In this document: piece by piece, positions 1 to 64,000 of the stretch | How positions within the stretch are numbered: the first letter of the stretch is position 1 | How the letters are laid out: every line of letters begins with the position of its first letter | DNA from: Solimonas flava DSM 18980 | GTDB taxonomy: Bacteria > Pseudomonadota > Gammaproteobacteria > Nevskiales > Nevskiaceae | DNA length: 64,000 nt | Reading direction: 5' to 3' | Assembly (NCBI RefSeq): GCF_000426685.1 | Contig: NZ_AUFV01000001.1 | Coordinates: 496,001-560,000 of the forward strand | Made by a program: the position numbers and the translations under genes | The notes under the pieces: generated by a model | The model's database searches: none | What the model was told of the DNA's origin: nothing | What the model saw: the letters and a program-made list of their open reading frames with translations, nothing else

Positions 1-917
1 AGCGGCTGCTTGGCGCTGGCGCCGAACGGCAGGTACTGGCCGTTGTCGAAGGCCTCCATCAGCACTTCCATCACCGGACCGGTGATGCCGTGGCTTTCGT
101 CGATGAAGCAGACGCCGTCGCGCGCGTGCATGAACGCGCCGGTGCGCGCGCCGCTGCCGGCGAAGGCGCCGGACACGTGGCCGCAGAGCAGCGACTTCAC
201 CGCCGCCTTGTCGCCGGTGTTCTCGGCGGCGAGGTTCACGGACACGAAGCGGCCGCGATTGCGCACCAGGTAGTAGTAGAACGCCAGCGAGGTCTTGCCG
301 CTGCCGGGACCGCCGAGCAGGTAGGTGCGATGGATGCCGTTCGCCGCGTAGGCGCGGATGCGGGCGACCAGCGCCTGCAGTTCCGGGCTGAACACGTAGA
401 AATTGCGCATCGGCGAGCCCTCGACTTCGGTCGAGATCGGCATGCGGATCAGGTTGTCTTCGACCACCGGCATCAGGCGCAGCGGCAGCTGGCGGACCGC
501 GCTCTCGGCGTTCGGCGCCAGCATCAGGCGCACGCCGGCCAGGCGGTTCTCGTTGCCGCGCCGCGTCAGCCATTCGCCGAGCGCGGTCAGCTGCGCGTTG
601 GTGACGGCGACGATCAGCGTCGTGCTGCGGCCGGCGGCGCGCGCGGCGAGCACGGCGTCGGCGAGACCGTCGAGCAGGCTCGGCGCCAGCAGCAGGCTCA
701 GCACGAAATCGGCTTCCGGCGGCACCATCTGCGCGCCGAGTTCCGCGGCACTGCACAGCTCGTGATGACGCCCTTCCGGGATCAGCAGCGAGAGATTGCG
801 CGCCAGCTCGGGATCGCGGGCATGGAAATCCGACGCGTAGATGCGCAGATACGGCTGCGGCTGGCGCTCCAGCGTCGGCGTTGCCGGGCCCGACTTGCGT
901 GTGCTGATACCGAACAT
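1..917 (-). CDS. Sigma-54-type AAA+ ATPase, atypical, partial (C-terminus outside window)
   Basis: Partial gene reading off the left edge; about 305 codons are visible. The start is ATG at 917 with an AGGGGA Shine-Dalgarno-like sequence 5 bases upstream. The first ~190 residues are a domain I do not recognise. A P-loop GGPGSGKTS follows at about residues 202-210, then a GAF-containing loop (GAFAGSG, about 250-258) where enhancer-binding proteins carry GAFTGA, then Walker B (CFIDE, about 271-275). The order and spacing match the central domain of NtrC-family activators, which remodel sigma-54 RNA polymerase. The GAFTGA loop is altered, so sigma-54 contact is uncertain and another AAA+ role is possible. 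It lies 196 bp downstream of the anti-sigma gene on the same strand. Whether a DNA-binding domain follows cannot be seen. Confidence 0.7.
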   Translation of the reverse strand, partial: MFGISTRKSGPATPTLERQPQPYLRIYASDFHARDPELARNLSLLIPEGRHHELCSAAELGAQMVPPEADFVLSLLLAPSLLDGLADAVLAARAAGRSTTLIVAVTNAQLTALGEWLTRRGNENRLAGVRLMLAPNAESAVRQLPLRLMPVVEDNLIRMPISTEVEGSPMRNFYVFSPELQALVARIRAYAANGIHRTYLLGGPGSGKTSLAFYYYLVRNRGRFVSVNLAAENTGDKAAVKSLLCGHVSGAFAGSGARTGAFMHARDGVCFIDESHGITGPVMEVLMEAFDNGQYLPFGASAKQP

Positions 918-1113
918 ATCCGTCCCCTGGACTCGATCGTGGGACGCAGCGTACGAGCCGCATAACGACGGCGCCGGCCGGCACCGATGAAGCGCTGCGC
1001 CCCGCCGACCGACGGCGCCTCGGCCTGGAACCGAAATTGCCTGCGTCGCGCTCGTCGCCCGCCAGGCACCGTTCGTCCCCCGTCGTCCGCGCCTGCGCGG
1101 CGGACGCCGCGGC

Positions 1114-1854
1114 TCAGATGGTGTCCGGGAGCGCGTCCTGGATCGCGCGCGTGCGCGCGTCATCGGCGGCGCCGACCACGGCATAGCCGTAGCCGTCGTG
1201 GAACCACCAGCGCGTCGTCAGCGGCCCGTCGCGGCGCGTGCCGACGCTGGGCTCCGGCTGGCGACGACTCGGCCGCACGTAGAAGCTGATGCGGCGGCCG
1301 TCGGCGGACTCGTAGAAGACCAGCGCCGCCGCGCCTTCCGAGGTCGACAGCAGGCGGCCGCCGAGCAGCGCGAAACCGTAGGTGCCCAGATCCGGCAGTG
1401 CCAGCGGCCGACCGAGCCGGCCGGCGAGCCAGGCCTGCAGATCGGCGCCCTGCCCGGCACGCAGTTCGACCGGCCGCAGACGATCGCTGGCGAACACGCG
1501 GTAGGCCTCGACGGCGTCGGCCATCGGCGCCGGCCGCGCCAGCGCGCCGCGCCCCTGCCAGCCGCCGAGCACGCCGAGCCCGACCGCCAGCAGCCAGGAC
1601 GCACACAGCAAGGCCAGCCGCTGCCGGCGGCGACGCAGGCCGCGGCGAATCACGGCCGGATCGAGCTGCGGCGCAGCCGGCCGCGTGGCGCGGCGCAGCG
1701 CTTCGCCGAGCTGGCGTGCATCTTCGCGCCAGGCGGCGACGCGCGCCGCCAGCGCCGGCTGCGCAGCGAGGCGCGCCTCGAGATCGGCGCACCGCCGGGC
1801 GTCGAGGCGACCGTCGACATAGGCCTGCAGTTCGGTGTCGTCGATGTCGTTCAT
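1114..1854 (-). CDS. Anti-sigma factor, single-pass membrane protein
   Basis: A 246-residue protein partnered with the ECF sigma gene. The stop and start codons of the pair overlap as ATGA (1851-1854), so translation is likely coupled. The N-terminal ~60 residues (DTELQAYVDGRLDARR...) resemble the cytoplasmic anti-sigma segment of zinc-finger/RskA-like regulators, but the classic H-x3-C-x2-C zinc motif is absent. One hydrophobic segment at about residues 85-105 (LALLCASWLLAVGLGVLGG) would place the remaining ~140 residues in the periplasm. Family knowledge: such proteins hold the sigma factor at the membrane until a signal releases it. The signal here is unknown; the divergent catalase suggests oxidative stress (inference). 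Confidence 0.85.
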   Translation of the reverse strand: MNDIDDTELQAYVDGRLDARRCADLEARLAAQPALAARVAAWREDARQLGEALRRATRPAAPQLDPAVIRRGLRRRRQRLALLCASWLLAVGLGVLGGWQGRGALARPAPMADAVEAYRVFASDRLRPVELRAGQGADLQAWLAGRLGRPLALPDLGTYGFALLGGRLLSTSEGAAALVFYESADGRRISFYVRPSRRQPEPSVGTRRDGPLTTRWWFHDGYGYAVVGAADDARTRAIQDALPDTI

Positions 1855-2360
1855 TTGACTCTCCGCAGCGCGGGCCGCAGCGGCCCGCCGTCCATCAGCT
1901 CGCGATAGCGCTGCCGTGCGCGTGACAGACGCGACATCACCGTGCCGATCGGCACGCCGAGCGCGTCGGCCGCTTCCTGGTAGGCGAGCCCCTCGACCGC
2001 GACCATCAGCAGCAGCGCGCGCTGCTCGGCCGGCAAGCGGCCGAGCGCGGCGAGCGCATCCTGCGCCAGCACCGTGTCCTCGGCCGATGGCGCCAGCGCG
2101 CCGGGCTCGTCGCCGACGTAGGGCTCGAACACGCGCCGCCAGCGCCGGCTGCGGCGCTGCGCATCGACGAACTGCCGGTAGAGAATCGAGAACAGCCAGG
2201 CGCGCAGTTCGCCGTCGGGCCGTCGCGTCCGCCAGCGCGACAGCGCGCGTTCCAGGCAGGCCTGCACCAGGTCGTCAGCGTCGCCGGCATCGCGCGCCAG
2301 GCCGAGCGCGAAACGTCGCAGCGCCGGCAGCAGTTCCCGCAATTCATCGTCGTCGATCAT
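1851..2360 (-). CDS. ECF-family RNA polymerase sigma factor
   Basis: About 169 residues with the two-domain ECF architecture: region 2 at about residues 10-75 (DADDLVQACLERALSRW, then AWLFSILYRQFVDAQRR) and region 4 at about 110-160 (LPAEQRALLLMVAVEGLAY..AADALGVPIGTVMSRLSRAR). An upstream in-frame ATG at 2390 would add ten residues (MRRIGCGPWA). I prefer 2360 because the homologous region begins there; neither start has a strong ribosome binding site. The anti-sigma gene overlaps its 3' end. It is divergent from the catalase operon, and the shared intergenic region carries matching ECF-type promoter elements on both strands, so autoregulation plus control of catalase/b561 is the likely circuit. 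Confidence 0.92.
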   Translation of the reverse strand: MIDDDELRELLPALRRFALGLARDAGDADDLVQACLERALSRWRTRRPDGELRAWLFSILYRQFVDAQRRSRRWRRVFEPYVGDEPGALAPSAEDTVLAQDALAALGRLPAEQRALLLMVAVEGLAYQEAADALGVPIGTVMSRLSRARQRYRELMDGGPLRPALRRVK

Positions 2361-2420
2361 CGCCCATGGCCCGCAGCCGATCCGTCGCATGCCGACCCGA
2401 AAACACGGGCCATTGTCGCG

Positions 2421-2448
2421 TAAGACGCGCGACAGCCGGTTTTATTCC
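2421..2448 (-). promoter_or_regulatory. ECF-type promoter for the sigma/anti-sigma operon
   Basis: On the minus strand GGAATAAA (2448-2441) is followed after exactly 13 bases by CGTCTTA (2427-2421). From GGAAT to CGTC this is the 16-base spacing typical of ECF promoters. The likely transcript start near 2415 leaves a short leader before the sigma gene. The element mirrors the plus-strand promoter at 2462-2489. Confidence 0.65.
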
Positions 2449-2469
2449 GTCGCGGGACAACGGAATAAA
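2441..2469. repeat. Perfect 10-bp inverted repeat formed by two divergent -35 elements
   Basis: TTTATTCCGT (2441-2450) and ACGGAATAAA (2460-2469) are exact reverse complements around a 9-bp spacer. Each arm contains the -35-like GGAATAAA of one divergent promoter. It could also be read as an operator palindrome; the matching CGTC elements outside both arms favour the twin-promoter reading. Confidence 0.85.
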
Positions 2470-2489
2470 GGCGCAGCGGCAGCGTCTCA
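2462..2489 (+). promoter_or_regulatory. ECF-type promoter for the catalase/b561 operon
   Basis: GGAATAAA (2462-2469), 13 bases, then CGTCTCA (2483-2489). This has the same consensus and spacing as the opposing minus-strand promoter. The predicted start near 2495 gives a leader of about 22 bases before the catalase ATG at 2517. Confidence 0.65.
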
Positions 2490-2516
2490 CCGACGTATCC
2501 CTTCCGGAAAACCCGC

Positions 2517-3611
2517 ATGCCGACCCCCGAACCCCTGTCCGCCGGTCAGCGCACGCTGCGCCTGACGGCCATCGCCCTGATCGCCGGTGCACTCGCCCTG
2601 GCCTTCGCCGCGAGCGCCGGCTGGCTCACGCCGGCGCGGCTGACGCCCGGCCGCATCGTCGATGCGCTGCAAGGCCACGACGGCCTGCATCCCGGCTTTC
2701 GCCGCGCGCACGCCAAGGGCGTTTGCGTGATCGGCGAGTTCGCCGGCAACGGCGCCGGCGCGGCACTGTCGAAGGCCGCACTGTTCGCCGCCGGCGCGCG
2801 CGTGCCGGTGGTCGGACGCTTCTCGACCGGCGGCGGCATTCCGGATGCGCCGGATGGCCGCGTCGTGTTCCATTCGATGGCGCTCAGTTTCACGCTGCCC
2901 GACGGCAGCCAGTGGCGCACCGGCATGAATCATGTGCCGATCTTCCCGGTCGCCACGCCGCAGGACTTCCTCGCCTTCCAGCTTGCGACGCGTCCCGCCC
3001 CTGCGACAGGCAAGCCCGATCCGGCGCGCGTCGCCGCCTATCTGGCGGCGCATCCCGAAACGCGGGCTTTCATGGCCTGGCTGCGCGAGCACCCGCTGCC
3101 GTCGAGCTTCGCCAACGGCACCTACTACAGCGTCAACGCCTTTCGCTTCATCGACGCCGCCGGTACGGCGCGGACGGTGCGCTGGCGCATGCAGCCGGAA
3201 GCGCCGTTCGCCGAGCTCGACAAGGCGACGCTGGCGCAGCGCGACGCGGATTTCCTGTTCGCCGATCTGGCCACGCGCCTGCGCGCCGGTCCGCTGCGCT
3301 GGCAGCTGATCGTCACGCTTGCCGGGCCCGGCGATGCCGGCAACGACGCGACCCGGCCGTGGCCGGCGGATCGCCGTGAGCTGACGCTCGGCACGCTGAC
3401 GCTCGAGCGCGCGACGCTCGAAGACGACGGACCGTGCCGCGATCTCACCTTCGACCCTCTGATCCTGCCGGCCGGCATCGCCGCGTCCGACGACCCGCTG
3501 CTGGCGGCACGCTCGGCCGCCTACGCCCGTTCCTTCACCCGCCGCGCCGGCGAGCCGGCGCCGCGCAGCGCGCTGGCGCGCGACCCGTCGTTCCGCGAGA
3601 CCGTCCGATGA
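2517..3611 (+). CDS. Catalase-family peroxidase with N-terminal hydrophobic anchor (SrpA-like)
   Basis: A 364-residue short catalase-fold heme protein. Residues ~13-37 are a hydrophobic stretch (LTAIALIAGALALAFAAS) suggesting export or a membrane anchor. The distal histidine lies in AHAKGVCVIGEF (about residue 65), the distal asparagine in TGMNHVPIF (about 140), and the proximal tyrosine fits RxxxY in RSAAY near the C-terminus. It is shorter than true catalases (~480 or more) and matches the catalase-related peroxidase group, which can reduce peroxides with an electron donor. The cytochrome b561 gene overlaps its stop codon, and an ECF-type promoter sits upstream. The likely job is envelope peroxide detoxification (inference). 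Confidence 0.88.
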   Translation: MPTPEPLSAGQRTLRLTAIALIAGALALAFAASAGWLTPARLTPGRIVDALQGHDGLHPGFRRAHAKGVCVIGEFAGNGAGAALSKAALFAAGARVPVVGRFSTGGGIPDAPDGRVVFHSMALSFTLPDGSQWRTGMNHVPIFPVATPQDFLAFQLATRPAPATGKPDPARVAAYLAAHPETRAFMAWLREHPLPSSFANGTYYSVNAFRFIDAAGTARTVRWRMQPEAPFAELDKATLAQRDADFLFADLATRLRAGPLRWQLIVTLAGPGDAGNDATRPWPADRRELTLGTLTLERATLEDDGPCRDLTFDPLILPAGIAASDDPLLAARSAAYARSFTRRAGEPAPRSALARDPSFRETVR

Positions 3612-4165
3612 ATGCCCGCCCCGCTTCGTTCCACCCGTACGCGCGCCTGCTGCACTGGAGCATGGCGATCCTGATCGTGGCGATGCTGTTCGTCGGCGTC
3701 GGCATGGCGTCGACCGTCAGCCCGCTGCGCCAGACGCTGCTGGCGCTGCACCGGCCGCTCGGCCTCGCCCTGCTCGTGCTCGTCGCGCTGCGTCTGGCGG
3801 TGCGCCTGCGGCATCGGCCGCCGCCGCTGCCGGCCGCGCTGCCGGCCTGGCAGCGCCACGCCGCCGGCGCTTCGCACGGCCTGCTGTATGGCCTGATGTT
3901 CGCGCTGCCGCTGGTCGGCTGGGCGATGCTCTCGGCCGGCGACTATCCGCTGACGCTGGCACCGGGCCTGACGCTGCCGCCGATCGTGCCGCGCGACGCC
4001 GCGCTCTACGCGCTGCGGCGGCGGGCGCACACGGCGCTCGCGCTGCTGCTGTTCGGCACCGTGCTGCTGCATCTGGCTGCCGCGCTGCAGCACGCCTGGC
4101 TGCGCCGCGACGGCGTGATGGCGAGCATGGCGCCGTGGCGCCGCCGCCCGGGTCAGTCCGGATAG
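3608..4165 (+). CDS. Cytochrome b561 family membrane protein
   Basis: A 185-residue, four-helix membrane cytochrome. The start ATG at 3608 overlaps the catalase stop (ATGA), which fixes the start and implies coupling. Candidate heme-ligand histidines sit in HPYARLLHWSM (helix 1), LLALHRPLG (helix 2), ASHGLLYGLM (helix 3) and AHTALALLLFGTVLLHLAAA (helix 4), the usual b561 pattern. Family knowledge: these proteins move electrons from quinol, superoxide or ascorbate across the inner membrane. Paired with a catalase-like peroxidase it could supply the reductant. The 3' end overlaps the convergent VOC gene by 13 bases. Confidence 0.92.
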   Translation: MNARPASFHPYARLLHWSMAILIVAMLFVGVGMASTVSPLRQTLLALHRPLGLALLVLVALRLAVRLRHRPPPLPAALPAWQRHAAGASHGLLYGLMFALPLVGWAMLSAGDYPLTLAPGLTLPPIVPRDAALYALRRRAHTALALLLFGTVLLHLAAALQHAWLRRDGVMASMAPWRRRPGQSG

Positions 4166-4536
4166 TTGGAAACTTCGATCAGGTTGCCGTCCGGATCGCG
4201 GAAATAGACCGACTCGACCGGCCCGAGCGCGCCGGCGCGCGAGACCGGGCCGGCCTCGATCGCGATGCCGAAGCGTTCGAGCTGGTTGACGATCTCCTTG
4301 ATCGGCGTGGTGCTGACGAAGCACAGATTGGCCGAACCGCGCGTCGGATGCGCGGCGTGCGGCGTGGCCGGCGCGCCGACCGGATAGAGCTTGAGCTGCT
4401 GCGTGCCGAAGGCCAGCGCGTGGCGGCCGTCGCCGGCGTGCAGCGGCCGCATGCCGAGCACCTCGCGGTAGAAGCGGATCGTCGCGTCCAGATCGTGGAC
4501 GTTGAGGACCAGATGGTCGATTCGTTCGATATGCAT
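4153..4536 (-). CDS. VOC (glyoxalase/bleomycin-resistance) family protein
   Basis: A 127-residue single vicinal-oxygen-chelate module with paired beta-alpha-beta-beta-beta units. Candidate metal ligands are His in RIDHLVLNV (residue ~8), Glu in VESVYFRDPDGN and Glu in NLIEVSNYP near the C-terminus. This layout is common in uncharacterised VOC proteins annotated as virulence or dioxygenase-like; the substrate cannot be read from sequence. It starts 13 bases after fumC on the same strand and so is probably co-transcribed with it. Confidence 0.85.
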   Translation of the reverse strand: MHIERIDHLVLNVHDLDATIRFYREVLGMRPLHAGDGRHALAFGTQQLKLYPVGAPATPHAAHPTRGSANLCFVSTTPIKEIVNQLERFGIAIEAGPVSRAGALGPVESVYFRDPDGNLIEVSNYPD

Positions 4537-4549
4537 AGGTGTTTCCGCT

Positions 4550-7461
<2,912 letters not shown>

Positions 7462-7486
7462 ACCGGCCACGGTCCTGCCGCTGCTG

Positions 7487-7515
7487 GACGTCGCCGCCGG
7501 CCGCGCGGCGGCGTC
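7487..7515. terminator. GC-rich hairpin downstream of purB
   Basis: GACGTCGCCGC (7487-7497) pairs with GCGGCGGCGTC (7505-7515) with one G:U pair and a 7-base loop. There is no T-tract, so it could be an attenuating or Rho-assisted site rather than a classic terminator. Confidence 0.35.
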
Positions 7516-7630
7516 CGTGGCGACCTGCCATCCATGCACAGGCCGCCGGCCGTCGGATCGTGCGCCGGCAGCGGCTTCGCATCACGCTCGCCGACGCCGC
7601 TGACGTCATGCGCACGTTAAGCTGCGTGCC

Positions 7631-8149
7631 ATGACCGACGGCGCCCAGCAGCCCGCCTCCCCGACCTCCGCTCCGGACGCGGAGATACTGCACGGCACGG
7701 CGGCGTACGCCAGCGCGACGCTGAAACTGATCACGCGCGCGCATCTGCAGCTGCGCGTGTTCAGCCAGGAACTCGACCGTCGCGTCTGGAGCGATCCGGG
7801 GGTCGTCGAGCTGCTGCGCAGTTTCGCGCTGCGCTCGCCCCACGCCGAGCTGCGCGTGCTGCTGAACCATCCGAAGGCCGCCGCCCAGCGCGGCCACCGG
7901 CTCGTCGAGCTCGCACGGCGGCTGCCGAGCCGCATCCAGCTGCGCGAGCTGGCCGAAGAGCGCCGCGGCCTGGGCGAGGAATACGCGATCGCCGACGAAT
8001 ACGCGCTGCTGCACAAGCGCCGCCACGACGATCTCGAAGCGTACTGGTACGCGCACGCACCGCTCGAGGCGCGGCGCCGGCGCCACCAGTTCGACCAGCT
8101 CTGGGAGGAATCGCCGCCGGCGCGCGAGCTCGCCGAGCTGCGTCTGTAG
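7631..8149 (+). CDS. Conserved hypothetical protein, DUF7931-like
   Basis: A 172-residue soluble protein whose pattern resembles the DUF7931 family of gammaproteobacteria: an early segment ITRAHLQLRVFSQELD, a middle ELRVLLNHP strand, EEYAIADEYALLHK near residue 120, and a C-terminal FDQLWEESPPARELAEL helix. These proteins look like a half phospholipase-D-type fold without the HKD catalytic motif; I see no HxKxxxxD here. No function is assigned. It stands alone between purB and a convergent operon and ends just before a strong hairpin. Confidence 0.7.
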   Translation: MTDGAQQPASPTSAPDAEILHGTAAYASATLKLITRAHLQLRVFSQELDRRVWSDPGVVELLRSFALRSPHAELRVLLNHPKAAAQRGHRLVELARRLPSRIQLRELAEERRGLGEEYAIADEYALLHKRRHDDLEAYWYAHAPLEARRRRHQFDQLWEESPPARELAELRL

Positions 8150-8154
8150 GGCCT

Positions 8155-8181
8155 GGTCGCGGCCCTGCAGGGGCCGCGACC
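8155..8181. terminator. Perfect 11-bp hairpin between convergent genes
   Basis: GGTCGCGGCCC (8155-8165) and GGGCCGCGACC (8171-8181) are perfect complements around a 5-base loop. It lies between the stop codons of two convergent genes, so it may serve both strands. Only a short TT follows on the plus strand. Confidence 0.5.
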
Positions 8182-8188
8182 TTGCGGC

Positions 8189-8632
8189 TCAGCGCGCTTC
8201 TTCGGGCGCGACGCGCTCGCGCGCGCGAATGAAGGCGCGCGCGTGCTCCGGCAGCGGCCGGGTCTTGTTGTCGCGGTAGTCGAACCAGACCAGCACGCTG
8301 CGCGTCACCGCCACCAGGCGCTCGCCGACGAACAGCGCGCCCTCGGTGTTCATGCTGCTGCGGCCGATGCGGCGCACGCGATAGCCGAGACGGATCGTGG
8401 CCGGATGGTGCAGCTGTTCGAGGAAGTCGCACTCGATGTGCGCAAGGATGAAACCGCCGCCGTTGACGAAGCGGTCGCCGCCGACCAGCGCTTCGAAGTA
8501 ATCGAGCCGCGCCGACTCGTCGAAGGTGAAGAAGCGCGCGTTGTTGACGTGGCCGAGCATGTCGCAGTCGGACCAGCGCGTCGCCAGTTCGAAGAAGTAC
8601 GAAAAATCCTCGGCGCGGGGGCGCTCGATCAT
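8189..8632 (-). CDS. Acyl-CoA thioesterase, 4HBT hotdog family
   Basis: A 147-residue hotdog-fold protein. RWSDCDMLGHVNNARFFTF (about residues 18-36) is the 4-hydroxybenzoyl-CoA thioesterase signature with the catalytic-type Asp (SDCDMLGH) and the following HVNN. I use ATG at 8632 with GGAG 8 bases upstream; a GTG one codon earlier (8635) is also possible. The start overlaps the DUF1289 stop. It hydrolyses acyl-CoA or acyl-ACP thioesters in the cytoplasm; the chain specificity is not predictable. Confidence 0.88.
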   Translation of the reverse strand: MIERPRAEDFSYFFELATRWSDCDMLGHVNNARFFTFDESARLDYFEALVGGDRFVNGGGFILAHIECDFLEQLHHPATIRLGYRVRRIGRSSMNTEGALFVGERLVAVTRSVLVWFDYRDNKTRPLPEHARAFIRARERVAPEEAR

Positions 8633-8850
8633 CACTGGGGCTCCGGGTCGGAAAGGGTCGGGGGATGTTCACGCAGCCGGGCCGCGGCACGCGCGCGGAT
8701 CGCCTGCTTGCGGCTGCCGTCGGCACGCGGCCAGGCCATGATCTCGTCGAGATCGCGGCCGCAGCCGACGCAGTGGCCCTGCGGACCGATGCGACAGATG
8801 CGGGTGCACGGCGACGGCACGTCGCCGGATGGTGGCTCAGCTTCGGACAT
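8632..8850 (-). CDS. DUF1289 domain protein (small Cys-rich)
   Basis: A 72-residue protein with the DUF1289 cysteine pattern SPCTRICRIGPQGHCVGCGRD (residues ~13-32: C-x3-C-x7-C-x2-C), likely a small metal- or Fe-S-binding module, followed by ExMAWP, the usual helix. Function unknown for the family. It overlaps the upstream lipoprotein gene by 14 bases and the downstream thioesterase by a few, so it belongs to the four-gene minus-strand operon starting at 10484. Confidence 0.88.
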   Translation of the reverse strand: MSEAEPPSGDVPSPCTRICRIGPQGHCVGCGRDLDEIMAWPRADGSRKQAIRARAAARLREHPPTLSDPEPQ

Positions 8851-9373
8851 CGTCCGCTACGGTAGCACCGTCGAGCCAGCGCCGGAACGCGCCTTTGAGC
8901 CGCGGATAGTCGCGTGCCTCGCAGCTGGCGACCAGCGTCCAGCCGCGGCCGTCGGCGATCACGTACTGCGTCCACACCATGCGCGTCGACTGCACGCCGC
9001 GCATGCGGCGCAGCACGCGCACCGCCTCGTGCCCGGACATGCGCAGCCCCTCGCGACGCAGCAGCGTCTGCTCGGGGCTCGCGCGCGCCTCGCGTTCGAG
9101 CTTGAAGTCGACGTAGGACGCCAGGCTCGGATCGGCGTGCCGCGGCTCGTCGTGGGCCACCAGCAGGAACGCGCCGCGCACCGGCCGGCCGTGCTCGGTC
9201 GGCCGCAGGTAGAGATCGGCGCCGATGCCCGGCGTCGCCTGCCAGCCGGCCGGCAGCGGCACGCGCAGCGACGAGCCGGCGATCACCAGCGGCGTCGGCG
9301 GCGGCTGCGTCTGGCAGGCCGCGAACGTCAGCAGCGCCGCGGCCGTCGCCGCGCGAACAAGACCTCGAACCAT
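8837..9373 (-). CDS. Small predicted lipoprotein, unknown function
   Basis: A 178-residue protein with an N-terminal signal ending in a lipobox-like FAAC (Cys ~20), then a Pro/Gln-rich linker (QTQPPPTP). The mature part (IAGSSLRVPLPAGWQ...YVIADGRGWTLVASCEARDYPRLKGAFRRWL) resembles small periplasmic proteins of the PsbP/DcrB-like kind that start with a PAGW segment; that similarity is a weak inference. It starts 4 bases after the metallophosphoesterase stop, in the same operon. Confidence 0.75.
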   Translation of the reverse strand: MVRGLVRAATAAALLTFAACQTQPPPTPLVIAGSSLRVPLPAGWQATPGIGADLYLRPTEHGRPVRGAFLLVAHDEPRHADPSLASYVDFKLEREARASPEQTLLRREGLRMSGHEAVRVLRRMRGVQSTRMVWTQYVIADGRGWTLVASCEARDYPRLKGAFRRWLDGATVADDVRS

Positions 9374-9377
9374 CGGC

Positions 9378-10484
9378 TCAGCTGGCCTGGCGCTGGAAGC
9401 TCATCTCGTAGGCGGGCGCCGGGCGGCCGGCGGCGTCGACCTGCGCCGGCTCGCCGCCCGCCTTCACCGTGTAGACGGCGACGCGCGCGGTATCGCCGTC
9501 GAGCTCGATCCAGAAGAAGCCGAAGAGGTCGCCGGTCTGGAAGTAGGCTTCGTTGCGCGCCGCGTCGAGCGTCGAGCGTGCTTTCGAGCCGGCCCCGGAC
9601 AGGATGTGCTGGGTCTTGCCGCAGCCGGCGACCGGCTTGAGCCAGTAGAGGTTGTGGTCGTGGCCGTTGAGAAAGACGTCGGCCTGATCGCAGATCGTCT
9701 GTTCGAGGAAGGCCTTGTAGTCGGCACCGCGGCAGCTGCCGCTGACCAGCACGCCCTGCAGCACGCAGATATCGGCGCCCGAGCCGCGCTCGTAGTCGCC
9801 GGCGTTGCCGTGGTCGCCGTTGGAAATGTACGGGTGATGCGCGAGCGCGAACTTCCAGCGCGCCCGGCTCGCCGCCATGCCGTCCTGCAGGAAGGTCTGC
9901 TGCTCGGCGATGTAGGCCTGCAGCGCGTCGCCGCGCCACTCGGCGTTCGGGTCGTCGAGGTAGTGCGTGATCGGCGAAGAGTCGATGACGAAGAACTCGG
10001 CCAGCGGCGTGCTGGCTTCGCGCGGCCAGGTCACGCTGTAGTAGCGCGCCGGCATCACCCACTTGCCCGCCGCGTTGTGCGCCGACATCGCGTAGTCGAC
10101 CTGGGCGTCGCCGCGCGCGTTGGCGCCGCCGCCGCCGGGGATCGCCAGCGAGTTGTCGTGGTTGCCGAGCGCGACGAAGAACGGGAAGTCGAGATCCTGA
10201 TACGGCGTCTCGAACGCCGCCTGGAAGATCGGATCGTCGGCCGAGCCGGCGCCGGTCTCGTAGATGTTGTCGCCGGCCATCGTCGCGAAATCGCAGCCGC
10301 GCTGCGCGCAGACCTGGGCGACGATCTTGGCGACATTGTCCGACTCGCCGTCCGGTGCCGGCGCGCCGGTGTCGCCGAGCGCGATGAAGCGCGCCTTGCG
10401 CGCGCCCGCTTCGCCGCCGCCGCTCGATCCGCCGCAGGCCGCGAGCGTACAGCTCAGCAGCGCCGTCCATAGCCACTTGTTCAT
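9378..10484 (-). CDS. Metallophosphoesterase lipoprotein, purple acid phosphatase-like
   Basis: A 368-residue calcineurin-like phosphoesterase with a lipoprotein signal (LLSCTLAAC, Cys ~17) and Gly/Ser linker, so exposed in the periplasm or on the outer membrane. The metal-binding blocks are in order: ALGDTGAP (about 36), MAGDNIYE (about 70), ALGNHDNS (about 105), LAHHPYIS (about 215) and NGHDHNLYW (about 272). The tyrosine of GDNIY and overall order match tartrate-resistant/purple acid phosphatases, which hydrolyse phosphate monoesters with a Fe/metal centre. It is the first gene of a four-gene operon. Confidence 0.9.
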   Translation of the reverse strand: MNKWLWTALLSCTLAACGGSSGGGEAGARKARFIALGDTGAPAPDGESDNVAKIVAQVCAQRGCDFATMAGDNIYETGAGSADDPIFQAAFETPYQDLDFPFFVALGNHDNSLAIPGGGGANARGDAQVDYAMSAHNAAGKWVMPARYYSVTWPREASTPLAEFFVIDSSPITHYLDDPNAEWRGDALQAYIAEQQTFLQDGMAASRARWKFALAHHPYISNGDHGNAGDYERGSGADICVLQGVLVSGSCRGADYKAFLEQTICDQADVFLNGHDHNLYWLKPVAGCGKTQHILSGAGSKARSTLDAARNEAYFQTGDLFGFFWIELDGDTARVAVYTVKAGGEPAQVDAAGRPAPAYEMSFQRQAS

Positions 10485-10528
10485 TTGCTTTCCCTGCCCT
10501 GTCAGCAGACTGAAAATACATCCCGCGC

Positions 10529-10564
10529 AAAAAAATGCGCGGCCGTCTCGCGAGGGCCGCGCAT
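10529..10564 (-). terminator. Rho-independent terminator of the OmpA-family gene
   Basis: ATGCGCGGCC (10535-10544) and GGCCGCGCAT (10555-10564) form a perfect 10-bp stem with a 10-base loop. On the minus strand the stem is followed by seven T (A-run 10529-10535). It lies 18 bases past the OmpA-family stop codon and before the metallophosphoesterase operon on the same strand. Confidence 0.9.
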
Positions 10565-10581
10565 GAACCGGTACCGAGCGC

Positions 10582-11817
10582 CTACTCGACGATCAGCTTG
10601 AACTCGACGCGGCGGTTCTTGGCGCGGCCCTCGGCCGTGTCGTTCGACGCGATCGGGTAGAACGGACCGTGGCCGGTGGCGACCAGACGGCTGCCGTCGA
10701 TGCCGCGCGCGATCAGATACTGGCGCACCGACTCGGCGCGCTCCTGCGACAGCATCAGGTTATAGGCGCGATCGCCGACGTTGTCGGTGTTGCCGACGAT
10801 CTGCACGTTGACGCCGTCCTGGTTCTTCAGCGTCGCCGCGACTTCGTCGAGCAGCTTGCGCGCGTCGTCGGTGAGGATCGCCGTGTTGTTGTCGAACTGC
10901 ACGCCGCTCATCGTCAGCGACTGCGCGACCATGCAGCCGCTGGCATCGACGCTCAGGCCGCGGCGCGTGCTCGGGCACTGGTCGACCTCGTCGGGCACGC
11001 CGTCGCCGTCCTCGTCGCCCGGCGTCGCCGGCGTCTCGCCGGTGACCGGACAACCATGGCCGTCGACCGGCGTGCCGGCCGCCGTGCCGGGGCAGAGGTC
11101 GGCGCCATCGAGCACGCCATCGCGATCTGAATCGACGCCGCAGTCGCTGCGGCCGGTGACCGGATCGACCACCGCGAGCTCGCATTCCTGCGCCGCCGAA
11201 ACATCGTGCGCCGGCTCCTTGAACAGGAAGAACAGCGGCAGCTGCAGACCGGCGGTGAAGCGGTAGTCGAGCAGGAAGTTCTTGTCGGTGCTCTGATCAT
11301 CGAACTGGCCGAGCGCGCGCGCCTCGACGCGGGCCGCCAGGCCCTTCCAGCCCAGCGGCAGCAGCACGCCGCCGCCGACGTTGAGGCCGAAGTGCTCGTG
11401 GCGATCGCCGAGCACGTCGTTCTGCACGACGCCGAGGCCGCCGAGCACGAAGGGCTTGAACTGGTAGCCGCCGCCGAAATTGCCGAAGCCCTGCTGGCCG
11501 AAGTCGTAGACCAGATCGAGCAGCAGGCCGGTCTGGTAGTCGCTCTTGCCGTCGAGATCGCGATCGCGCTTGAGGCTGTGCACCGTCACTTCGGCCGACA
11601 GATTCGGGTGACCGTACTCGCTGAGCGGCCAGCCGAACTGCAGCTGGAAGCCCTGGCCGTTGTCGGAATCGCGCGCCGAATCCGGAATCTCGTAAACGTA
11701 GCTGCCGCCGATGTACGGAATGTCATGGCCTTCCGTCGTCACCGCCGCCGCCGAACCCGCCCAGCCGATGGCCAGCGCCGCCCACACCCCGCCCGCAAAT
11801 CCCCGTTTGAAGCGCAT
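10582..11817 (-). CDS. OmpA-family outer membrane protein with thrombospondin type-3 repeats
   Basis: A 411-residue protein with a signal peptide (cleavage near AGSAAA-VTT, residue ~25). An N-terminal ~180 residues rich in aromatic/Gly strands form a predicted beta-barrel. A Ca-binding TSP3 linker has two repeats (DSDRDGVLDGADLCPG at ~230 and DEDGDGVPDEVDQCPS at ~270). A C-terminal OmpA peptidoglycan-binding domain follows (~305-411; NTDNVGDRAYNLMLSQERAE, GRAKNRRVEF). It anchors the outer membrane to the murein. An RBS GGGAGT precedes the ATG, a sigma-70-like promoter lies ~95 bases upstream, and a strong terminator follows. It is a monocistronic unit. Confidence 0.93.
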   Translation of the reverse strand: MRFKRGFAGGVWAALAIGWAGSAAAVTTEGHDIPYIGGSYVYEIPDSARDSDNGQGFQLQFGWPLSEYGHPNLSAEVTVHSLKRDRDLDGKSDYQTGLLLDLVYDFGQQGFGNFGGGYQFKPFVLGGLGVVQNDVLGDRHEHFGLNVGGGVLLPLGWKGLAARVEARALGQFDDQSTDKNFLLDYRFTAGLQLPLFFLFKEPAHDVSAAQECELAVVDPVTGRSDCGVDSDRDGVLDGADLCPGTAAGTPVDGHGCPVTGETPATPGDEDGDGVPDEVDQCPSTRRGLSVDASGCMVAQSLTMSGVQFDNNTAILTDDARKLLDEVAATLKNQDGVNVQIVGNTDNVGDRAYNLMLSQERAESVRQYLIARGIDGSRLVATGHGPFYPIASNDTAEGRAKNRRVEFKLIVE

Positions 11818-11910
11818 TGTCAGACTCCCAAAGTTGGACGCGATTGAGAACGCACGCAGCGTTCCGTCCTGCTCAGCTTGTTGATTGTCACCGCCTGCTG
11901 ATCGCGCGAC

Positions 11911-11938
11911 TCTATAGGATTCGCAACGGCAGCGGCAA
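11911..11938 (-). promoter_or_regulatory. Sigma-70-like promoter of the OmpA-family gene
   Basis: On the minus strand TTGCCG (11938-11933), a 16-base spacer, then TATAGA (11916-11911). Each hexamer matches consensus at four of six positions. The leader would be about 85-90 bases. Confidence 0.5.
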
Positions 11939-11973
11939 CCGCGCTCCGATGACAGCGCCTGAGCGCGCCGGCG

Positions 11974-12993
11974 CTAGCGGGACGCCGCCCGCAGCGCCTG
12001 CGCGCAGTCGTGCACCAGCGCGGGGCCGCGATAGATGAAACCGGTATAGATCTGCACGAGATCGGCGCCCGCTGCACGCTTGGCGCGCGCGCCCTCGGCG
12101 CTAGTGATGCCGCCGACGCCGATCAGCGCGAAATCCGTCCCGACGCGCGCGCGCAGCGCCGCGAGCGTGCGATCGGCGAGCGGCCGCAGCGGCGCGCCGG
12201 ACAGGCCGCCGGCTTCGCGCGCGCGCGGATCGGCTTCGAGCCCCGGCCGCGTGATCGTGGTGTTGGTCGCGATCAGGCCGGCGATGCCCGATTCGCGGGC
12301 GACGCGGGCGATCGCGTCGAGCTGTTCGTCATCGACGTCCGGGGCGATCTTGACCAGCAGCGGCGTGTGCTTGCCGTGCGTCTGCGCGAGGCGCTCGGCC
12401 TCGGCCTTCAGCTGCGTCAGCAGCTCGCGCAGCCGGTCCTCGCTCTGCAGCTCGCGCAGGTTCTTGGTGTTCGGCGAGGAAATGTTGACGGTGACGTAGC
12501 CCGCCGCGCGATAGACCTTGCGCAGGCCGATCAGGTAGTCGTCGGCGGCGCGCTCGATCGGCGTGTCGAAGTTCTTGCCGATGTTGATGCCGAGCACGCC
12601 GCGGTAATCGCTCTCGGCGACGCGTTCGAGCAGGTAGTCAACGCCTTTGTTGTTGAAGCCGAGCCGGTTGATGATCGCCTCATGCTCCGGCAGGCGGAAC
12701 ATGCGCGGTCGCGGATTGCCCGGCTGCGGCCGCGGCGTCACCGTGCCGATCTCGACGAAGCCGAAGCCGAGCCGGCTCCAGGCGCGCAGGCACTCGCCGT
12801 TCTTGTCGAGGCCGGCGGCGAGTCCGACGCGGTTGGCGAAGCGCAGGCCGAGCAGTTCGACCGGATCGTCGACCGGCGCGCGCGCGAACGGCAGCGTCGC
12901 CAGCGCCGGCGCACGGCGCAGCGTCTCGAGCGTCAGTTCGTGCGCGCGTTCGGCGTCGAGTCGGAACAGCAGCGAGCGGGCGGCGGCGTACAT
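11974..12993 (-). CDS. pyrD: Dihydroorotate dehydrogenase (quinone), class 2
   Basis: A 339-residue membrane-associated flavoenzyme oxidising dihydroorotate to orotate with ubiquinone in pyrimidine synthesis. The N-terminal helices (MYAAARSLLFRLDAERAHEL) are the class 2 membrane-binding segment. VGLAAGLDKNGE (about 57-68), VNISSPNTKNLREL (about 172) and the C-terminal IGVGGI/LVQIYTGFIYRGP FMN-phosphate region are present. Catalytic Ser falls in the ISSPNT region as usual for class 2. It follows ribA by about 107 bases on the same strand. Confidence 0.97.
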   Translation of the reverse strand: MYAAARSLLFRLDAERAHELTLETLRRAPALATLPFARAPVDDPVELLGLRFANRVGLAAGLDKNGECLRAWSRLGFGFVEIGTVTPRPQPGNPRPRMFRLPEHEAIINRLGFNNKGVDYLLERVAESDYRGVLGINIGKNFDTPIERAADDYLIGLRKVYRAAGYVTVNISSPNTKNLRELQSEDRLRELLTQLKAEAERLAQTHGKHTPLLVKIAPDVDDEQLDAIARVARESGIAGLIATNTTITRPGLEADPRAREAGGLSGAPLRPLADRTLAALRARVGTDFALIGVGGITSAEGARAKRAAGADLVQIYTGFIYRGPALVHDCAQALRAASR

Positions 12994-13100
12994 GGGTCAG
13001 TCTTCCGATCGGTGGCGGGCCGCATCGGCGCAGCTGCGGCCGGCGCGGCGAGCGGCAGTCAGTCGGCCGTGGCGGCCGGCACGGCCGGCCACGCGCCGGT

Positions 13101-13703
13101 TCAGTGCGGCGTGAACAGATGGCCGAGCTTGGCGGCCTTGGCGTCGAGGTAGCGCTCGTTGTACGGATTGCGGCCGCTTTCCAGCGGCACGCGCTCGACG
13201 ATCTCGACGCCATCGCGGCGCAGCGCGTCGAGCTTGCGCGGGTTGTTGGTCATCAGCCGGATGTGGCACAGGTCGAGTCGGCGCAGCAGCTCGACGGCCA
13301 GGCCGTACTCGCGGGCGTCGGCCGGAAAACCGAGCTGGTGATTGGCCTCGACTGTGTCGGCGCCGCGATCCTGCAGCTCATAGGCGCGGATCTTGTTACC
13401 CAGCCCGATGCCGCGTCCTTCCTGGCGCAGGTAAAGCACGGCGCCGCGGCCTTCCTCGGCGATCTTCTGCAGCGCCGCCTTGAGCTGCGCGCCGCAGTCG
13501 CAGCGCAGCGAAAACAGGGCGTCGCCAGTCAGGCATTCGGAGTGGACGCGGATCAGCGGCGGCGGACCGGACAGCTCGCCGAGCGCGATGACGACATGCT
13601 CCTTGCCGTCCGCGGCGCGGAAAACGGTGATCCGGAATTCGGCGAACGGCGTCGGCAGCTTCGACTCGGCGATCCGTTCCAGTACGTATTGAGGGGACTT
13701 CAA
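13101..13703 (-). CDS. ribA: GTP cyclohydrolase II (TTG start)
   Basis: A 200-residue enzyme converting GTP to the pyrimidine precursor of riboflavin, with release of formate and pyrophosphate. The zinc ligands follow C-x10-C-x-C ([20 protein letters not shown]). [16 protein letters not shown] and the arginine of the catalytic loop are intact. The longest open frame reaches 13853, but homology starts at [20 protein letters not shown] at 13703, with GAGAA a few bases upstream, gives a length close to E. coli RibA (196). I infer the TTG start. Confidence 0.94.
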
Positions 13704-13871
13704 AGCGTTCTCGCGGTTCTGCGGTGCGGGTGGCGACGGGCTTCGAGGGTCCGCCACCCCGGCATGCACCGGTACGGGGCGCCAAGCATAACCGACTCGG
13801 GCCCTCGCCCGCCCCGCCGCCAGCGTGCCGCCCCGCCGGCGGCGGAGCGGCATGCTAGCGGCGGACGCGGC

Positions 13872-15293
13872 TTACTGGCCGAAGAAGTTCTGGCCGCAGA
13901 CGCGCAGCGTGCGGCCGTTGACCGCGCTGGCCGCCGGCGAGGCGAAGAACGTCACCGCCTCGGCGATGTCCTGCGGCAGGCCGCCCTGCGACAGCGAGTT
14001 GATGCGGCGGCCGACTTCGCGCGGGCCGAACGGCATCGCCGCGGTCATCGCCGTCTCGATGAAGCCCGGCGCCACCGCGTTGATCGCGCCGCCGCGGCGC
14101 GCGAAGGTCGAGGCCATGGCATCGACGTAACCGATCACGCCGGCCTTGGTCGCGCCGTAGTTGGTCTGGCCGGCGTTGCCGCCGATGCCGCCGATCGACG
14201 AAATGCAGACCACGCGCGCGCCGTCGCGGAAGCCTTCCTTGAGCAGGCCCTCGTTGATCTTCAGGATCGCGCCGAGGTTGATGTTCAGCACCATGTCCCA
14301 GAAGTGCGCCGGCATGTTGCGCAGCATCTTGTCGCGCGTGATGCCGGCGTTGTGGACGACGATATCGAGACCGCCGAAGTTCTTGCCGACCTCGGACGCG
14401 ATGCGGGTGGCCGCGTCCGGCGCGGTGACGTCGAGCGCCAGGCCGACGCCGCCGATCTTGGCCATGGTCTCGCCGAGGCCGCCTTCGGCCGACGGATGAT
14501 CCATGCCGATGACCTTGGCACCTTCGCGCGCCAGCGTCTCGGCGATCGACGCGCCGATGCCGCGCGCGGCGCCGGTGACCAGCGCGATCTTGCCTTCGAG
14601 GCTGCCCGGCAGCGCGACGCCGCGCGTCTGCGGCGCTGCCAGCGGCAGGACCTGGCCGGTGACATAAGCCGAATGCGGTGTCAGGAAAAACCGCAGCACC
14701 GGATCGATCGCCTCGTCGGCACCGGTCGGCACCTCGATCAGATTGGCGGTCGTGCCGTTCTTGCCGACTTCCTTGCCGAGCGAGCGGATGAAGCCGCGCA
14801 GCGCCGTCGACGCGGTCTTGGCGGCGACGTCCTGCAGCGACTCGGGCGCGCGCGACAGCAGCAGGATGCGGCCGTTGGCGGCGATGCCGCGCAGCACCGG
14901 CTGCACGAAATCGTAGAGCTCGCGCAGCTGCGCCGGCGACGACAGGCCGGAGGCGTCGAACACCACCGCGTGGTTGCGCGGCTCGCCGGCGCCGTCGGCC
15001 GGATTGCCGTGCACGGTGATGCGCAGGGCCGCGGCGGCTTCCTTAAGCGGCGCCAGCCCGGAATGCTCGGGCACGATGCGCAGCGTCGCGCCGGCGCCGC
15101 TCAAGGCGGACAGCAGCGGGCCGACCAGCGTCGCGCCGCGGCTCGAACCGACCAGCACCGCCTTGCCGTCGAGCGGCTGCGACTCCCACGGACCGTCGGC
15201 GCGCTTCAGGCGCGGCGGCGTCGGCAGGCCGATCATCGCCGCCAGGCTCTTGCCGAAGGAGGAATGCGTGAATTCGAGATAACGGTCGTTCAT
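13872..15293 (-). CDS. High-molecular-weight FabG-like 3-oxoacyl-ACP reductase, two Rossmann domains
   Basis: A 473-residue SDR protein starting MNDRYLEFTHSSFG, the N-terminus of the long FabG-like family (FabG4/HMwFabG type). Residues ~35-205 form a degenerate Rossmann half (AVLVGSSRGATLVG) without an SDR active site. Residues ~215-473 are the active SDR: VTGAARGIGASI, HNAGITRDKML, Ser in ISSIGG, Tyr-x3-Lys in TNYGATKAG. Family knowledge: these reduce long-chain 3-oxoacyl thioesters, often as CoA rather than ACP, using NAD(H). A longer frame begins at TTG 15323 and has no homology support. It is monocistronic and divergent from the membrane protein gene at 15600. Confidence 0.88.
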   Translation of the reverse strand: MNDRYLEFTHSSFGKSLAAMIGLPTPPRLKRADGPWESQPLDGKAVLVGSSRGATLVGPLLSALSGAGATLRIVPEHSGLAPLKEAAAALRITVHGNPADGAGEPRNHAVVFDASGLSSPAQLRELYDFVQPVLRGIAANGRILLLSRAPESLQDVAAKTASTALRGFIRSLGKEVGKNGTTANLIEVPTGADEAIDPVLRFFLTPHSAYVTGQVLPLAAPQTRGVALPGSLEGKIALVTGAARGIGASIAETLAREGAKVIGMDHPSAEGGLGETMAKIGGVGLALDVTAPDAATRIASEVGKNFGGLDIVVHNAGITRDKMLRNMPAHFWDMVLNINLGAILKINEGLLKEGFRDGARVVCISSIGGIGGNAGQTNYGATKAGVIGYVDAMASTFARRGGAINAVAPGFIETAMTAAMPFGPREVGRRINSLSQGGLPQDIAEAVTFFASPAASAVNGRTLRVCGQNFFGQ

Positions 15294-15599
15294 CGTGACG
15301 GGTCCGGACGCAGAAAGGGTCAAGGAATGGGCAAAATGCGAAGGCTGCGATTATGGCAAGCGCCCGGTCCAGCCGACAGCGCAGCGCCACCACTGCGGTG
15401 CGACGCAAACGCCATTGACGCCCGCCGGGAGTGCAACGATAGTGAGCCGCCCGTGGCGGTCCGATTCTTCCGGGACAGACCGACGGCATGATGACCGTGC
15501 CCGGACTGCAAGCCCCGTCTGCAGGGCGCGCGCAGGCGGCGCCGCGGCATCATCCGCACACACTACAATTTCAACGAAATACTTCGGTTGGGGTCATTC
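15294..15599. other. Divergent intergenic region, no gene found
   Basis: 306 bases between the long FabG-like gene and the Ala/Pro-rich membrane protein gene. I see no convincing ORF or RNA. A TACAAT (15564-15569) 31 bases before the plus-strand gene could be a -10 element, but no matching -35 is visible. Confidence 0.4.
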
Positions 15600-16445
15600 A
15601 TGACGAAAGGCTGGAAGATCGCCGCGCTCGCGGTCGTCATCGGCGTCGGCACTTATGCCGTCCTCAAGCTGCTGCTGCCGCATCACAAGACTGAAGTGAC
15701 GCTGGAGGGCCTGATCCCTGCCGACACGGTGTTCTCCGGAACGCTGCAGTCGCCGGCCGAGGTGGCCGCCGCGACCGCGACGCCGGGCGCCGAGCAGGCC
15801 GGCGCGGCCGAGGCGAGCGCCAGCGGCCCGGCGGTCAACACCGACGACGCGGCGGCACCCGCCGCCGAAGCGCCGGCCGCGGAGGCCGCCACGGCCGCCG
15901 CCGACAGCGCGGCGCCGGCACCTGAAGCCGAGCCGGCGCCCGCGACCGAAGTCGCAGCCGCCACGCCGCCGGCCGAAGCCGAGCCGAAGCCGGCCCCGGC
16001 AGCGGAAGCCGCGCCGGCGCCGGCCGAGCCGCCGGCGGCCGCCAGCCCGGTCGCCAAGGCGCGCCCGGCGCCGGCGAAAACGGCCGCGAAAAAGGCCGGC
16101 GCCGACGGCAAGCGCGATCTCAACGCCTCGCCGTGGTGGCAGTCCGGCAGCAGCAGCGGACTGCAGATCGTCTACGCCGGCTCCGCCGCCTACCGGCGCG
16201 CGGTCGTGGTGATGGGCAACGGCGCCTTCGGCGACGCCGGCAGCGCCAACCAGCACATCCGCGTGCTCGACGGCAACGGCAAGCGTGTGTCCGGCAGCTG
16301 GGAAGTCAGCTCCAACAACAAGACCATGCTGCTGTTCCCGGTGGCCCGCAACGGCCGCTATCAGCTCGTTATCGACGGCGGCCTGGCGGATGCGCAGAAC
16401 CGCACGCTCGGCCAGAGCCTGAAGGGCAGCGTCCAGGTCCAGTAG
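15600..16445 (+). CDS. Membrane-anchored protein with Ala/Pro/Glu-rich linker, unknown function
   Basis: A 281-residue protein. Residues ~5-25 (WKIAALAVVIGVGTYAVLKLLL) form one N-terminal membrane segment. Residues ~50-170 are almost entirely Ala, Pro, Glu with Lys near the end: a long extended linker like those of TonB or of envelope-spanning anchors. The C-terminal ~105 residues (NASPWWQSG...GLQIVYAGSAAYRRAVVVMGNGAF...GSWEVSSNNKTMLLFPV...GRYQLVIDGGLADAQNRTLG) form a compact beta-rich domain I do not recognise; its end resembles a Big/fibronectin-like module that pairs a change with its inverse. It is probably periplasmic. The start is ATG 15600. Confidence 0.7.
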   Translation: MTKGWKIAALAVVIGVGTYAVLKLLLPHHKTEVTLEGLIPADTVFSGTLQSPAEVAAATATPGAEQAGAAEASASGPAVNTDDAAAPAAEAPAAEAATAAADSAAPAPEAEPAPATEVAAATPPAEAEPKPAPAAEAAPAPAEPPAAASPVAKARPAPAKTAAKKAGADGKRDLNASPWWQSGSSSGLQIVYAGSAAYRRAVVVMGNGAFGDAGSANQHIRVLDGNGKRVSGSWEVSSNNKTMLLFPVARNGRYQLVIDGGLADAQNRTLGQSLKGSVQVQ

Positions 16446-16477
16446 CCTCGGCACTGCACGCCGGAACCCGGCGGCCC

Positions 16478-16518
16478 GGATCAGGCGGGCCCGGATCAGG
16501 CGGACTTGGATCAGGCGG
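16478..16518 (+). repeat. Three tandem 15-bp repeats
   Basis: GGATCAGGCGG recurs at 16478, 16493 and 16508, an exact 15-base period with variable GCCC/ACTT fillers. It lies 32 bases after a stop codon, in the gap before the next gene. Confidence 0.9.
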
Positions 16519-16585
16519 CGGCGAACTTCCTCGCCGCCGCCGCGTTCCAAGCCAGGCCGCCGATGCGGCAGCACCCGAGCCCGCC

Positions 16586-16918
16586 GTGAGCCTTCCACAC
16601 CCGCAGCCCCTCGCCCGCGACGAGCAACTGCTCGAACGCCTGCTGTCGACCTCGGCGTCGATGACCGGCGTGTGCGTCGCCTTGCTGTCGGTGGTGCAGA
16701 TCATCGCCGACTCGCGCAAGATCCAGACGCTCGCCGACGACGCGCTGGCGGTCGATTCGCTGTTCTTCCTGGTCTGCTGCTATCTCGCGATCTGGGCGCT
16801 GCGCACGCGCGATCCGGCGCGCGCGCATCTGCTGTCGAAGACCGTCGACTACCTGTTCCTGACCGGCATGACCGGACTGGTCGTGATCGGCTTCATGATC
16901 GTCTACACGATCTTCTGA
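16586..16918 (+). CDS. Small inner-membrane protein, unknown function
   Basis: 110 residues with a GTG start at 16586 chosen because homology-like content begins there (SLPHPQPLARDEQLLERLL). Two or three hydrophobic helices are visible: SASMTGVCVALLSVVQII (about 23-40), SLFFLVCCYLAIWALRT (about 58-74) and YLFLTGMTGLVVIGFMIVYTI (about 88-108). No motif that I recognise. The gap to the preceding gene contains the 15-bp tandem repeats. Confidence 0.6.
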   Translation: MSLPHPQPLARDEQLLERLLSTSASMTGVCVALLSVVQIIADSRKIQTLADDALAVDSLFFLVCCYLAIWALRTRDPARAHLLSKTVDYLFLTGMTGLVVIGFMIVYTIF

Positions 16919-17015
16919 GGTTCCGGCCGGTCGCCGGGGCCGACGACCACGGCGCGGCTTTTGCGAGCGTACAATCGCCGCCCTTTTTGGCCGCTCCGAA
17001 CGCTCTCCTGCCCTC

Positions 17016-18080
17016 GTGGACATCGCCATCATCGGCGCCAACGGCGATGTCGGCCGCCAGCTCGCCGTCCAGATCATCGCCCGCCGCCTGCTGACGCCGC
17101 GCGCACGCCTGCAGCTGATCGGCCGCCGCGGCGGCGGCAGCGAGCGCGCACTGCACGGCCTGCGCGCCGATCTCTACGACGCCTTCGCCGAAATCACGCC
17201 GGAAATCGACGTCGGCCTGGCGCCCGAGGACGTCGCCGCCGACCTGATCCTGTTTGCCGCCGGCAGCACGGTATCGACTTCACCGCAGCAGATCGTCGAT
17301 CGCCGCGAGCTGGCGCAGGGCAATCGCGCGGTGTTCGAGGCCTACGCCCGCAGCCTCGCCGAGCGCGGCCACGGCGAGGAGATCGTCGTCGTCGTCACCA
17401 ATCCGGTCGAGCTGGGCGTCGCCGTGTTCGCGCGCTACCTCGGCCGGCATCGCGTGATCGGCATGGGCGCCTATCAGGATTCGATGCGCCTGCGCCGCGA
17501 GATCGCCGCCGACCTCGGCGTGCGCCGGCAGCGCGTGCAGGCCTATGCGCTCGGCGAGCACGGCGACGCGCTGGTGCCGATGCTGTCGAGCCTGTGGATC
17601 TACGGCTTCGACGAGGCCGAGAACGCGCAGACGCGCGAACGCCTGCGCGGCGGCCATTCCGCCTCCGGCTTCGCCGGCCGCCTCGCCACCGAGAAGAAGG
17701 TGCTGCGCGCGCTGCTCGCCGAACAGCGCGTGTCGGAAGCGTTCCGCCACGCCGAAAGCCTGCCGGCGACGCTGCGTGCCGTGCTGCTGCCGCTGATCAC
17801 GCATATCTCCGGCGCCAAGACTGCGGTGTCGACCGCCTCGGTGACCACCGAGCTGGTCGAGGTGATCCTGTCCGGCGGCCAGAGCGTGATCCCGGCGCAG
17901 GTGCAGCTCGCCGACGGCGACTGGTTCGGCCCGCCCGGCGTGCTCGGCGTGCCGGTGATGTTCGGCCTGCGCGGCTGGTCGCGGACCACCGACCTCGAAC
18001 TCGAAGCCGACGAGCGTGTCGCCCTGCTCGATGCGGCCGGCCGCATCGCCGCTCAGCTCAAGGACTGGGGCCATGACTGA
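17016..18080 (+). CDS. Malate/lactate dehydrogenase-like NAD(P) oxidoreductase
   Basis: A 354-residue LDH/MDH superfamily protein with a GTG start at 17016. The dinucleotide loop is GANGDVGRQLA (residues 7-17). Strand 2 ends in IGRRGGG instead of an acidic residue, which would suit NADP(H) better than NAD(H). The active-site set VTNPVELGVAVF, DSMRLRRE (substrate-binding Arg) and GEHGDALVP (catalytic His) is present. Length exceeds classical MDH (~312-330). The substrate is uncertain: malate is the default guess. It overlaps an ACT-domain gene by 8 bases, suggesting they act together. Confidence 0.85.
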   Translation: MDIAIIGANGDVGRQLAVQIIARRLLTPRARLQLIGRRGGGSERALHGLRADLYDAFAEITPEIDVGLAPEDVAADLILFAAGSTVSTSPQQIVDRRELAQGNRAVFEAYARSLAERGHGEEIVVVVTNPVELGVAVFARYLGRHRVIGMGAYQDSMRLRREIAADLGVRRQRVQAYALGEHGDALVPMLSSLWIYGFDEAENAQTRERLRGGHSASGFAGRLATEKKVLRALLAEQRVSEAFRHAESLPATLRAVLLPLITHISGAKTAVSTASVTTELVEVILSGGQSVIPAQVQLADGDWFGPPGVLGVPVMFGLRGWSRTTDLELEADERVALLDAAGRIAAQLKDWGHD

Positions 18081-18519
18081 AAGCCTGCCGCTGCGCCACG
18101 TGGTGTACGTCGTCGAGGTCGCCGAGAAGCCGGGCATCGTGCACGCGCTCGCCGCCGTGTTCGCGCATCGCGGCCTGAGCATGCGCTCGTTCATCGCCGA
18201 CGCGGTGCGCCGGCCGCCGCGCATCCTGATTCCGTTCGAGGGCACGCCGCGCCAGTGCCGGCTGCTGGCGCAGGTAATCGCACGCCTGCACGACGTGCTC
18301 GGCCTGCGCGTGCTCGACGCCGGCGCAGCGGAGCTGCAGGCCTCGGCGCTGTGCCGGCTCGACGCGCCGCCGCCGGCGCTGGCCGGAATCAGCTGGCGCG
18401 AAGGCGGCGACGGCACCTGGCAGATGAGCGGCGCCTACCTCGCCGTCGATCGCGCGCTCGCCGAGCTGGCGGCCGGCGGCCAGCTGCGCGAGTCGTTCCG
18501 CACCCTCGCCGTGCTCTAA
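18073..18519 (+). CDS. ACT-domain protein, possible regulator of the upstream dehydrogenase
   Basis: 148 residues. [32 protein letters not shown] (residues ~9-40) is an ACT-type ligand-binding domain: strand, PGI turn, helix, and a conserved-type G before strand 2. The C-terminal half is not recognisable. The start ATG 18073 lies inside the dehydrogenase gene (8-base overlap), so translational coupling is likely. ACT domains bind amino acids and regulate metabolic enzymes; the ligand here is unknown. No catalytic domain is attached. Confidence 0.75.
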
Positions 18520-18605
18520 ACGGCGCCGACGCAGGGGCGCCGCGCGGCGCCGGCGGCGGTTTCATAGAATCGCGGGCAGAACCCATCCGCAGAGGAGAAG
18601 CCCGC

Positions 18606-19382
18606 ATGTCCACCCGTCTGTTCGATCTCGCCGGCCGCGTCGCCATCGTCACCGGCGCGTCGCGCGGCATCGGCGCCGCCACCGCCCGCCTGCTCGCCGA
18701 ACAGGGCGCGCACGTGGTGCTCGCGTCGCGCAAGATCGAGGATCTCGAAAAGGTCCGCGACGAGATCGCCGCCGCCGGCGGCAAGGCCAGCGCGATCGCC
18801 GCGCACGCCGGCGTCAGCGAGGATCTGCAGCGTCTCGTCGCCGAAACCGTCGCCGCGCTCGGCCGGCTCGACATCCTCGTCAACAACGCCGCCACCAACC
18901 CGCATTTCGGCCACGTCGCCGAAACGCCGATGGCGATGGTCGACAAGACCGTACAGGTCAACCTGCGCGGCTACTTCGAGCTGTCCTCGCTTGCCGCCCG
19001 GCAGATGAAGCAGCACGGCGGCGGCGCGATCGTCAACATCGCCAGCATCAACGGCGTCAAGCCGGGCCTCTACCAGGGCATCTACTCGATCACCAAGGCC
19101 GCCGTCATCAGCATGACGCAGTCCTTCGCCAAGGAATGCGCGTCCTGGAACGTGCGCGTCAACGCCGTGCTGCCGGGCCTCACCGACACCAAGTTCGCGT
19201 CGGCGCTGACCAAGAACGAGCAGATCCTCAAGCCGGCGCTGCAGATGATTCCGCTCGGCCGCATGGCGCAGCCGCAGGAGATCGCGCCGGCGGTGCTGTT
19301 CCTGGCCTCCGACGCGGCCAGCTACGTCACCGGCACGACGCTGACCGTCGACGGCGGCCTGATCGGCTGCGGCGGCCTGTAA
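18606..19382 (+). CDS. Short-chain dehydrogenase/reductase
   Basis: A 258-residue classical [16 protein letters not shown] (residues ~15-27) is the cofactor loop, LVNNAATNP the NNAG-type motif (about 92), Ser lies in IASINGVKP (about 144) and Tyr-x3-Lys in [11 protein letters not shown] (about 158-168), with the C-terminal [14 protein letters not shown]. An RBS AGGAGAAG ends 7 bases before the ATG at 18606, which decides the start over the longer open frame. The substrate is unknown. It follows the ACT gene by 86 bases and converges on qor. Confidence 0.9.
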
Positions 19383-19422
19383 GCGGACGCGCGGCGCTGC
19401 CGCAGGGCCTGCCCGGCCGGCC

Positions 19423-20406
19423 CTACGGCAGCAGCACCGTCGAGCCGCTCGTGCGCCGTGCCTCGAGATCGCGATGCGCCTGCGCCGCGTCGCGCAACGC
19501 GTAGGTCTGGCCGATCTCGATGCGCACGGCGCCGCGGCGCACGACGTCGAACAGGGCGTTCGCACACGCGGCCAGCTCCGCCGGCGTGGCGATGTAATCG
19601 GCGAGCCGCGGCCGCGTCAGGAACAGCGAGCCCTTGCTCGCCAGCAGGCCCGGCGACACCGGCTCGACCGCGCCCGACGCATTGCCGAAGCTGACCAGCA
19701 TGCCGCGCGGCGCGAGGCTGTCGAGCGAAGCGGCGAAGGTGTCGCGGCCGACGCCGTCGTAGACCACCGGCACGCCGTGACCGCCGGTCAGCTCGCGCAC
19801 GCGGGCGGCGACGTCCTCGCGGCGGTAATGAATGAGGTGATCGCAGCCGTGCGCGCGCGCCAGCCGCGCCTTTTCCTCGCTGCCGACAGTCCCGATCACG
19901 GTCGCGCCGAGGTGCTTGAGCCACTGCGTCGCGATCAGGCCGACGCCGCCGGCCGCGGCGTGCAGCAGCACGGTCTGGCCGCGCTGCACCGGATACAGGC
20001 GGCGCAGCAGGTACTCGGCGGTCATGCCCTGCAGCATCATCGCCGCCGCGGTCGGCATGTCGATGTCGTCCGGCAGATGCACCAGACAGGCCGCCGGCAA
20101 CAGCCGCTGCTCGGCGTAGGCACCGAGCGGCCCGCTGCCACCGTAGGCGACGCGATCGCCGACCGCGAAGCCCTGCACGCCGGCGCCGACCGCAACGATG
20201 CGTCCGGCGCCTTCCGTGCCGAGCACGGACGGCAGCGCCACCGGATACAGACCGCTGCGGTGGTAGGTGTCGATGTAATTCAGACCGATCGCCTCGTGGC
20301 GGATCAGGACCTCGCCCGGCCCCGGCGCCGCCAGTTCGAGCGCGTCCCACTGCAGCACTTCCGGCCCGCCGTGGGCGTGGATGCGAATCGCATGGGTCGG
20401 ATTCAT
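19423..20406 (-). CDS. qor: NADPH:quinone oxidoreductase, zinc-independent MDR family
   Basis: A 327-residue medium-chain dehydrogenase/reductase identical in length to E. coli Qor. LNYIDTYHRSGLYP (about 42-55) and AAAGGVGLIATQWLKHLGA (about 148-166, NADPH loop AxxGGVG) are typical, and no structural-zinc cysteine cluster is present. It reduces quinones or related enones with NADPH. Its ATG overlaps the glgA stop codon (20403-20406), so it is translated as the second gene of a glgA-qor operon, an unusual partner for glycogen synthase. Confidence 0.93.
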   Translation of the reverse strand: MNPTHAIRIHAHGGPEVLQWDALELAAPGPGEVLIRHEAIGLNYIDTYHRSGLYPVALPSVLGTEGAGRIVAVGAGVQGFAVGDRVAYGGSGPLGAYAEQRLLPAACLVHLPDDIDMPTAAAMMLQGMTAEYLLRRLYPVQRGQTVLLHAAAGGVGLIATQWLKHLGATVIGTVGSEEKARLARAHGCDHLIHYRREDVAARVRELTGGHGVPVVYDGVGRDTFAASLDSLAPRGMLVSFGNASGAVEPVSPGLLASKGSLFLTRPRLADYIATPAELAACANALFDVVRRGAVRIEIGQTYALRDAAQAHRDLEARRTSGSTVLLP

Positions 20407-21854
20407 CGCGTCGTGTCTCCGGCGGCGGCGAGGCCGCGATACAGCGCTAGATAGGATTGCGCCGAAGCGCTCCACGAAAAATCGCGCGTCATGCCGGCGC
20501 GGCGCAGGCGCGCGCGCGTATCGGCCTGCTCGTACAGCTGCAGCGCGCGGCGCACGCCGTAGAGCAGACCGTCGGCGTCGGCGTCGTTGAACAGCACGCC
20601 GCTGGCGCTGCCGTCGGCCAGGCTCGCGGCATCGGCATCGACCACGGTGTCGATCAGGCCGCCGGTGCGGCGCACGACCGGGATCGCGCCGTAGCGCTGC
20701 GCGTACATCTGGTTGAGACCGCAGGGCTCGAAGCGCGACGGCATCAGCACCAGATCGGCGGCGGCATTGAGACGGTGCGCAAAGCGCTCGTCGTGGGCGA
20801 TGCGCAGCGCGACGCGGCCGGCCGGCGCCCGCGCGGCGAAATCCTGCAGCCGGCGCTGCAGCTCGGCGTCGCCGCTGGCCAGCAGCGCGTACTGCGCCGG
20901 CAGCTGCAGCAGTTCGTCCTGCGCGGCGACGATCAGATCGGCGCCCTTCTGCTCGGCGAGCCGGCCGATGAACACCACCAGCGGCCAGTCGCCAGACGCC
21001 AGGCCCAGCTCGGTCTGCAGCAGATACTTGTTGGCGGCCTTGCCGGGAGCGACGTCGTCGACCCCGTAGTGGCGCTCGATCAGCGGATCGCGGCGCGGAT
21101 CCCAGACCGCGGTGTCGATGCCGTTGGCGATGCCGTGCAGCGCCGCGGCGCGCCAGCGCAGCACGCCGTCGAGGCCATGGCCGTATTCGGGCGTCTGGAT
21201 CTCGCGCGCGTAGCTCGGGCTGACGGTGCTGATCGCATCGCTGTAGACGATGCCGGCCTTCATGCACGACCAGCGCCCCCAGAACTCCAGGCCGTCCGGC
21301 GTCCACCAGGCGTCGGGCAGCCCCAGCGCCTCGTACTGCGCGCGCTCGAACTGACCCTGGTAAGCGAGATTGTGAATCGTGTAGACCAGCGCCGGCCGCG
21401 GCGATGCCGAACGCAGCCAGGGCGCGGCGAGCGCGGCCTGCCAGTCGTGCAGATTGACGACGTCCGGCACGTAGTCCGCGTCGAACCCGCGGCCGAGCGC
21501 GGCGACCGCCTGCGCAAAGCAGGCAAAACGCAGGGCGTTGTCGGCGAACTCCGCGCCGCCGGCATCGCGGTACGGATCGCCGTCGCGCTCGTAGAGCCCG
21601 GCGTCGGCGACCAGATAGACCGGCAGCTCGCCGAGCGTGCCGCGCAGCAGCTGCAGCTCGCGACCGTGCGCGCTCAGCGTGCCGAGCGTGCGCACCGGTG
21701 CCAGACGCTCGCGCAGGCCGCGATAGCCGGGCAGCACGACGCGCGCATCGCAGCCGAGCGCACGCAGCGCCGGCGGCAGCGCGCCGATGACGTCGGCGAG
21801 CCCGCCGGTCTTGACCAGCGGAAAACATTCGGAGGCCGCGTGCAGGACATTCAT
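20403..21854 (-). CDS. glgA: Glycogen synthase (ADP-glucose), GT5
   Basis: A 483-residue enzyme adding glucose from ADP-glucose to alpha-1,4-glucan. The N-terminal ECFPLVKTGGLADV carries the KTGGL ADP-glucose-binding lysine (residue ~15). The C-terminal domain has LMPSRFEPCGLNQMYAQRYG and the second nucleotide-binding loop VRRTGGLIDTV. Length matches E. coli GlgA (477). It is divergent from glgC, which supplies its substrate, across a 211-bp gap in which I see no clear promoter or operator. Confidence 0.97.
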   Translation of the reverse strand: MNVLHAASECFPLVKTGGLADVIGALPPALRALGCDARVVLPGYRGLRERLAPVRTLGTLSAHGRELQLLRGTLGELPVYLVADAGLYERDGDPYRDAGGAEFADNALRFACFAQAVAALGRGFDADYVPDVVNLHDWQAALAAPWLRSASPRPALVYTIHNLAYQGQFERAQYEALGLPDAWWTPDGLEFWGRWSCMKAGIVYSDAISTVSPSYAREIQTPEYGHGLDGVLRWRAAALHGIANGIDTAVWDPRRDPLIERHYGVDDVAPGKAANKYLLQTELGLASGDWPLVVFIGRLAEQKGADLIVAAQDELLQLPAQYALLASGDAELQRRLQDFAARAPAGRVALRIAHDERFAHRLNAAADLVLMPSRFEPCGLNQMYAQRYGAIPVVRRTGGLIDTVVDADAASLADGSASGVLFNDADADGLLYGVRRALQLYEQADTRARLRRAGMTRDFSWSASAQSYLALYRGLAAAGDTTR

Positions 21855-22065
21855 GGGCTTGGTTCGGATCGTGCTAGGGCTACGGCGTCGCGCGCAATCC
21901 GCGTAGTGTAGAACGCCGCCATCGCACTGACTCGAACGCAGCGCAGAATTTCATTTCGTGAGCAGACGCGCGATAGTTCGGGGTGCAGCCGCACGGCGGC
22001 GGGCCGCGACCCGGCGCTGCGCCGGCAGTCTGGCTCGATGCATCCAGAAAAATACGGGAGTGCGC

Positions 22066-23322
22066 ATGACCGGTAACCGCGAAACACGCTTCGTCAGCCG
22101 CCTGACCCGCGAAACCCTCGCGCTGGTGATGGCCGGCGGACGCGGCACCCGCCTGATGCAGCTGACCTCGGCGCGCGCCAAGCCGGCGGTTCCGTTCGGC
22201 GGCAAGTTCCGCATCATCGACTTCACGCTGTCGAACTGCATCAACAGCGGCATCCGCCGCATCGGCGTGCTGACGCAGTACAAGAGCAATTCGCTGCTGC
22301 GACCGCTGCAGCTCGGCTGGAGCTTCCTGCGCGGCCAGCTCGGCGAGTTCGTCGAACTGCTGCCGGCCGAGCAGCGCGGCGAGATCGCCTCCTGGTACGC
22401 CGGCACCGCCGATGCCGTCTACCAGAATCTCGATTTCATCAAGGAGCATCAGCCGGCCTACGTGCTGATCCTCGCCGGCGATCACGTCTACAAGATGGAT
22501 TACGGCCGCATGCTGGCCCACCACGCCCGCACCGGCGCGATGATCACGGTCGGCTGCCTGGAAGTGCCGCTGCAGGAGGCCAGCGCCTTCGGCGTCATGC
22601 AGATCGACGAGAACACGCGCGTGCGCCGTTTCGACGAGAAACCGCGTGACCCGCAGCCGATGCCGGGCAAGCCGGACCGCGCGCTGGCGAGCATGGGCAT
22701 CTACGTGTTCGACGCCCACTTCCTGCTGCGCTGGCTGATGCGCGACGCCAGCATCGTCGAATCGAGCCACGACTTCGGCAAGGACGTGGTGCCTTCGGCG
22801 ATCGCCGAAGGCGGCGTCTACGCCTACGAGTTCACCGATCTCTACGATCCGGCGCGGCAGGGTTACTGGCGCGACGTCGGCACCGTCGACGCCTACTGGC
22901 AGGCCAATATCGAGCTCACCGACGTCACCCCCGAGCTGAACCTCTACGACGAGGAATGGCCGATCTGGACGCACACGCCGCAGGTGCCGCCGGCCAAGTT
23001 CGTGTTCGACGATCCGGAGCGGCGCGGCTGCGCGACCGACTCGCTGGTCAGCGGCGGCTGCATCGTCTCCGGCGCCCAGGTTCGGCGCAGCGTGCTGTTC
23101 TCGCGCGTGCGCATCGACAGCGGCAGCCATATCGAGGAAACCCTGCTGCTACCGGACGTGCGCGTCGGCCGCAACTGCCGCGTGCGCAAGGCGATCATCG
23201 ACGAAGGTTGCGAGCTGCCGGACGGCACCGTGATCGGCGAGGATCGCGAGCGTGACGCCCGCCTGTTCCACGTCAGCGAAGGTGGCGTCACGCTGGTGAC
23301 GCGCGAGATGCTGCTCGACTAA
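22066..23322 (+). CDS. glgC: Glucose-1-phosphate adenylyltransferase
   Basis: A 418-residue committed-step enzyme of glycogen synthesis (glucose-1-P + ATP to ADP-glucose). Nucleotide-binding [15 protein letters not shown] (about 20-34) and [16 protein letters not shown] (about 38-53) are intact; EKPRDPQ and DVGTVDAYW of the substrate site are present. The C-terminal left-handed beta-helix ([19 protein letters not shown]) carries allosteric contacts. The start is ATG 22066 with GGGAG upstream. Arg/Lys at the N-terminus ([18 protein letters not shown]) parallels the fructose-1,6-bisphosphate-regulated enterobacterial class. Confidence 0.97.
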
Positions 23323-23492
23323 GGCGCCGCGTTCATGCCGCAGTCATGCCGGCCGATCGAGACTGCCGCGGCGTCCGTCACCCGATCCGTCCGCGCCCGC
23401 CCGATGCCGCCGATCCGCCACACCGCGCCCCATCGTCCGTATCACGCCGCCGCCCGGCGGCGGCCGGACGCGGCGCGCCGCAGGTCCTGACC

Positions 23493-26842
<3,350 letters not shown>

Positions 26843-26846
<4 letters not shown>

Positions 26847-29062
26847 ACGACCTGTCGCAAGTCGGTGATGACCGCAGCCTGCTGCTGCCGGAGGCGGCGC
26901 TCGCCGCCCTCGGCGGCGGCTATTGCGGCGACCCGTTCGCCTGGCTCGGCCCGCACGCCGACGGCAGCAACGGCACCACCATCGTGCGCGCCTACGCACC
27001 TGGCACCGAGCGCGTCGAGCTGATCGGCCGCGACGGCGCGCTGCTGGCGACGATGCAGGCGATCCAGATGCCCGGTCTCTACGCCGCGCGCATCGCCGGC
27101 GGCACCGCCTACCGGCTGCGCCTGCACTGGCTGGGCGCCACGCAGGAAACCGAAGACCCCTACGCCTTCGGTCTGCTGCTCGGCGAACTCGACCTCTACC
27201 TGATCGGCGAAGGCAGCCATCGCGAGCTCGGCCGCTGCCTCGGCGCGCAAGCGATGACGGTCAACGGCATCGACGGCGTGCGCTTCGCGGTCTGGGCGCC
27301 GAACGCGCGACGGGTGTCGGTGGTCGGCGACTTCAACAGCTGGGACGGCCGCCGGCACCTGATGCGCCTGCGCAAGCCGGCCGGCGTCTGGGAACTGTTC
27401 GTGCCGCGTCTGGCGCCGGGCACGCGCTACAAGTACGAGGTATTCGGCGCGCAGGGCCTGCTGCCGCTCAAAGCGGACCCGGTCGCACTGCAGAGCGAAG
27501 CGGCGCCCGGCACCGCGTCGGTGGTCGCCGCGGCCGATCGCCATATCTGGCAGGACCAGACCTGGATGGCGGAGCGCGCGCAGCGCCAGTCGACGCACGC
27601 GCCGCTGTCGATCTACGAGGTTCACGCCGGCTCGTGGCGGCGGCGCTGGGACGCCGGCCGGCCGCCGCCGGACTGGGACGAGCTCGCCGAACAGCTGATT
27701 CCGTACGTCGCCGGACTCGGCTTCACGCATATCGAGCTGCTGCCGATCATGGCGCATCCGTTCGGCGGCTCCTGGGGCTATCAGCCGCTCGGCCTGTACG
27801 CGCCGCAGGCCGAGTTCGGCGATCCGGACGCGTTCCGGCGTTTCGTCGACCGCGCGCACGGCGCCGGCATCGGCGTACTCCTCGACTGGGTGCCGGCGCA
27901 CTTCCCGACCGACGTGCACGGCCTCGCCCGTTTCGACGGCACCGCGCTGTACGAGCACGAGGACCCGCGCGAGGGTTTTCACCAGGACTGGAACACGCTG
28001 ATCTACAACCTCGGCCGCCGCGAGGTGCACGGCTTCATGCTGTCGAGCGCGCTGCACTGGCTGGAGCGCTACCACGTCGACGGCCTGCGCGTGGATGCCG
28101 TCGCCTCGATGCTCTACCGCGATTATTCGCGGCAGGCCGGCGAATGGGTTCCGAACCGCTACGGCGGCCGCGAGAACCTCGAGAACGTCGACTTTCTGCG
28201 CCACCTCAACGACGTCGTGCACGAGCGCTGCCCCGGCGCGCTGATGATCGCCGAGGAATCGACCGCCTGGCCCGGCGTGTCGCGGCCGACGCGCGACGGC
28301 GGCCTCGGCTTTTCGTACAAGTGGAACATGGGCTGGATGCACGACACGCTGCAGTACATCCACCGCGATCCGGTGCACCGTCACCATCACCACGACGAGC
28401 TGACCTTCGGCCTGATCTACGCCTTCTCCGAGAACTTCGTGCTGCCGCTGTCGCACGACGAAGTCGTGCACGGCAAGGGCTCGCTGCTCGGCAAGATGCC
28501 GGGCGACCGCTGGCAGCGCTTCGCCAACCTGCGCGCCTATTTCGGTTTCATGTGGTCGCACCCGGGCAAGAAGCTGCTGTTCATGGGCGGCGAGCTCGCC
28601 CAGGAACGCGAATGGGACCACGACGCCGAAATCGACTGGACCTCGCTGACCGACCCGCTGCATGCCGGCATGCAGCGCCTGGTCGGCGACCTCAATCACC
28701 TCTACGCCGCCGAGCCCGCGCTGCATGTCGCCGACGGCGAAGGCCGCGGCTTCCACTGGCTGGTCGGCGACGACCGCGCCAACAGCGTCTACGCCTACGT
28801 GCGCTACGGCGACGAGGCCGCGGCGCCGGTGATCGCGATCTGCAATTTCACGCCGGTGCCGCGCCGCGGCTACCGCCTCGGCTGTCCGCGTACCGGCCGC
28901 TGGCGCGAAATCCTCAACACCGATTCGCGCCATTACGGCGGCAGCGACATCGGCAACGCCGGCGAGCTGCAGGCCGCCGGCGATCCGCGCCACGGCCAGC
29001 CGTTCTCGCTGACGCTCGACCTGCCGCCGCTGGCCGTCGTCTGGCTGCGGCATGAATCCTGA
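26843..29062 (+). CDS. glgB: 1,4-alpha-glucan branching enzyme
   Basis: 739 residues, GTG start overlapping the treS stop. The N-terminal ~225 residues hold two beta-sandwich modules (N1 and CBM48), followed by the GH13 barrel: [12 protein letters not shown], nucleophile Asp in [14 protein letters not shown], acid Glu in [12 protein letters not shown], Asp in [16 protein letters not shown]-terminal beta domain follows. It forms alpha-1,6 branches in glycogen. Length is like E. coli GlgB (728), so this is the long two-module N-terminal type. Confidence 0.97.
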
Positions 29063-29135
29063 ATATCGTTTGGCTGATGCCCGCAGGCCGGTGCCGGCCT
29101 GAGGCCGTCCCGCCGCCGCGACAAGGAACCGTTCG

Positions 29136-31342
<2,207 letters not shown>

Positions 31343-31346
<4 letters not shown>

Positions 31347-33103
31347 GTCGCCACGCGTACCGTCTGCCGTTCGGTGCCGAACTGCTCGCCGACGGCGCGC
31401 GGACGCGCTTCCGTTTCTACGCACCGGCCCAGCGCGCAGTCGCGCTGGCGCTCGACGACGCGCCGCCGCAGCCGATGCAGCGCGGCGCCGACGGCTGCTT
31501 CGAGCGGGAAACCGTGGCCCCGCCCGGCAGCCGCTACCGCTACCGCCTCGACGACGGCCTCGCGGTACCCGATCCGGCGGCACGCGCGCAGGACGGCGAC
31601 GTGCACGGACCGAGCCTGGTCGTCGATCCGCGCGCCTATCGCTGGCAACACGAAAGCTGGCGCGGCCGTCCCTGGCACGAGACGGTGCTTTACGAGCTGC
31701 ACGTCGGCTGCTGCGGCGGCTACCGCGGCGTCGCCGCGCGGCTCGAAGCGCTGGCCGCGCTCGGCGTCACCGCGATCGAGCTGATGCCGCTCGCCGAATT
31801 CCCCGGTGCCCGCAACTGGGGCTACGACGGCGTGCTGCCGTACGCGCCGGAAGCCTCGTACGGCACGCCCGACCAGCTCAAGGCGCTGATCGACACCGCG
31901 CACGGCCTCGGCCTGATGGTATTCGTCGACGTTGTCTACAACCACTTCGGCCCGGACGGCAATTACCTGCATGCCTATGCGCCGGACTTCTTTCGCGCCG
32001 ACCGCCACACGCCGTGGGGCGCGGCGATCGACTTCCGGCAGCGCGCGGTACGCGATTACTTCATCGGCAATGCGCTGTACTGGCTGCTCGAATACCGCAT
32101 CGACGGCCTGCGTCTCGACGCCGTGCACGCGATCGAGGAACGCGATTTTCTGGTCGAGCTGGCCGCCCGCGTCCGCGCCGGGACCGAAGCGGGGCGCCAC
32201 GTGCATCTGGTGCTGGAGAACGGCGACAACGACCTCGCGCTGCTCGCCAGCGGCTATACCGCGCAGTGGAACGACGACGCGCACCACGCGCTGCATGTCC
32301 TGCTCAGCGGCGAGCACGAGGGCTACTACGCGCGCTTCGCGGTGCGGCCGGCGGCGCTGCTGGCGCAGATCCTCGCCGAAGGACTCGCCTACCCCGGCCT
32401 GCCGCCGCCCGGCGCCCCCCCGCCGACGCTGCCGCCGGACGCCTTCGTGCTGTTCCTGCAGAACCACGATCAGATCGGCAACCGCGCGCACGGCGAACGT
32501 CTGATCACGCTCGCCGAGCCCGAAGCGCTGCGCGCGGCCGTCGCGCTGCAGCTGCTGTGTCCGCAGATCCCGCTGCTGTTCATGGGCGAGGAATGGGGCT
32601 GCCGCACCCCGTTCCTGTTCTTCACCGACCACGACGCGACGCTGGCGCCGAAAGTCGCCGCCGGCCGTCGCGCCGAGTTCGCGCATTTCGCCGCCTTCGC
32701 CGACCCGCTGCGCCGCGAGCGCATTCCCGATCCCAATGCGCCGCCGACCTTCGCGCAGTCCTGCCCCGATTTCACCGCCGCCGCGCACGGCGAATGGCAG
32801 GCCTACTACCGCGTGCTGCTGGCGCTGCGCCGCCGCGAGCTGATGCCGCGCCTGTCCGGCGCGCGCAGCGCCGGTGCCGAAGCGGCCGGCGCGCGCGCCG
32901 TCGCGGCGCGCTGGCGGCTCGGCGACGGCAGCCTGCTGACACTGGTACTGCAGCTCGGCGGCGAAGCGCTGCCCGCGACGCTGCCCGCCGGGCGCCTGCT
33001 GTTCGAAAGCCGCGCCGGCGCCGCCGCCGAGCTGGCGCGCGGCGCGCTCGTCGCGCCCGCCTGCTGTGCCTTTCTCGACGACCCACGACCGGAGTCCGCA
33101 TGA
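31343..33103 (+). CDS. treZ: Malto-oligosyltrehalose trehalohydrolase
   Basis: A 586-residue GH13 enzyme releasing trehalose from malto-oligosyltrehalose. The N-terminal ~100-residue beta domain precedes the barrel: VFVDVVYNHFGPDGNY, nucleophile Asp in GLRLDAVHAIEE, acid Glu in LVLENGDND, Asp in LQNHDQIGNRAHG. LFMGEEWGCRTPFLFFTDH is typical of TreZ. ATG 31343 overlaps the glgX stop. Its substrate is made by TreY, which normally sits in the same cluster but is absent here. Confidence 0.95.
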
Positions 33104-35187
33104 GCGACGCCGCCCTGCAGCACCTCGCCGAACGCGCCGGCATCGCGCTGCGCTGGACCGACTATCGCGGCACGCCGCGCAGCGTCAGCGACGATACCCT
33201 GCGTGCCGTGCTCGGCGCGCTGGAGATTCCGTGCGCGACGCCGGCGCAGATCGCCGACAGCGCGGCACGGCTCGAAGCCGAGGACGCCGATCCGCTGCGC
33301 GCGCCGCTGCTGACCGCAGTCGCCGGTGCGCACTGGTCGCTGGCCGCGCCGCAGCTCGCCGGCCGGCGCCTGCCGGTGCGGCTCGAGGACGGCGGCACGC
33401 GCGAACTGCACTTCGCGGCCGACGGCGCCGGCGCCGGCACGGCGATGACGCTGCCGCCCGGCTATCACCGCCTCACGCTCGACGACGGCGAGCGCACGCT
33501 GGCGGTCGCGCCGCCGCGCGCCTGGGGCGTCAGCGACGCCGCCGGCGCGCGCCGTGCCTGGGGCGTCGCGGCCCAGCTCTACGCCCTGCGCCGCGACGGC
33601 GATCTCGGCATCGGCGACTTCACGGCGCTTGCCGACTTCGCCGAACGGGCCGGCGCGCGCGGCGCCGATGCCGTCGCCGTCAGCCCGGTGCACGCGCTGT
33701 TCTCGGCCGACGTGCATCACTACAGCCCGTACGCGCCGTCGAGCCGCCTGTTCTTCAACGTCCTGCACGCCGATCCGGCGCTGCTGCTCGGCAGCACGCC
33801 GACGCAGGCGCTGCTCGGCGAGCTCGGCCTCGATGCGGAGGCGGCGCGGCTCGCAGCGCTGCCGCTGGTCGACTGGCCGGCGAGCGGCCGCGCGCGCCTC
33901 GCGCTGCTGCGCGCCGCCCACGGCCGGCTGGCGGCGCGCCTGCGCCCGGACGATCCGCTCGGGCTCGAATTCCAGCGCTTCGTCGACGACGGCGGCGAAG
34001 CGCTGCTCGATCACGCCCGCTTCGAGGTGCTGCACGCGCAGCAGCTCGCGCAAGGCCGCTGGTCCTGGCGCGAATGGCCGGCCGGGCTGCGCGATCCGCG
34101 CAGCGCCGCCGTCGCTGCCGCCGCGGCGGCGCAGGCCGACGAACTGCAGTTTCACCTGTTCGCGCAGTGGCTCGCCGCGCGCGGTCTGGCGCAGGCGCAG
34201 CGCGCGGCGCGCGACGCCGGCATGGCGATCGGCCTGATCGGCGATCTGGCGGTCGGCACCGACAGCGGCGGCAGCCACGCCTGGAGCCGCCAGGCCGATA
34301 TGCTGGGCGGCCTGTCGGTCGGCGCCCCGCCCGATCTGCTCAACGCGCTCGGCCAGAGCTGGGGCCTGACCGCGTTTTCGCCGCGGTCGATGCGCCGGCG
34401 CGGCTTCAGCGCCTTCATCGAGCTGCTGCGCGCGGCGCTGCGCCACGTCGGCGGCCTGCGCATCGACCACGTGCTCGGGCTGATGCGCCTGTGGCTGGTG
34501 CCGCAGGGCGCGCACGCGACCGAGGGCGCGTACCTGAAATGTCCGTTCGACGATCTGCTGCGCCTGGTCGCGCTCGAATCGCAGCGGCATCGCGCGGTGA
34601 TCGTCGGCGAGGATCTCGGCACCGTGCCCGACGGCATCCGCGACGCGCTGTACGGCTGCGGGCTGATGGGCATGCGCGTGCTGTGGTTCGAAACCGACCA
34701 CGGCCTGTACGTGGAGCCCTCGCGCTGGCCGCGCGAGGCGATGGCGACCACCACCACGCACGATCTGCCGACCGTCGCCGGCTGGTGGCACGGCCGCGAT
34801 CTGGACTGGCGCGCGCAGCTGAACCTGTTCGCCCCCGACAGCGACCGCGCGCACGAATACACGCAGCGCGCGGACGAACGGGTCAGGCTGTGGGCCGCGT
34901 TCCGCCACGCCGGCGTCGCCGCCACCGAAACGCCGCCGGCACCGGATCAGCCGGACGATGCGATCGACGCGGCGCTGCGTTTCGTCGCGCGCACGCCTTC
35001 GGATCTGGCGGTCGTGCCGGTCGAAGACATCGCCGGCATCGTCGAGCAGCCGAACCTGCCGGGCACCACCGTCGAGCATCCAAACTGGCGCCGGCGTCTG
35101 CCGGCCGACACCGCGACGCTGTTCGCCGAAGCGCGCGCCGACCGGCGCCTGGACCTGCTCGCCGCCGAGCGGCCGTCGCGCGGCTAG
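33100..35187 (+). CDS. malQ: 4-alpha-glucanotransferase (amylomaltase), GH77
   Basis: 695 residues, close to E. coli MalQ (694) including the long N-terminal extension. ATG 33100 with GGAG 5 bases upstream overlaps the treZ stop. GH77 motifs: YSPYAPSSRLFFN, nucleophile Asp in LRIDHVLGLMRLW, acid Glu in IVGEDLGTVP, Asp in TTTHDLPTVAGWW. It transfers maltodextrin segments, lengthening short oligosaccharides left by GlgX/GlgP so that phosphorylase or TreZ-type enzymes can use them. It is the last gene of the five-gene plus-strand run; glgP converges from the other side. Confidence 0.96.
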   Translation: MSDAALQHLAERAGIALRWTDYRGTPRSVSDDTLRAVLGALEIPCATPAQIADSAARLEAEDADPLRAPLLTAVAGAHWSLAAPQLAGRRLPVRLEDGGTRELHFAADGAGAGTAMTLPPGYHRLTLDDGERTLAVAPPRAWGVSDAAGARRAWGVAAQLYALRRDGDLGIGDFTALADFAERAGARGADAVAVSPVHALFSADVHHYSPYAPSSRLFFNVLHADPALLLGSTPTQALLGELGLDAEAARLAALPLVDWPASGRARLALLRAAHGRLAARLRPDDPLGLEFQRFVDDGGEALLDHARFEVLHAQQLAQGRWSWREWPAGLRDPRSAAVAAAAAAQADELQFHLFAQWLAARGLAQAQRAARDAGMAIGLIGDLAVGTDSGGSHAWSRQADMLGGLSVGAPPDLLNALGQSWGLTAFSPRSMRRRGFSAFIELLRAALRHVGGLRIDHVLGLMRLWLVPQGAHATEGAYLKCPFDDLLRLVALESQRHRAVIVGEDLGTVPDGIRDALYGCGLMGMRVLWFETDHGLYVEPSRWPREAMATTTTHDLPTVAGWWHGRDLDWRAQLNLFAPDSDRAHEYTQRADERVRLWAAFRHAGVAATETPPAPDQPDDAIDAALRFVARTPSDLAVVPVEDIAGIVEQPNLPGTTVEHPNWRRRLPADTATLFAEARADRRLDLLAAERPSRG

Positions 35188-35204
35188 ATCAGCGCGCGGC
35201 TAGA
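35178..35204. repeat. Duplicated 11-bp segment at the malQ stop codon
   Basis: GCGCGGCTAGA occurs at 35178-35188, covering the malQ stop TAG, and again at 35194-35204, period 16. It looks like a short duplication at the gene end. Confidence 0.8.
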
Positions 35205-35231
35205 CCGGCGCGGCGCGCACGGCGGCGCCGT

Positions 35232-37814
35232 TCAGGCCCAGACCGCGGCGCCGAGTTCGCCGGGGTGCGACATCGCCGGATGCGTCGGCCGCATGCGCAC
35301 GCGCAGGCACTGGCGGCCGGCGAGCGGTTCGAGCGAGCCGACGAAGCGGATCTGGCCGTCGGCGGCGGTCTGCGGATGCAGCAGCGCGCTCTTGTGCACG
35401 GTAAAGCGGCCGTGCACCTCGACGCCGAGCAGGCATTCGACGATCACGTCGGTCGGCGCCAGGCCGTTGAGCCCGGCCGCGACCTCGACCGTCAGCGGCG
35501 CGCCCTGTCCGACCACCTGCGGCAGCGTCGGCGCCTGCAGCGACACACCGCCCCAGGCCTGGTGCAGCTTCTGTTTCCAGGCCGCGTACTCGCGCGCCAG
35601 GGCGTGGCCGGCGGCGGTGAAACGCGCCGTCTGCCGCGCCGCCGGGCCGTAGAAGCCGTGCACGTAGTCCATCACCATGCGCGCCGAATTGAAGCGCGGG
35701 ATCAGGGTCTTCATCGAGTTCTTGCTGATGCGCACCCACTCCGGCGCATAGGCCTCGTTGTCGGGGCCGTAGTAGAGCGGCACGACCTGCCCTTCGAGGA
35801 TGTCGAGCAGCTGGCGGGCCTCTTCCTCGTCGCGCCGCCGCCGCGCGATCTCGTCGCCGAGCAGCGAGTACCAGTAGCGCGGATCGACCGGCTCGATCGC
35901 GAAGCCGTTCGGGCCGTCCTGGCCCTCGGCGACGTAGCCTTCGTCCCACCAGCCGTCGAGCACGGACACGTTGACGACGCCGTTGATGCCGGCTTTCTCG
36001 CCCGAGGTGCCGCTGGCCTCCATCGGATACTCGGGGTTGTTGAGCCAGACGTCGCAGCCTTGCACGAGGTTGCGCGCCAGCAGCATGTCGTAGCCCTCGA
36101 CCATGATCAGGCGGCCGATGAACTGCGGCTTCATGCTCGTTTCGTAGAGCTTCTGGATCAGCGCCTGGCCGGGCTGGTCCTTCGGGTGCGCCTTGCCGGC
36201 GAAGATCAGGATCGCCGGTCGCTGCGGATGGTTCAGCAGCCGCGCCAGACGCTCCTCGTCCTGCAGGATCAGCGTCGCCCGCTTGTAGGTCGCGAAGCGG
36301 CGCGCGAAGCCGAGCACCAGCGCCTTGCTGTTCGGATCGCCGATGTAGCGCGTGGCGCGCGCGACGATGGTCTCCGGCACGCCGTTGCGGCGCAGCTGGC
36401 GGCGCACGCGCGCGGCGATGTCGCCGAGCAGGTCGCGCTTGAGCTGGCGACGCACGGCGACGTAGCGGTCGTACGGAATGCTGTCGATGCAGCGCCAGAA
36501 GTTCGGATCGAGCACGCCGTTGCGCCAGGCGCGGAAGCTGTCGTGGAACAGCCGCGTCCAGGCGCGGGCGATGAAGGTGTGCAGGTGCACGCCGTTGGTG
36601 ACGTGCCCGATCGGATTTTCCTCCGGCGGGATCTGCGGCCATAGATAGGCCTCCATGCGGCTGGCGACGCCGCCGTGGATTTTCGACACGCCGTTGTGGA
36701 AGCGGCTGCCGCGCAGGGCCAGCGAGGTCATGTTGAAGCGGTCGCCGCCGTGCTGGTCGGCGCCGAGCGCGAGCAGCGTCGCCTCCTCCGTGCCGAGGCT
36801 GCCGAGCAGGCGGCCGAGGAACCAGCGCATCTGCGCGTGATGGAAGATGTCGTGGCCGGCCGGCACCGGTGTGTGCGTGGTGAACACGGTGCCCGCGGCG
36901 ACCGCTTCCAGGGCTGCATCGAACGGCAGGCCGGCGGCGACACCCTCGCGAATGCGCTCGAGGATCATGAACGCGGCATGGCCTTCGTTGATGTGCCAGA
37001 CGGTCGGCGCCCGGCCGAGCGCGCGCAGCGCGCGCACGCCGCCGACACCGAGCACGGTCTCCTGCTGGATGCGCGTGTCGCTGTCGCCGCCGTAGAGCTG
37101 GTCGGTGATCGCCCGGTCGGCTTCGCCGTTCTCCGGCACGTCGGCGTCGAGCAGGATCAGCGAGACATGGCCGATCTTGGCTTCCCAGATGCGCAGCTGC
37201 ACGTCGCGCTCGCCGAGCTCGACGGTGACGCGCAGTTCGCCGCCGTCGGCCTGGCGGCAGAGCCGGATCGGCAGCTCGTCGAAATCGACGGTGTGGGCAT
37301 TGGCCTGCTGGCGGCCCTGCGCGTCGATGGTCTGCGTGAAGTAGCCCTGCCGGTAGAGCAGGCCGACGGCGATGAACGGCACGCCAAGGTCGCTGATCGC
37401 CTTGCAGTGGTCGCCGGCGAGGATGCCGAGGCCGCCGGAATAGATCGGCAGGCTCTCGTGCAGACCGAACTCGGCGCAGAAATAGGCGACCAGATCGTGC
37501 TCGGGATGCAGGTGCTTTTCGATCTCCGGCCGCCGCCCGCTGGCCATGTACGAATCGAACGAGGACAGCGCGTGGTGGTAGTCCTCGAGAAAATCGCGAT
37601 CCTCGGCCAGATGATCGATCGTGGCTTGCGGAATGCGGCGCAGCACCAGCTTGGGATTGTTCTCGCAGCTCAGCCACAGCCGCTGGTCGAGGCGCCAGAA
37701 CACGCGGCGGATGTCGCGGTCCCAGGCGTAGGCGAGATTGCCGGCCAGCTCCTCGAGCCGGTCCAGGGCCGCCGGAATACGGGGGCGGGCTTCGAAGCTC
37801 AGCGTCGTCGTCAC
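35232..37814 (-). CDS. glgP: Alpha-glucan phosphorylase, DUF3417-type
   Basis: About 860 residues, GT35 family. GTG 37814 with AAAGGA 9 bases upstream is chosen; a frame extension to 37889 lacks homology. The N-terminal ~100 residues (ALDRLEELAGNLAYAWD) are the DUF3417 module of the actinobacterial/thermophile-type alpha-glucan phosphorylases, different from E. coli GlgP. The PLP lysine lies in EASGTSGEKAGINGVVN (about residue 606). It releases glucose-1-phosphate from glycogen or maltodextrin. It converges on malQ, 44 bases apart. Confidence 0.95.
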   Translation of the reverse strand: MTTTLSFEARPRIPAALDRLEELAGNLAYAWDRDIRRVFWRLDQRLWLSCENNPKLVLRRIPQATIDHLAEDRDFLEDYHHALSSFDSYMASGRRPEIEKHLHPEHDLVAYFCAEFGLHESLPIYSGGLGILAGDHCKAISDLGVPFIAVGLLYRQGYFTQTIDAQGRQQANAHTVDFDELPIRLCRQADGGELRVTVELGERDVQLRIWEAKIGHVSLILLDADVPENGEADRAITDQLYGGDSDTRIQQETVLGVGGVRALRALGRAPTVWHINEGHAAFMILERIREGVAAGLPFDAALEAVAAGTVFTTHTPVPAGHDIFHHAQMRWFLGRLLGSLGTEEATLLALGADQHGGDRFNMTSLALRGSRFHNGVSKIHGGVASRMEAYLWPQIPPEENPIGHVTNGVHLHTFIARAWTRLFHDSFRAWRNGVLDPNFWRCIDSIPYDRYVAVRRQLKRDLLGDIAARVRRQLRRNGVPETIVARATRYIGDPNSKALVLGFARRFATYKRATLILQDEERLARLLNHPQRPAILIFAGKAHPKDQPGQALIQKLYETSMKPQFIGRLIMVEGYDMLLARNLVQGCDVWLNNPEYPMEASGTSGEKAGINGVVNVSVLDGWWDEGYVAEGQDGPNGFAIEPVDPRYWYSLLGDEIARRRRDEEEARQLLDILEGQVVPLYYGPDNEAYAPEWVRISKNSMKTLIPRFNSARMVMDYVHGFYGPAARQTARFTAAGHALAREYAAWKQKLHQAWGGVSLQAPTLPQVVGQGAPLTVEVAAGLNGLAPTDVIVECLLGVEVHGRFTVHKSALLHPQTAADGQIRFVGSLEPLAGRQCLRVRMRPTHPAMSHPGELGAAVWA

Positions 37815-38009
37815 CTGTTGCGGTCCTTTCGGGTTCGACTTGTGATGGGCGGCGGCGGATGCCGGCCGACCCGGCGCTATGCGAAGCACGGATCGGGCCA
37901 GCCGGCCCGCTCGGCAGCGCAGCGCAAAACTTGATAGTGGATATTATCGCTTCCGCGGTCCGGAACTGTCCCGCATGCTTGACCGGCATACGGCGATCCC
38001 GGGTGGATC

Positions 38010-39251
38010 ATGGATCTTCTCGCCAGCCTGCGCAGCGAGAGCCGGCCTCCGCGCCTCTATCGTCTGCGTCTCGGGCCCGCGCATCTCGAACAGGAATTCC
38101 GCAACTGGCAGCGGCGTCGCCACGCGCCGGCGCGCGCCCTGCTGTTCGCCGTGCTCGCGCTCGGTTACGGCATCACGCCGCTGTTCAATGTGCGCCTGTT
38201 CAACGTGCCGGAGGACGTGCTGCCGGCGCTGCAGACGATCCAGTGGCTGCTGGTGCTGCCGATGGCGGCGGCCGGCGCGCTCGCCAGCTTCGCACCGGAT
38301 CCGCGCGTGCAGCGCACCGTGCAGGCCTGCGCCGCGGCCAGCATCTGGGCCGGGACGCTGGCGATGCGCGGCCTGGCGCTGCATCACGGCTTCGACTTCC
38401 CGAGTCAGATGCTCGGCATGGTGATGGTCGCGGTCGCCTTTTTCGGCGGCTTTCGCTGGACCGCGATCCTCGGCGGCACGCTGATCGGCACCGCGCTGGC
38501 GATCGCCGTCGAATACCGCGGCGCGGCGCCGGGCTCGAATCCCGGCCTGCAGACCTTCGGCCTGGCGACGATGGCGCTGATCGCGGTCGCCGGCACCTAC
38601 ACGCACGAGCTGCTGGCGCGTCTGGTCTGGCTCAACAAGCGCTACGCCGAAACGCTGGCCGCCACCGACGGCCTCACCGGGCTGGCCAACCACCACGATT
38701 TCCACCGCTCGCTGGAACGCGTGCTGGCGCTGGCGGCGCGCGAACAGCGCCAGGTCGCGGTCGCGCTGCTCGACCTCGATCATTTCAAGTCGATCAATGA
38801 CCGCTACGGGCATCTGTTCGGCGACCGCGTGCTGCGCCGGATCGGCGCGTTGCTCGGCGCCGAGGTCGCCAAACGACCGCTCGATCTGCGCGCGCGCTAC
38901 GGCGGCGAGGAAATGGCGATCGTCTGGTACGACGTCAAGGCCGAAGCGCTGCCCGGCCTGATCGAGGGCCTGCTCGACGAAATCCGCAAGCTGCCGTTCG
39001 CCGATCCGGCCGGCGGCCTGCGCGTGCGCGTCACCGCCAGCGCCGGCCTGGCCTGGCTGGTGCCCGACGAGCAGACGCGCGCCGAGGACGTGCTGCACTA
39101 CGCCGACATCCTGCTGTACTGCGCCAAGTCCGAGGGCCGCGACCGCGCGCGTCTGGCGCCGTACGGCAGCGGCCTGCAGACGCTGGTGCACATGCCGAGC
39201 GCCGCCAACGGCCTCGCCCTGCGCCGCCACGCCCCGGATTTCGCCGAATAG
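38010..39251 (+). CDS. Membrane diguanylate cyclase (GGDEF domain)
   Basis: 413 residues. Residues ~40-205 contain about six hydrophobic helices forming a membrane sensor module. A GGDEF domain occupies ~215-380: TDGLTGLANHHDF, DLDHFKSINDRYGHLFGD, and active loop RYGGEEM. The I-site RxxD (RPLD) stands five residues before GGEEM, so c-di-GMP feedback inhibition is expected. The fifth loop position is Met rather than Phe/Leu, a mild variant. It synthesises c-di-GMP; the signal is unknown. It is divergent from glgP across 195 bp. Confidence 0.92.
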   Translation: MDLLASLRSESRPPRLYRLRLGPAHLEQEFRNWQRRRHAPARALLFAVLALGYGITPLFNVRLFNVPEDVLPALQTIQWLLVLPMAAAGALASFAPDPRVQRTVQACAAASIWAGTLAMRGLALHHGFDFPSQMLGMVMVAVAFFGGFRWTAILGGTLIGTALAIAVEYRGAAPGSNPGLQTFGLATMALIAVAGTYTHELLARLVWLNKRYAETLAATDGLTGLANHHDFHRSLERVLALAAREQRQVAVALLDLDHFKSINDRYGHLFGDRVLRRIGALLGAEVAKRPLDLRARYGGEEMAIVWYDVKAEALPGLIEGLLDEIRKLPFADPAGGLRVRVTASAGLAWLVPDEQTRAEDVLHYADILLYCAKSEGRDRARLAPYGSGLQTLVHMPSAANGLALRRHAPDFAE

Positions 39252-39299
39252 GCGGCGCAGACGCGACTGCGCGCGGACGCGCCGCTACACTGCGCGCCC

Positions 39300-41186
<1,887 letters not shown>

Positions 41187-41310
41187 GCTTGACGGCAACC
41201 ACCCGAACGGGTCGCCCCGACCGCCGCGTCGTTTGCGCAGCGTCACGCAGCGCCGCGCCGGACGCGTGCTAGCATCGCCGCGTTTCAGGGCAGCCCAGGC
41301 GCAACGCCGC

Positions 41311-42357
41311 ATGAATTCGCAAGTCGTCGATACCGGCCTGTTCGAGCGCTACGTGCCGCTCAACGCCCTGCGCCCGGAAAGCCAGGCCGAGCTCGCGCGC
41401 AAGACCGCCGTGCTCGAACGGCGCGCCGGCGAGCTGCTGTTCCGGGCCGGCGATGATGCCCCGCAGGCGCTCTACCTGCTGTCCGGCGAGCTGCAGATCG
41501 AAAACGCCGCCGGCCAGCCGCTGTCACGGATCCGCGCCGGCGAGCCGGCCAGTTTCCACCGCCTGGCCCACCAGTCGCCGCGCACCGTCTCGGCCCGCGC
41601 GCTGAGCGACCTCCGCGTGCTGGCGGTCGACGCCAGCCTGCTCGACGTGATGCTGACCTGGGACCAGACCGGCCAGTTCGTTGTCGGCGACGTCGCCAAC
41701 CATACCGCCAGCATCGGCGACGACTGGATGACGCGCCTGCTGCAGATGCGCACCTTCCAGCTCGTGCCGCCGGCCAAGCTGCAGGCGATGTTCATGCGCC
41801 TGCAGAAGCGCTCGGCCGCGCCGGGCGAGGTCATCGTCAAGCAGGGCTCACCGGGCGACTACTTCTACGTGATCGTCGAGGGGCGCTGCATCGTCACCCG
41901 CGAGCAGGGCAGCCAGAAGCCGGTGCGCCTCGCCGAACTCGAACCCGGCGCCTGCTTCGGCGAGGAAGCGCTGATCTCGTCCGACCGCCGCAATGCCTCG
42001 GTGACGGCGCTGACGCCGGTCAGCCTGATGCGGCTCGCCAAGGAGGACTTCGAGCTACTGCTGAACCAGCCGCTCGAACGGCGCCTGCCGCTGGCCGACG
42101 CGCAGGCCCTGGTCGACAGCGGCCGCGCGCGCTGGCTCGACGTGCGCCTGCCGAGCGAGTTCCAGGACCATCACCTGCCCGGCGCGATCAACCTGCCGCT
42201 GTACATGCTGCGCCTGAAGCTGGCGATGCTCGACCCGAAGCTGAGCTGGATCCTGTGCTGCGACACCACGCGGCGCAGCGCGGTCGGCGTGTTCGTGCTG
42301 ACGCAGAAAGGCTACGACGCCTACGTGCTCGAAGACGGCGTGCCGCAGAAGCGCTGA
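41311..42357 (+). CDS. Double cyclic-nucleotide-binding domain fused to rhodanese
   Basis: 348 residues. Two cNMP-binding beta-roll domains are visible: residues ~10-130 (LERRAGELLFRAGDDAPQAL, degenerate) and ~145-255 (PGEVIVKQGSPGDYFYVIVEG...ACFGEEALISSDRRNASVTA, the canonical phosphate-binding cassette). A C-terminal rhodanese domain (~260-348) carries LDVRLPSEFQDHHLPGAINLP and the active loop CCDTTRRSA with catalytic-type Cys. No DNA-binding helix is present, so it is not a CRP-like transcription factor. A cyclic-nucleotide-gated sulfur-transfer or regulatory protein is the plausible role. ATG 41311. Confidence 0.88.
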   Translation: MNSQVVDTGLFERYVPLNALRPESQAELARKTAVLERRAGELLFRAGDDAPQALYLLSGELQIENAAGQPLSRIRAGEPASFHRLAHQSPRTVSARALSDLRVLAVDASLLDVMLTWDQTGQFVVGDVANHTASIGDDWMTRLLQMRTFQLVPPAKLQAMFMRLQKRSAAPGEVIVKQGSPGDYFYVIVEGRCIVTREQGSQKPVRLAELEPGACFGEEALISSDRRNASVTALTPVSLMRLAKEDFELLLNQPLERRLPLADAQALVDSGRARWLDVRLPSEFQDHHLPGAINLPLYMLRLKLAMLDPKLSWILCCDTTRRSAVGVFVLTQKGYDAYVLEDGVPQKR

Positions 42358-42436
42358 CGCGCGCCGACAAAGCAGCCCGGGATCACGCTGACAGCGAGCC
42401 TCCTGCCCGCAAGCGCATCGGGCACGCCCGCGCCTC

Positions 42437-42799
42437 TTACATCGTATGGGTCGGCCGGTCGGCGCCGAGCGCGCCGGCGAGCAGGCCTTCGATCTTCTTT
42501 TGCGTGGCGCCGGCGTCCTGCGCGCTGAACTGCACGCCGATGCCCTGCACGCGCTTGTTCTGTGCGCCGCGTGGCGTCACCCACACAACCTTGCCGGCGA
42601 CCGGCAGACGTTCGGGATTGTCCATCAGCGTCAGCAGCATGAAGACCTCATCGCCGAGGCGGTAATCCTTGTTGGTCGGAATGAACAGGCCGCCGTTTTT
42701 CACGAACGGCATGTAGGCGACGTACAAGGCCGACTTGTCCTTGATATGCAGCGTCAGGATGCCGGGCGGTGCGCCGCCCGCGCGTGGCGGTGTGCTCAA
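42437..42799 (-). CDS. pilZ: PilZ type IV pilus protein (TTG start)
   Basis: 120 residues. GILTLHIKDKSALYVAYMPFVKNGGLFIP is the PilZ protein pattern. The RxxxR and D/NxSxxG c-di-GMP-binding motifs are lacking, as in the P. aeruginosa PilZ that works in pilus assembly without binding the nucleotide. The start appears to be TTG 42799 with GGGGA upstream. It is the last gene of the holB operon, the classic position, 67 bases after holB. Confidence 0.9.
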   Translation of the reverse strand: MSTPPRAGGAPPGILTLHIKDKSALYVAYMPFVKNGGLFIPTNKDYRLGDEVFMLLTLMDNPERLPVAGKVVWVTPRGAQNKRVQGIGVQFSAQDAGATQKKIEGLLAGALGADRPTHTM

Positions 42800-42866
42800 A
42801 GTCTGTCCCCGAAGATCTGGCCGGAACTGTATCGGCTCGACATGGGCAAAGGATAGCGGACGCCGA

Positions 42867-43898
42867 TCAGGCGGCGCGGGCGAGCGCCGTACGGCCGAGC
42901 CGCATCCAGCGCACGAACAGCGATTCCATCAGCAGCTGCGGCTGGGCGTTGCCGGCGGCGCGACGCTGGGCGTCGTAGACGTCCTGCACCATCAGCGCGA
43001 GCGCCTCGCGCTGTTCGGTCCGCGCCGCCCGCGACAGCAGCCCGCGCAGCTCGCCGGCCAGCCAGAACTGCGCCCAGTTCAGATGCTCGGCAACGCTGTC
43101 CTTGTCGACCGCGGCGGCGGCGGCGAGCGGATCGCGCCGGCCGGCGGCAACCGCGCTCCACAGCTCGGCCCACTGGCGGCGCACGGCGATGCCGTCGTCC
43201 GCGCACAGCGCCAGCGCCCGCAGCGGCGCACCGAGCGCGAACGCCAGCGCGTCTTCGTCGCGCACGCCCTGCTCGGCCATCCAGGCCCTCGCGGCGTCGG
43301 CATCCGGCGACGCGAAGCGGACCCGCTGGCAGCGGCTGCGCAGCGTCGCCGGCAGGGCCTGCGGCCGCTCGGTGACGAGCAGCAGGTGCGTGCCGACCGG
43401 CGGCTCCTCGATGGTCTTCAGCAAGGCGTTGGCGCTGCTGGCGTTGAGCAGGTCGGCCGGCTCGATCAGCGCGCACTTGGCACTGCCGTAATGGCTGGCG
43501 AGACCGAGCTTGGCGATCAGGCTGCGTGCACCCTCGATCGAAATGTCGCGGCGCTTGCGCTCGGCGTCCGGCTGCCAGTGCACCAGACCCTGCTCGGCAA
43601 CGCCGTCCGGCGTCAGCGCCAGCCCCAGATGACCGTCGACGCCGAGGACCGCGGCGTTCGGATGGCTGCCGGCGGCGAGCTGCAGGCAGCTGCGGCAGTG
43701 GCCGCAGGCATAGCCGCTGCGCTGCTCACAGAGGATGAACGCGATCAGGGCGCGCGCGAACCAGCGCTTGCCGATGCCGGCGCCGCCGGACAGCAGCATC
43801 GCGTGCGGCAACCGCTGCTGCAGCACCAGCGACGTCAGCTCCAGCCAGCGCTCCTGCTGCCAGGGCAAGGGTCGCCACAGTGCCGCGCTCGCGCTCAT
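42867..43898 (-). CDS. holB: DNA polymerase III subunit delta'
   Basis: A 343-residue clamp-loader subunit. An N-terminal AAA-like domain with GGAGIGKRW near residue 40, a zinc module C-x8-C-x2-C-x2-C (CEQRSGYACGHCRSC, ~58-72), ALLKTIEEPP (~157) and SRC motif LRSRCQRV (~187). The C-terminal helical domain assembles the loader ring. The start overlaps the tmk stop (ATGA). Confidence 0.94.
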   Translation of the reverse strand: MSASAALWRPLPWQQERWLELTSLVLQQRLPHAMLLSGGAGIGKRWFARALIAFILCEQRSGYACGHCRSCLQLAAGSHPNAAVLGVDGHLGLALTPDGVAEQGLVHWQPDAERKRRDISIEGARSLIAKLGLASHYGSAKCALIEPADLLNASSANALLKTIEEPPVGTHLLLVTERPQALPATLRSRCQRVRFASPDADAARAWMAEQGVRDEDALAFALGAPLRALALCADDGIAVRRQWAELWSAVAAGRRDPLAAAAAVDKDSVAEHLNWAQFWLAGELRGLLSRAARTEQREALALMVQDVYDAQRRAAGNAQPQLLMESLFVRWMRLGRTALARAA

Positions 43899-44542
43899 GC
43901 GGCCGCCTCGGAGACCGGCGCGAGGCGCGCGACCAGCGTCTGCGCGACGCTGGCGCTGACCGCGTCGGCGTCTCGCGAGGCGTCGATCACCGCGAACCGC
44001 GCCGGCTCGGCGCGCGCGCGCGCCATGAACGACTCGCGCACGCGCTGCATGAATTCAAGCGTCTCCTGCTCGAAGCGGTTTTCCTCGCCACGCTCGCGCG
44101 TGCGCTGCAGGCCAAGCTCCGGCTCGATGTCGAACAGCAGCGTGAGGTCGGGCTTGTGGCCACCGACCGCCAGCCGTTCGAGCGTCTGCAGCGCCGCCTC
44201 GTCGACGCCCTTGCCGGCGCCCTGGTAGGCATAGCTGGAATCGACGAAACGATCGCAGACGACATCGCGACCGGCCGCAAGCGCCGGCTCGATCGTCGTG
44301 TGCCAATGCGCGGCGCGCGCCGCGAACATCAGCATGACCTCGGTCGGCGGCGTGACGCCTTCGGCCCAGTCGCCGAGCACCAGACTGCGGATCGCCTCGG
44401 CCAGCGGCGAGCCGCCGGGTTCGCGGGTCAGCACCACTTCGCGGCCGCGCTCAACCAGCCAGTCGCGGATGAAACGCGCCTGCGTCGACTTGCCGGCGCC
44501 TTCGCCGCCTTCGAGCGTGATGAACCGTCCGCGTGTCGTCAT
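43895..44542 (-). CDS. tmk: Thymidylate kinase
   Basis: A 215-residue enzyme phosphorylating dTMP to dTDP. P-loop LEGGEGAGKST (residues ~9-19), DR motif VVCDRFVDSSYAYQGAGK (~95-112) and a lid region with Arg residues are intact. It follows mltG by 15 bases and overlaps holB. Confidence 0.96.
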   Translation of the reverse strand: MTTRGRFITLEGGEGAGKSTQARFIRDWLVERGREVVLTREPGGSPLAEAIRSLVLGDWAEGVTPPTEVMLMFAARAAHWHTTIEPALAAGRDVVCDRFVDSSYAYQGAGKGVDEAALQTLERLAVGGHKPDLTLLFDIEPELGLQRTRERGEENRFEQETLEFMQRVRESFMARARAEPARFAVIDASRDADAVSASVAQTLVARLAPVSEAAA

Positions 44543-44557
44543 GCCAGAAATACCGGT

Positions 44558-45580
44558 CTACTTCTTCTTCAGTTGATAGCGGCGCACGGCGGCATCGTGC
44601 TCGGCGAGCGTGGCCGAGAACACGTGGGTGCCGTCGCCCCGGGACACGAAGAATAGCGCCTGGCCGTCGTCCGGATGCAGCGCGGCGTGCAGCGCGGCGC
44701 GGCCCGGCAGGCTGATCGGCGTCGGCGGCAGGCCGGCGCGCGTATAGGTGTTGTAAGGCGTGTCGGTGCGCAGATCGACGAGCCGGATGTTGCCGTCGAA
44801 GCGCTCGCCGAGCCCGTAGATCACGGTCGGGTCGGTCTGCAGGCGCATGCCGAGCCGCAGGCGGCGCACGAACACGCCGGCGATCTGCGCGCGCTCGGCG
44901 GCGACGCCGGTTTCCTTCTCGACGATCGAAGCCATGATCAGCGCGTCATCGGGCGTCGCGTACGGCAGGTCCGGCGCGCGCTGCGCCCATTCGTCGGCCA
45001 GTGCCTTCTGCATCGCGGCGTAAGCCTGACGCAGCAGCGTCAGGTCGCTGGTGTCCTTCGGAAAACGATAGGTATCCGGGAAGAAACGCCCTTCCGGATG
45101 CTGGCCGGGCTGGCCGATCGCCGCCATGATCGCTTCGGGCTTGGCGTCAGCCAGCGTCTGCCGGATCAGCGGATTGGCACGAATCGCCTGCAGCGCCTGG
45201 GCGAAGGTCCAGCCTTCGACGAAGCGCAGCTCGTGCACGATCGTGCGCCCCGACAGGAACAGGTCGAGCGCGGCGAGCAGGTCGTGCTGCGCGTTGAGCG
45301 CGTATTCGCCGCTGCGCACCCGCCCCCCGATCGCGTGCCAGCGCACGTACAGGCGCAGGTACAGCGCGGCGCGCGCGCTCGGCAGCCAGTGCTGCGCGTT
45401 CATGCGCGCGAGCACGGCGGCCAGCGTGTCGCCGGGCGCGATCTCGATCGTCTGCTGGCCGTCGATGCGCAGCGGCGCGTGCAGCTGGCGCCAGCCGTCG
45501 AACAGCAGACCGGCGATCGCCAGCGCAGCGACGGCAGCGAACGACAACAGCAGGCGAACGTAACGAAATCTGCGGATCAC
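44558..45580 (-). CDS. mltG: Endolytic murein transglycosylase (MltG/YceG)
   Basis: 340 residues with GTG start 45580 (MIRRFRYVRLLLSF...), same length as E. coli MltG. One N-terminal membrane helix (~7-25), a LysM-like region, then the catalytic domain with MASIVEKETGV (catalytic Glu ~205) and the downstream YNTYTRAGLPPTPISLPG motif. It cleaves nascent glycan strands to set their length, at the inner membrane. The longer open frame to 45847 overlaps pabC and is rejected. Confidence 0.92.
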   Translation of the reverse strand: MIRRFRYVRLLLSFAAVAALAIAGLLFDGWRQLHAPLRIDGQQTIEIAPGDTLAAVLARMNAQHWLPSARAALYLRLYVRWHAIGGRVRSGEYALNAQHDLLAALDLFLSGRTIVHELRFVEGWTFAQALQAIRANPLIRQTLADAKPEAIMAAIGQPGQHPEGRFFPDTYRFPKDTSDLTLLRQAYAAMQKALADEWAQRAPDLPYATPDDALIMASIVEKETGVAAERAQIAGVFVRRLRLGMRLQTDPTVIYGLGERFDGNIRLVDLRTDTPYNTYTRAGLPPTPISLPGRAALHAALHPDDGQALFFVSRGDGTHVFSATLAEHDAAVRRYQLKKK

Positions 45581-45588
45581 GACGGTGT

Positions 45589-46404
45589 TCAGTTCAAGGA
45601 CGGGTGGCGGAGTTGCTGCATCAGCCGCTGCGTCAGCACGCCCGGCGCCGGATAGTCGCGCGAACCGACGCGACGCAGCGGCCAGAGCCCGATCAGCGCA
45701 TTGCTGACGAAGGCCTCCTGCGCACCGAGCAGCGCGTCGCGCGGAGCCTCGAGCTCGCGGACGTCGACCCCGAGGCCGCGCGCGAGTTGCAAAAGGCGCG
45801 CGCGCATCGTGCCGGCGATGCCGCAGCGATCGAGGCGCGGCGTACACAGCACGCCGTCCGTCACCCAGAACAGATTGCTGCGCGTACCGCCGATGACGCG
45901 GCCGTCATGATCGCACATCAGCCGCTCGTCGATGCCCGCGCCCAGCTCGCGCGAGGCGAGCACCTGCTCGAGCCGGTTGAGATGCTTGACGCCGGCGAGC
46001 GCCGGCTGGATGCCCAGCGTCAGCGTCGACCAGTCGGCGACGATGCCCTGCCGCCAGGGATCGCCTTCGTAACGCGGAGCCGGACTGCGCAGCACGATGC
46101 GCGTCGCGGCGCGCGTCGCCGGCCGATAACCACGTCCCTCGCTGCGCCGCACCAGCAGCCATTTCACGACTGCGCGCGCCTGACCGGCGGCGAGTATCCG
46201 GGTGTCGGCCAGCAGCAGCGCGGGCGACGGCATCTGCAGATCGAGCCTCTGCGCGTCGCGCGCCAGCGCGGCGAGATGATCGTCGACGTGCAGCGCCGCG
46301 CCGTCGACGACCAGCAGCGTGCGGAACACGCCGTCGCCGTAAGCCAGACCGCGGCTGTCCAATGCCACGGCGTCGCCAGGGCGACCGTCGAGCAGCGCCT
46401 TCAT
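45589..46404 (-). CDS. pabC: Aminodeoxychorismate lyase
   Basis: A 271-residue fold-type IV PLP enzyme making 4-aminobenzoate from aminodeoxychorismate for folate. DSRGLAYGDGVFRTLL (~16-31) begins the family pattern. The PLP lysine is in GVKHLNRLEQVLA (~138). GGTRSNLFWV and AFVSNALIGLWPL form the phosphate pocket. It overlaps pabB upstream and lies 8 bases before mltG. Confidence 0.95.
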   Translation of the reverse strand: MKALLDGRPGDAVALDSRGLAYGDGVFRTLLVVDGAALHVDDHLAALARDAQRLDLQMPSPALLLADTRILAAGQARAVVKWLLVRRSEGRGYRPATRAATRIVLRSPAPRYEGDPWRQGIVADWSTLTLGIQPALAGVKHLNRLEQVLASRELGAGIDERLMCDHDGRVIGGTRSNLFWVTDGVLCTPRLDRCGIAGTMRARLLQLARGLGVDVRELEAPRDALLGAQEAFVSNALIGLWPLRRVGSRDYPAPGVLTQRLMQQLRHPSLN

Positions 46405-47744
46405 GCCTGCGCCCCGAGCGCCAGCAGCAGGCCGCGGGCCTTGGCCCGGGTCTCGGCCAGCTCGGCCTGCGGCTGTGAATCGGCGACGATGCCGGCGCCG
46501 GCGCGGAACGCCACCTGCCCGCGTCGCCAGACCATCGTGCGAATCAGGATGTTGCTGTCGAAGCGTCCGTCGCGCGACAGATAGCCGAAGGCGCCGGTGT
46601 AAGGGCCGCGCCCCTCGCCTTCGAGCTCGGCGATCACCTGCATGACGCGCACCTTCGGACAGCCGGTGATCGTGCCGCCCGGGAACACCGCGCGCAAAGC
46701 CGCGCCGGGCCCGATGCCGTCGCGCAGACGACCGCGCACATTGGAGACGATGTGATGCACGTGCGCATAGCTTTCGAGCGTCATCAGCTCGTCGACTTCG
46801 ACCGTGCCCGGCACACAGACGCGGCCGAGATCGTTGCGCTCCAGATCGAGCAGCATCACGTGTTCAGCCCGCTCCTTGAGGTTCTCGCGCAGGACCGCTT
46901 TCAGCTCGGCATCCTCGTCGGCGTCGGCACCGCGGCGGCGCGTGCCGGCGATCGGGCGCGTCTGCGCGAGCTGCGCGTCGATGCACAGCAGGCGTTCCGG
47001 CGAAGAACTGAGGACCGCCAGATCGCCCCAGCGCATCAAGCCCGCGAACGGCGCCGGATTGCGCTCGCGCAGACACGCGTAGACGTCGGCGGCATCGAGC
47101 CGCGCGTCGATGCGCACGTCCCAGCGGCGCGACAGATTGACCTGGAACGCGTCGCCGGCCCGCAGGTAATCGAGCACGCGGGCCACGCCGTCGAGATAGC
47201 GATCCGGGTCCTGCTCGTCGATGGCCACCGGCGTCACCGCGGCAGACGCCGGCGACGGCGCGGCGCTCCCGGCGAGAGCGACGAGTTCGGCGAGCTGCGC
47301 CGCATCCTCGGCGACGGCGTAGCAACGGCCCTGCTCGCGATCGCGGACGATCGCCGCCGGACAGCGCACGGCAAGCGCGTCCGGCAGATCGAACGGCGCC
47401 GGCGGCAACGCGAGCGTCGGCTCGACGTGGCGCGCGGCTTCGTAGCCGAGATAAAGGAACCAGCCGCCGCAGAACGGCAGCTCGCCGCCGTCGACGCGCG
47501 GCTCGCTCGCGCACCAGCGATCGAGCGCGGCGAAGAAGTCGCCGCCCTGCGCGAATTCCGGCCGACTTGCCGTCAGTCCCGACGCATCGAGCCGGAGCTC
47601 ATCCTGCGGAAACGCGAACAGCAAATCCCAGCGGCCGGACTGAGGATGCCCGGCGACGCTTTGCAGCAGGAAAGGAAAACGCCGTGGCTGCTGGCGATGC
47701 AGCGCCAGCAGGTCCACGGCGGAATGCAGCTCCGCACGCCGCAT
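46401..47744 (-). CDS. pabB: Aminodeoxychorismate synthase component I
   Basis: A 447-residue chorismate-utilising enzyme. QVNLSRRWDV, SSSPERLL and the active-site Glu in VFPGGTITGCPK are conserved. The motif RPIAGT (~262) has Ala where E. coli PabB has the catalytic Lys of PIKGT; PIAGT also occurs in TrpE and many PabB proteins, so assignment to PabB relies on the overlap with pabC. It is inserted between fabF and pabC, where many gammaproteobacteria have none. Confidence 0.92.
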   Translation of the reverse strand: MRRAELHSAVDLLALHRQQPRRFPFLLQSVAGHPQSGRWDLLFAFPQDELRLDASGLTASRPEFAQGGDFFAALDRWCASEPRVDGGELPFCGGWFLYLGYEAARHVEPTLALPPAPFDLPDALAVRCPAAIVRDREQGRCYAVAEDAAQLAELVALAGSAAPSPASAAVTPVAIDEQDPDRYLDGVARVLDYLRAGDAFQVNLSRRWDVRIDARLDAADVYACLRERNPAPFAGLMRWGDLAVLSSSPERLLCIDAQLAQTRPIAGTRRRGADADEDAELKAVLRENLKERAEHVMLLDLERNDLGRVCVPGTVEVDELMTLESYAHVHHIVSNVRGRLRDGIGPGAALRAVFPGGTITGCPKVRVMQVIAELEGEGRGPYTGAFGYLSRDGRFDSNILIRTMVWRRGQVAFRAGAGIVADSQPQAELAETRAKARGLLLALGAQA

Positions 47745-47755
47745 CGCGGCGGGCG

Positions 47756-48997
47756 TCAGGCGAAGCGCTTGAAAGCGACGCAGCCGTTGGTGCCGCCAAA
47801 GCCGAAGGAATTGGAGATCGCGATCTCCAGCTTCTTCTGCTTCGCGGTATGCGGCGTGTAGTCGAGGTCGCAGCCTTCGCCCGGATGATCGAGATTGATC
47901 GTCGGCGGCACGACCTGATCGCGCAGCGCCAGCACCGAGAAGATCGCCTCGATACCGCCGGCCGCGCCGAGCAGGTGACCGGTCATCGACTTGGTCGAGC
48001 TGATCGACACCTTGTAGGCGTGATCGCCGAACGCCGCCTTGACCGCCTGCGTTTCGGCCACGTCGCCCGCCGGCGTCGAGGTGCCGTGCGCGTTGATGTA
48101 GTCGACCTGTTCCGGATTGATGCCGGCATCGCGCAGCGTGTTCTGCATGCAGCGGCGCGCGCCGTTGCCGTCTTCCGGCGGCAGGGTGATGTGATAGGCG
48201 TCGGCCGACATGCCGAAGCCGATCAGCTCGGCGTAGATCTTGGCGCCGCGCTTCCTGGCGTGCTCCAGATCCTCGATCACGAGCACACCGGCACCGTCAC
48301 CGAGCACGAAGCCGTCACGGTCCTTGTCCCAGGGACGGCTGGCCTGCTCCGGCGCGTCATTGCGCGTCGACAGCGCGCGAGCCTGGCAGAAGCCCGCCAT
48401 GCCCGCCGGCGCCGAACCCGCTTCACCGGCGCCGACCACGAAGACGTCGGCGTCGCCGGCCTGGATCAGACGCGCGCCGATACCGATCGCATGGGTCGCG
48501 GTCGTACAGGCCGTCACCGTTGCGATGTTCGGGCCGGTGATGCCGAGATCGATCGAGATGTAGCCCGAGATCATGTTGATGATCGAACTCGGCACGAAGA
48601 ACGGCGACACGCGCTTCGGACCGGATTTGTGCAGGGCCCGGCATTCCTCCTCGATCGTGCCGATACCGCCGATGCCGGAACCGACGCAGACGCCGATGCG
48701 CTCGCGGTTCTCCTCGGTGATCTCGAGCCCGGCATCGCGTACCGCCTGCTTGGCGGCAGCAACGCCGTAATGAATGAAGGGATCGGTGCGCTTGACGTCC
48801 TTCACGCTCAGCCACTGGCTGGCGTCGAAGTCGCGGATCATGCCGCCGAACTTGGTGGTATAGGCCGACACGTCGTAGTACGTAATCGGCCCGATACCGG
48901 ATCTCCCCGCGAGGATGTTGTCCCAGGCCGTAGCGACGTCGTTGCCTACTGGCGAGACGATGCCCAGGCCGGTGACGACGACACGCCTACGGCTCAT
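47756..48997 (-). CDS. fabF: 3-oxoacyl-ACP synthase II
   Basis: A 413-residue condensing enzyme elongating acyl-ACP with malonyl-ACP. The catalytic triad Cys ([12 protein letters not shown], ~163), His ([11 protein letters not shown], ~304) and His ([12 protein letters not shown], ~341) is intact. Gatekeeper Phe lies in [11 protein letters not shown]. It follows acpP by 36 bases. Confidence 0.97.
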
Positions 48998-49033
48998 CGG
49001 TCAATACCTGATTGTGGGAGATGCAAAGACGGA

Positions 49034-49279
49034 TCAGCCCTGCTGCGGCGCGTGCGCCTTGATGTAGGTCAGAACGTCCTGGAACGTGACGATCTTTTCC
49101 GCTTCCTCGTCCGGGATATCGATCTCGAACTCTTCCTCGAGCGCCATCACGAGTTCGACCGTATCCAGAGAGTCGGCACCGAGATCTTCGACGAACGAGG
49201 CCTCCGGCGTGATCTGATCTTCGCTGACCGAGAGCTGCTCAGCGATGATCTTCTTGACCTTCTCTTCCAACGTACTCAT
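49034..49279 (-). CDS. acpP: Acyl carrier protein
   Basis: An 81-residue acidic four-helix carrier. The phosphopantetheine serine is in [20 protein letters not shown] (Ser ~37). AGGAG lies 6 bases before the ATG. It carries acyl chains between the Fab enzymes encoded around it. It has its own 190-bp upstream region, consistent with a separate strong promoter. Confidence 0.98.
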
Positions 49280-49293
49280 GCATTACTCCTGGA

Positions 49294-49306
49294 GACAACT
49301 GTTGTC
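49294..49306. repeat. 13-bp palindrome in the acpP leader
   Basis: GACAAC-T-GTTGTC is a perfect odd palindrome immediately upstream of the AGGAG Shine-Dalgarno. It could be an operator or a small leader hairpin. Confidence 0.6.
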
Positions 49307-49324
49307 GATGTTTGAAGCTGGCGT

Positions 49325-49330
49325 ATTGTA
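49325..49330 (-). promoter_or_regulatory. Possible -10 element of acpP
   Basis: TACAAT on the minus strand (+ strand ATTGTA) 46 bases before the acpP start, 5 of 6 to consensus. The -35 region is poor, so the call is tentative. Confidence 0.4.
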
Positions 49331-49446
49331 GACAAACGCCGCGAGGGTCACAGCAAGAGCGAAACCAAGCAAAATCAGTGCCTTGTTCCGCCATATACCA
49401 CATCAGAAAACATACGGAGGCGTATGCGCCGGCAGCGCGCGAACCT

Positions 49447-49474
49447 CCGCCTGAATCAATCCGCCTGAATCAAT
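49447..49474. repeat. Tandem 14-bp duplication spanning the fabG stop
   Basis: CCGCCTGAATCAAT is repeated exactly at 49447-49460 and 49461-49474. The second copy contains the fabG stop codon (TCA at 49470-49472), and the first copy repeats the same context after it. Confidence 0.9.
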
Positions 49475-50225
49475 CCATGTACAGGCCGCCGTTGACGTGC
49501 AGCGTCGTGCCGGTCACGTAACCGGCCTCGCGCGAAACCAGGTAGGCCACTGCGGCGGCGATGTCCTCGGGCGCGCCGAGACGCTGCACCGGCACGCGTT
49601 CCATCAGGCCCTTGCGCACGTCCTCGCTCAGCGCCTTGGTCATGTCGGTGTCGATGAAGCCCGGCGCGACGACGTTCACGGTGATGCCGCGCGAGCCGAT
49701 CTCCTGCGCCAGCGACTTCGAGAAACCGATCAGACCGGCCTTGGCAGCGCAGTAATTGGCCTGGCCCGGATTGCCCATGCTGCCGACGACCGAACCGATG
49801 CTGACGATGCGGCCGTAGCGCGCCTTCATCATGCCGCGCAGCACCGCACGCGAGAGGCGGAACACGGAGGTGAGGTCGGTATCGAGCACCTGCGCCCAGT
49901 CCTCGTCCTTCATGCGCAGCATCAGCGTGTCGCGCGTGACGCCGGCGTTGTTGACGAGAATGCTGAGCGTGCCGATCGCATCGAGCAGCGCTTCGATCGC
50001 CGCCGGATCGCGCACGTCGAGCACGCGGCCCTCGCCGCCATACGGCGCCAGGGCTTCGGAAATCTTCGCCGCGCCGGCTTCGCTGGTCGCGGTGCCATAG
50101 ACCCTGGCACCGTTGCGGGCGAGCCGCGCGGCAATGGCGGCGCCGATGCCACGGCTGGCACCGGTCACCAAGGCTACCTCACGCTGCGCACCATCAGCGC
50201 CGGCAGCTCGAACTGAATCAGTCAT
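49470..50225 (-). CDS. fabG: 3-oxoacyl-ACP reductase
   Basis: A 251-residue SDR of the fatty acid elongation cycle. [13 protein letters not shown] (~20-32), NNAGVTRDTLML (~95), Ser in IGSVVGSMG (~145) and Tyr-x3-Lys in ANYCAAKAGLIGF (~158-164) are present, with the FabG C-terminus TLHVNGGLYMD. ATG 50225 starts MTDSVRAAG; the N-terminus is ~8 residues longer than E. coli FabG. It lies between fabD and acpP as usual. Confidence 0.95.
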   Translation of the reverse strand: MTDSVRAAGADGAQREVALVTGASRGIGAAIAARLARNGARVYGTATSEAGAAKISEALAPYGGEGRVLDVRDPAAIEALLDAIGTLSILVNNAGVTRDTLMLRMKDEDWAQVLDTDLTSVFRLSRAVLRGMMKARYGRIVSIGSVVGSMGNPGQANYCAAKAGLIGFSKSLAQEIGSRGITVNVVAPGFIDTDMTKALSEDVRKGLMERVPVQRLGAPEDIAAAVAYLVSREAGYVTGTTLHVNGGLYMD

Positions 50226-50334
50226 CGGATGTGTGTACTTGCGTTGGCTGCGGGGAACGAGCACTTCGCTGCACCGCAACACTTTATATCGATTGGCTGG
50301 CGGCGCGCATTTAGCCGGCCGCCAGCCTTCCCCG

Positions 50335-51264
50335 TCAAGCCTTGACAGCCGCCGCCGCTTTGTCGACGCCTTCGGCGTCTTCCAGCGCAAACGACACGGC
50401 GTCCTTGGCAATGCGCTTGTTCAGTCCGACCAGCACCTTGCCCGGCCCGCACTCGAGGAACGTGCCGACGCCTTCGCCCTTGAGCTGCGCGATCGTCGTC
50501 GCCCAGCGCACCGGACGGTACAGCTGCTCGCGCAGCGCCTGGCGAATGCCGTCGGCGTCCACGCGCACCTGCCCGTCGAGATTGTGGCGGACCGGGATTG
50601 CAGGCGCGTTAACGGGCGTCTGCGCGAGGCGCTCGGCGAGCCGGTCGGCGGCTTCGCGCATCAGCGAGCAGTGCGAGGGCACTGACATCGCCAGACGCAC
50701 GACCATGCGTGCCCCGTGCGCCTTGCCCTCGCGTTCCAGCCATTCGAGCGCCGGCACGTTGCCGGCGACGACGACCTGACCGGGCGCGTTGTAATTGGCC
50801 GGTTCGAGCACGCCTTCGCCGGCGTATTCGGCGCAGAAGGCCTCGACCGCCGCATCGTCGAGCCCGACCACCGCCGCCATGCCGCCGACGCCGGCCGGCA
50901 CCGCCGCCTGCATCAGCTGGCCGCGCAGTTCGACGAGGCGCAGCGCATCGCCGAAATCCAGGCTGCCGGCAGCGACCAGCGCCGTGTACTCGCCGAGGCT
51001 GTGCCCCGCCAGCGCGACCGGCGCCGGCAGTTGCCGGGCCTGCCACAGGCGCCAGACGGCGATGCCGGCCGCGAGCAGGGCCGGCTGCGTGCGCGCGGTC
51101 TGGTTCAGCTCGGCCTCCGGGCCTTCGGCGACGAGCCGGGCGAGATCCCAGCCGAGCGCCTGCGCGGCTTCGTCGAAGGTCGCGCGAATGATGGGGTCGG
51201 TATGGCCGGACAGCATGCCGACGGCTTGCGAGCCCTGTCCGGGAAACAGCATGGCGTAACTCAT
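50335..51264 (-). CDS. fabD: Malonyl-CoA:ACP transacylase
   Basis: 309 residues, same length as E. coli FabD. FPGQGSQAVGM (~7-17), catalytic Ser in AGHSLGEYTAL (~92), Arg in LVELRGQLMQ (~117) and His in SVPSHCSLM (~200) are intact. ATG 51264 overlaps the rhombosortase stop. It loads malonyl onto ACP for FabF. fabH and plsX, the usual upstream neighbours, are not here. Confidence 0.97.
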   Translation of the reverse strand: MSYAMLFPGQGSQAVGMLSGHTDPIIRATFDEAAQALGWDLARLVAEGPEAELNQTARTQPALLAAGIAVWRLWQARQLPAPVALAGHSLGEYTALVAAGSLDFGDALRLVELRGQLMQAAVPAGVGGMAAVVGLDDAAVEAFCAEYAGEGVLEPANYNAPGQVVVAGNVPALEWLEREGKAHGARMVVRLAMSVPSHCSLMREAADRLAERLAQTPVNAPAIPVRHNLDGQVRVDADGIRQALREQLYRPVRWATTIAQLKGEGVGTFLECGPGKVLVGLNKRIAKDAVSFALEDAEGVDKAAAAVKA

Positions 51265-51893
51265 GAAAGGTCCTGCGGTGGTGGTTCGGGTGGATCGGAA
51301 CGGGCTTCCCGCCCGCTGAAGCTGCCAAACACAAGGCCGTAAACCAAAGCGATGATCGAGCCGTACAAGTGCGACTCGGTGACGACATGGCCGCCGATCG
51401 CGGCCTCGTCCGAAACGGGGGCGCCGGTGACGATCTCGTAGCCGAGCTTGCCGATCAGGTAAGCCAGGCAGGCCGCCGCGATCCAGTCGCGACGCAGCAG
51501 CTGCGGCACGAGGCCGAGCACGAACAGGCCGTGGATCACGCCGGACATGCCGACGTAGGTCTGCAGCTTCGGCACGAAGGCGTACAGGCACAGGCTCATG
51601 CCGAGCGCGATCAGCGTCAGGCGGCGCAGCCAGATCCACGGCGACAGCGGCTGCGGACACAGCAGTACGAGCACGCCGATGCCGATGGCGTTGAGCATCA
51701 AGTGATACCAGCCCAGATGCACGATGCTGCCGCTCAGCAGGCGCCACCACTGGCCCTGCGTGATCAGGCTGCGGTCATACTCCAGCGCAGCACGACCGGC
51801 GTCGCCGAACAACTCGGCAACGACCATGACCAGCACCAGCAGCAGGGGCCACGCCCACACGTCACGGGCGCGAAGAATCGAGTTTGTTATCAT
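51261..51893 (-). CDS. rrtA: Rhombosortase (rhomboid-family intramembrane protease)
   Basis: 210 residues with about six membrane helices. Nucleophile Ser in [13 protein letters not shown] (GxSG, ~118), catalytic His in ESHLYGSI (~178), and [13 protein letters not shown] (helix 2 H-x4-HLxxN) match the rhomboid core of the short RrtA subgroup. Family knowledge: rhombosortase processes proteins bearing a C-terminal GlyGly-CTERM signal, many of them T2SS cargo. It is the first gene of the fabD operon and is divergent from gspG across 49 bases. Confidence 0.88.
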
Positions 51894-51942
51894 CGGCCGA
51901 AAGGCGCACCGCCTCTCTTTCTGTAGCCGACATTATCTCCCA

Positions 51943-52392
51943 ATGAAATCATTTCGCGCGCGCCGCCCCGCCCAGGGCGGCTTCACCCTGATCGAAATCA
52001 TGGTCGTGGTCATCATCCTCGGCATTCTCGCCGCGATGGTCGTCCCCAAAATCATGGACAAGCCGGATCAGGCCCGGGTCGTCAAGGCCAAGCAGGACAT
52101 CCGCGCCCTCGAATCGGCGCTCAACCTCTACAAGCTCGACAACTTCAACTACCCGTCGACGCAGCAGGGCCTCGATGCGCTGGTCACCAAGCCGGGCGGC
52201 GATCCGGAACCGCGGAACTACAAGACCGGCGGCTACGTGAAGTCGCTGCCGAAGGACCCCTGGGGTAATCCGTACCAGTACCTGTCGCCGGGCACCAAGG
52301 GCGAGATCGACATCTTCTCGCTCGGCCGCGACGGCAAGCCCGGCGGCGAAGGCACCGATGCCGATATCGGCAACTGGGATCTCGGCGGCTGA
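51943..52392 (+). CDS. gspG: Type II secretion major pseudopilin GspG
   Basis: A 149-residue prepilin-like protein. The short leader ends in QGG, followed by [20 protein letters not shown] with Glu+5. The C-terminus ([22 protein letters not shown]) carries the calcium-binding loop typical of GspG. It forms the periplasmic pseudopilus that pushes substrates through the outer membrane. Unlike most T2SS loci it is separated from gspH by ~1.96 kb and has its own terminator. Confidence 0.97.
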
Positions 52393-52417
52393 GCCGCACG
52401 TTTTTCCACAGCTATCG

Positions 52418-52444
52418 AAAAGCCCGCTTCGCGCGGGCTTTTTT
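52418..52444 (+). terminator. Rho-independent terminator after gspG
   Basis: AAAAGCCCGC (52418-52427) and GCGGGCTTTT (52433-52442) form a 10-bp stem with loop TTCGC, followed by TT. It lies 26 bases past the gspG stop and may also stop the convergent LysR transcript. Confidence 0.92.
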
Positions 52445-52465
52445 ATTGGGCGACGCCGGCGCCGC

Positions 52466-53374
52466 TCAGGCCGCCGGGCCGGCATCCCAGGGCGCGTCGG
52501 CCCAGCGCTGTGCGAGAAAATCGAGCATCGCACGCAGCGCGGCCGACATCTGCCGGCGCGAGCTGTAGACCGCATAGAGCGATAGCACCTTCGGCGATTC
52601 CTCCGGCAGCAACGCGACGAGGCGCCCCTCGCGCAGCAGGCCGGCAACGGCGAAGCTCGGCTGCATCACGATGCCGGCGCCGTGCAGCGCGGCCTGCAGC
52701 AGGAACTCGGAATCGTTGCTGCTGATCGTGCCGGACACCGGGACCGCGAACGCACCGTCGTCGCGTTCGAACTCCCAGAGGCTCTTGCCGAAGTACGAAT
52801 AGCTCAGACAGTTGTGCGGGGCCAGATCCTCGGCACGGCGCGGCAAGCCGCGTGCCTGCAGATAGGACGGCGCGGCACAGATCACCGAGCGGCACGGCGC
52901 CAGCCGGCGCGCGATCAGGTTCGGGTCCGGCTCGGCGGTGATGCGCAGCGCCAGATCGATCCGCTCTTCGACGAGATTGACGAGGCGATTGAGGATCAGC
53001 GCTTCAACCGCGGTCTGCGGGTAGCGCGCCATGAAATCGGCGACGGCCGGCGCCAGGTACTGCTGGCCGAAGCCGGTACTGCAGGTCAGGCGCAGCAGGC
53101 CGCGCGGCTGTTCGTGCGCGGCCTCGCCGGCCGCCTCGATCTCCTCGGCCATCTCCAGCATGCGTCGCGCACGGGCCAGCGCCTGCTCGCCGGCCGGGGT
53201 CAGCCCGAGCCGCCGCGTGCTCCGGTGCAAGAGGCGCGCGCCCGCCCAGCGCTCCATTTCCGCGAGATAGCGCGAGACCATCGCCCGGGACATGTCGAGC
53301 GCGCCGGCCGCGGCACTGAGGCTGCCGCGGTCGACGACGGTGACGAACACGCGGGTTGCGGTGAGTCGGTCCAT
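52466..53374 (-). CDS. LysR-family transcriptional regulator
   Basis: 302 residues. The N-terminal winged helix-turn-helix (TRVFVTVVDRGSLSAAAGAL..SRAMVSRYLAEMERW..LLHRSTRRLGLT) is the LysR/CrgA-type subgroup. A C-terminal substrate-binding fold (~92-290) senses a ligand. It is divergent from a NAD(P)-binding reductase gene with a 180-bp AT-richer intergenic region holding repeated GAATCA motifs, the standard arrangement for a LysR regulator and its target. Confidence 0.95.
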   Translation of the reverse strand: MDRLTATRVFVTVVDRGSLSAAAGALDMSRAMVSRYLAEMERWAGARLLHRSTRRLGLTPAGEQALARARRMLEMAEEIEAAGEAAHEQPRGLLRLTCSTGFGQQYLAPAVADFMARYPQTAVEALILNRLVNLVEERIDLALRITAEPDPNLIARRLAPCRSVICAAPSYLQARGLPRRAEDLAPHNCLSYSYFGKSLWEFERDDGAFAVPVSGTISSNDSEFLLQAALHGAGIVMQPSFAVAGLLREGRLVALLPEESPKVLSLYAVYSSRRQMSAALRAMLDFLAQRWADAPWDAGPAA

Positions 53375-53380
53375 TTGACC

Positions 53381-53424
53381 GAATCATGCAACAAACAAAT
53401 GCCGGAATCACGGTTTTTTGATTC
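53381..53424. promoter_or_regulatory. GAATCA repeat cluster, possible LysR operator
   Basis: GAATCA at 53381-53386 and 53405-53410 (direct, 24 bases apart), plus its complement TGATTC at 53419-53424. The second and third copies form an inverted repeat with an 8-base spacer. The region is unusually AT-rich for this window. Confidence 0.5.
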
Positions 53425-53554
53425 AAAACGAGCAACTAGAGTGACGCTCGTCCGTTACCTCCGGATCGCCACCGTACCCGCCCTCGCCGCACCGCCAGAG
53501 GTCTGCGCCGGGCGCGGACGCAAAGCCCTTTTCCCCCAACCAGGAGCAAGCCTC

Positions 53555-54163
53555 ATGAAAATCGCCCTCATCGGCATCAGCGGCCGCGTCGGTTCCCGCC
53601 TCGCCGACGAACTGCTGCGTCGCGGACACCAGATCACCGGCATCTCCCGCCAAGCGGGCGCCACCGCCCGCCCCGGCCTGACGCTGCACTGCGCCGACGC
53701 CAACGACGCCGCCGCCCTGGCGCCGCTGATCGCCGGCCACAATGCAGTGATCAGCGCCGGCCGCTTCGAGTCGACCGCGGCCGCGCCGCTACTGGCCGCC
53801 ATGCGCCAGGCCGGCGTGCCGCGCCTGCTCGTCGTCGGCGGGGCCGGCAGCCTGGAGGTCGCGCCCGGCGTGGCACTGATCGATACCGCCGGTTTCCCGG
53901 ACGCCTACAAGGCCGAGGCCGGCGCCGGCCGCCGCTTCCTCGACACGCTGCGCGCCGAAACGGCGCTCGACTGGACGTTCCTGTCGCCGGCGGCGCTGTT
54001 CGAGCCCGGCGAGCGCAGCGGCCACTTCCGCCTCGGCGGCGATCAGCTGCTGGTCGACGCCGAAGGCAACAGCCGGATCTCGATGGAGGATTACGCGATC
54101 GCCCTCGCCGACGAGCTCGAGCAACCGCGGCACAGCCGGCGCCGCTTCAGCGTCGCGTACTGA
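53555..54163 (+). CDS. NAD(P)-binding oxidoreductase, NmrA/YwnB-like
   Basis: A 202-residue atypical SDR: a Rossmann start MKIALIGISGRVGSRLADELL, NAVISAGRFE strand, LLVVGGAGSLE, and Tyr in FPDAYKAEAGAG with Lys three residues on. WTFLSPAALFEPGERSG is typical of NAD(P)H-binding flavin/quinone reductase-like proteins. ATG 53555 has CAGGAGCAAG upstream. It is the probable target of the divergent LysR regulator; the substrate is unknown. A GC hairpin follows. Confidence 0.88.
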   Translation: MKIALIGISGRVGSRLADELLRRGHQITGISRQAGATARPGLTLHCADANDAAALAPLIAGHNAVISAGRFESTAAAPLLAAMRQAGVPRLLVVGGAGSLEVAPGVALIDTAGFPDAYKAEAGAGRRFLDTLRAETALDWTFLSPAALFEPGERSGHFRLGGDQLLVDAEGNSRISMEDYAIALADELEQPRHSRRRFSVAY

Positions 54164-54195
54164 AACGACGCGGTCCCGCCCCGCCACGAACCCAA

Positions 54196-54222
54196 GCGCC
54201 GCCGGTCGCCAGCCGGCGGCGC
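54196..54222 (+). terminator. GC hairpin downstream of the reductase gene
   Basis: GCGCCGCCGG (54196-54205) and CCGGCGGCGC (54213-54222) pair perfectly with a 7-base loop. No T-tract follows, so termination strength is uncertain. Confidence 0.45.
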
Positions 54223-54353
54223 ACTCATTCGGCGGGGCAAGCGGTTACACTCCCCGGCGCAGGCCCTGCAGCGCCACGACGGCGGACCGCAAGCCTGCAA
54301 CACCGCCGCCGCATACTGAACTCCCGCTCCCCGAACAGGCTCCAAGGCCGGGC

Positions 54354-55022
54354 ATGATCCCGACTTCCAGGCTCCGCATTTCGCCGCCCCGCGCCGCGCA
54401 CGGCTTCACGCTGATCGAAATCCTGGTCGTCGTCATCATCGTCGGCATCCTGGTCACGTTCGCAACGCTGTCGATGAGCAACCGCGCGCTGGCCGACAAG
54501 CTCGAAACCGAGGCCCAGCGCCTGCAGCAACTGTTCGCGATGGCCGCCGAGGACGCCGAGATGCAGGGCGTCGAAATCGGCTTTGTCTACACCGATCAGG
54601 GCTATGCCTTCGTAAGCTCGGCAATGACCGGCCGCTGGGTGCCGATCACCGACGGCCCGCTGCGGCCGCGCCAGGTGCAGGCGCCGATCGCCCTCGACCT
54701 GCGCGTCGAGGGCCGCGTCGTGCCGCCGACCCCGCTCGCCGATCTGCTCGCGGCCGGCAAGGCGGCCCGGGCGGGGGCCGAACGCGAGGCCGCCAAAGCC
54801 CAGGACGACAGCGGCAAGGACGACGCCGAGGACACCGAGGCGCAGAAGAAGAAGGACGAAGAGCAAACCAAGGCACTGAAGCCGGCGGCGATGTTCCTGT
54901 CGAGCGGCGAAGCCACGGCGCTGAACATCGATGTCTCAGCGCCCGGCGTGCCGGTCACGTACCGCGTCGAGATCGACAACCTCGGCCGCGGCAGCCTGAA
55001 GACCCTGGAGAACGGCCGATGA
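54354..55022 (+). CDS. gspH: Type II secretion minor pseudopilin GspH
   Basis: 222 residues. The prepilin site AHG-FTLIEILVVVIIVGI is present (~17-33, Glu+5). The body is longer than the usual ~170 because of a highly charged stretch at ~135-178 (Ala/Lys/Glu/Asp: AKAQDDSGKDDAEDTEAQ) in the middle of the globular domain. It starts the gspHIJKLMN operon; gspI overlaps its stop (ATGA). Confidence 0.92.
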   Translation: MIPTSRLRISPPRAAHGFTLIEILVVVIIVGILVTFATLSMSNRALADKLETEAQRLQQLFAMAAEDAEMQGVEIGFVYTDQGYAFVSSAMTGRWVPITDGPLRPRQVQAPIALDLRVEGRVVPPTPLADLLAAGKAARAGAEREAAKAQDDSGKDDAEDTEAQKKKDEEQTKALKPAAMFLSSGEATALNIDVSAPGVPVTYRVEIDNLGRGSLKTLENGR

Positions 55023-55414
55023 GGGCGCGCGCGCGCGGCTTCACGCTGATCGAGATGCTCGCCGCCGTCGCCGTGGTGGCGATCGCGCTCGGTGCGATCA
55101 TCGCCGGCATGGCGCGCTACACCAGCAACGCCGCCTATCTGCGCGAGAAAACCGTCGCGCTGTGGGTGGCGCACAACCGCCTCAGCGAGCTGGCGCTGCA
55201 ACGCGCCTGGCCGGATACCGGCAAATCCAACGGCAAAGCCGAAATGGCCGGCGCCGAATGGAAGTGGGAAATGCAGGTGCAGGCCACGACCGACCCGCAC
55301 CTGCGCCGCGTCGACATCCGGGTGACGGCCGACAACGGCAAGCCCGGCAACATCGACCAGCCGGCGCCGCTCGCGCACCTGGCCGCCTTCATCGGCGACG
55401 CGGGGCGCAAATGA
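55019..55414 (+). CDS. gspI: Type II secretion minor pseudopilin GspI
   Basis: A 131-residue minor pseudopilin with prepilin site ARG-FTLIEMLAAVAVVAIALG (~7-25). LREKTVALWVAHNRLSEL is the GspI family helix. With GspJ and GspK it forms the pseudopilus tip. ATGA overlaps on both sides. Confidence 0.95.
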   Translation: MRARARGFTLIEMLAAVAVVAIALGAIIAGMARYTSNAAYLREKTVALWVAHNRLSELALQRAWPDTGKSNGKAEMAGAEWKWEMQVQATTDPHLRRVDIRVTADNGKPGNIDQPAPLAHLAAFIGDAGRK

Positions 55415-56136
55415 AGCGCTCCGTCCGCCGCGCGCGCGGCTTCACGCTGCTGGAGATCATCATCGTCGTCGCGATCTTCGCGATCTTCGCGATGCTCGCC
55501 TACGGCGGCCTCGATGCGGTGCTGAAAACGCGCGCCTCGGTCGAAGCCGCGCAGCAGCGTCTGGCCGAACTGCAGAAGGCCTACATGCGCCTGCGCAACG
55601 ATTTCCAGCAGCTCAGCAACCGGCCGATTCGCGACAACTACGGCGATCTGCAGGCGGCGCTGCTCGGCGCCGACAACGCCGCCGTCGAATTCACGCGCGG
55701 CGGCTGGCGCAATCCGCTGCTGCAGCCGCGCTCGACGCTGGAACGCGTCGCCTACCGGCTCGAAGACGGCGCACTGGTCCGCTCCAGCTGGCGGCTGCTC
55801 GACCGCGCCCAGGACAGCAAGCCGGTCGACGTCGTGCTGCTGCACGACGTCACCGATCTGCGCTGGCGCTTCCTCGACGAGCAGCGCGAGTGGCGGACGC
55901 GCTGGCCGACGCTGGAGACGGCAACGACCACCGCGCAGGCAGCCGGCGTGGCGCCGCCGCTCGGCGTCGAGGTGACGCTGAACACCAAGGACCTCGGCGA
56001 GCTGCGTTTCCTGTTCAAGCTCGGCCTCGACCCGCAGGCGGCGCGCGGTACCGGCAGCGGCAACGTGCCGACGCCGGACGCCACTACGACCACGCCGGAC
56101 AGCGGCGGCACGAGCAGCGGGAGCGACGCGCAATGA
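55411..56136 (+). CDS. gspJ: Type II secretion minor pseudopilin GspJ
   Basis: 241 residues. Prepilin site ARG-FTLLEIIIVVAIFAIFAML (~9-28) and MRLRNDFQQLSNRPIRDNYG typical of GspJ. The last ~28 residues are a Thr/Ser/Gly/Pro-rich tail (TPDATTTTPDSGGTSSG) beyond the family's globular end. ATG 55411 overlaps the gspI stop and the gene's own stop overlaps gspK. Confidence 0.94.
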   Translation: MKRSVRRARGFTLLEIIIVVAIFAIFAMLAYGGLDAVLKTRASVEAAQQRLAELQKAYMRLRNDFQQLSNRPIRDNYGDLQAALLGADNAAVEFTRGGWRNPLLQPRSTLERVAYRLEDGALVRSSWRLLDRAQDSKPVDVVLLHDVTDLRWRFLDEQREWRTRWPTLETATTTAQAAGVAPPLGVEVTLNTKDLGELRFLFKLGLDPQAARGTGSGNVPTPDATTTTPDSGGTSSGSDAQ

Positions 56137-57077
56137 GGCGCCGGCAACGCGGCATCGCCCTGATCACGGCCGTACTGGTCGTCGCGCTCGCGGCGATCGC
56201 CGCTGCGGCCGTGCTGACTTCGGCGAACCTGGCGATCCACCGCACGCAGAACCTGCAGGAATCCGAACTCGGCTGGTGGTATCTGGACGGCGTCGAATCC
56301 TGGGTGCGCACCATCCTGCAACGCGACGCCGAGCTGAACCGCTACGACTCGCTCAAGGACATCTGGGCGACGCCGGCGGCGCTGCCGGTCGACGAGGGCG
56401 GCCTGCGCGGCAACATCGTCGACCTGCAGGGCCGTTACAACCTCAACAACCTCGGCGTGCAAGGCACCAGCGACGCCTACAACAAGCAGGTCGCGATCTT
56501 CGTGCGCCTCTACCAGCAGGCGACCGGCGGCGACGAATACCAGGGCAAGGCGCTGGCCAACGCGATCCGCGACTACATCGACGCCGACAGCGAGCCGACC
56601 GGCACCGACGGCGGCGAGGACGCCGACTATCTCGGCCTCGACCCGCCGCGACGCGTGCCGAACCGGCCGATGCAGAGCGTCAGCGAGCTGCTCGCGGTCA
56701 AGGGCATGACGGCGCAGGTCTACGCCAAGCTCGTCGACCTGGTCGCCGCGCTGCCGCGCAACGGCACCTCGATCAACGTCAATACCGCGCCGCCGCAGCT
56801 GCTGCTGGCGCTGTTCCCGGACGCCGGGACCCCGCTCGAGCAGTTCATCGCCGGGCGCAGCGCGCGCCCGGCCGAACGCGTGGAGGACCTCGACAACGAA
56901 TACAACTTCTCGACCGCCAAGGTCGACAAGAGCCTGATCGGCACGAGCAGCGAGTTCTTCGAGTTGCGCGCCGAGGCTTACATAGGCAGTGGCCGCCTCG
57001 CCCTGTATAGTTTCCTGTATCGGCCGAAAAGCGGCGGCGTGCCGCTCGTCTACGGACGCAGCACCTTCACCGAATAA
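56133..57077 (+). CDS. gspK: Type II secretion minor pseudopilin GspK
   Basis: 314 residues. The N-terminus RQRGIALITAVLVVALAAIAA is a prepilin segment lacking Glu+5, as expected for GspK, the tip subunit. The large helical domain (VDLQGRYNLNNL, YIDADSEPTGTDGGEDADY, INVNTAPPQLLLALFP) contains the acidic residues that bind calcium in GspK. ATG 56133 overlaps the gspJ stop. Confidence 0.95.
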   Translation: MRRRQRGIALITAVLVVALAAIAAAAVLTSANLAIHRTQNLQESELGWWYLDGVESWVRTILQRDAELNRYDSLKDIWATPAALPVDEGGLRGNIVDLQGRYNLNNLGVQGTSDAYNKQVAIFVRLYQQATGGDEYQGKALANAIRDYIDADSEPTGTDGGEDADYLGLDPPRRVPNRPMQSVSELLAVKGMTAQVYAKLVDLVAALPRNGTSINVNTAPPQLLLALFPDAGTPLEQFIAGRSARPAERVEDLDNEYNFSTAKVDKSLIGTSSEFFELRAEAYIGSGRLALYSFLYRPKSGGVPLVYGRSTFTE

Positions 57078-58286
57078 ATGCGAGAAACCCTCTACATCCG
57101 CCTGCGTTCGGCCGACACTGCCGAACCGGTCGAATACTGCATCGCCCGCGCCGACGCGATTGCCTCGTTCGTGGTCCAGCGCGCGCCGCTGGACACGCTG
57201 GCGCCGCTGGCCGCGCAGCACCGCGTGGTCGTGCTGGTGCCGTCGGCGGACGTGCGGCTGGCCACCGTGCAGGTGCCGGCGCGTCAGCCGGCCAAGGTCC
57301 TGCAGGCAGCGCCCTACGTTCTCGAAGAGCAGTTCGCCGAGGATGTCGACACCCTGCACTTCGCGCTCGGCAGCCGCATGGCGGACGGCCGCTGGCCGCT
57401 GGCGATCATCTCGCGCGAGCGCATGGCAGCCTGGCTCGCGCTGCTGCAGACGCAGGGCCTGCATGCCGACCTGATGCTGCCCGACGTACTGGCACTGGCG
57501 GTTCCGGACGACACCCACATTCACGCGCTGGTCGACGGCGGGCAGGCGATCGTGCGCACCGCGCGCGATGCCGGTTTCGTCTGCCTCGCCGAGGATCTCG
57601 GGTTCTGCCTGGAACTCGCCGATCCGGACAAGCAGAAGACCCTGCGCCTGACGGTGCCGCGCGACGAAGCCTTCGACGTCAGCACGCTCGGCTGGCCGGT
57701 CGAGCCGCGCCACGGCTTCGCGACCGCGCTCGAAGCGCTGCTGCAACAGCTGCGTGCCGCCGATGCGATCGACCTCCTGCAGGGCGACTACTCGCCCAAG
57801 CGCAATCGCCTGCGCTGGCTGGCGCCGTGGAAGACGGCCGCGACGCTGGCCGGCGTCGCGATCGTGCTGACGATGCTGGTGCACGGCATCGAGGCCTATC
57901 GCCTCAAGCGCGAGCTCGCCGCGCAGGAAGCCGCCAACGTGGCGCGCTACCAGCAGATCTTTCCGAACGAGACCCGCATCGTCGACCTCGACGCCCAGCT
58001 CACGCAGCAGCTCGCCGCGCTGCAGGGCGGTGCCAGCGGCGGCCGCTTCATTCCGCTGCTCGATGTGCTGTCGCAGGCGCTGGCCGCGCAGCCGGGCCTG
58101 CGTCTGCAGTCGCTGCAGTTTCGCGACGGCACGCTCTACGCGCAGCTCGGCGCCGCCAACCTCGAACTGCTCGAACGCCTGAAGAGCTGGTTCTCCGGCG
58201 GCAGCCGCGGCGCCCAGCTCGGCGTCGAATCGGCCAACGCCGGCGCCGAAGGCGTGCAGATCCGTATCCGCCTCTCCGCTTCATGA
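57078..58286 (+). CDS. gspL: Type II secretion protein GspL
   Basis: 402 residues. An actin-like cytoplasmic domain (~1-240), a single transmembrane helix (~253-272, TAATLAGVAIVLTMLVHGIE) and a periplasmic ferredoxin-like domain (~315-402). It links the cytoplasmic ATPase GspE to the inner membrane platform with GspM. It starts directly after the gspK stop codon with no gap. Confidence 0.94.
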   Translation: MRETLYIRLRSADTAEPVEYCIARADAIASFVVQRAPLDTLAPLAAQHRVVVLVPSADVRLATVQVPARQPAKVLQAAPYVLEEQFAEDVDTLHFALGSRMADGRWPLAIISRERMAAWLALLQTQGLHADLMLPDVLALAVPDDTHIHALVDGGQAIVRTARDAGFVCLAEDLGFCLELADPDKQKTLRLTVPRDEAFDVSTLGWPVEPRHGFATALEALLQQLRAADAIDLLQGDYSPKRNRLRWLAPWKTAATLAGVAIVLTMLVHGIEAYRLKRELAAQEAANVARYQQIFPNETRIVDLDAQLTQQLAALQGGASGGRFIPLLDVLSQALAAQPGLRLQSLQFRDGTLYAQLGAANLELLERLKSWFSGGSRGAQLGVESANAGAEGVQIRIRLSAS

Positions 58287-58792
58287 ACGCCCTGATCGAA
58301 CAATGGCAGGCGCGGGCCCGCGCCGCGCTCGAACAACTGCAACCGCGCGAGCGCCTGATCGTGCTCGCCGGCACCGGCGTGCTGGTCGTGATGGTGCTCT
58401 ACCTCGGCATCTGGGAACCGCTGGTCAACGCCCAGCGCCAGCGCACCGCCGCGCTCGACGGCGCGCGGGCCCTGGCGGTACGCATCGAAAGCGCGGCCGC
58501 CCTCGCGCAGAGCGGCCGCCGTGCCGGCGCGGTCGACCGCAGCGCCGCGCTGCTGTCGGTGGTCGACCAGACCAGCCGCGGCGGCACGCTCGGCAAGGCG
58601 CCGACCCGCGTGCAGCCGGACGGCGCCGGCGACAAGGCCGTCAAGGTCTGGTTCGATGACGTGCCTTTCGACAACACGCTGCGCTGGCTCGGCGAGCTGC
58701 AGGCCCGCTACGGCGTCGGCGTCGACAGCGCCGAGATCGAGCCGGGCTCGGCGCCGGGACTCGTCAACGCCCGTTTCACGCTGGGCCGCTGA
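58283..58792 (+). CDS. gspM: Type II secretion protein GspM
   Basis: 169 residues: a short cytoplasmic N-terminus, one membrane helix (~25-45, LIVLAGTGVLVVMVLYLGIW), and a periplasmic ferredoxin-like domain ending VSRFTLGR-like (VNARFTLGR). It stabilises GspL. ATG 58283 overlaps the gspL stop. Confidence 0.93.
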   Translation: MNALIEQWQARARAALEQLQPRERLIVLAGTGVLVVMVLYLGIWEPLVNAQRQRTAALDGARALAVRIESAAALAQSGRRAGAVDRSAALLSVVDQTSRGGTLGKAPTRVQPDGAGDKAVKVWFDDVPFDNTLRWLGELQARYGVGVDSAEIEPGSAPGLVNARFTLGR

Positions 58793-58793
58793 C

Positions 58794-59549
58794 ATGAAGC
58801 GACGCACCCTGTACGCGCTGGTCGGCGCCCTCACCTTTCTCGTCAGCCTCGTCCTGCTGGCGCCGGCGGCGACGCTGTACGGCTGGCTCAAGCCCGGTCT
58901 CGGCGACAAGGTCGCGCTGGCCGGCGTCGACGGCACGCTGCGCGACGGCAGCGCCGCCGTGGTACTGGTCAGCGGCCGCCCGCTCGCCGAACAGCTGCAC
59001 TGGCGCCTGCGTCTCAGCGACCTGCTGCTCGGCCGCCTCGGCGCTGAGCTCGACAGCCGCGGCGGCGTGCTGATCAGCGGCCACATCAGCAAGGGCTACA
59101 ACAGCGTGCGCGCCGCCGACCTGCGTATCGGCGCCGGGCTCAAGCCGCTGCTGTCCGCATTCGGCCAGCCGTTCGCACCGATCGACGGTCAGGCCAGTCT
59201 CGACCTGCCGACGCTCAAGCTGCTCGACAACTGGCCGGTCGACGCCAACGGCACGCTGCGCGTGCAGGGCCTGGCCTGGACGCTGGCCAAGGAGCCGATC
59301 GTGCTCGGCGATTACGAGGCGACGATCAGCCGCGACGGCAGCGACATGGTCGCCCTCGTGCACACCCTCGCCGGCTCGCTCGAAGTCGCCGGCGACGCCC
59401 GCGCCAAGGCCGACCGCTCGTACGAACTGCATCTGCAGCTGCGGCCGAAGGCCGACGCGCCGCCGCTGGTCCAGAACCTGCTGCGCTCGCTCGGCAATCC
59501 CGACCCTCAGGGCTACTACCACCTGCGCCGCCAAGGGAAACTGTCGTGA
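58794..59549 (+). CDS. gspN: Type II secretion protein GspN
   Basis: 251 residues with an N-terminal membrane segment (~8-28, LVGALTFLVSLVLLAPAATL) and a beta-rich periplasmic part (GVDGTLRDGSAAVVLV, LPLLQNLL-like end PLVQNLLRSLGNPDPQGYY). GspN is a non-universal T2SS component of unclear role. Last gsp gene of the operon, followed by overlapping nudJ. Confidence 0.9.
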   Translation: MKRRTLYALVGALTFLVSLVLLAPAATLYGWLKPGLGDKVALAGVDGTLRDGSAAVVLVSGRPLAEQLHWRLRLSDLLLGRLGAELDSRGGVLISGHISKGYNSVRAADLRIGAGLKPLLSAFGQPFAPIDGQASLDLPTLKLLDNWPVDANGTLRVQGLAWTLAKEPIVLGDYEATISRDGSDMVALVHTLAGSLEVAGDARAKADRSYELHLQLRPKADAPPLVQNLLRSLGNPDPQGYYHLRRQGKLS

Positions 59550-60016
59550 GCGCCGACTGGACGCCGCACGTCGTCGTCGCCTGCGTCGTCGAACGCGACG
59601 GCCGCTTCCTGACGGTCGAGGAGCGCATCAACGGCGCGAGCATGCTGAACCAGCCGGCCGGCCACTGGGAGCACGGCGAGACGCTGATCGACGGCGCGAT
59701 TCGCGAGACGCTCGAGGAAACCGGCTGGGACGTGCAGCCGACGCATTTCCTCGGGCTCTATCACTACGATCCGCAAGGTCTCGAATACGGCTTCCTGCGC
59801 GTGGCCTTCGTCGCCGAGGCGCTGCGCGAGCGGCCCGGCCATGTGCTCGACCGCGGCATCGAGCGTGCGCTGTGGATGAGCCGCGACGAACTCGTCGCGA
59901 CGCGTGAGCGGCACCGCAGCCCGATGGTCCTGCGCTGCGTCGACGACTATCTCGCCGGCCGCCGCCTGCCGCTGGACCTGATCGCGCATCTGAACGAGAC
60001 GCGCGTCGCGCGCTGA
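59546..60016 (+). CDS. nudJ: Nudix phosphohydrolase NudJ
   Basis: 156 residues, GTG start overlapping the gspN stop. The complete Nudix box is GHWEHGETLIDGAIRETLEETG (~39-60, REtLEE core). LNQPAGHWE and YHYDPQGLEYGFLRVAF are typical of the NudJ (HMP-PP/thiamine phosphate phosphatase) type that neighbours mnmA in many gammaproteobacteria. Exact substrate is inferred from that context. Confidence 0.9.
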   Translation: MSADWTPHVVVACVVERDGRFLTVEERINGASMLNQPAGHWEHGETLIDGAIRETLEETGWDVQPTHFLGLYHYDPQGLEYGFLRVAFVAEALRERPGHVLDRGIERALWMSRDELVATRERHRSPMVLRCVDDYLAGRRLPLDLIAHLNETRVAR

Positions 60017-60024
60017 AGGTCGAC

Positions 60025-61131
60025 GTGAGCGCGCCGCATGTCGTCGTCGGGTTGTCCGGCGGCGTCGACTCCTCCGTCAGCGCCTATCTGCTGAAGGAAC
60101 AGGGCTACCGCGTTTCGGGCCTGTTCATGGTCAACTGGACCGAGGACGAACAGGGTTACTGCAGCGCCGCCGACGATTTCCAGGACGCGCGCGCCGTTTG
60201 CGAGGAACTCGGCATCCCGCTGCACCGCGCCGACTTCTCGCGCGAGTATCGCGAGCGCGTGTTCGCCAGATTTCTCGCCGACTACGCCGCCGGCAAGACG
60301 CCGAACCCCGACGTGCTCTGCAACCGCGAAGTGAAGTTCGCGCCGTTTCGCGAGCATGCGCTGCGCCTCGGCGCCGACTTCGTCGCGACCGGCCACTACG
60401 CGCGCATCGAACACGGCAGCGACGGCCCGCGCCTGCTGCGCGCGGTCGACGACAACAAGGACCAGACCTATTTCCTCGCCGCCGTCGAGCGCGCGCAGTT
60501 CGAGCGCGTGCTGTTCCCGGTCGGCGCGCTGGCCAAGCCGGAAGTGCGCGCGATCGCCACGCGCGCCGGGCTGCCGGTGCATCGCAAGAAGGATTCGACC
60601 GGCATCTGCTTCATCGGCGAACGCGAGTTCCGCGAGTTCCTGTCGGCTTACCTGAAGCCCGATCCCGGCGAGATCGTCGACGACCAGGGCCGCGTGATCG
60701 GCCGCCACCAGGGCCTGATGTACTACACGCTCGGACAGCGTCGCGGGCTCGGTGTCGGCGGCACGCGCGGCGCGCGCGAGGCGGCATGGTACGTGGTGGC
60801 CAAGGACGCCGCGCGCAACCGGCTGATCGCCGCGCAGGACCCTGCACATCCGCTGCTGATGACGCGCGAACTGCTCGCCGCGCCGTTCCACTGGATTCGC
60901 CAGCCGCTGCCGCTGCCACCCCGGCTGCAGGCGCGCATCCGCCATCGTCAGAAACTGCAGGACTGCAGCGCCGAGTCGCTGCCCGACGGCCGCGTGCGCG
61001 TGCGCGTGCGCTTCGCCGACGCGCAGCGCGCCGCCGTGCCCGGCCAGTACGTGGTGCTCTACGACGGCGACGAATGCCTCGGCGGCGGCGAGATCGAGCA
61101 CGCGCAGCCGCTCACGGCGGCGGACCACTAG
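60025..61131 (+). CDS. mnmA: tRNA-specific 2-thiouridylase
   Basis: A 368-residue enzyme that thiolates U34 of tRNA Lys, Glu and Gln. GTG 60025 with GAAGG upstream. PP-loop GLSGGVDSSVSA (~9-20), catalytic Cys in NPDVLCNREVKF (~98) and the second Cys in DSTGICFIGER (~194), with the RGLGVGG and C-terminal beta-barrel regions. It follows nudJ by 8 bases. Confidence 0.97.
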   Translation: MSAPHVVVGLSGGVDSSVSAYLLKEQGYRVSGLFMVNWTEDEQGYCSAADDFQDARAVCEELGIPLHRADFSREYRERVFARFLADYAAGKTPNPDVLCNREVKFAPFREHALRLGADFVATGHYARIEHGSDGPRLLRAVDDNKDQTYFLAAVERAQFERVLFPVGALAKPEVRAIATRAGLPVHRKKDSTGICFIGEREFREFLSAYLKPDPGEIVDDQGRVIGRHQGLMYYTLGQRRGLGVGGTRGAREAAWYVVAKDAARNRLIAAQDPAHPLLMTRELLAAPFHWIRQPLPLPPRLQARIRHRQKLQDCSAESLPDGRVRVRVRFADAQRAAVPGQYVVLYDGDECLGGGEIEHAQPLTAADH

Positions 61132-61235
61132 ACCCGAGCGGGCTGATCTGCGCGCCGCGCTCGCGGCGTCCCGGGCGCCGCACAGGCGCTGCGCCAGCTT
61201 CCGAGAGATCACTGCAAGCTGCTGTTTACTTGGAC

Positions 61236-61249
61236 TTGACAGCGTTGTC
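61236..61249 (+). promoter_or_regulatory. LacI-type operator-like palindrome over a -35-like TTGACA
   Basis: GACA-GCGT-TGTC (61238-61249) is a 12-bp dyad centred on CG, the shape of LacI-family operators. It overlaps a consensus -35 TTGACA (61236-61241), 85 bases before the sugar porter. The -10 region is weak (GATCTT near 61259). Confidence 0.5.
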
Positions 61250-61326
61250 TTTTGCATCGATCTTAGCTCCGCTTCGTCCCGAAGCGCACACAGCGACCGG
61301 CCAAGACCGGTCCGGAGGAGAACCCG

Positions 61327-62784
61327 ATGCCGCCGCGCGTACCCCCTTTGACTCTCAGCCTGACGCTGATCGCGACGCTCGGCGGCCTGCTGTTCGGCTA
61401 CGACACGGCGGTGATCTCGGGCGCGATCGCCTCGATCGACGCCAACTTCATCGATCCGCGCGGCCTTTCGGAAACGGCGCGTTCGTCCCTGTCGGGCCTG
61501 ACGGTGGCGAGCGCGCTGTTCGGCTGCGTCTTCGGCGGCGCAATCGCCGGTACCCTCGCCGACCGCTTCGGCCGGCGCACGACGCTGATCGTCGCCGCGC
61601 TGCTGTTCCTGCTCTGTTCGATCGGCTCGGCGCTGCCGGAACTCGGGCTCGGCCCGATCGGTGGACTCGGCCCCGACGCGCTGCTGCCGTTCAACGTCTA
61701 CCGCATCATCGGCGGCCTCGGCGTCGGCATCGCCTCGCTGGTGTCGCCGCTGTATATCGCCGAGATCGCCCCGGCCGCCGTGCGCGGCAAGCTGGTGTCA
61801 CTGAACCAGATCGCGATCGTGATCGGCATCGTCGGCGTCTACTTCGTGAACTGGGCGATCGCGCGCACCGGTGACGAAGCCTGGCTGCACGCCTGGGGCT
61901 GGCGCTGGATGTTCGCTTCCGAGGCGATCCCGAGCCTGCTGTTCGTGCTGCTGCTGCTCAAGGCCCCGGACACGCCGCGCTGGCTGGTCATGCGCCGCCG
62001 CGACGACGCCGCGCTGGCGATCCTCGGCCGGCTCGGCGAAGCGCGTCCGCAGCAGACACTGCGCGAGATCGAGGCCAGCCTGGTGGTGTCGCGCGAGCCG
62101 CTGTTCGCATTCGGCCGCAAGGTCGTGATCGTCGGCGTGCTGCTGTCGGTGTTCCAGCAGCTGGTCGGCATCAATGCCGTGCTGTATTACGCGCCGCTGA
62201 TGTTCCAGAACATGGGTGCGAGCACCGACAGCGCGCTGTGGCAGACCGTGATCGTCGGCATCGCCAACGTCGCCTTCACGCTGGTGGCGACCTTCAAGGT
62301 CGACCACTGGGGCCGCAAGCCGCTGATGCTGTGGGGCGCGCTGCTGATGGCCACAGCGATGCTGGCGCTCGGCAGCCTGTTCGCGAGCCAGCATCTCGGC
62401 CTGGCGGCGCTCGCGGCGATGATCGTCTACATCGCCGGCTTCGCGTTCTCGTGGGGGCCGATCGTCTGGATTCTGCTCTCCGAAATCTTCCCGAACGCGA
62501 TCAAGGGCAAGGCCATGGCGCTGGCGGTCGCCGCGCAGTGGATCGCCAATCTGCTGGTGTCGTGGAGCTTCAAGGTGCTCGACGGCAATTCGGTGCTCAA
62601 CGCCGCCTTCCACCACGGCTTCGCGTACTGGCTGTACGGCACGATGAGCCTCGCCGCGGCGCTGTTCGTCTGGAAGCTCGTGCCCGAAACCAAGGGCCGC
62701 ACGCTCGAACAGATGCAGGAGGTCTGGGGCCGGCCCGCACCGGCGGCAGCGCTGGGCGTGGCCGAGGCCGGCCATGCGCGCTGA
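61327..62784 (+). CDS. MFS sugar porter (XylE/GLUT-like)
   Basis: 485 residues, 12 predicted membrane helices. Sugar-porter signatures: GGLLFGYDTAVISGA (helix 1), GRRTTLI after helix 2, YIAEIAPAAVRGKLVS after helix 4, QQLVGINAVLYYAP (helix 7), and PETKGRTLEQMQE at the C-terminus. It is a proton-coupled hexose/pentose transporter of the inner membrane. ATG 61327 follows GGAGGAG. The GH3 gene overlaps its 3' end by 11 bases, so the transported sugar is probably the glucose or xylose that enzyme releases. Confidence 0.95.
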   Translation: MPPRVPPLTLSLTLIATLGGLLFGYDTAVISGAIASIDANFIDPRGLSETARSSLSGLTVASALFGCVFGGAIAGTLADRFGRRTTLIVAALLFLLCSIGSALPELGLGPIGGLGPDALLPFNVYRIIGGLGVGIASLVSPLYIAEIAPAAVRGKLVSLNQIAIVIGIVGVYFVNWAIARTGDEAWLHAWGWRWMFASEAIPSLLFVLLLLKAPDTPRWLVMRRRDDAALAILGRLGEARPQQTLREIEASLVVSREPLFAFGRKVVIVGVLLSVFQQLVGINAVLYYAPLMFQNMGASTDSALWQTVIVGIANVAFTLVATFKVDHWGRKPLMLWGALLMATAMLALGSLFASQHLGLAALAAMIVYIAGFAFSWGPIVWILLSEIFPNAIKGKAMALAVAAQWIANLLVSWSFKVLDGNSVLNAAFHHGFAYWLYGTMSLAAALFVWKLVPETKGRTLEQMQEVWGRPAPAAALGVAEAGHAR

Positions 62785-64000
62785 ATCGCGGCGCGGCGCC
62801 CTCGCCGCCCTGCTCGCGGCAACCGCACTCGCCGCCGCGTGCAGCCGCCCGCCGTTGCCGCCGCTCGCCGCCAGGGCGGTCGCCGCACCCGATGACGCCC
62901 GTGTCCATCCGGCGCTGTGGCCCGATCATCCCGCCGCGGCGCTCGACCGCGATCCGGCGCTCGAGGCGCGCATCACGGCGCTGATGGCCGGCATGTCGCT
63001 CGATGAAAAGATCGGCCAGATGATCCAGGGCGACATTTCGACGATCACGCCCGAGGACCTGCGCGCCTATCCGCTCGGCTCGGTGCTGGCCGGCGGCAAT
63101 TCGGGCCCCGGCGGCAACGACCGCGCGCCGCCGGCGCAGTGGCTCGCGCTCGCCGACGCATTCTGGCGGGCGTCGACCGAAGCGCGGCCCGGCCACACGC
63201 CGGTGCCGGTGATGTTCGGCATCGACGCCATCCACGGCAACAACAATCTGGTCGGCGCCACGCTGTTCCCGCACAACATCGGCCTCGGCGCGACGCGCAA
63301 TCCGGAGCTGGTGCGACGCATCGGCGCCGCGACGGCGCGCGAAGTGGCGGCGATCGGCCTGGACTGGAGCTTCGCGCCGACGCTGGCCGTGGTCCGCGAC
63401 GACCGCTGGGGCCGCGCCTACGAAAGCTATTCCGAAGATCCGGACCTGGTGCGCGACTACGCGGCGGCGATCGTCGAAGGCCTGCAGGGCCGCTACGGCA
63501 GCGCCGGATTCATGGACGCGACGCGCACCATCACCTCGGCCAAGCATTATCTCGGCGACGGCGGCACCGCCGGCGGCGTCGATCAGGGCGACAACCGCGC
63601 CGACGAGGCGGAGCTGATCCGCATCGACAACGCCGGCTATCCGCCGGCGCTCGCCGCCGGCAGCCTGACCGTGATGGCCTCGTTCAGCAGCTGGCGCGGC
63701 GAAAAGCTCGCCGGCAGCCACGATCTGCTGACGACGATCCTCAAGCAGCGCATGGGCTTCGCCGGCATCGTCGTCAGCGACTGGAACGCGCACAGCCAGA
63801 TCCCCGGCTGCACGAAGGAGAGCTGCGCGGCGGCGTTCAACGCCGGCATCGACATGGCGATGGCGGCCGACTGCTGGCGCGGCCTGTACACGAACACGCT
63901 GGAGCAGGCGCGACGTGGCGAGATTCCGGCGGCGCGCATCGACGACGCCGTGCGACGCATCCTGCGCGTCAAGCTGCTCGCCGGATTGTTCGACAAGGGC
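62774..64000 (+). CDS. Beta-glucosidase-type GH3 lipoprotein, partial (3' end outside window)
   Basis: 409 codons visible. Lipoprotein signal with lipobox ending LAAAC (Cys ~23). GH3 N-terminal barrel: MSLDEKIGQMIQGD, PVPVMFGIDAIHGNNN, FAPTLAVVRDDRWGRAYESYSEDP, SAKHYLGDGGTAGGVDQGD, and nucleophile Asp in GIVVSDWNAHSQI (~336). This is the exo-1,4-beta-glucosidase/beta-glucan glucohydrolase type. The C-terminal GH3 domain lies beyond the edge. ATG 62774 overlaps the porter gene. It frees glucose from beta-glucans or cellodextrins in the envelope. Confidence 0.94.
   Translation, partial: MRAESRRGALAALLAATALAAACSRPPLPPLAARAVAAPDDARVHPALWPDHPAAALDRDPALEARITALMAGMSLDEKIGQMIQGDISTITPEDLRAYPLGSVLAGGNSGPGGNDRAPPAQWLALADAFWRASTEARPGHTPVPVMFGIDAIHGNNNLVGATLFPHNIGLGATRNPELVRRIGAATAREVAAIGLDWSFAPTLAVVRDDRWGRAYESYSEDPDLVRDYAAAIVEGLQGRYGSAGFMDATRTITSAKHYLGDGGTAGGVDQGDNRADEAELIRIDNAGYPPALAAGSLTVMASFSSWRGEKLAGSHDLLTTILKQRMGFAGIVVSDWNAHSQIPGCTKESCAAAFNAGIDMAMAADCWRGLYTNTLEQARRGEIPAARIDDAVRRILRVKLLAGLFDKG

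Follow-up and report, generated by a model that had tools for sequence, protein, structure and literature searches.

Back-to-back ECF-type promoters between a sigma/anti-sigma operon and a divergent catalase/b561 operon, very probably read by the neighbouring sigma factor

Overall arrangement of the locus

The window, that is, the whole 64,000-nucleotide stretch of Solimonas flava DSM 18980 DNA analysed here, contains two closely similar promoter elements placed back to back between a sigma/anti-sigma operon and a catalase/b561 operon, and sequence comparison indicates that the neighbouring ECF sigma factor very probably reads both of them, autoregulates and drives the peroxidase/b561 operon. 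This reading is supported by the conservation of both promoters with the divergent catalase, by the way in which the promoter follows the catalase gene to other positions, and by the published co-induction of the Burkholderia cenocepacia counterparts (PMC2830190; here and below, the cited papers are represented by the available portions of their text). The same proposal, with one sigma factor firing both operons, had been made in a preliminary description of this DNA, and it now has strong comparative support in addition to the B. cenocepacia co-induction. We regard the explanation as a whole, which joins the sigma factor, the anti-sigma factor, the two promoters and the peroxidase/b561 chemistry, as highly likely. 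The features concerned are the following.

1114..1854, minus strand: anti-sigma factor gene; overlaps the sigma gene by 4 nt (ATGA); downstream position conserved
1851..2390, minus strand: ECF sigma factor gene; Pfam Sigma70_r2 and r4_2 above cut-off; 179 aa from the ATG at 2390
2421..2448, minus strand: predicted promoter of the sigma/anti-sigma operon, GGAATAAA-N13-CGTCTTA; exact match, with a counterpart in 59/59 divergent loci (window included)
2441..2469, no strand: inverted repeat made by the two -35 elements (arms 2441-2450 and 2460-2469); spacing varies elsewhere
2462..2489, plus strand: predicted promoter of the catalase/b561 operon, GGAATAAA-N13-CGTCTCA; exact match, 59/59 divergent-catalase loci
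2517..3611, plus strand: catalase-family peroxidase gene; Pfam PF00199; N-terminal hydrophobic stretch at residues 12-38 (hydropathy)
3608..4165, plus strand: cytochrome b561-type membrane protein gene; Pfam PF01292; overlaps the catalase gene by 4 nt (ATGA)

Relatives of the sigma factor, 59-64% identical, are found in Pseudomonas, Burkholderiaceae, Luteimonas and Pseudoxanthomonas; their alignments begin near the ATG at 2360 (169 aa form), and this shorter start is therefore likelier. The anti-sigma factor has a single hydrophobic stretch by hydropathy (residues 78-99 of 246); it had no match in Pfam, and its matches to NCBIfam anti-sigma families were well below cut-off. The peroxidase is probably membrane-anchored and periplasmic. 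Its best solved relative is 3e4w/3e4y (E 1e-47), which we take to be the Mesorhizobium loti catalase-related peroxidase, and no second match to it was found in its own genome at E 1e-5. The b561 protein has several hydrophobic stretches by hydropathy.

We infer the following circuit. The region 2421-2489 would consist of two separate back-to-back promoters, both read by the sigma factor encoded at 1851-2390, which would normally be held by the membrane anti-sigma factor encoded beside its gene and would be freed by an envelope or oxidative signal. Leftward, the freed sigma factor would transcribe the sigma/anti-sigma operon, providing both positive autoregulation and a supply of the brake; rightward, it would transcribe the peroxidase/b561 operon. 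The peroxidase would probably act on the periplasmic side of the inner membrane and would be fed by the b561 protein with electrons from the quinol pool. Such a circuit would give this catalase-family peroxidase/b561 operon a specific likely controller.

The two promoter elements

On the minus strand, GGAATAAA occupies 2448-2441, the N13 spacer 2440-2428 and CGTCTTA 2427-2421, while on the plus strand the corresponding parts are GGAATAAA at 2462-2469, N13 at 2470-2482 and CGTCTCA at 2483-2489. The GGAATAAA-N13-CGTCT core is exact at 2448-2423 (minus) and 2462-2487 (plus), in agreement with the preliminary description, which had the same element and spacing on both strands. The -35 elements also form the perfect inverted repeat that had been recognized there, computed as TTTATTCCGT/ACGGAATAAA with 10 bp arms and a 9 nt loop. 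However, contrary to what had been supposed there, the -35 regions do not overlap: the boxes are separate, with 13 bp between their first Gs (2449-2461), and only the polymerase footprints would overlap. A genome-wide search for the motif, which the preliminary description had recommended, found exact GGAATAAA-N13-CGTCT only at the window's two sites in the whole 4.46 Mb genome. The 14 other genome matches all carry two mismatches, none of them having one, and the reversed control gave 26 matches with up to two mismatches.

Conservation with the divergent catalase

The comparison drew on two sets of loci. The first comprised 62 loci that encode a related sigma factor, 34 with and 28 without a divergent catalase, and was scanned for GGAATAA-N13-15-CGTC within 260 nt upstream; the second came from the Burkholderiaceae, where 31 of 200 genomes matched and gave 30 loci, 22 with and eight without a divergent catalase, and was scanned for GGAATA-N14-17-CGT(C/T/A) within 300 nt. 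Looser GGAAT patterns were excluded: in many loci they also matched within the sigma coding sequence, and in L047 they gave one outward match.

Both promoters were present in all 34 divergent-catalase loci of the first set and in all 22 of the Burkholderiaceae set, as well as in a congener (L080) and on a Gluconobacter plasmid (L162). Together with the window these make 59 pairs, scored as GGAATA-N15/16-CGTC, and both promoters were found in 59 of 59, although many of the loci are related and do not represent independent events. Most belong to Pseudomonas and the Burkholderiaceae, and the others to Luteimonas, Pseudoxanthomonas, the window's genus and Gluconobacter; L162 has no b561 match, and the catalase of L043 is cut by the contig end. 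The GGAATA-to-CGTC spacer is N15 in 116 of the 118 promoters and N16 in two, and the first seven bases and the spacer are identical within the pair at 52/59 loci.

Where there is no divergent catalase, the outward promoter is absent. It was found in 0/28 such loci of the first set, ten of which keep the sigma gene's own promoter with CGTC, and in 0/8 of the Burkholderiaceae set, seven of which keep the sigma gene's own, some with CGTT or CGTA. The combined figure of 0/36 counts at least three loci twice, since L166, L168 and L169 among the eight come from the same genomes as L039, L047 and L053 of the first set; L170 and L171, moreover, look like repeats of L052 and L058.

The promoter also depends on the position of the catalase gene. 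In six of six Pseudomonas genomes with the catalase 3.4-4 kb from the sigma gene, it precedes the distant catalase. On Pantoea and Duffyella plasmids (Erwiniaceae; L094, L095 and L096), the genes form one operon in the order catalase, b561, sigma, anti-sigma, and a single promoter precedes the catalase in all three of these single-operon loci. In two Cupriavidus genomes the sigma gene and the distant catalase gene have promoters with altered -10 elements, CGTTTACC and CGTATACC (judged by eye). The promoter was missing at two Cupriavidus catalases of one genome (L137, 43% identical, and L139, 30%), at a Roseomonas catalase (L138), at a Paraburkholderia locus with a 41% identical sigma gene upstream of the catalase on the same strand (L161), and at a Caballeronia catalase with b561 and no sigma gene nearby (L163). 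Two sigma-bearing genomes (G069 and G072) had no catalase match. Among plasmids, 1003 records matched the sigma factor, and six of the 30 listed were examined, L097 and L098 lying outside the motif scan; for the catalase there were 101 records, and of the three examined L162 has both promoters, while L161 and L163 do not.

A small regulon

Across the 62 loci of the first set, the motif occurred 78 times in the 16,120 nt upstream of the sigma genes, as compared to twice in 482,808 nt elsewhere, where one of the two was a distant catalase promoter; the reversed pattern occurred in neither. Among 15 whole genomes, 20 of the 21 exact GGAATAA-N14-CGTCT matches lay at a sigma or catalase promoter (control, 1), and three of the genomes had no match. 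With the shorter GGAATAA-N14-CGTC, 22 of 29 matches in 13 other genomes were at such promoters (control, 2). Because the motif is nearly confined to the sigma and catalase promoters across loci and genomes, the regulon appears to be small, close to two promoters, and it can be traced across several lineages. A larger regulon in the window's own genome was considered and rejected: the shorter form gave two exact and 29 one-mismatch sites, 31 in total against 30 in the reversed control, so one-mismatch sites are not in excess.

Of the seven remaining matches in the 13 genomes, five lie over long open reading frames or in front of no clear gene, and two, in the Burkholderiaceae loci L224 and L223, precede short lipoprotein-like frames. 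In both of these, the copy is the third of the motif, at 1501-1525 shortly before the frame, and the frames look unrelated; the two copies may mark further regulon members or be chance matches.

The Burkholderia cenocepacia counterpart and the PrtI/PrtR pair of Pseudomonas fluorescens

In B. cenocepacia biofilms, the catalase gene BCAL3477 and the divergent sigma gene BCAL3478 rise together after H2O2, most strongly at 60 min (qPCR at 15, 30 and 60 min: 1.7, 6.5 and 23.1 for BCAL3477; NS, 5.5 and 16.6 for BCAL3478), and NaOCl produces no significant rise in either; the authors remark that the two are similar and think that the catalase is triggered indirectly (PMC2830190). BCAL3478 is EcfB, which is linked to an anti-sigma gene and has been called closely related to PrtI (PMC2194791). 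EcfB resembles the window sigma factor in its linked anti-sigma gene and divergent catalase, the latter and EcfB both being induced late by H2O2 with similar kinetics; the available text of these reports covers co-induction, not promoter or sigma dependence (PMC2830190, PMC2194791). B. cenocepacia belongs to another lineage, and the -35 gap is 25-26 bp in the 22 Burkholderiaceae loci, as compared to 13 bp in the window. The comparison between EcfB and the window was made through the published primers on related loci rather than the J2315 sequence: the ecfB forward primer matches 18/18 bases in 12 of the 22 Burkholderiaceae two-promoter loci, whose sigma factor is ~60% identical to the window's, while the reverse primer has no exact match in the Burkholderiaceae loci, its best having one mismatch of 19.

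The PrtI/PrtR pair of P. fluorescens is likewise, by its description, an ECF sigma factor with a membrane anti-sigma factor (PMC2194791), but its outputs, temperature-dependent protease and GAF production (PMC2194791, PMC2997014), differ from the peroxidase/b561 operon of the window. PrtR has been reported as an activator (PMC2997014); if the window anti-sigma factor were its counterpart, simple sequestration may be the wrong picture.

We place the window in a working group, 'catalase-linked ECF sigma (EcfB/PrtI-like)': its sigma gene is followed by the anti-sigma gene, and the promoter in front of the sigma gene recurs before the peroxidase and b561 operon. This suggests direct targets for EcfB/PrtI-like sigma factors, which are known mainly from indirect phenotypes in the cited literature. 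The shared promoters of this locus were not described in the literature covered on the ECF/catalase/b561 link, which came mainly from open-access journals.

Promoter spacing and possible interference

The -35 boxes of the 59 loci are most often 28 bp apart (28 loci), followed by 25 bp (13), 26 bp (nine) and 44 bp (two), and gaps of 13, 27, 29, 36, 50, 65 and 83 bp were each seen once. The gap is 25-28 bp in 51/59; the 13 bp of the window is the shortest, and a congener has 83 bp. The preliminary description had taken the mirror symmetry as a strong sign that one sigma factor reads both promoters. That conclusion stands, while the mirror image is weak evidence for it: the gap ranges from 13 to 83 bp with both promoters retained, and the mirror image is therefore incidental. 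Two promoters of one kind that face away from each other will look symmetrical, and the symmetry as such does not make an operator.

It could be argued that the back-to-back geometry is itself a regulatory device, in which two holoenzymes cannot bind together and the promoters alternate. The RNA polymerase footprint reaches about -55. A footprint of this extent on the plus-strand promoter would cover 2441-2448, which is the opposite -35, and with only 13 bp between the first Gs of the boxes, the shortest of the 59 gaps, a collision between two holoenzymes is plausible in the window, and much less so at gaps of 28 bp or more. However, the gap is not conserved, with 25-28 bp in most loci and 83 bp in the congener, and the B. 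cenocepacia counterparts rise together, not alternately, in the published excerpts (PMC2830190). We therefore consider such a device rather unlikely. A narrower suggestion, offered tentatively and with considerable doubt, is that in the window the 13 bp compression bars joint occupancy, so that output would be shared between sigma/anti-sigma and peroxidase synthesis. If this were true, the compressed pair would be a built-in brake on autoregulation, missing in relatives with gaps of 25-83 bp. The natural spacing series from 13 to 83 bp is in any case a resource on interference between back-to-back promoters of one sigma factor.

Which sigma factor reads the promoters

The cross-species consensus of ECF26 sigma factors has GGAATA at -35 and GT at -10 (PMC6180224). 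Both window promoters, presumably read by the window sigma factor, fit these elements, and the transmembrane-type stretch of the anti-sigma factor, presumably periplasmic in location, fits the partner trait of the ECF26 sigmas of Sinorhizobium meliloti. The ECF15 group, the EcfG general stress sigma factors, has GGAAC at -35, CGTT at -10 and NepR/PhyR partners. These traits differ from those of the window, where the promoters are GGAATA/CGTC and the partner has a transmembrane stretch. Presumed RpoE6 (ECF26) and RpoE5 (ECF15) frames were picked in unannotated records by their place beside published promoters; the window sigma factor shares 41% identity with the former and 39% with the latter, values that do not by themselves assign it to a group. 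RpoE4 of S. meliloti, sought through its promoter, was not found in 297 genomes.

The S. meliloti ECF26 sigmas RpoE1, RpoE4 and RpoE6 share with the window the GGAATA and GT elements and a downstream anti-sigma gene encoding a transmembrane segment; RpoE6 also lies divergent from its target, SMa0142, and SMc01022, a gene of cytochrome b-like type, increases with RpoE1 and RpoE3 (PMC6180224). By contrast, RpoE4 and RpoE1 act mainly on sulfite oxidation, and the main targets of RpoE6 are a serine protease together with others, with no catalase in the portions of text available (PMC6180224). The circuit is of a known, ECF26-like kind, a well-supported and fairly ordinary regulatory arrangement.

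Identical or similar elements occur in the S. meliloti ECF26 promoters whose starts have been mapped. In the two ECF26 rows with the start marked in the text, transcription begins 10 nt (SMc04049) and 9 nt (SMa0142) downstream of CGTC or CGTT (PMC6180224, Table 1). The ~6 bases from CGTC to the start given in the preliminary description are therefore probably too short, and the predicted starts of the window promoters are ~2414-2415 (minus) and ~2495-2496 (plus).

The S. meliloti ECF26 sigmas also read each other's promoters (PMC3511301, PMC6180224, PMC10880074), so another ECF sigma factor of the window's genome could read these promoters as well. That a different sigma factor, or several, reads them in place of the neighbouring one is nevertheless quite improbable. 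Searching the genome with the window sigma factor gave 49 candidate stretches, among which only the gene itself passed E 1e-25, and other, more distant ECF sigmas may therefore be present. On the other hand, the promoter is found with the sigma gene in Pseudomonas, Burkholderiaceae, Luteimonas, Pseudoxanthomonas, Erwiniaceae and Gluconobacter, and in the two Cupriavidus genomes the -10 elements of the two promoters have changed in step. The neighbouring sigma factor is thus the reader that we favour.

A third explanation, in which TTTATTCCGT-N9-ACGGAATAAA would be the operator of a dimeric regulator and the likeness to promoters secondary, draws on the perfect 10 bp arms with 9 nt between them, but it is very hard to reconcile with the comparative data. 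No single dimer site fits gaps of 13, 25-29, 36, 44, 50, 65 and 83 bp; a CGTC accompanies each arm at a distance that hardly varies; and the separated catalases and the single operons have just one arm, with its CGTC, in front of them. Finally, a chance resemblance can hardly be credited, being already refuted by the comparative counts (59/59) and standing against a window scan with up to two mismatches that returned two matches, both exact, where shuffles averaged 0.19 and 0/100 reached two.

Minor sequence features

No housekeeping promoter was found between 2340 and 2540 by a simple consensus scan. A structured leader RNA on the sigma transcript was considered and rejected (fold z-score -0.38; 67/200 shuffles were as stable). 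Two records labelled Acinetobacter phage MD-2021a, CAKLQH020000001.1 and CAKLQF020000001.1 (328 and 379 kb), carry a 46% identical catalase annotated katA, and could be bacterial contigs under a wrong label.

A second inverted repeat, TTGTCGCG-TAAGA-CGCGCGACAG followed by CCGGTTTTAT, lies at 2413-2435. It overlaps the -10 and the predicted start of the sigma promoter, has a terminator-like score on the plus strand, and may be due to chance or be a further control element. In addition, a 13-nt perfect direct repeat, CGCATGCCGACCC, is present at 2386-2398, at the upstream one of the two sigma ATGs, and at 2514-2526, at the catalase ATG.
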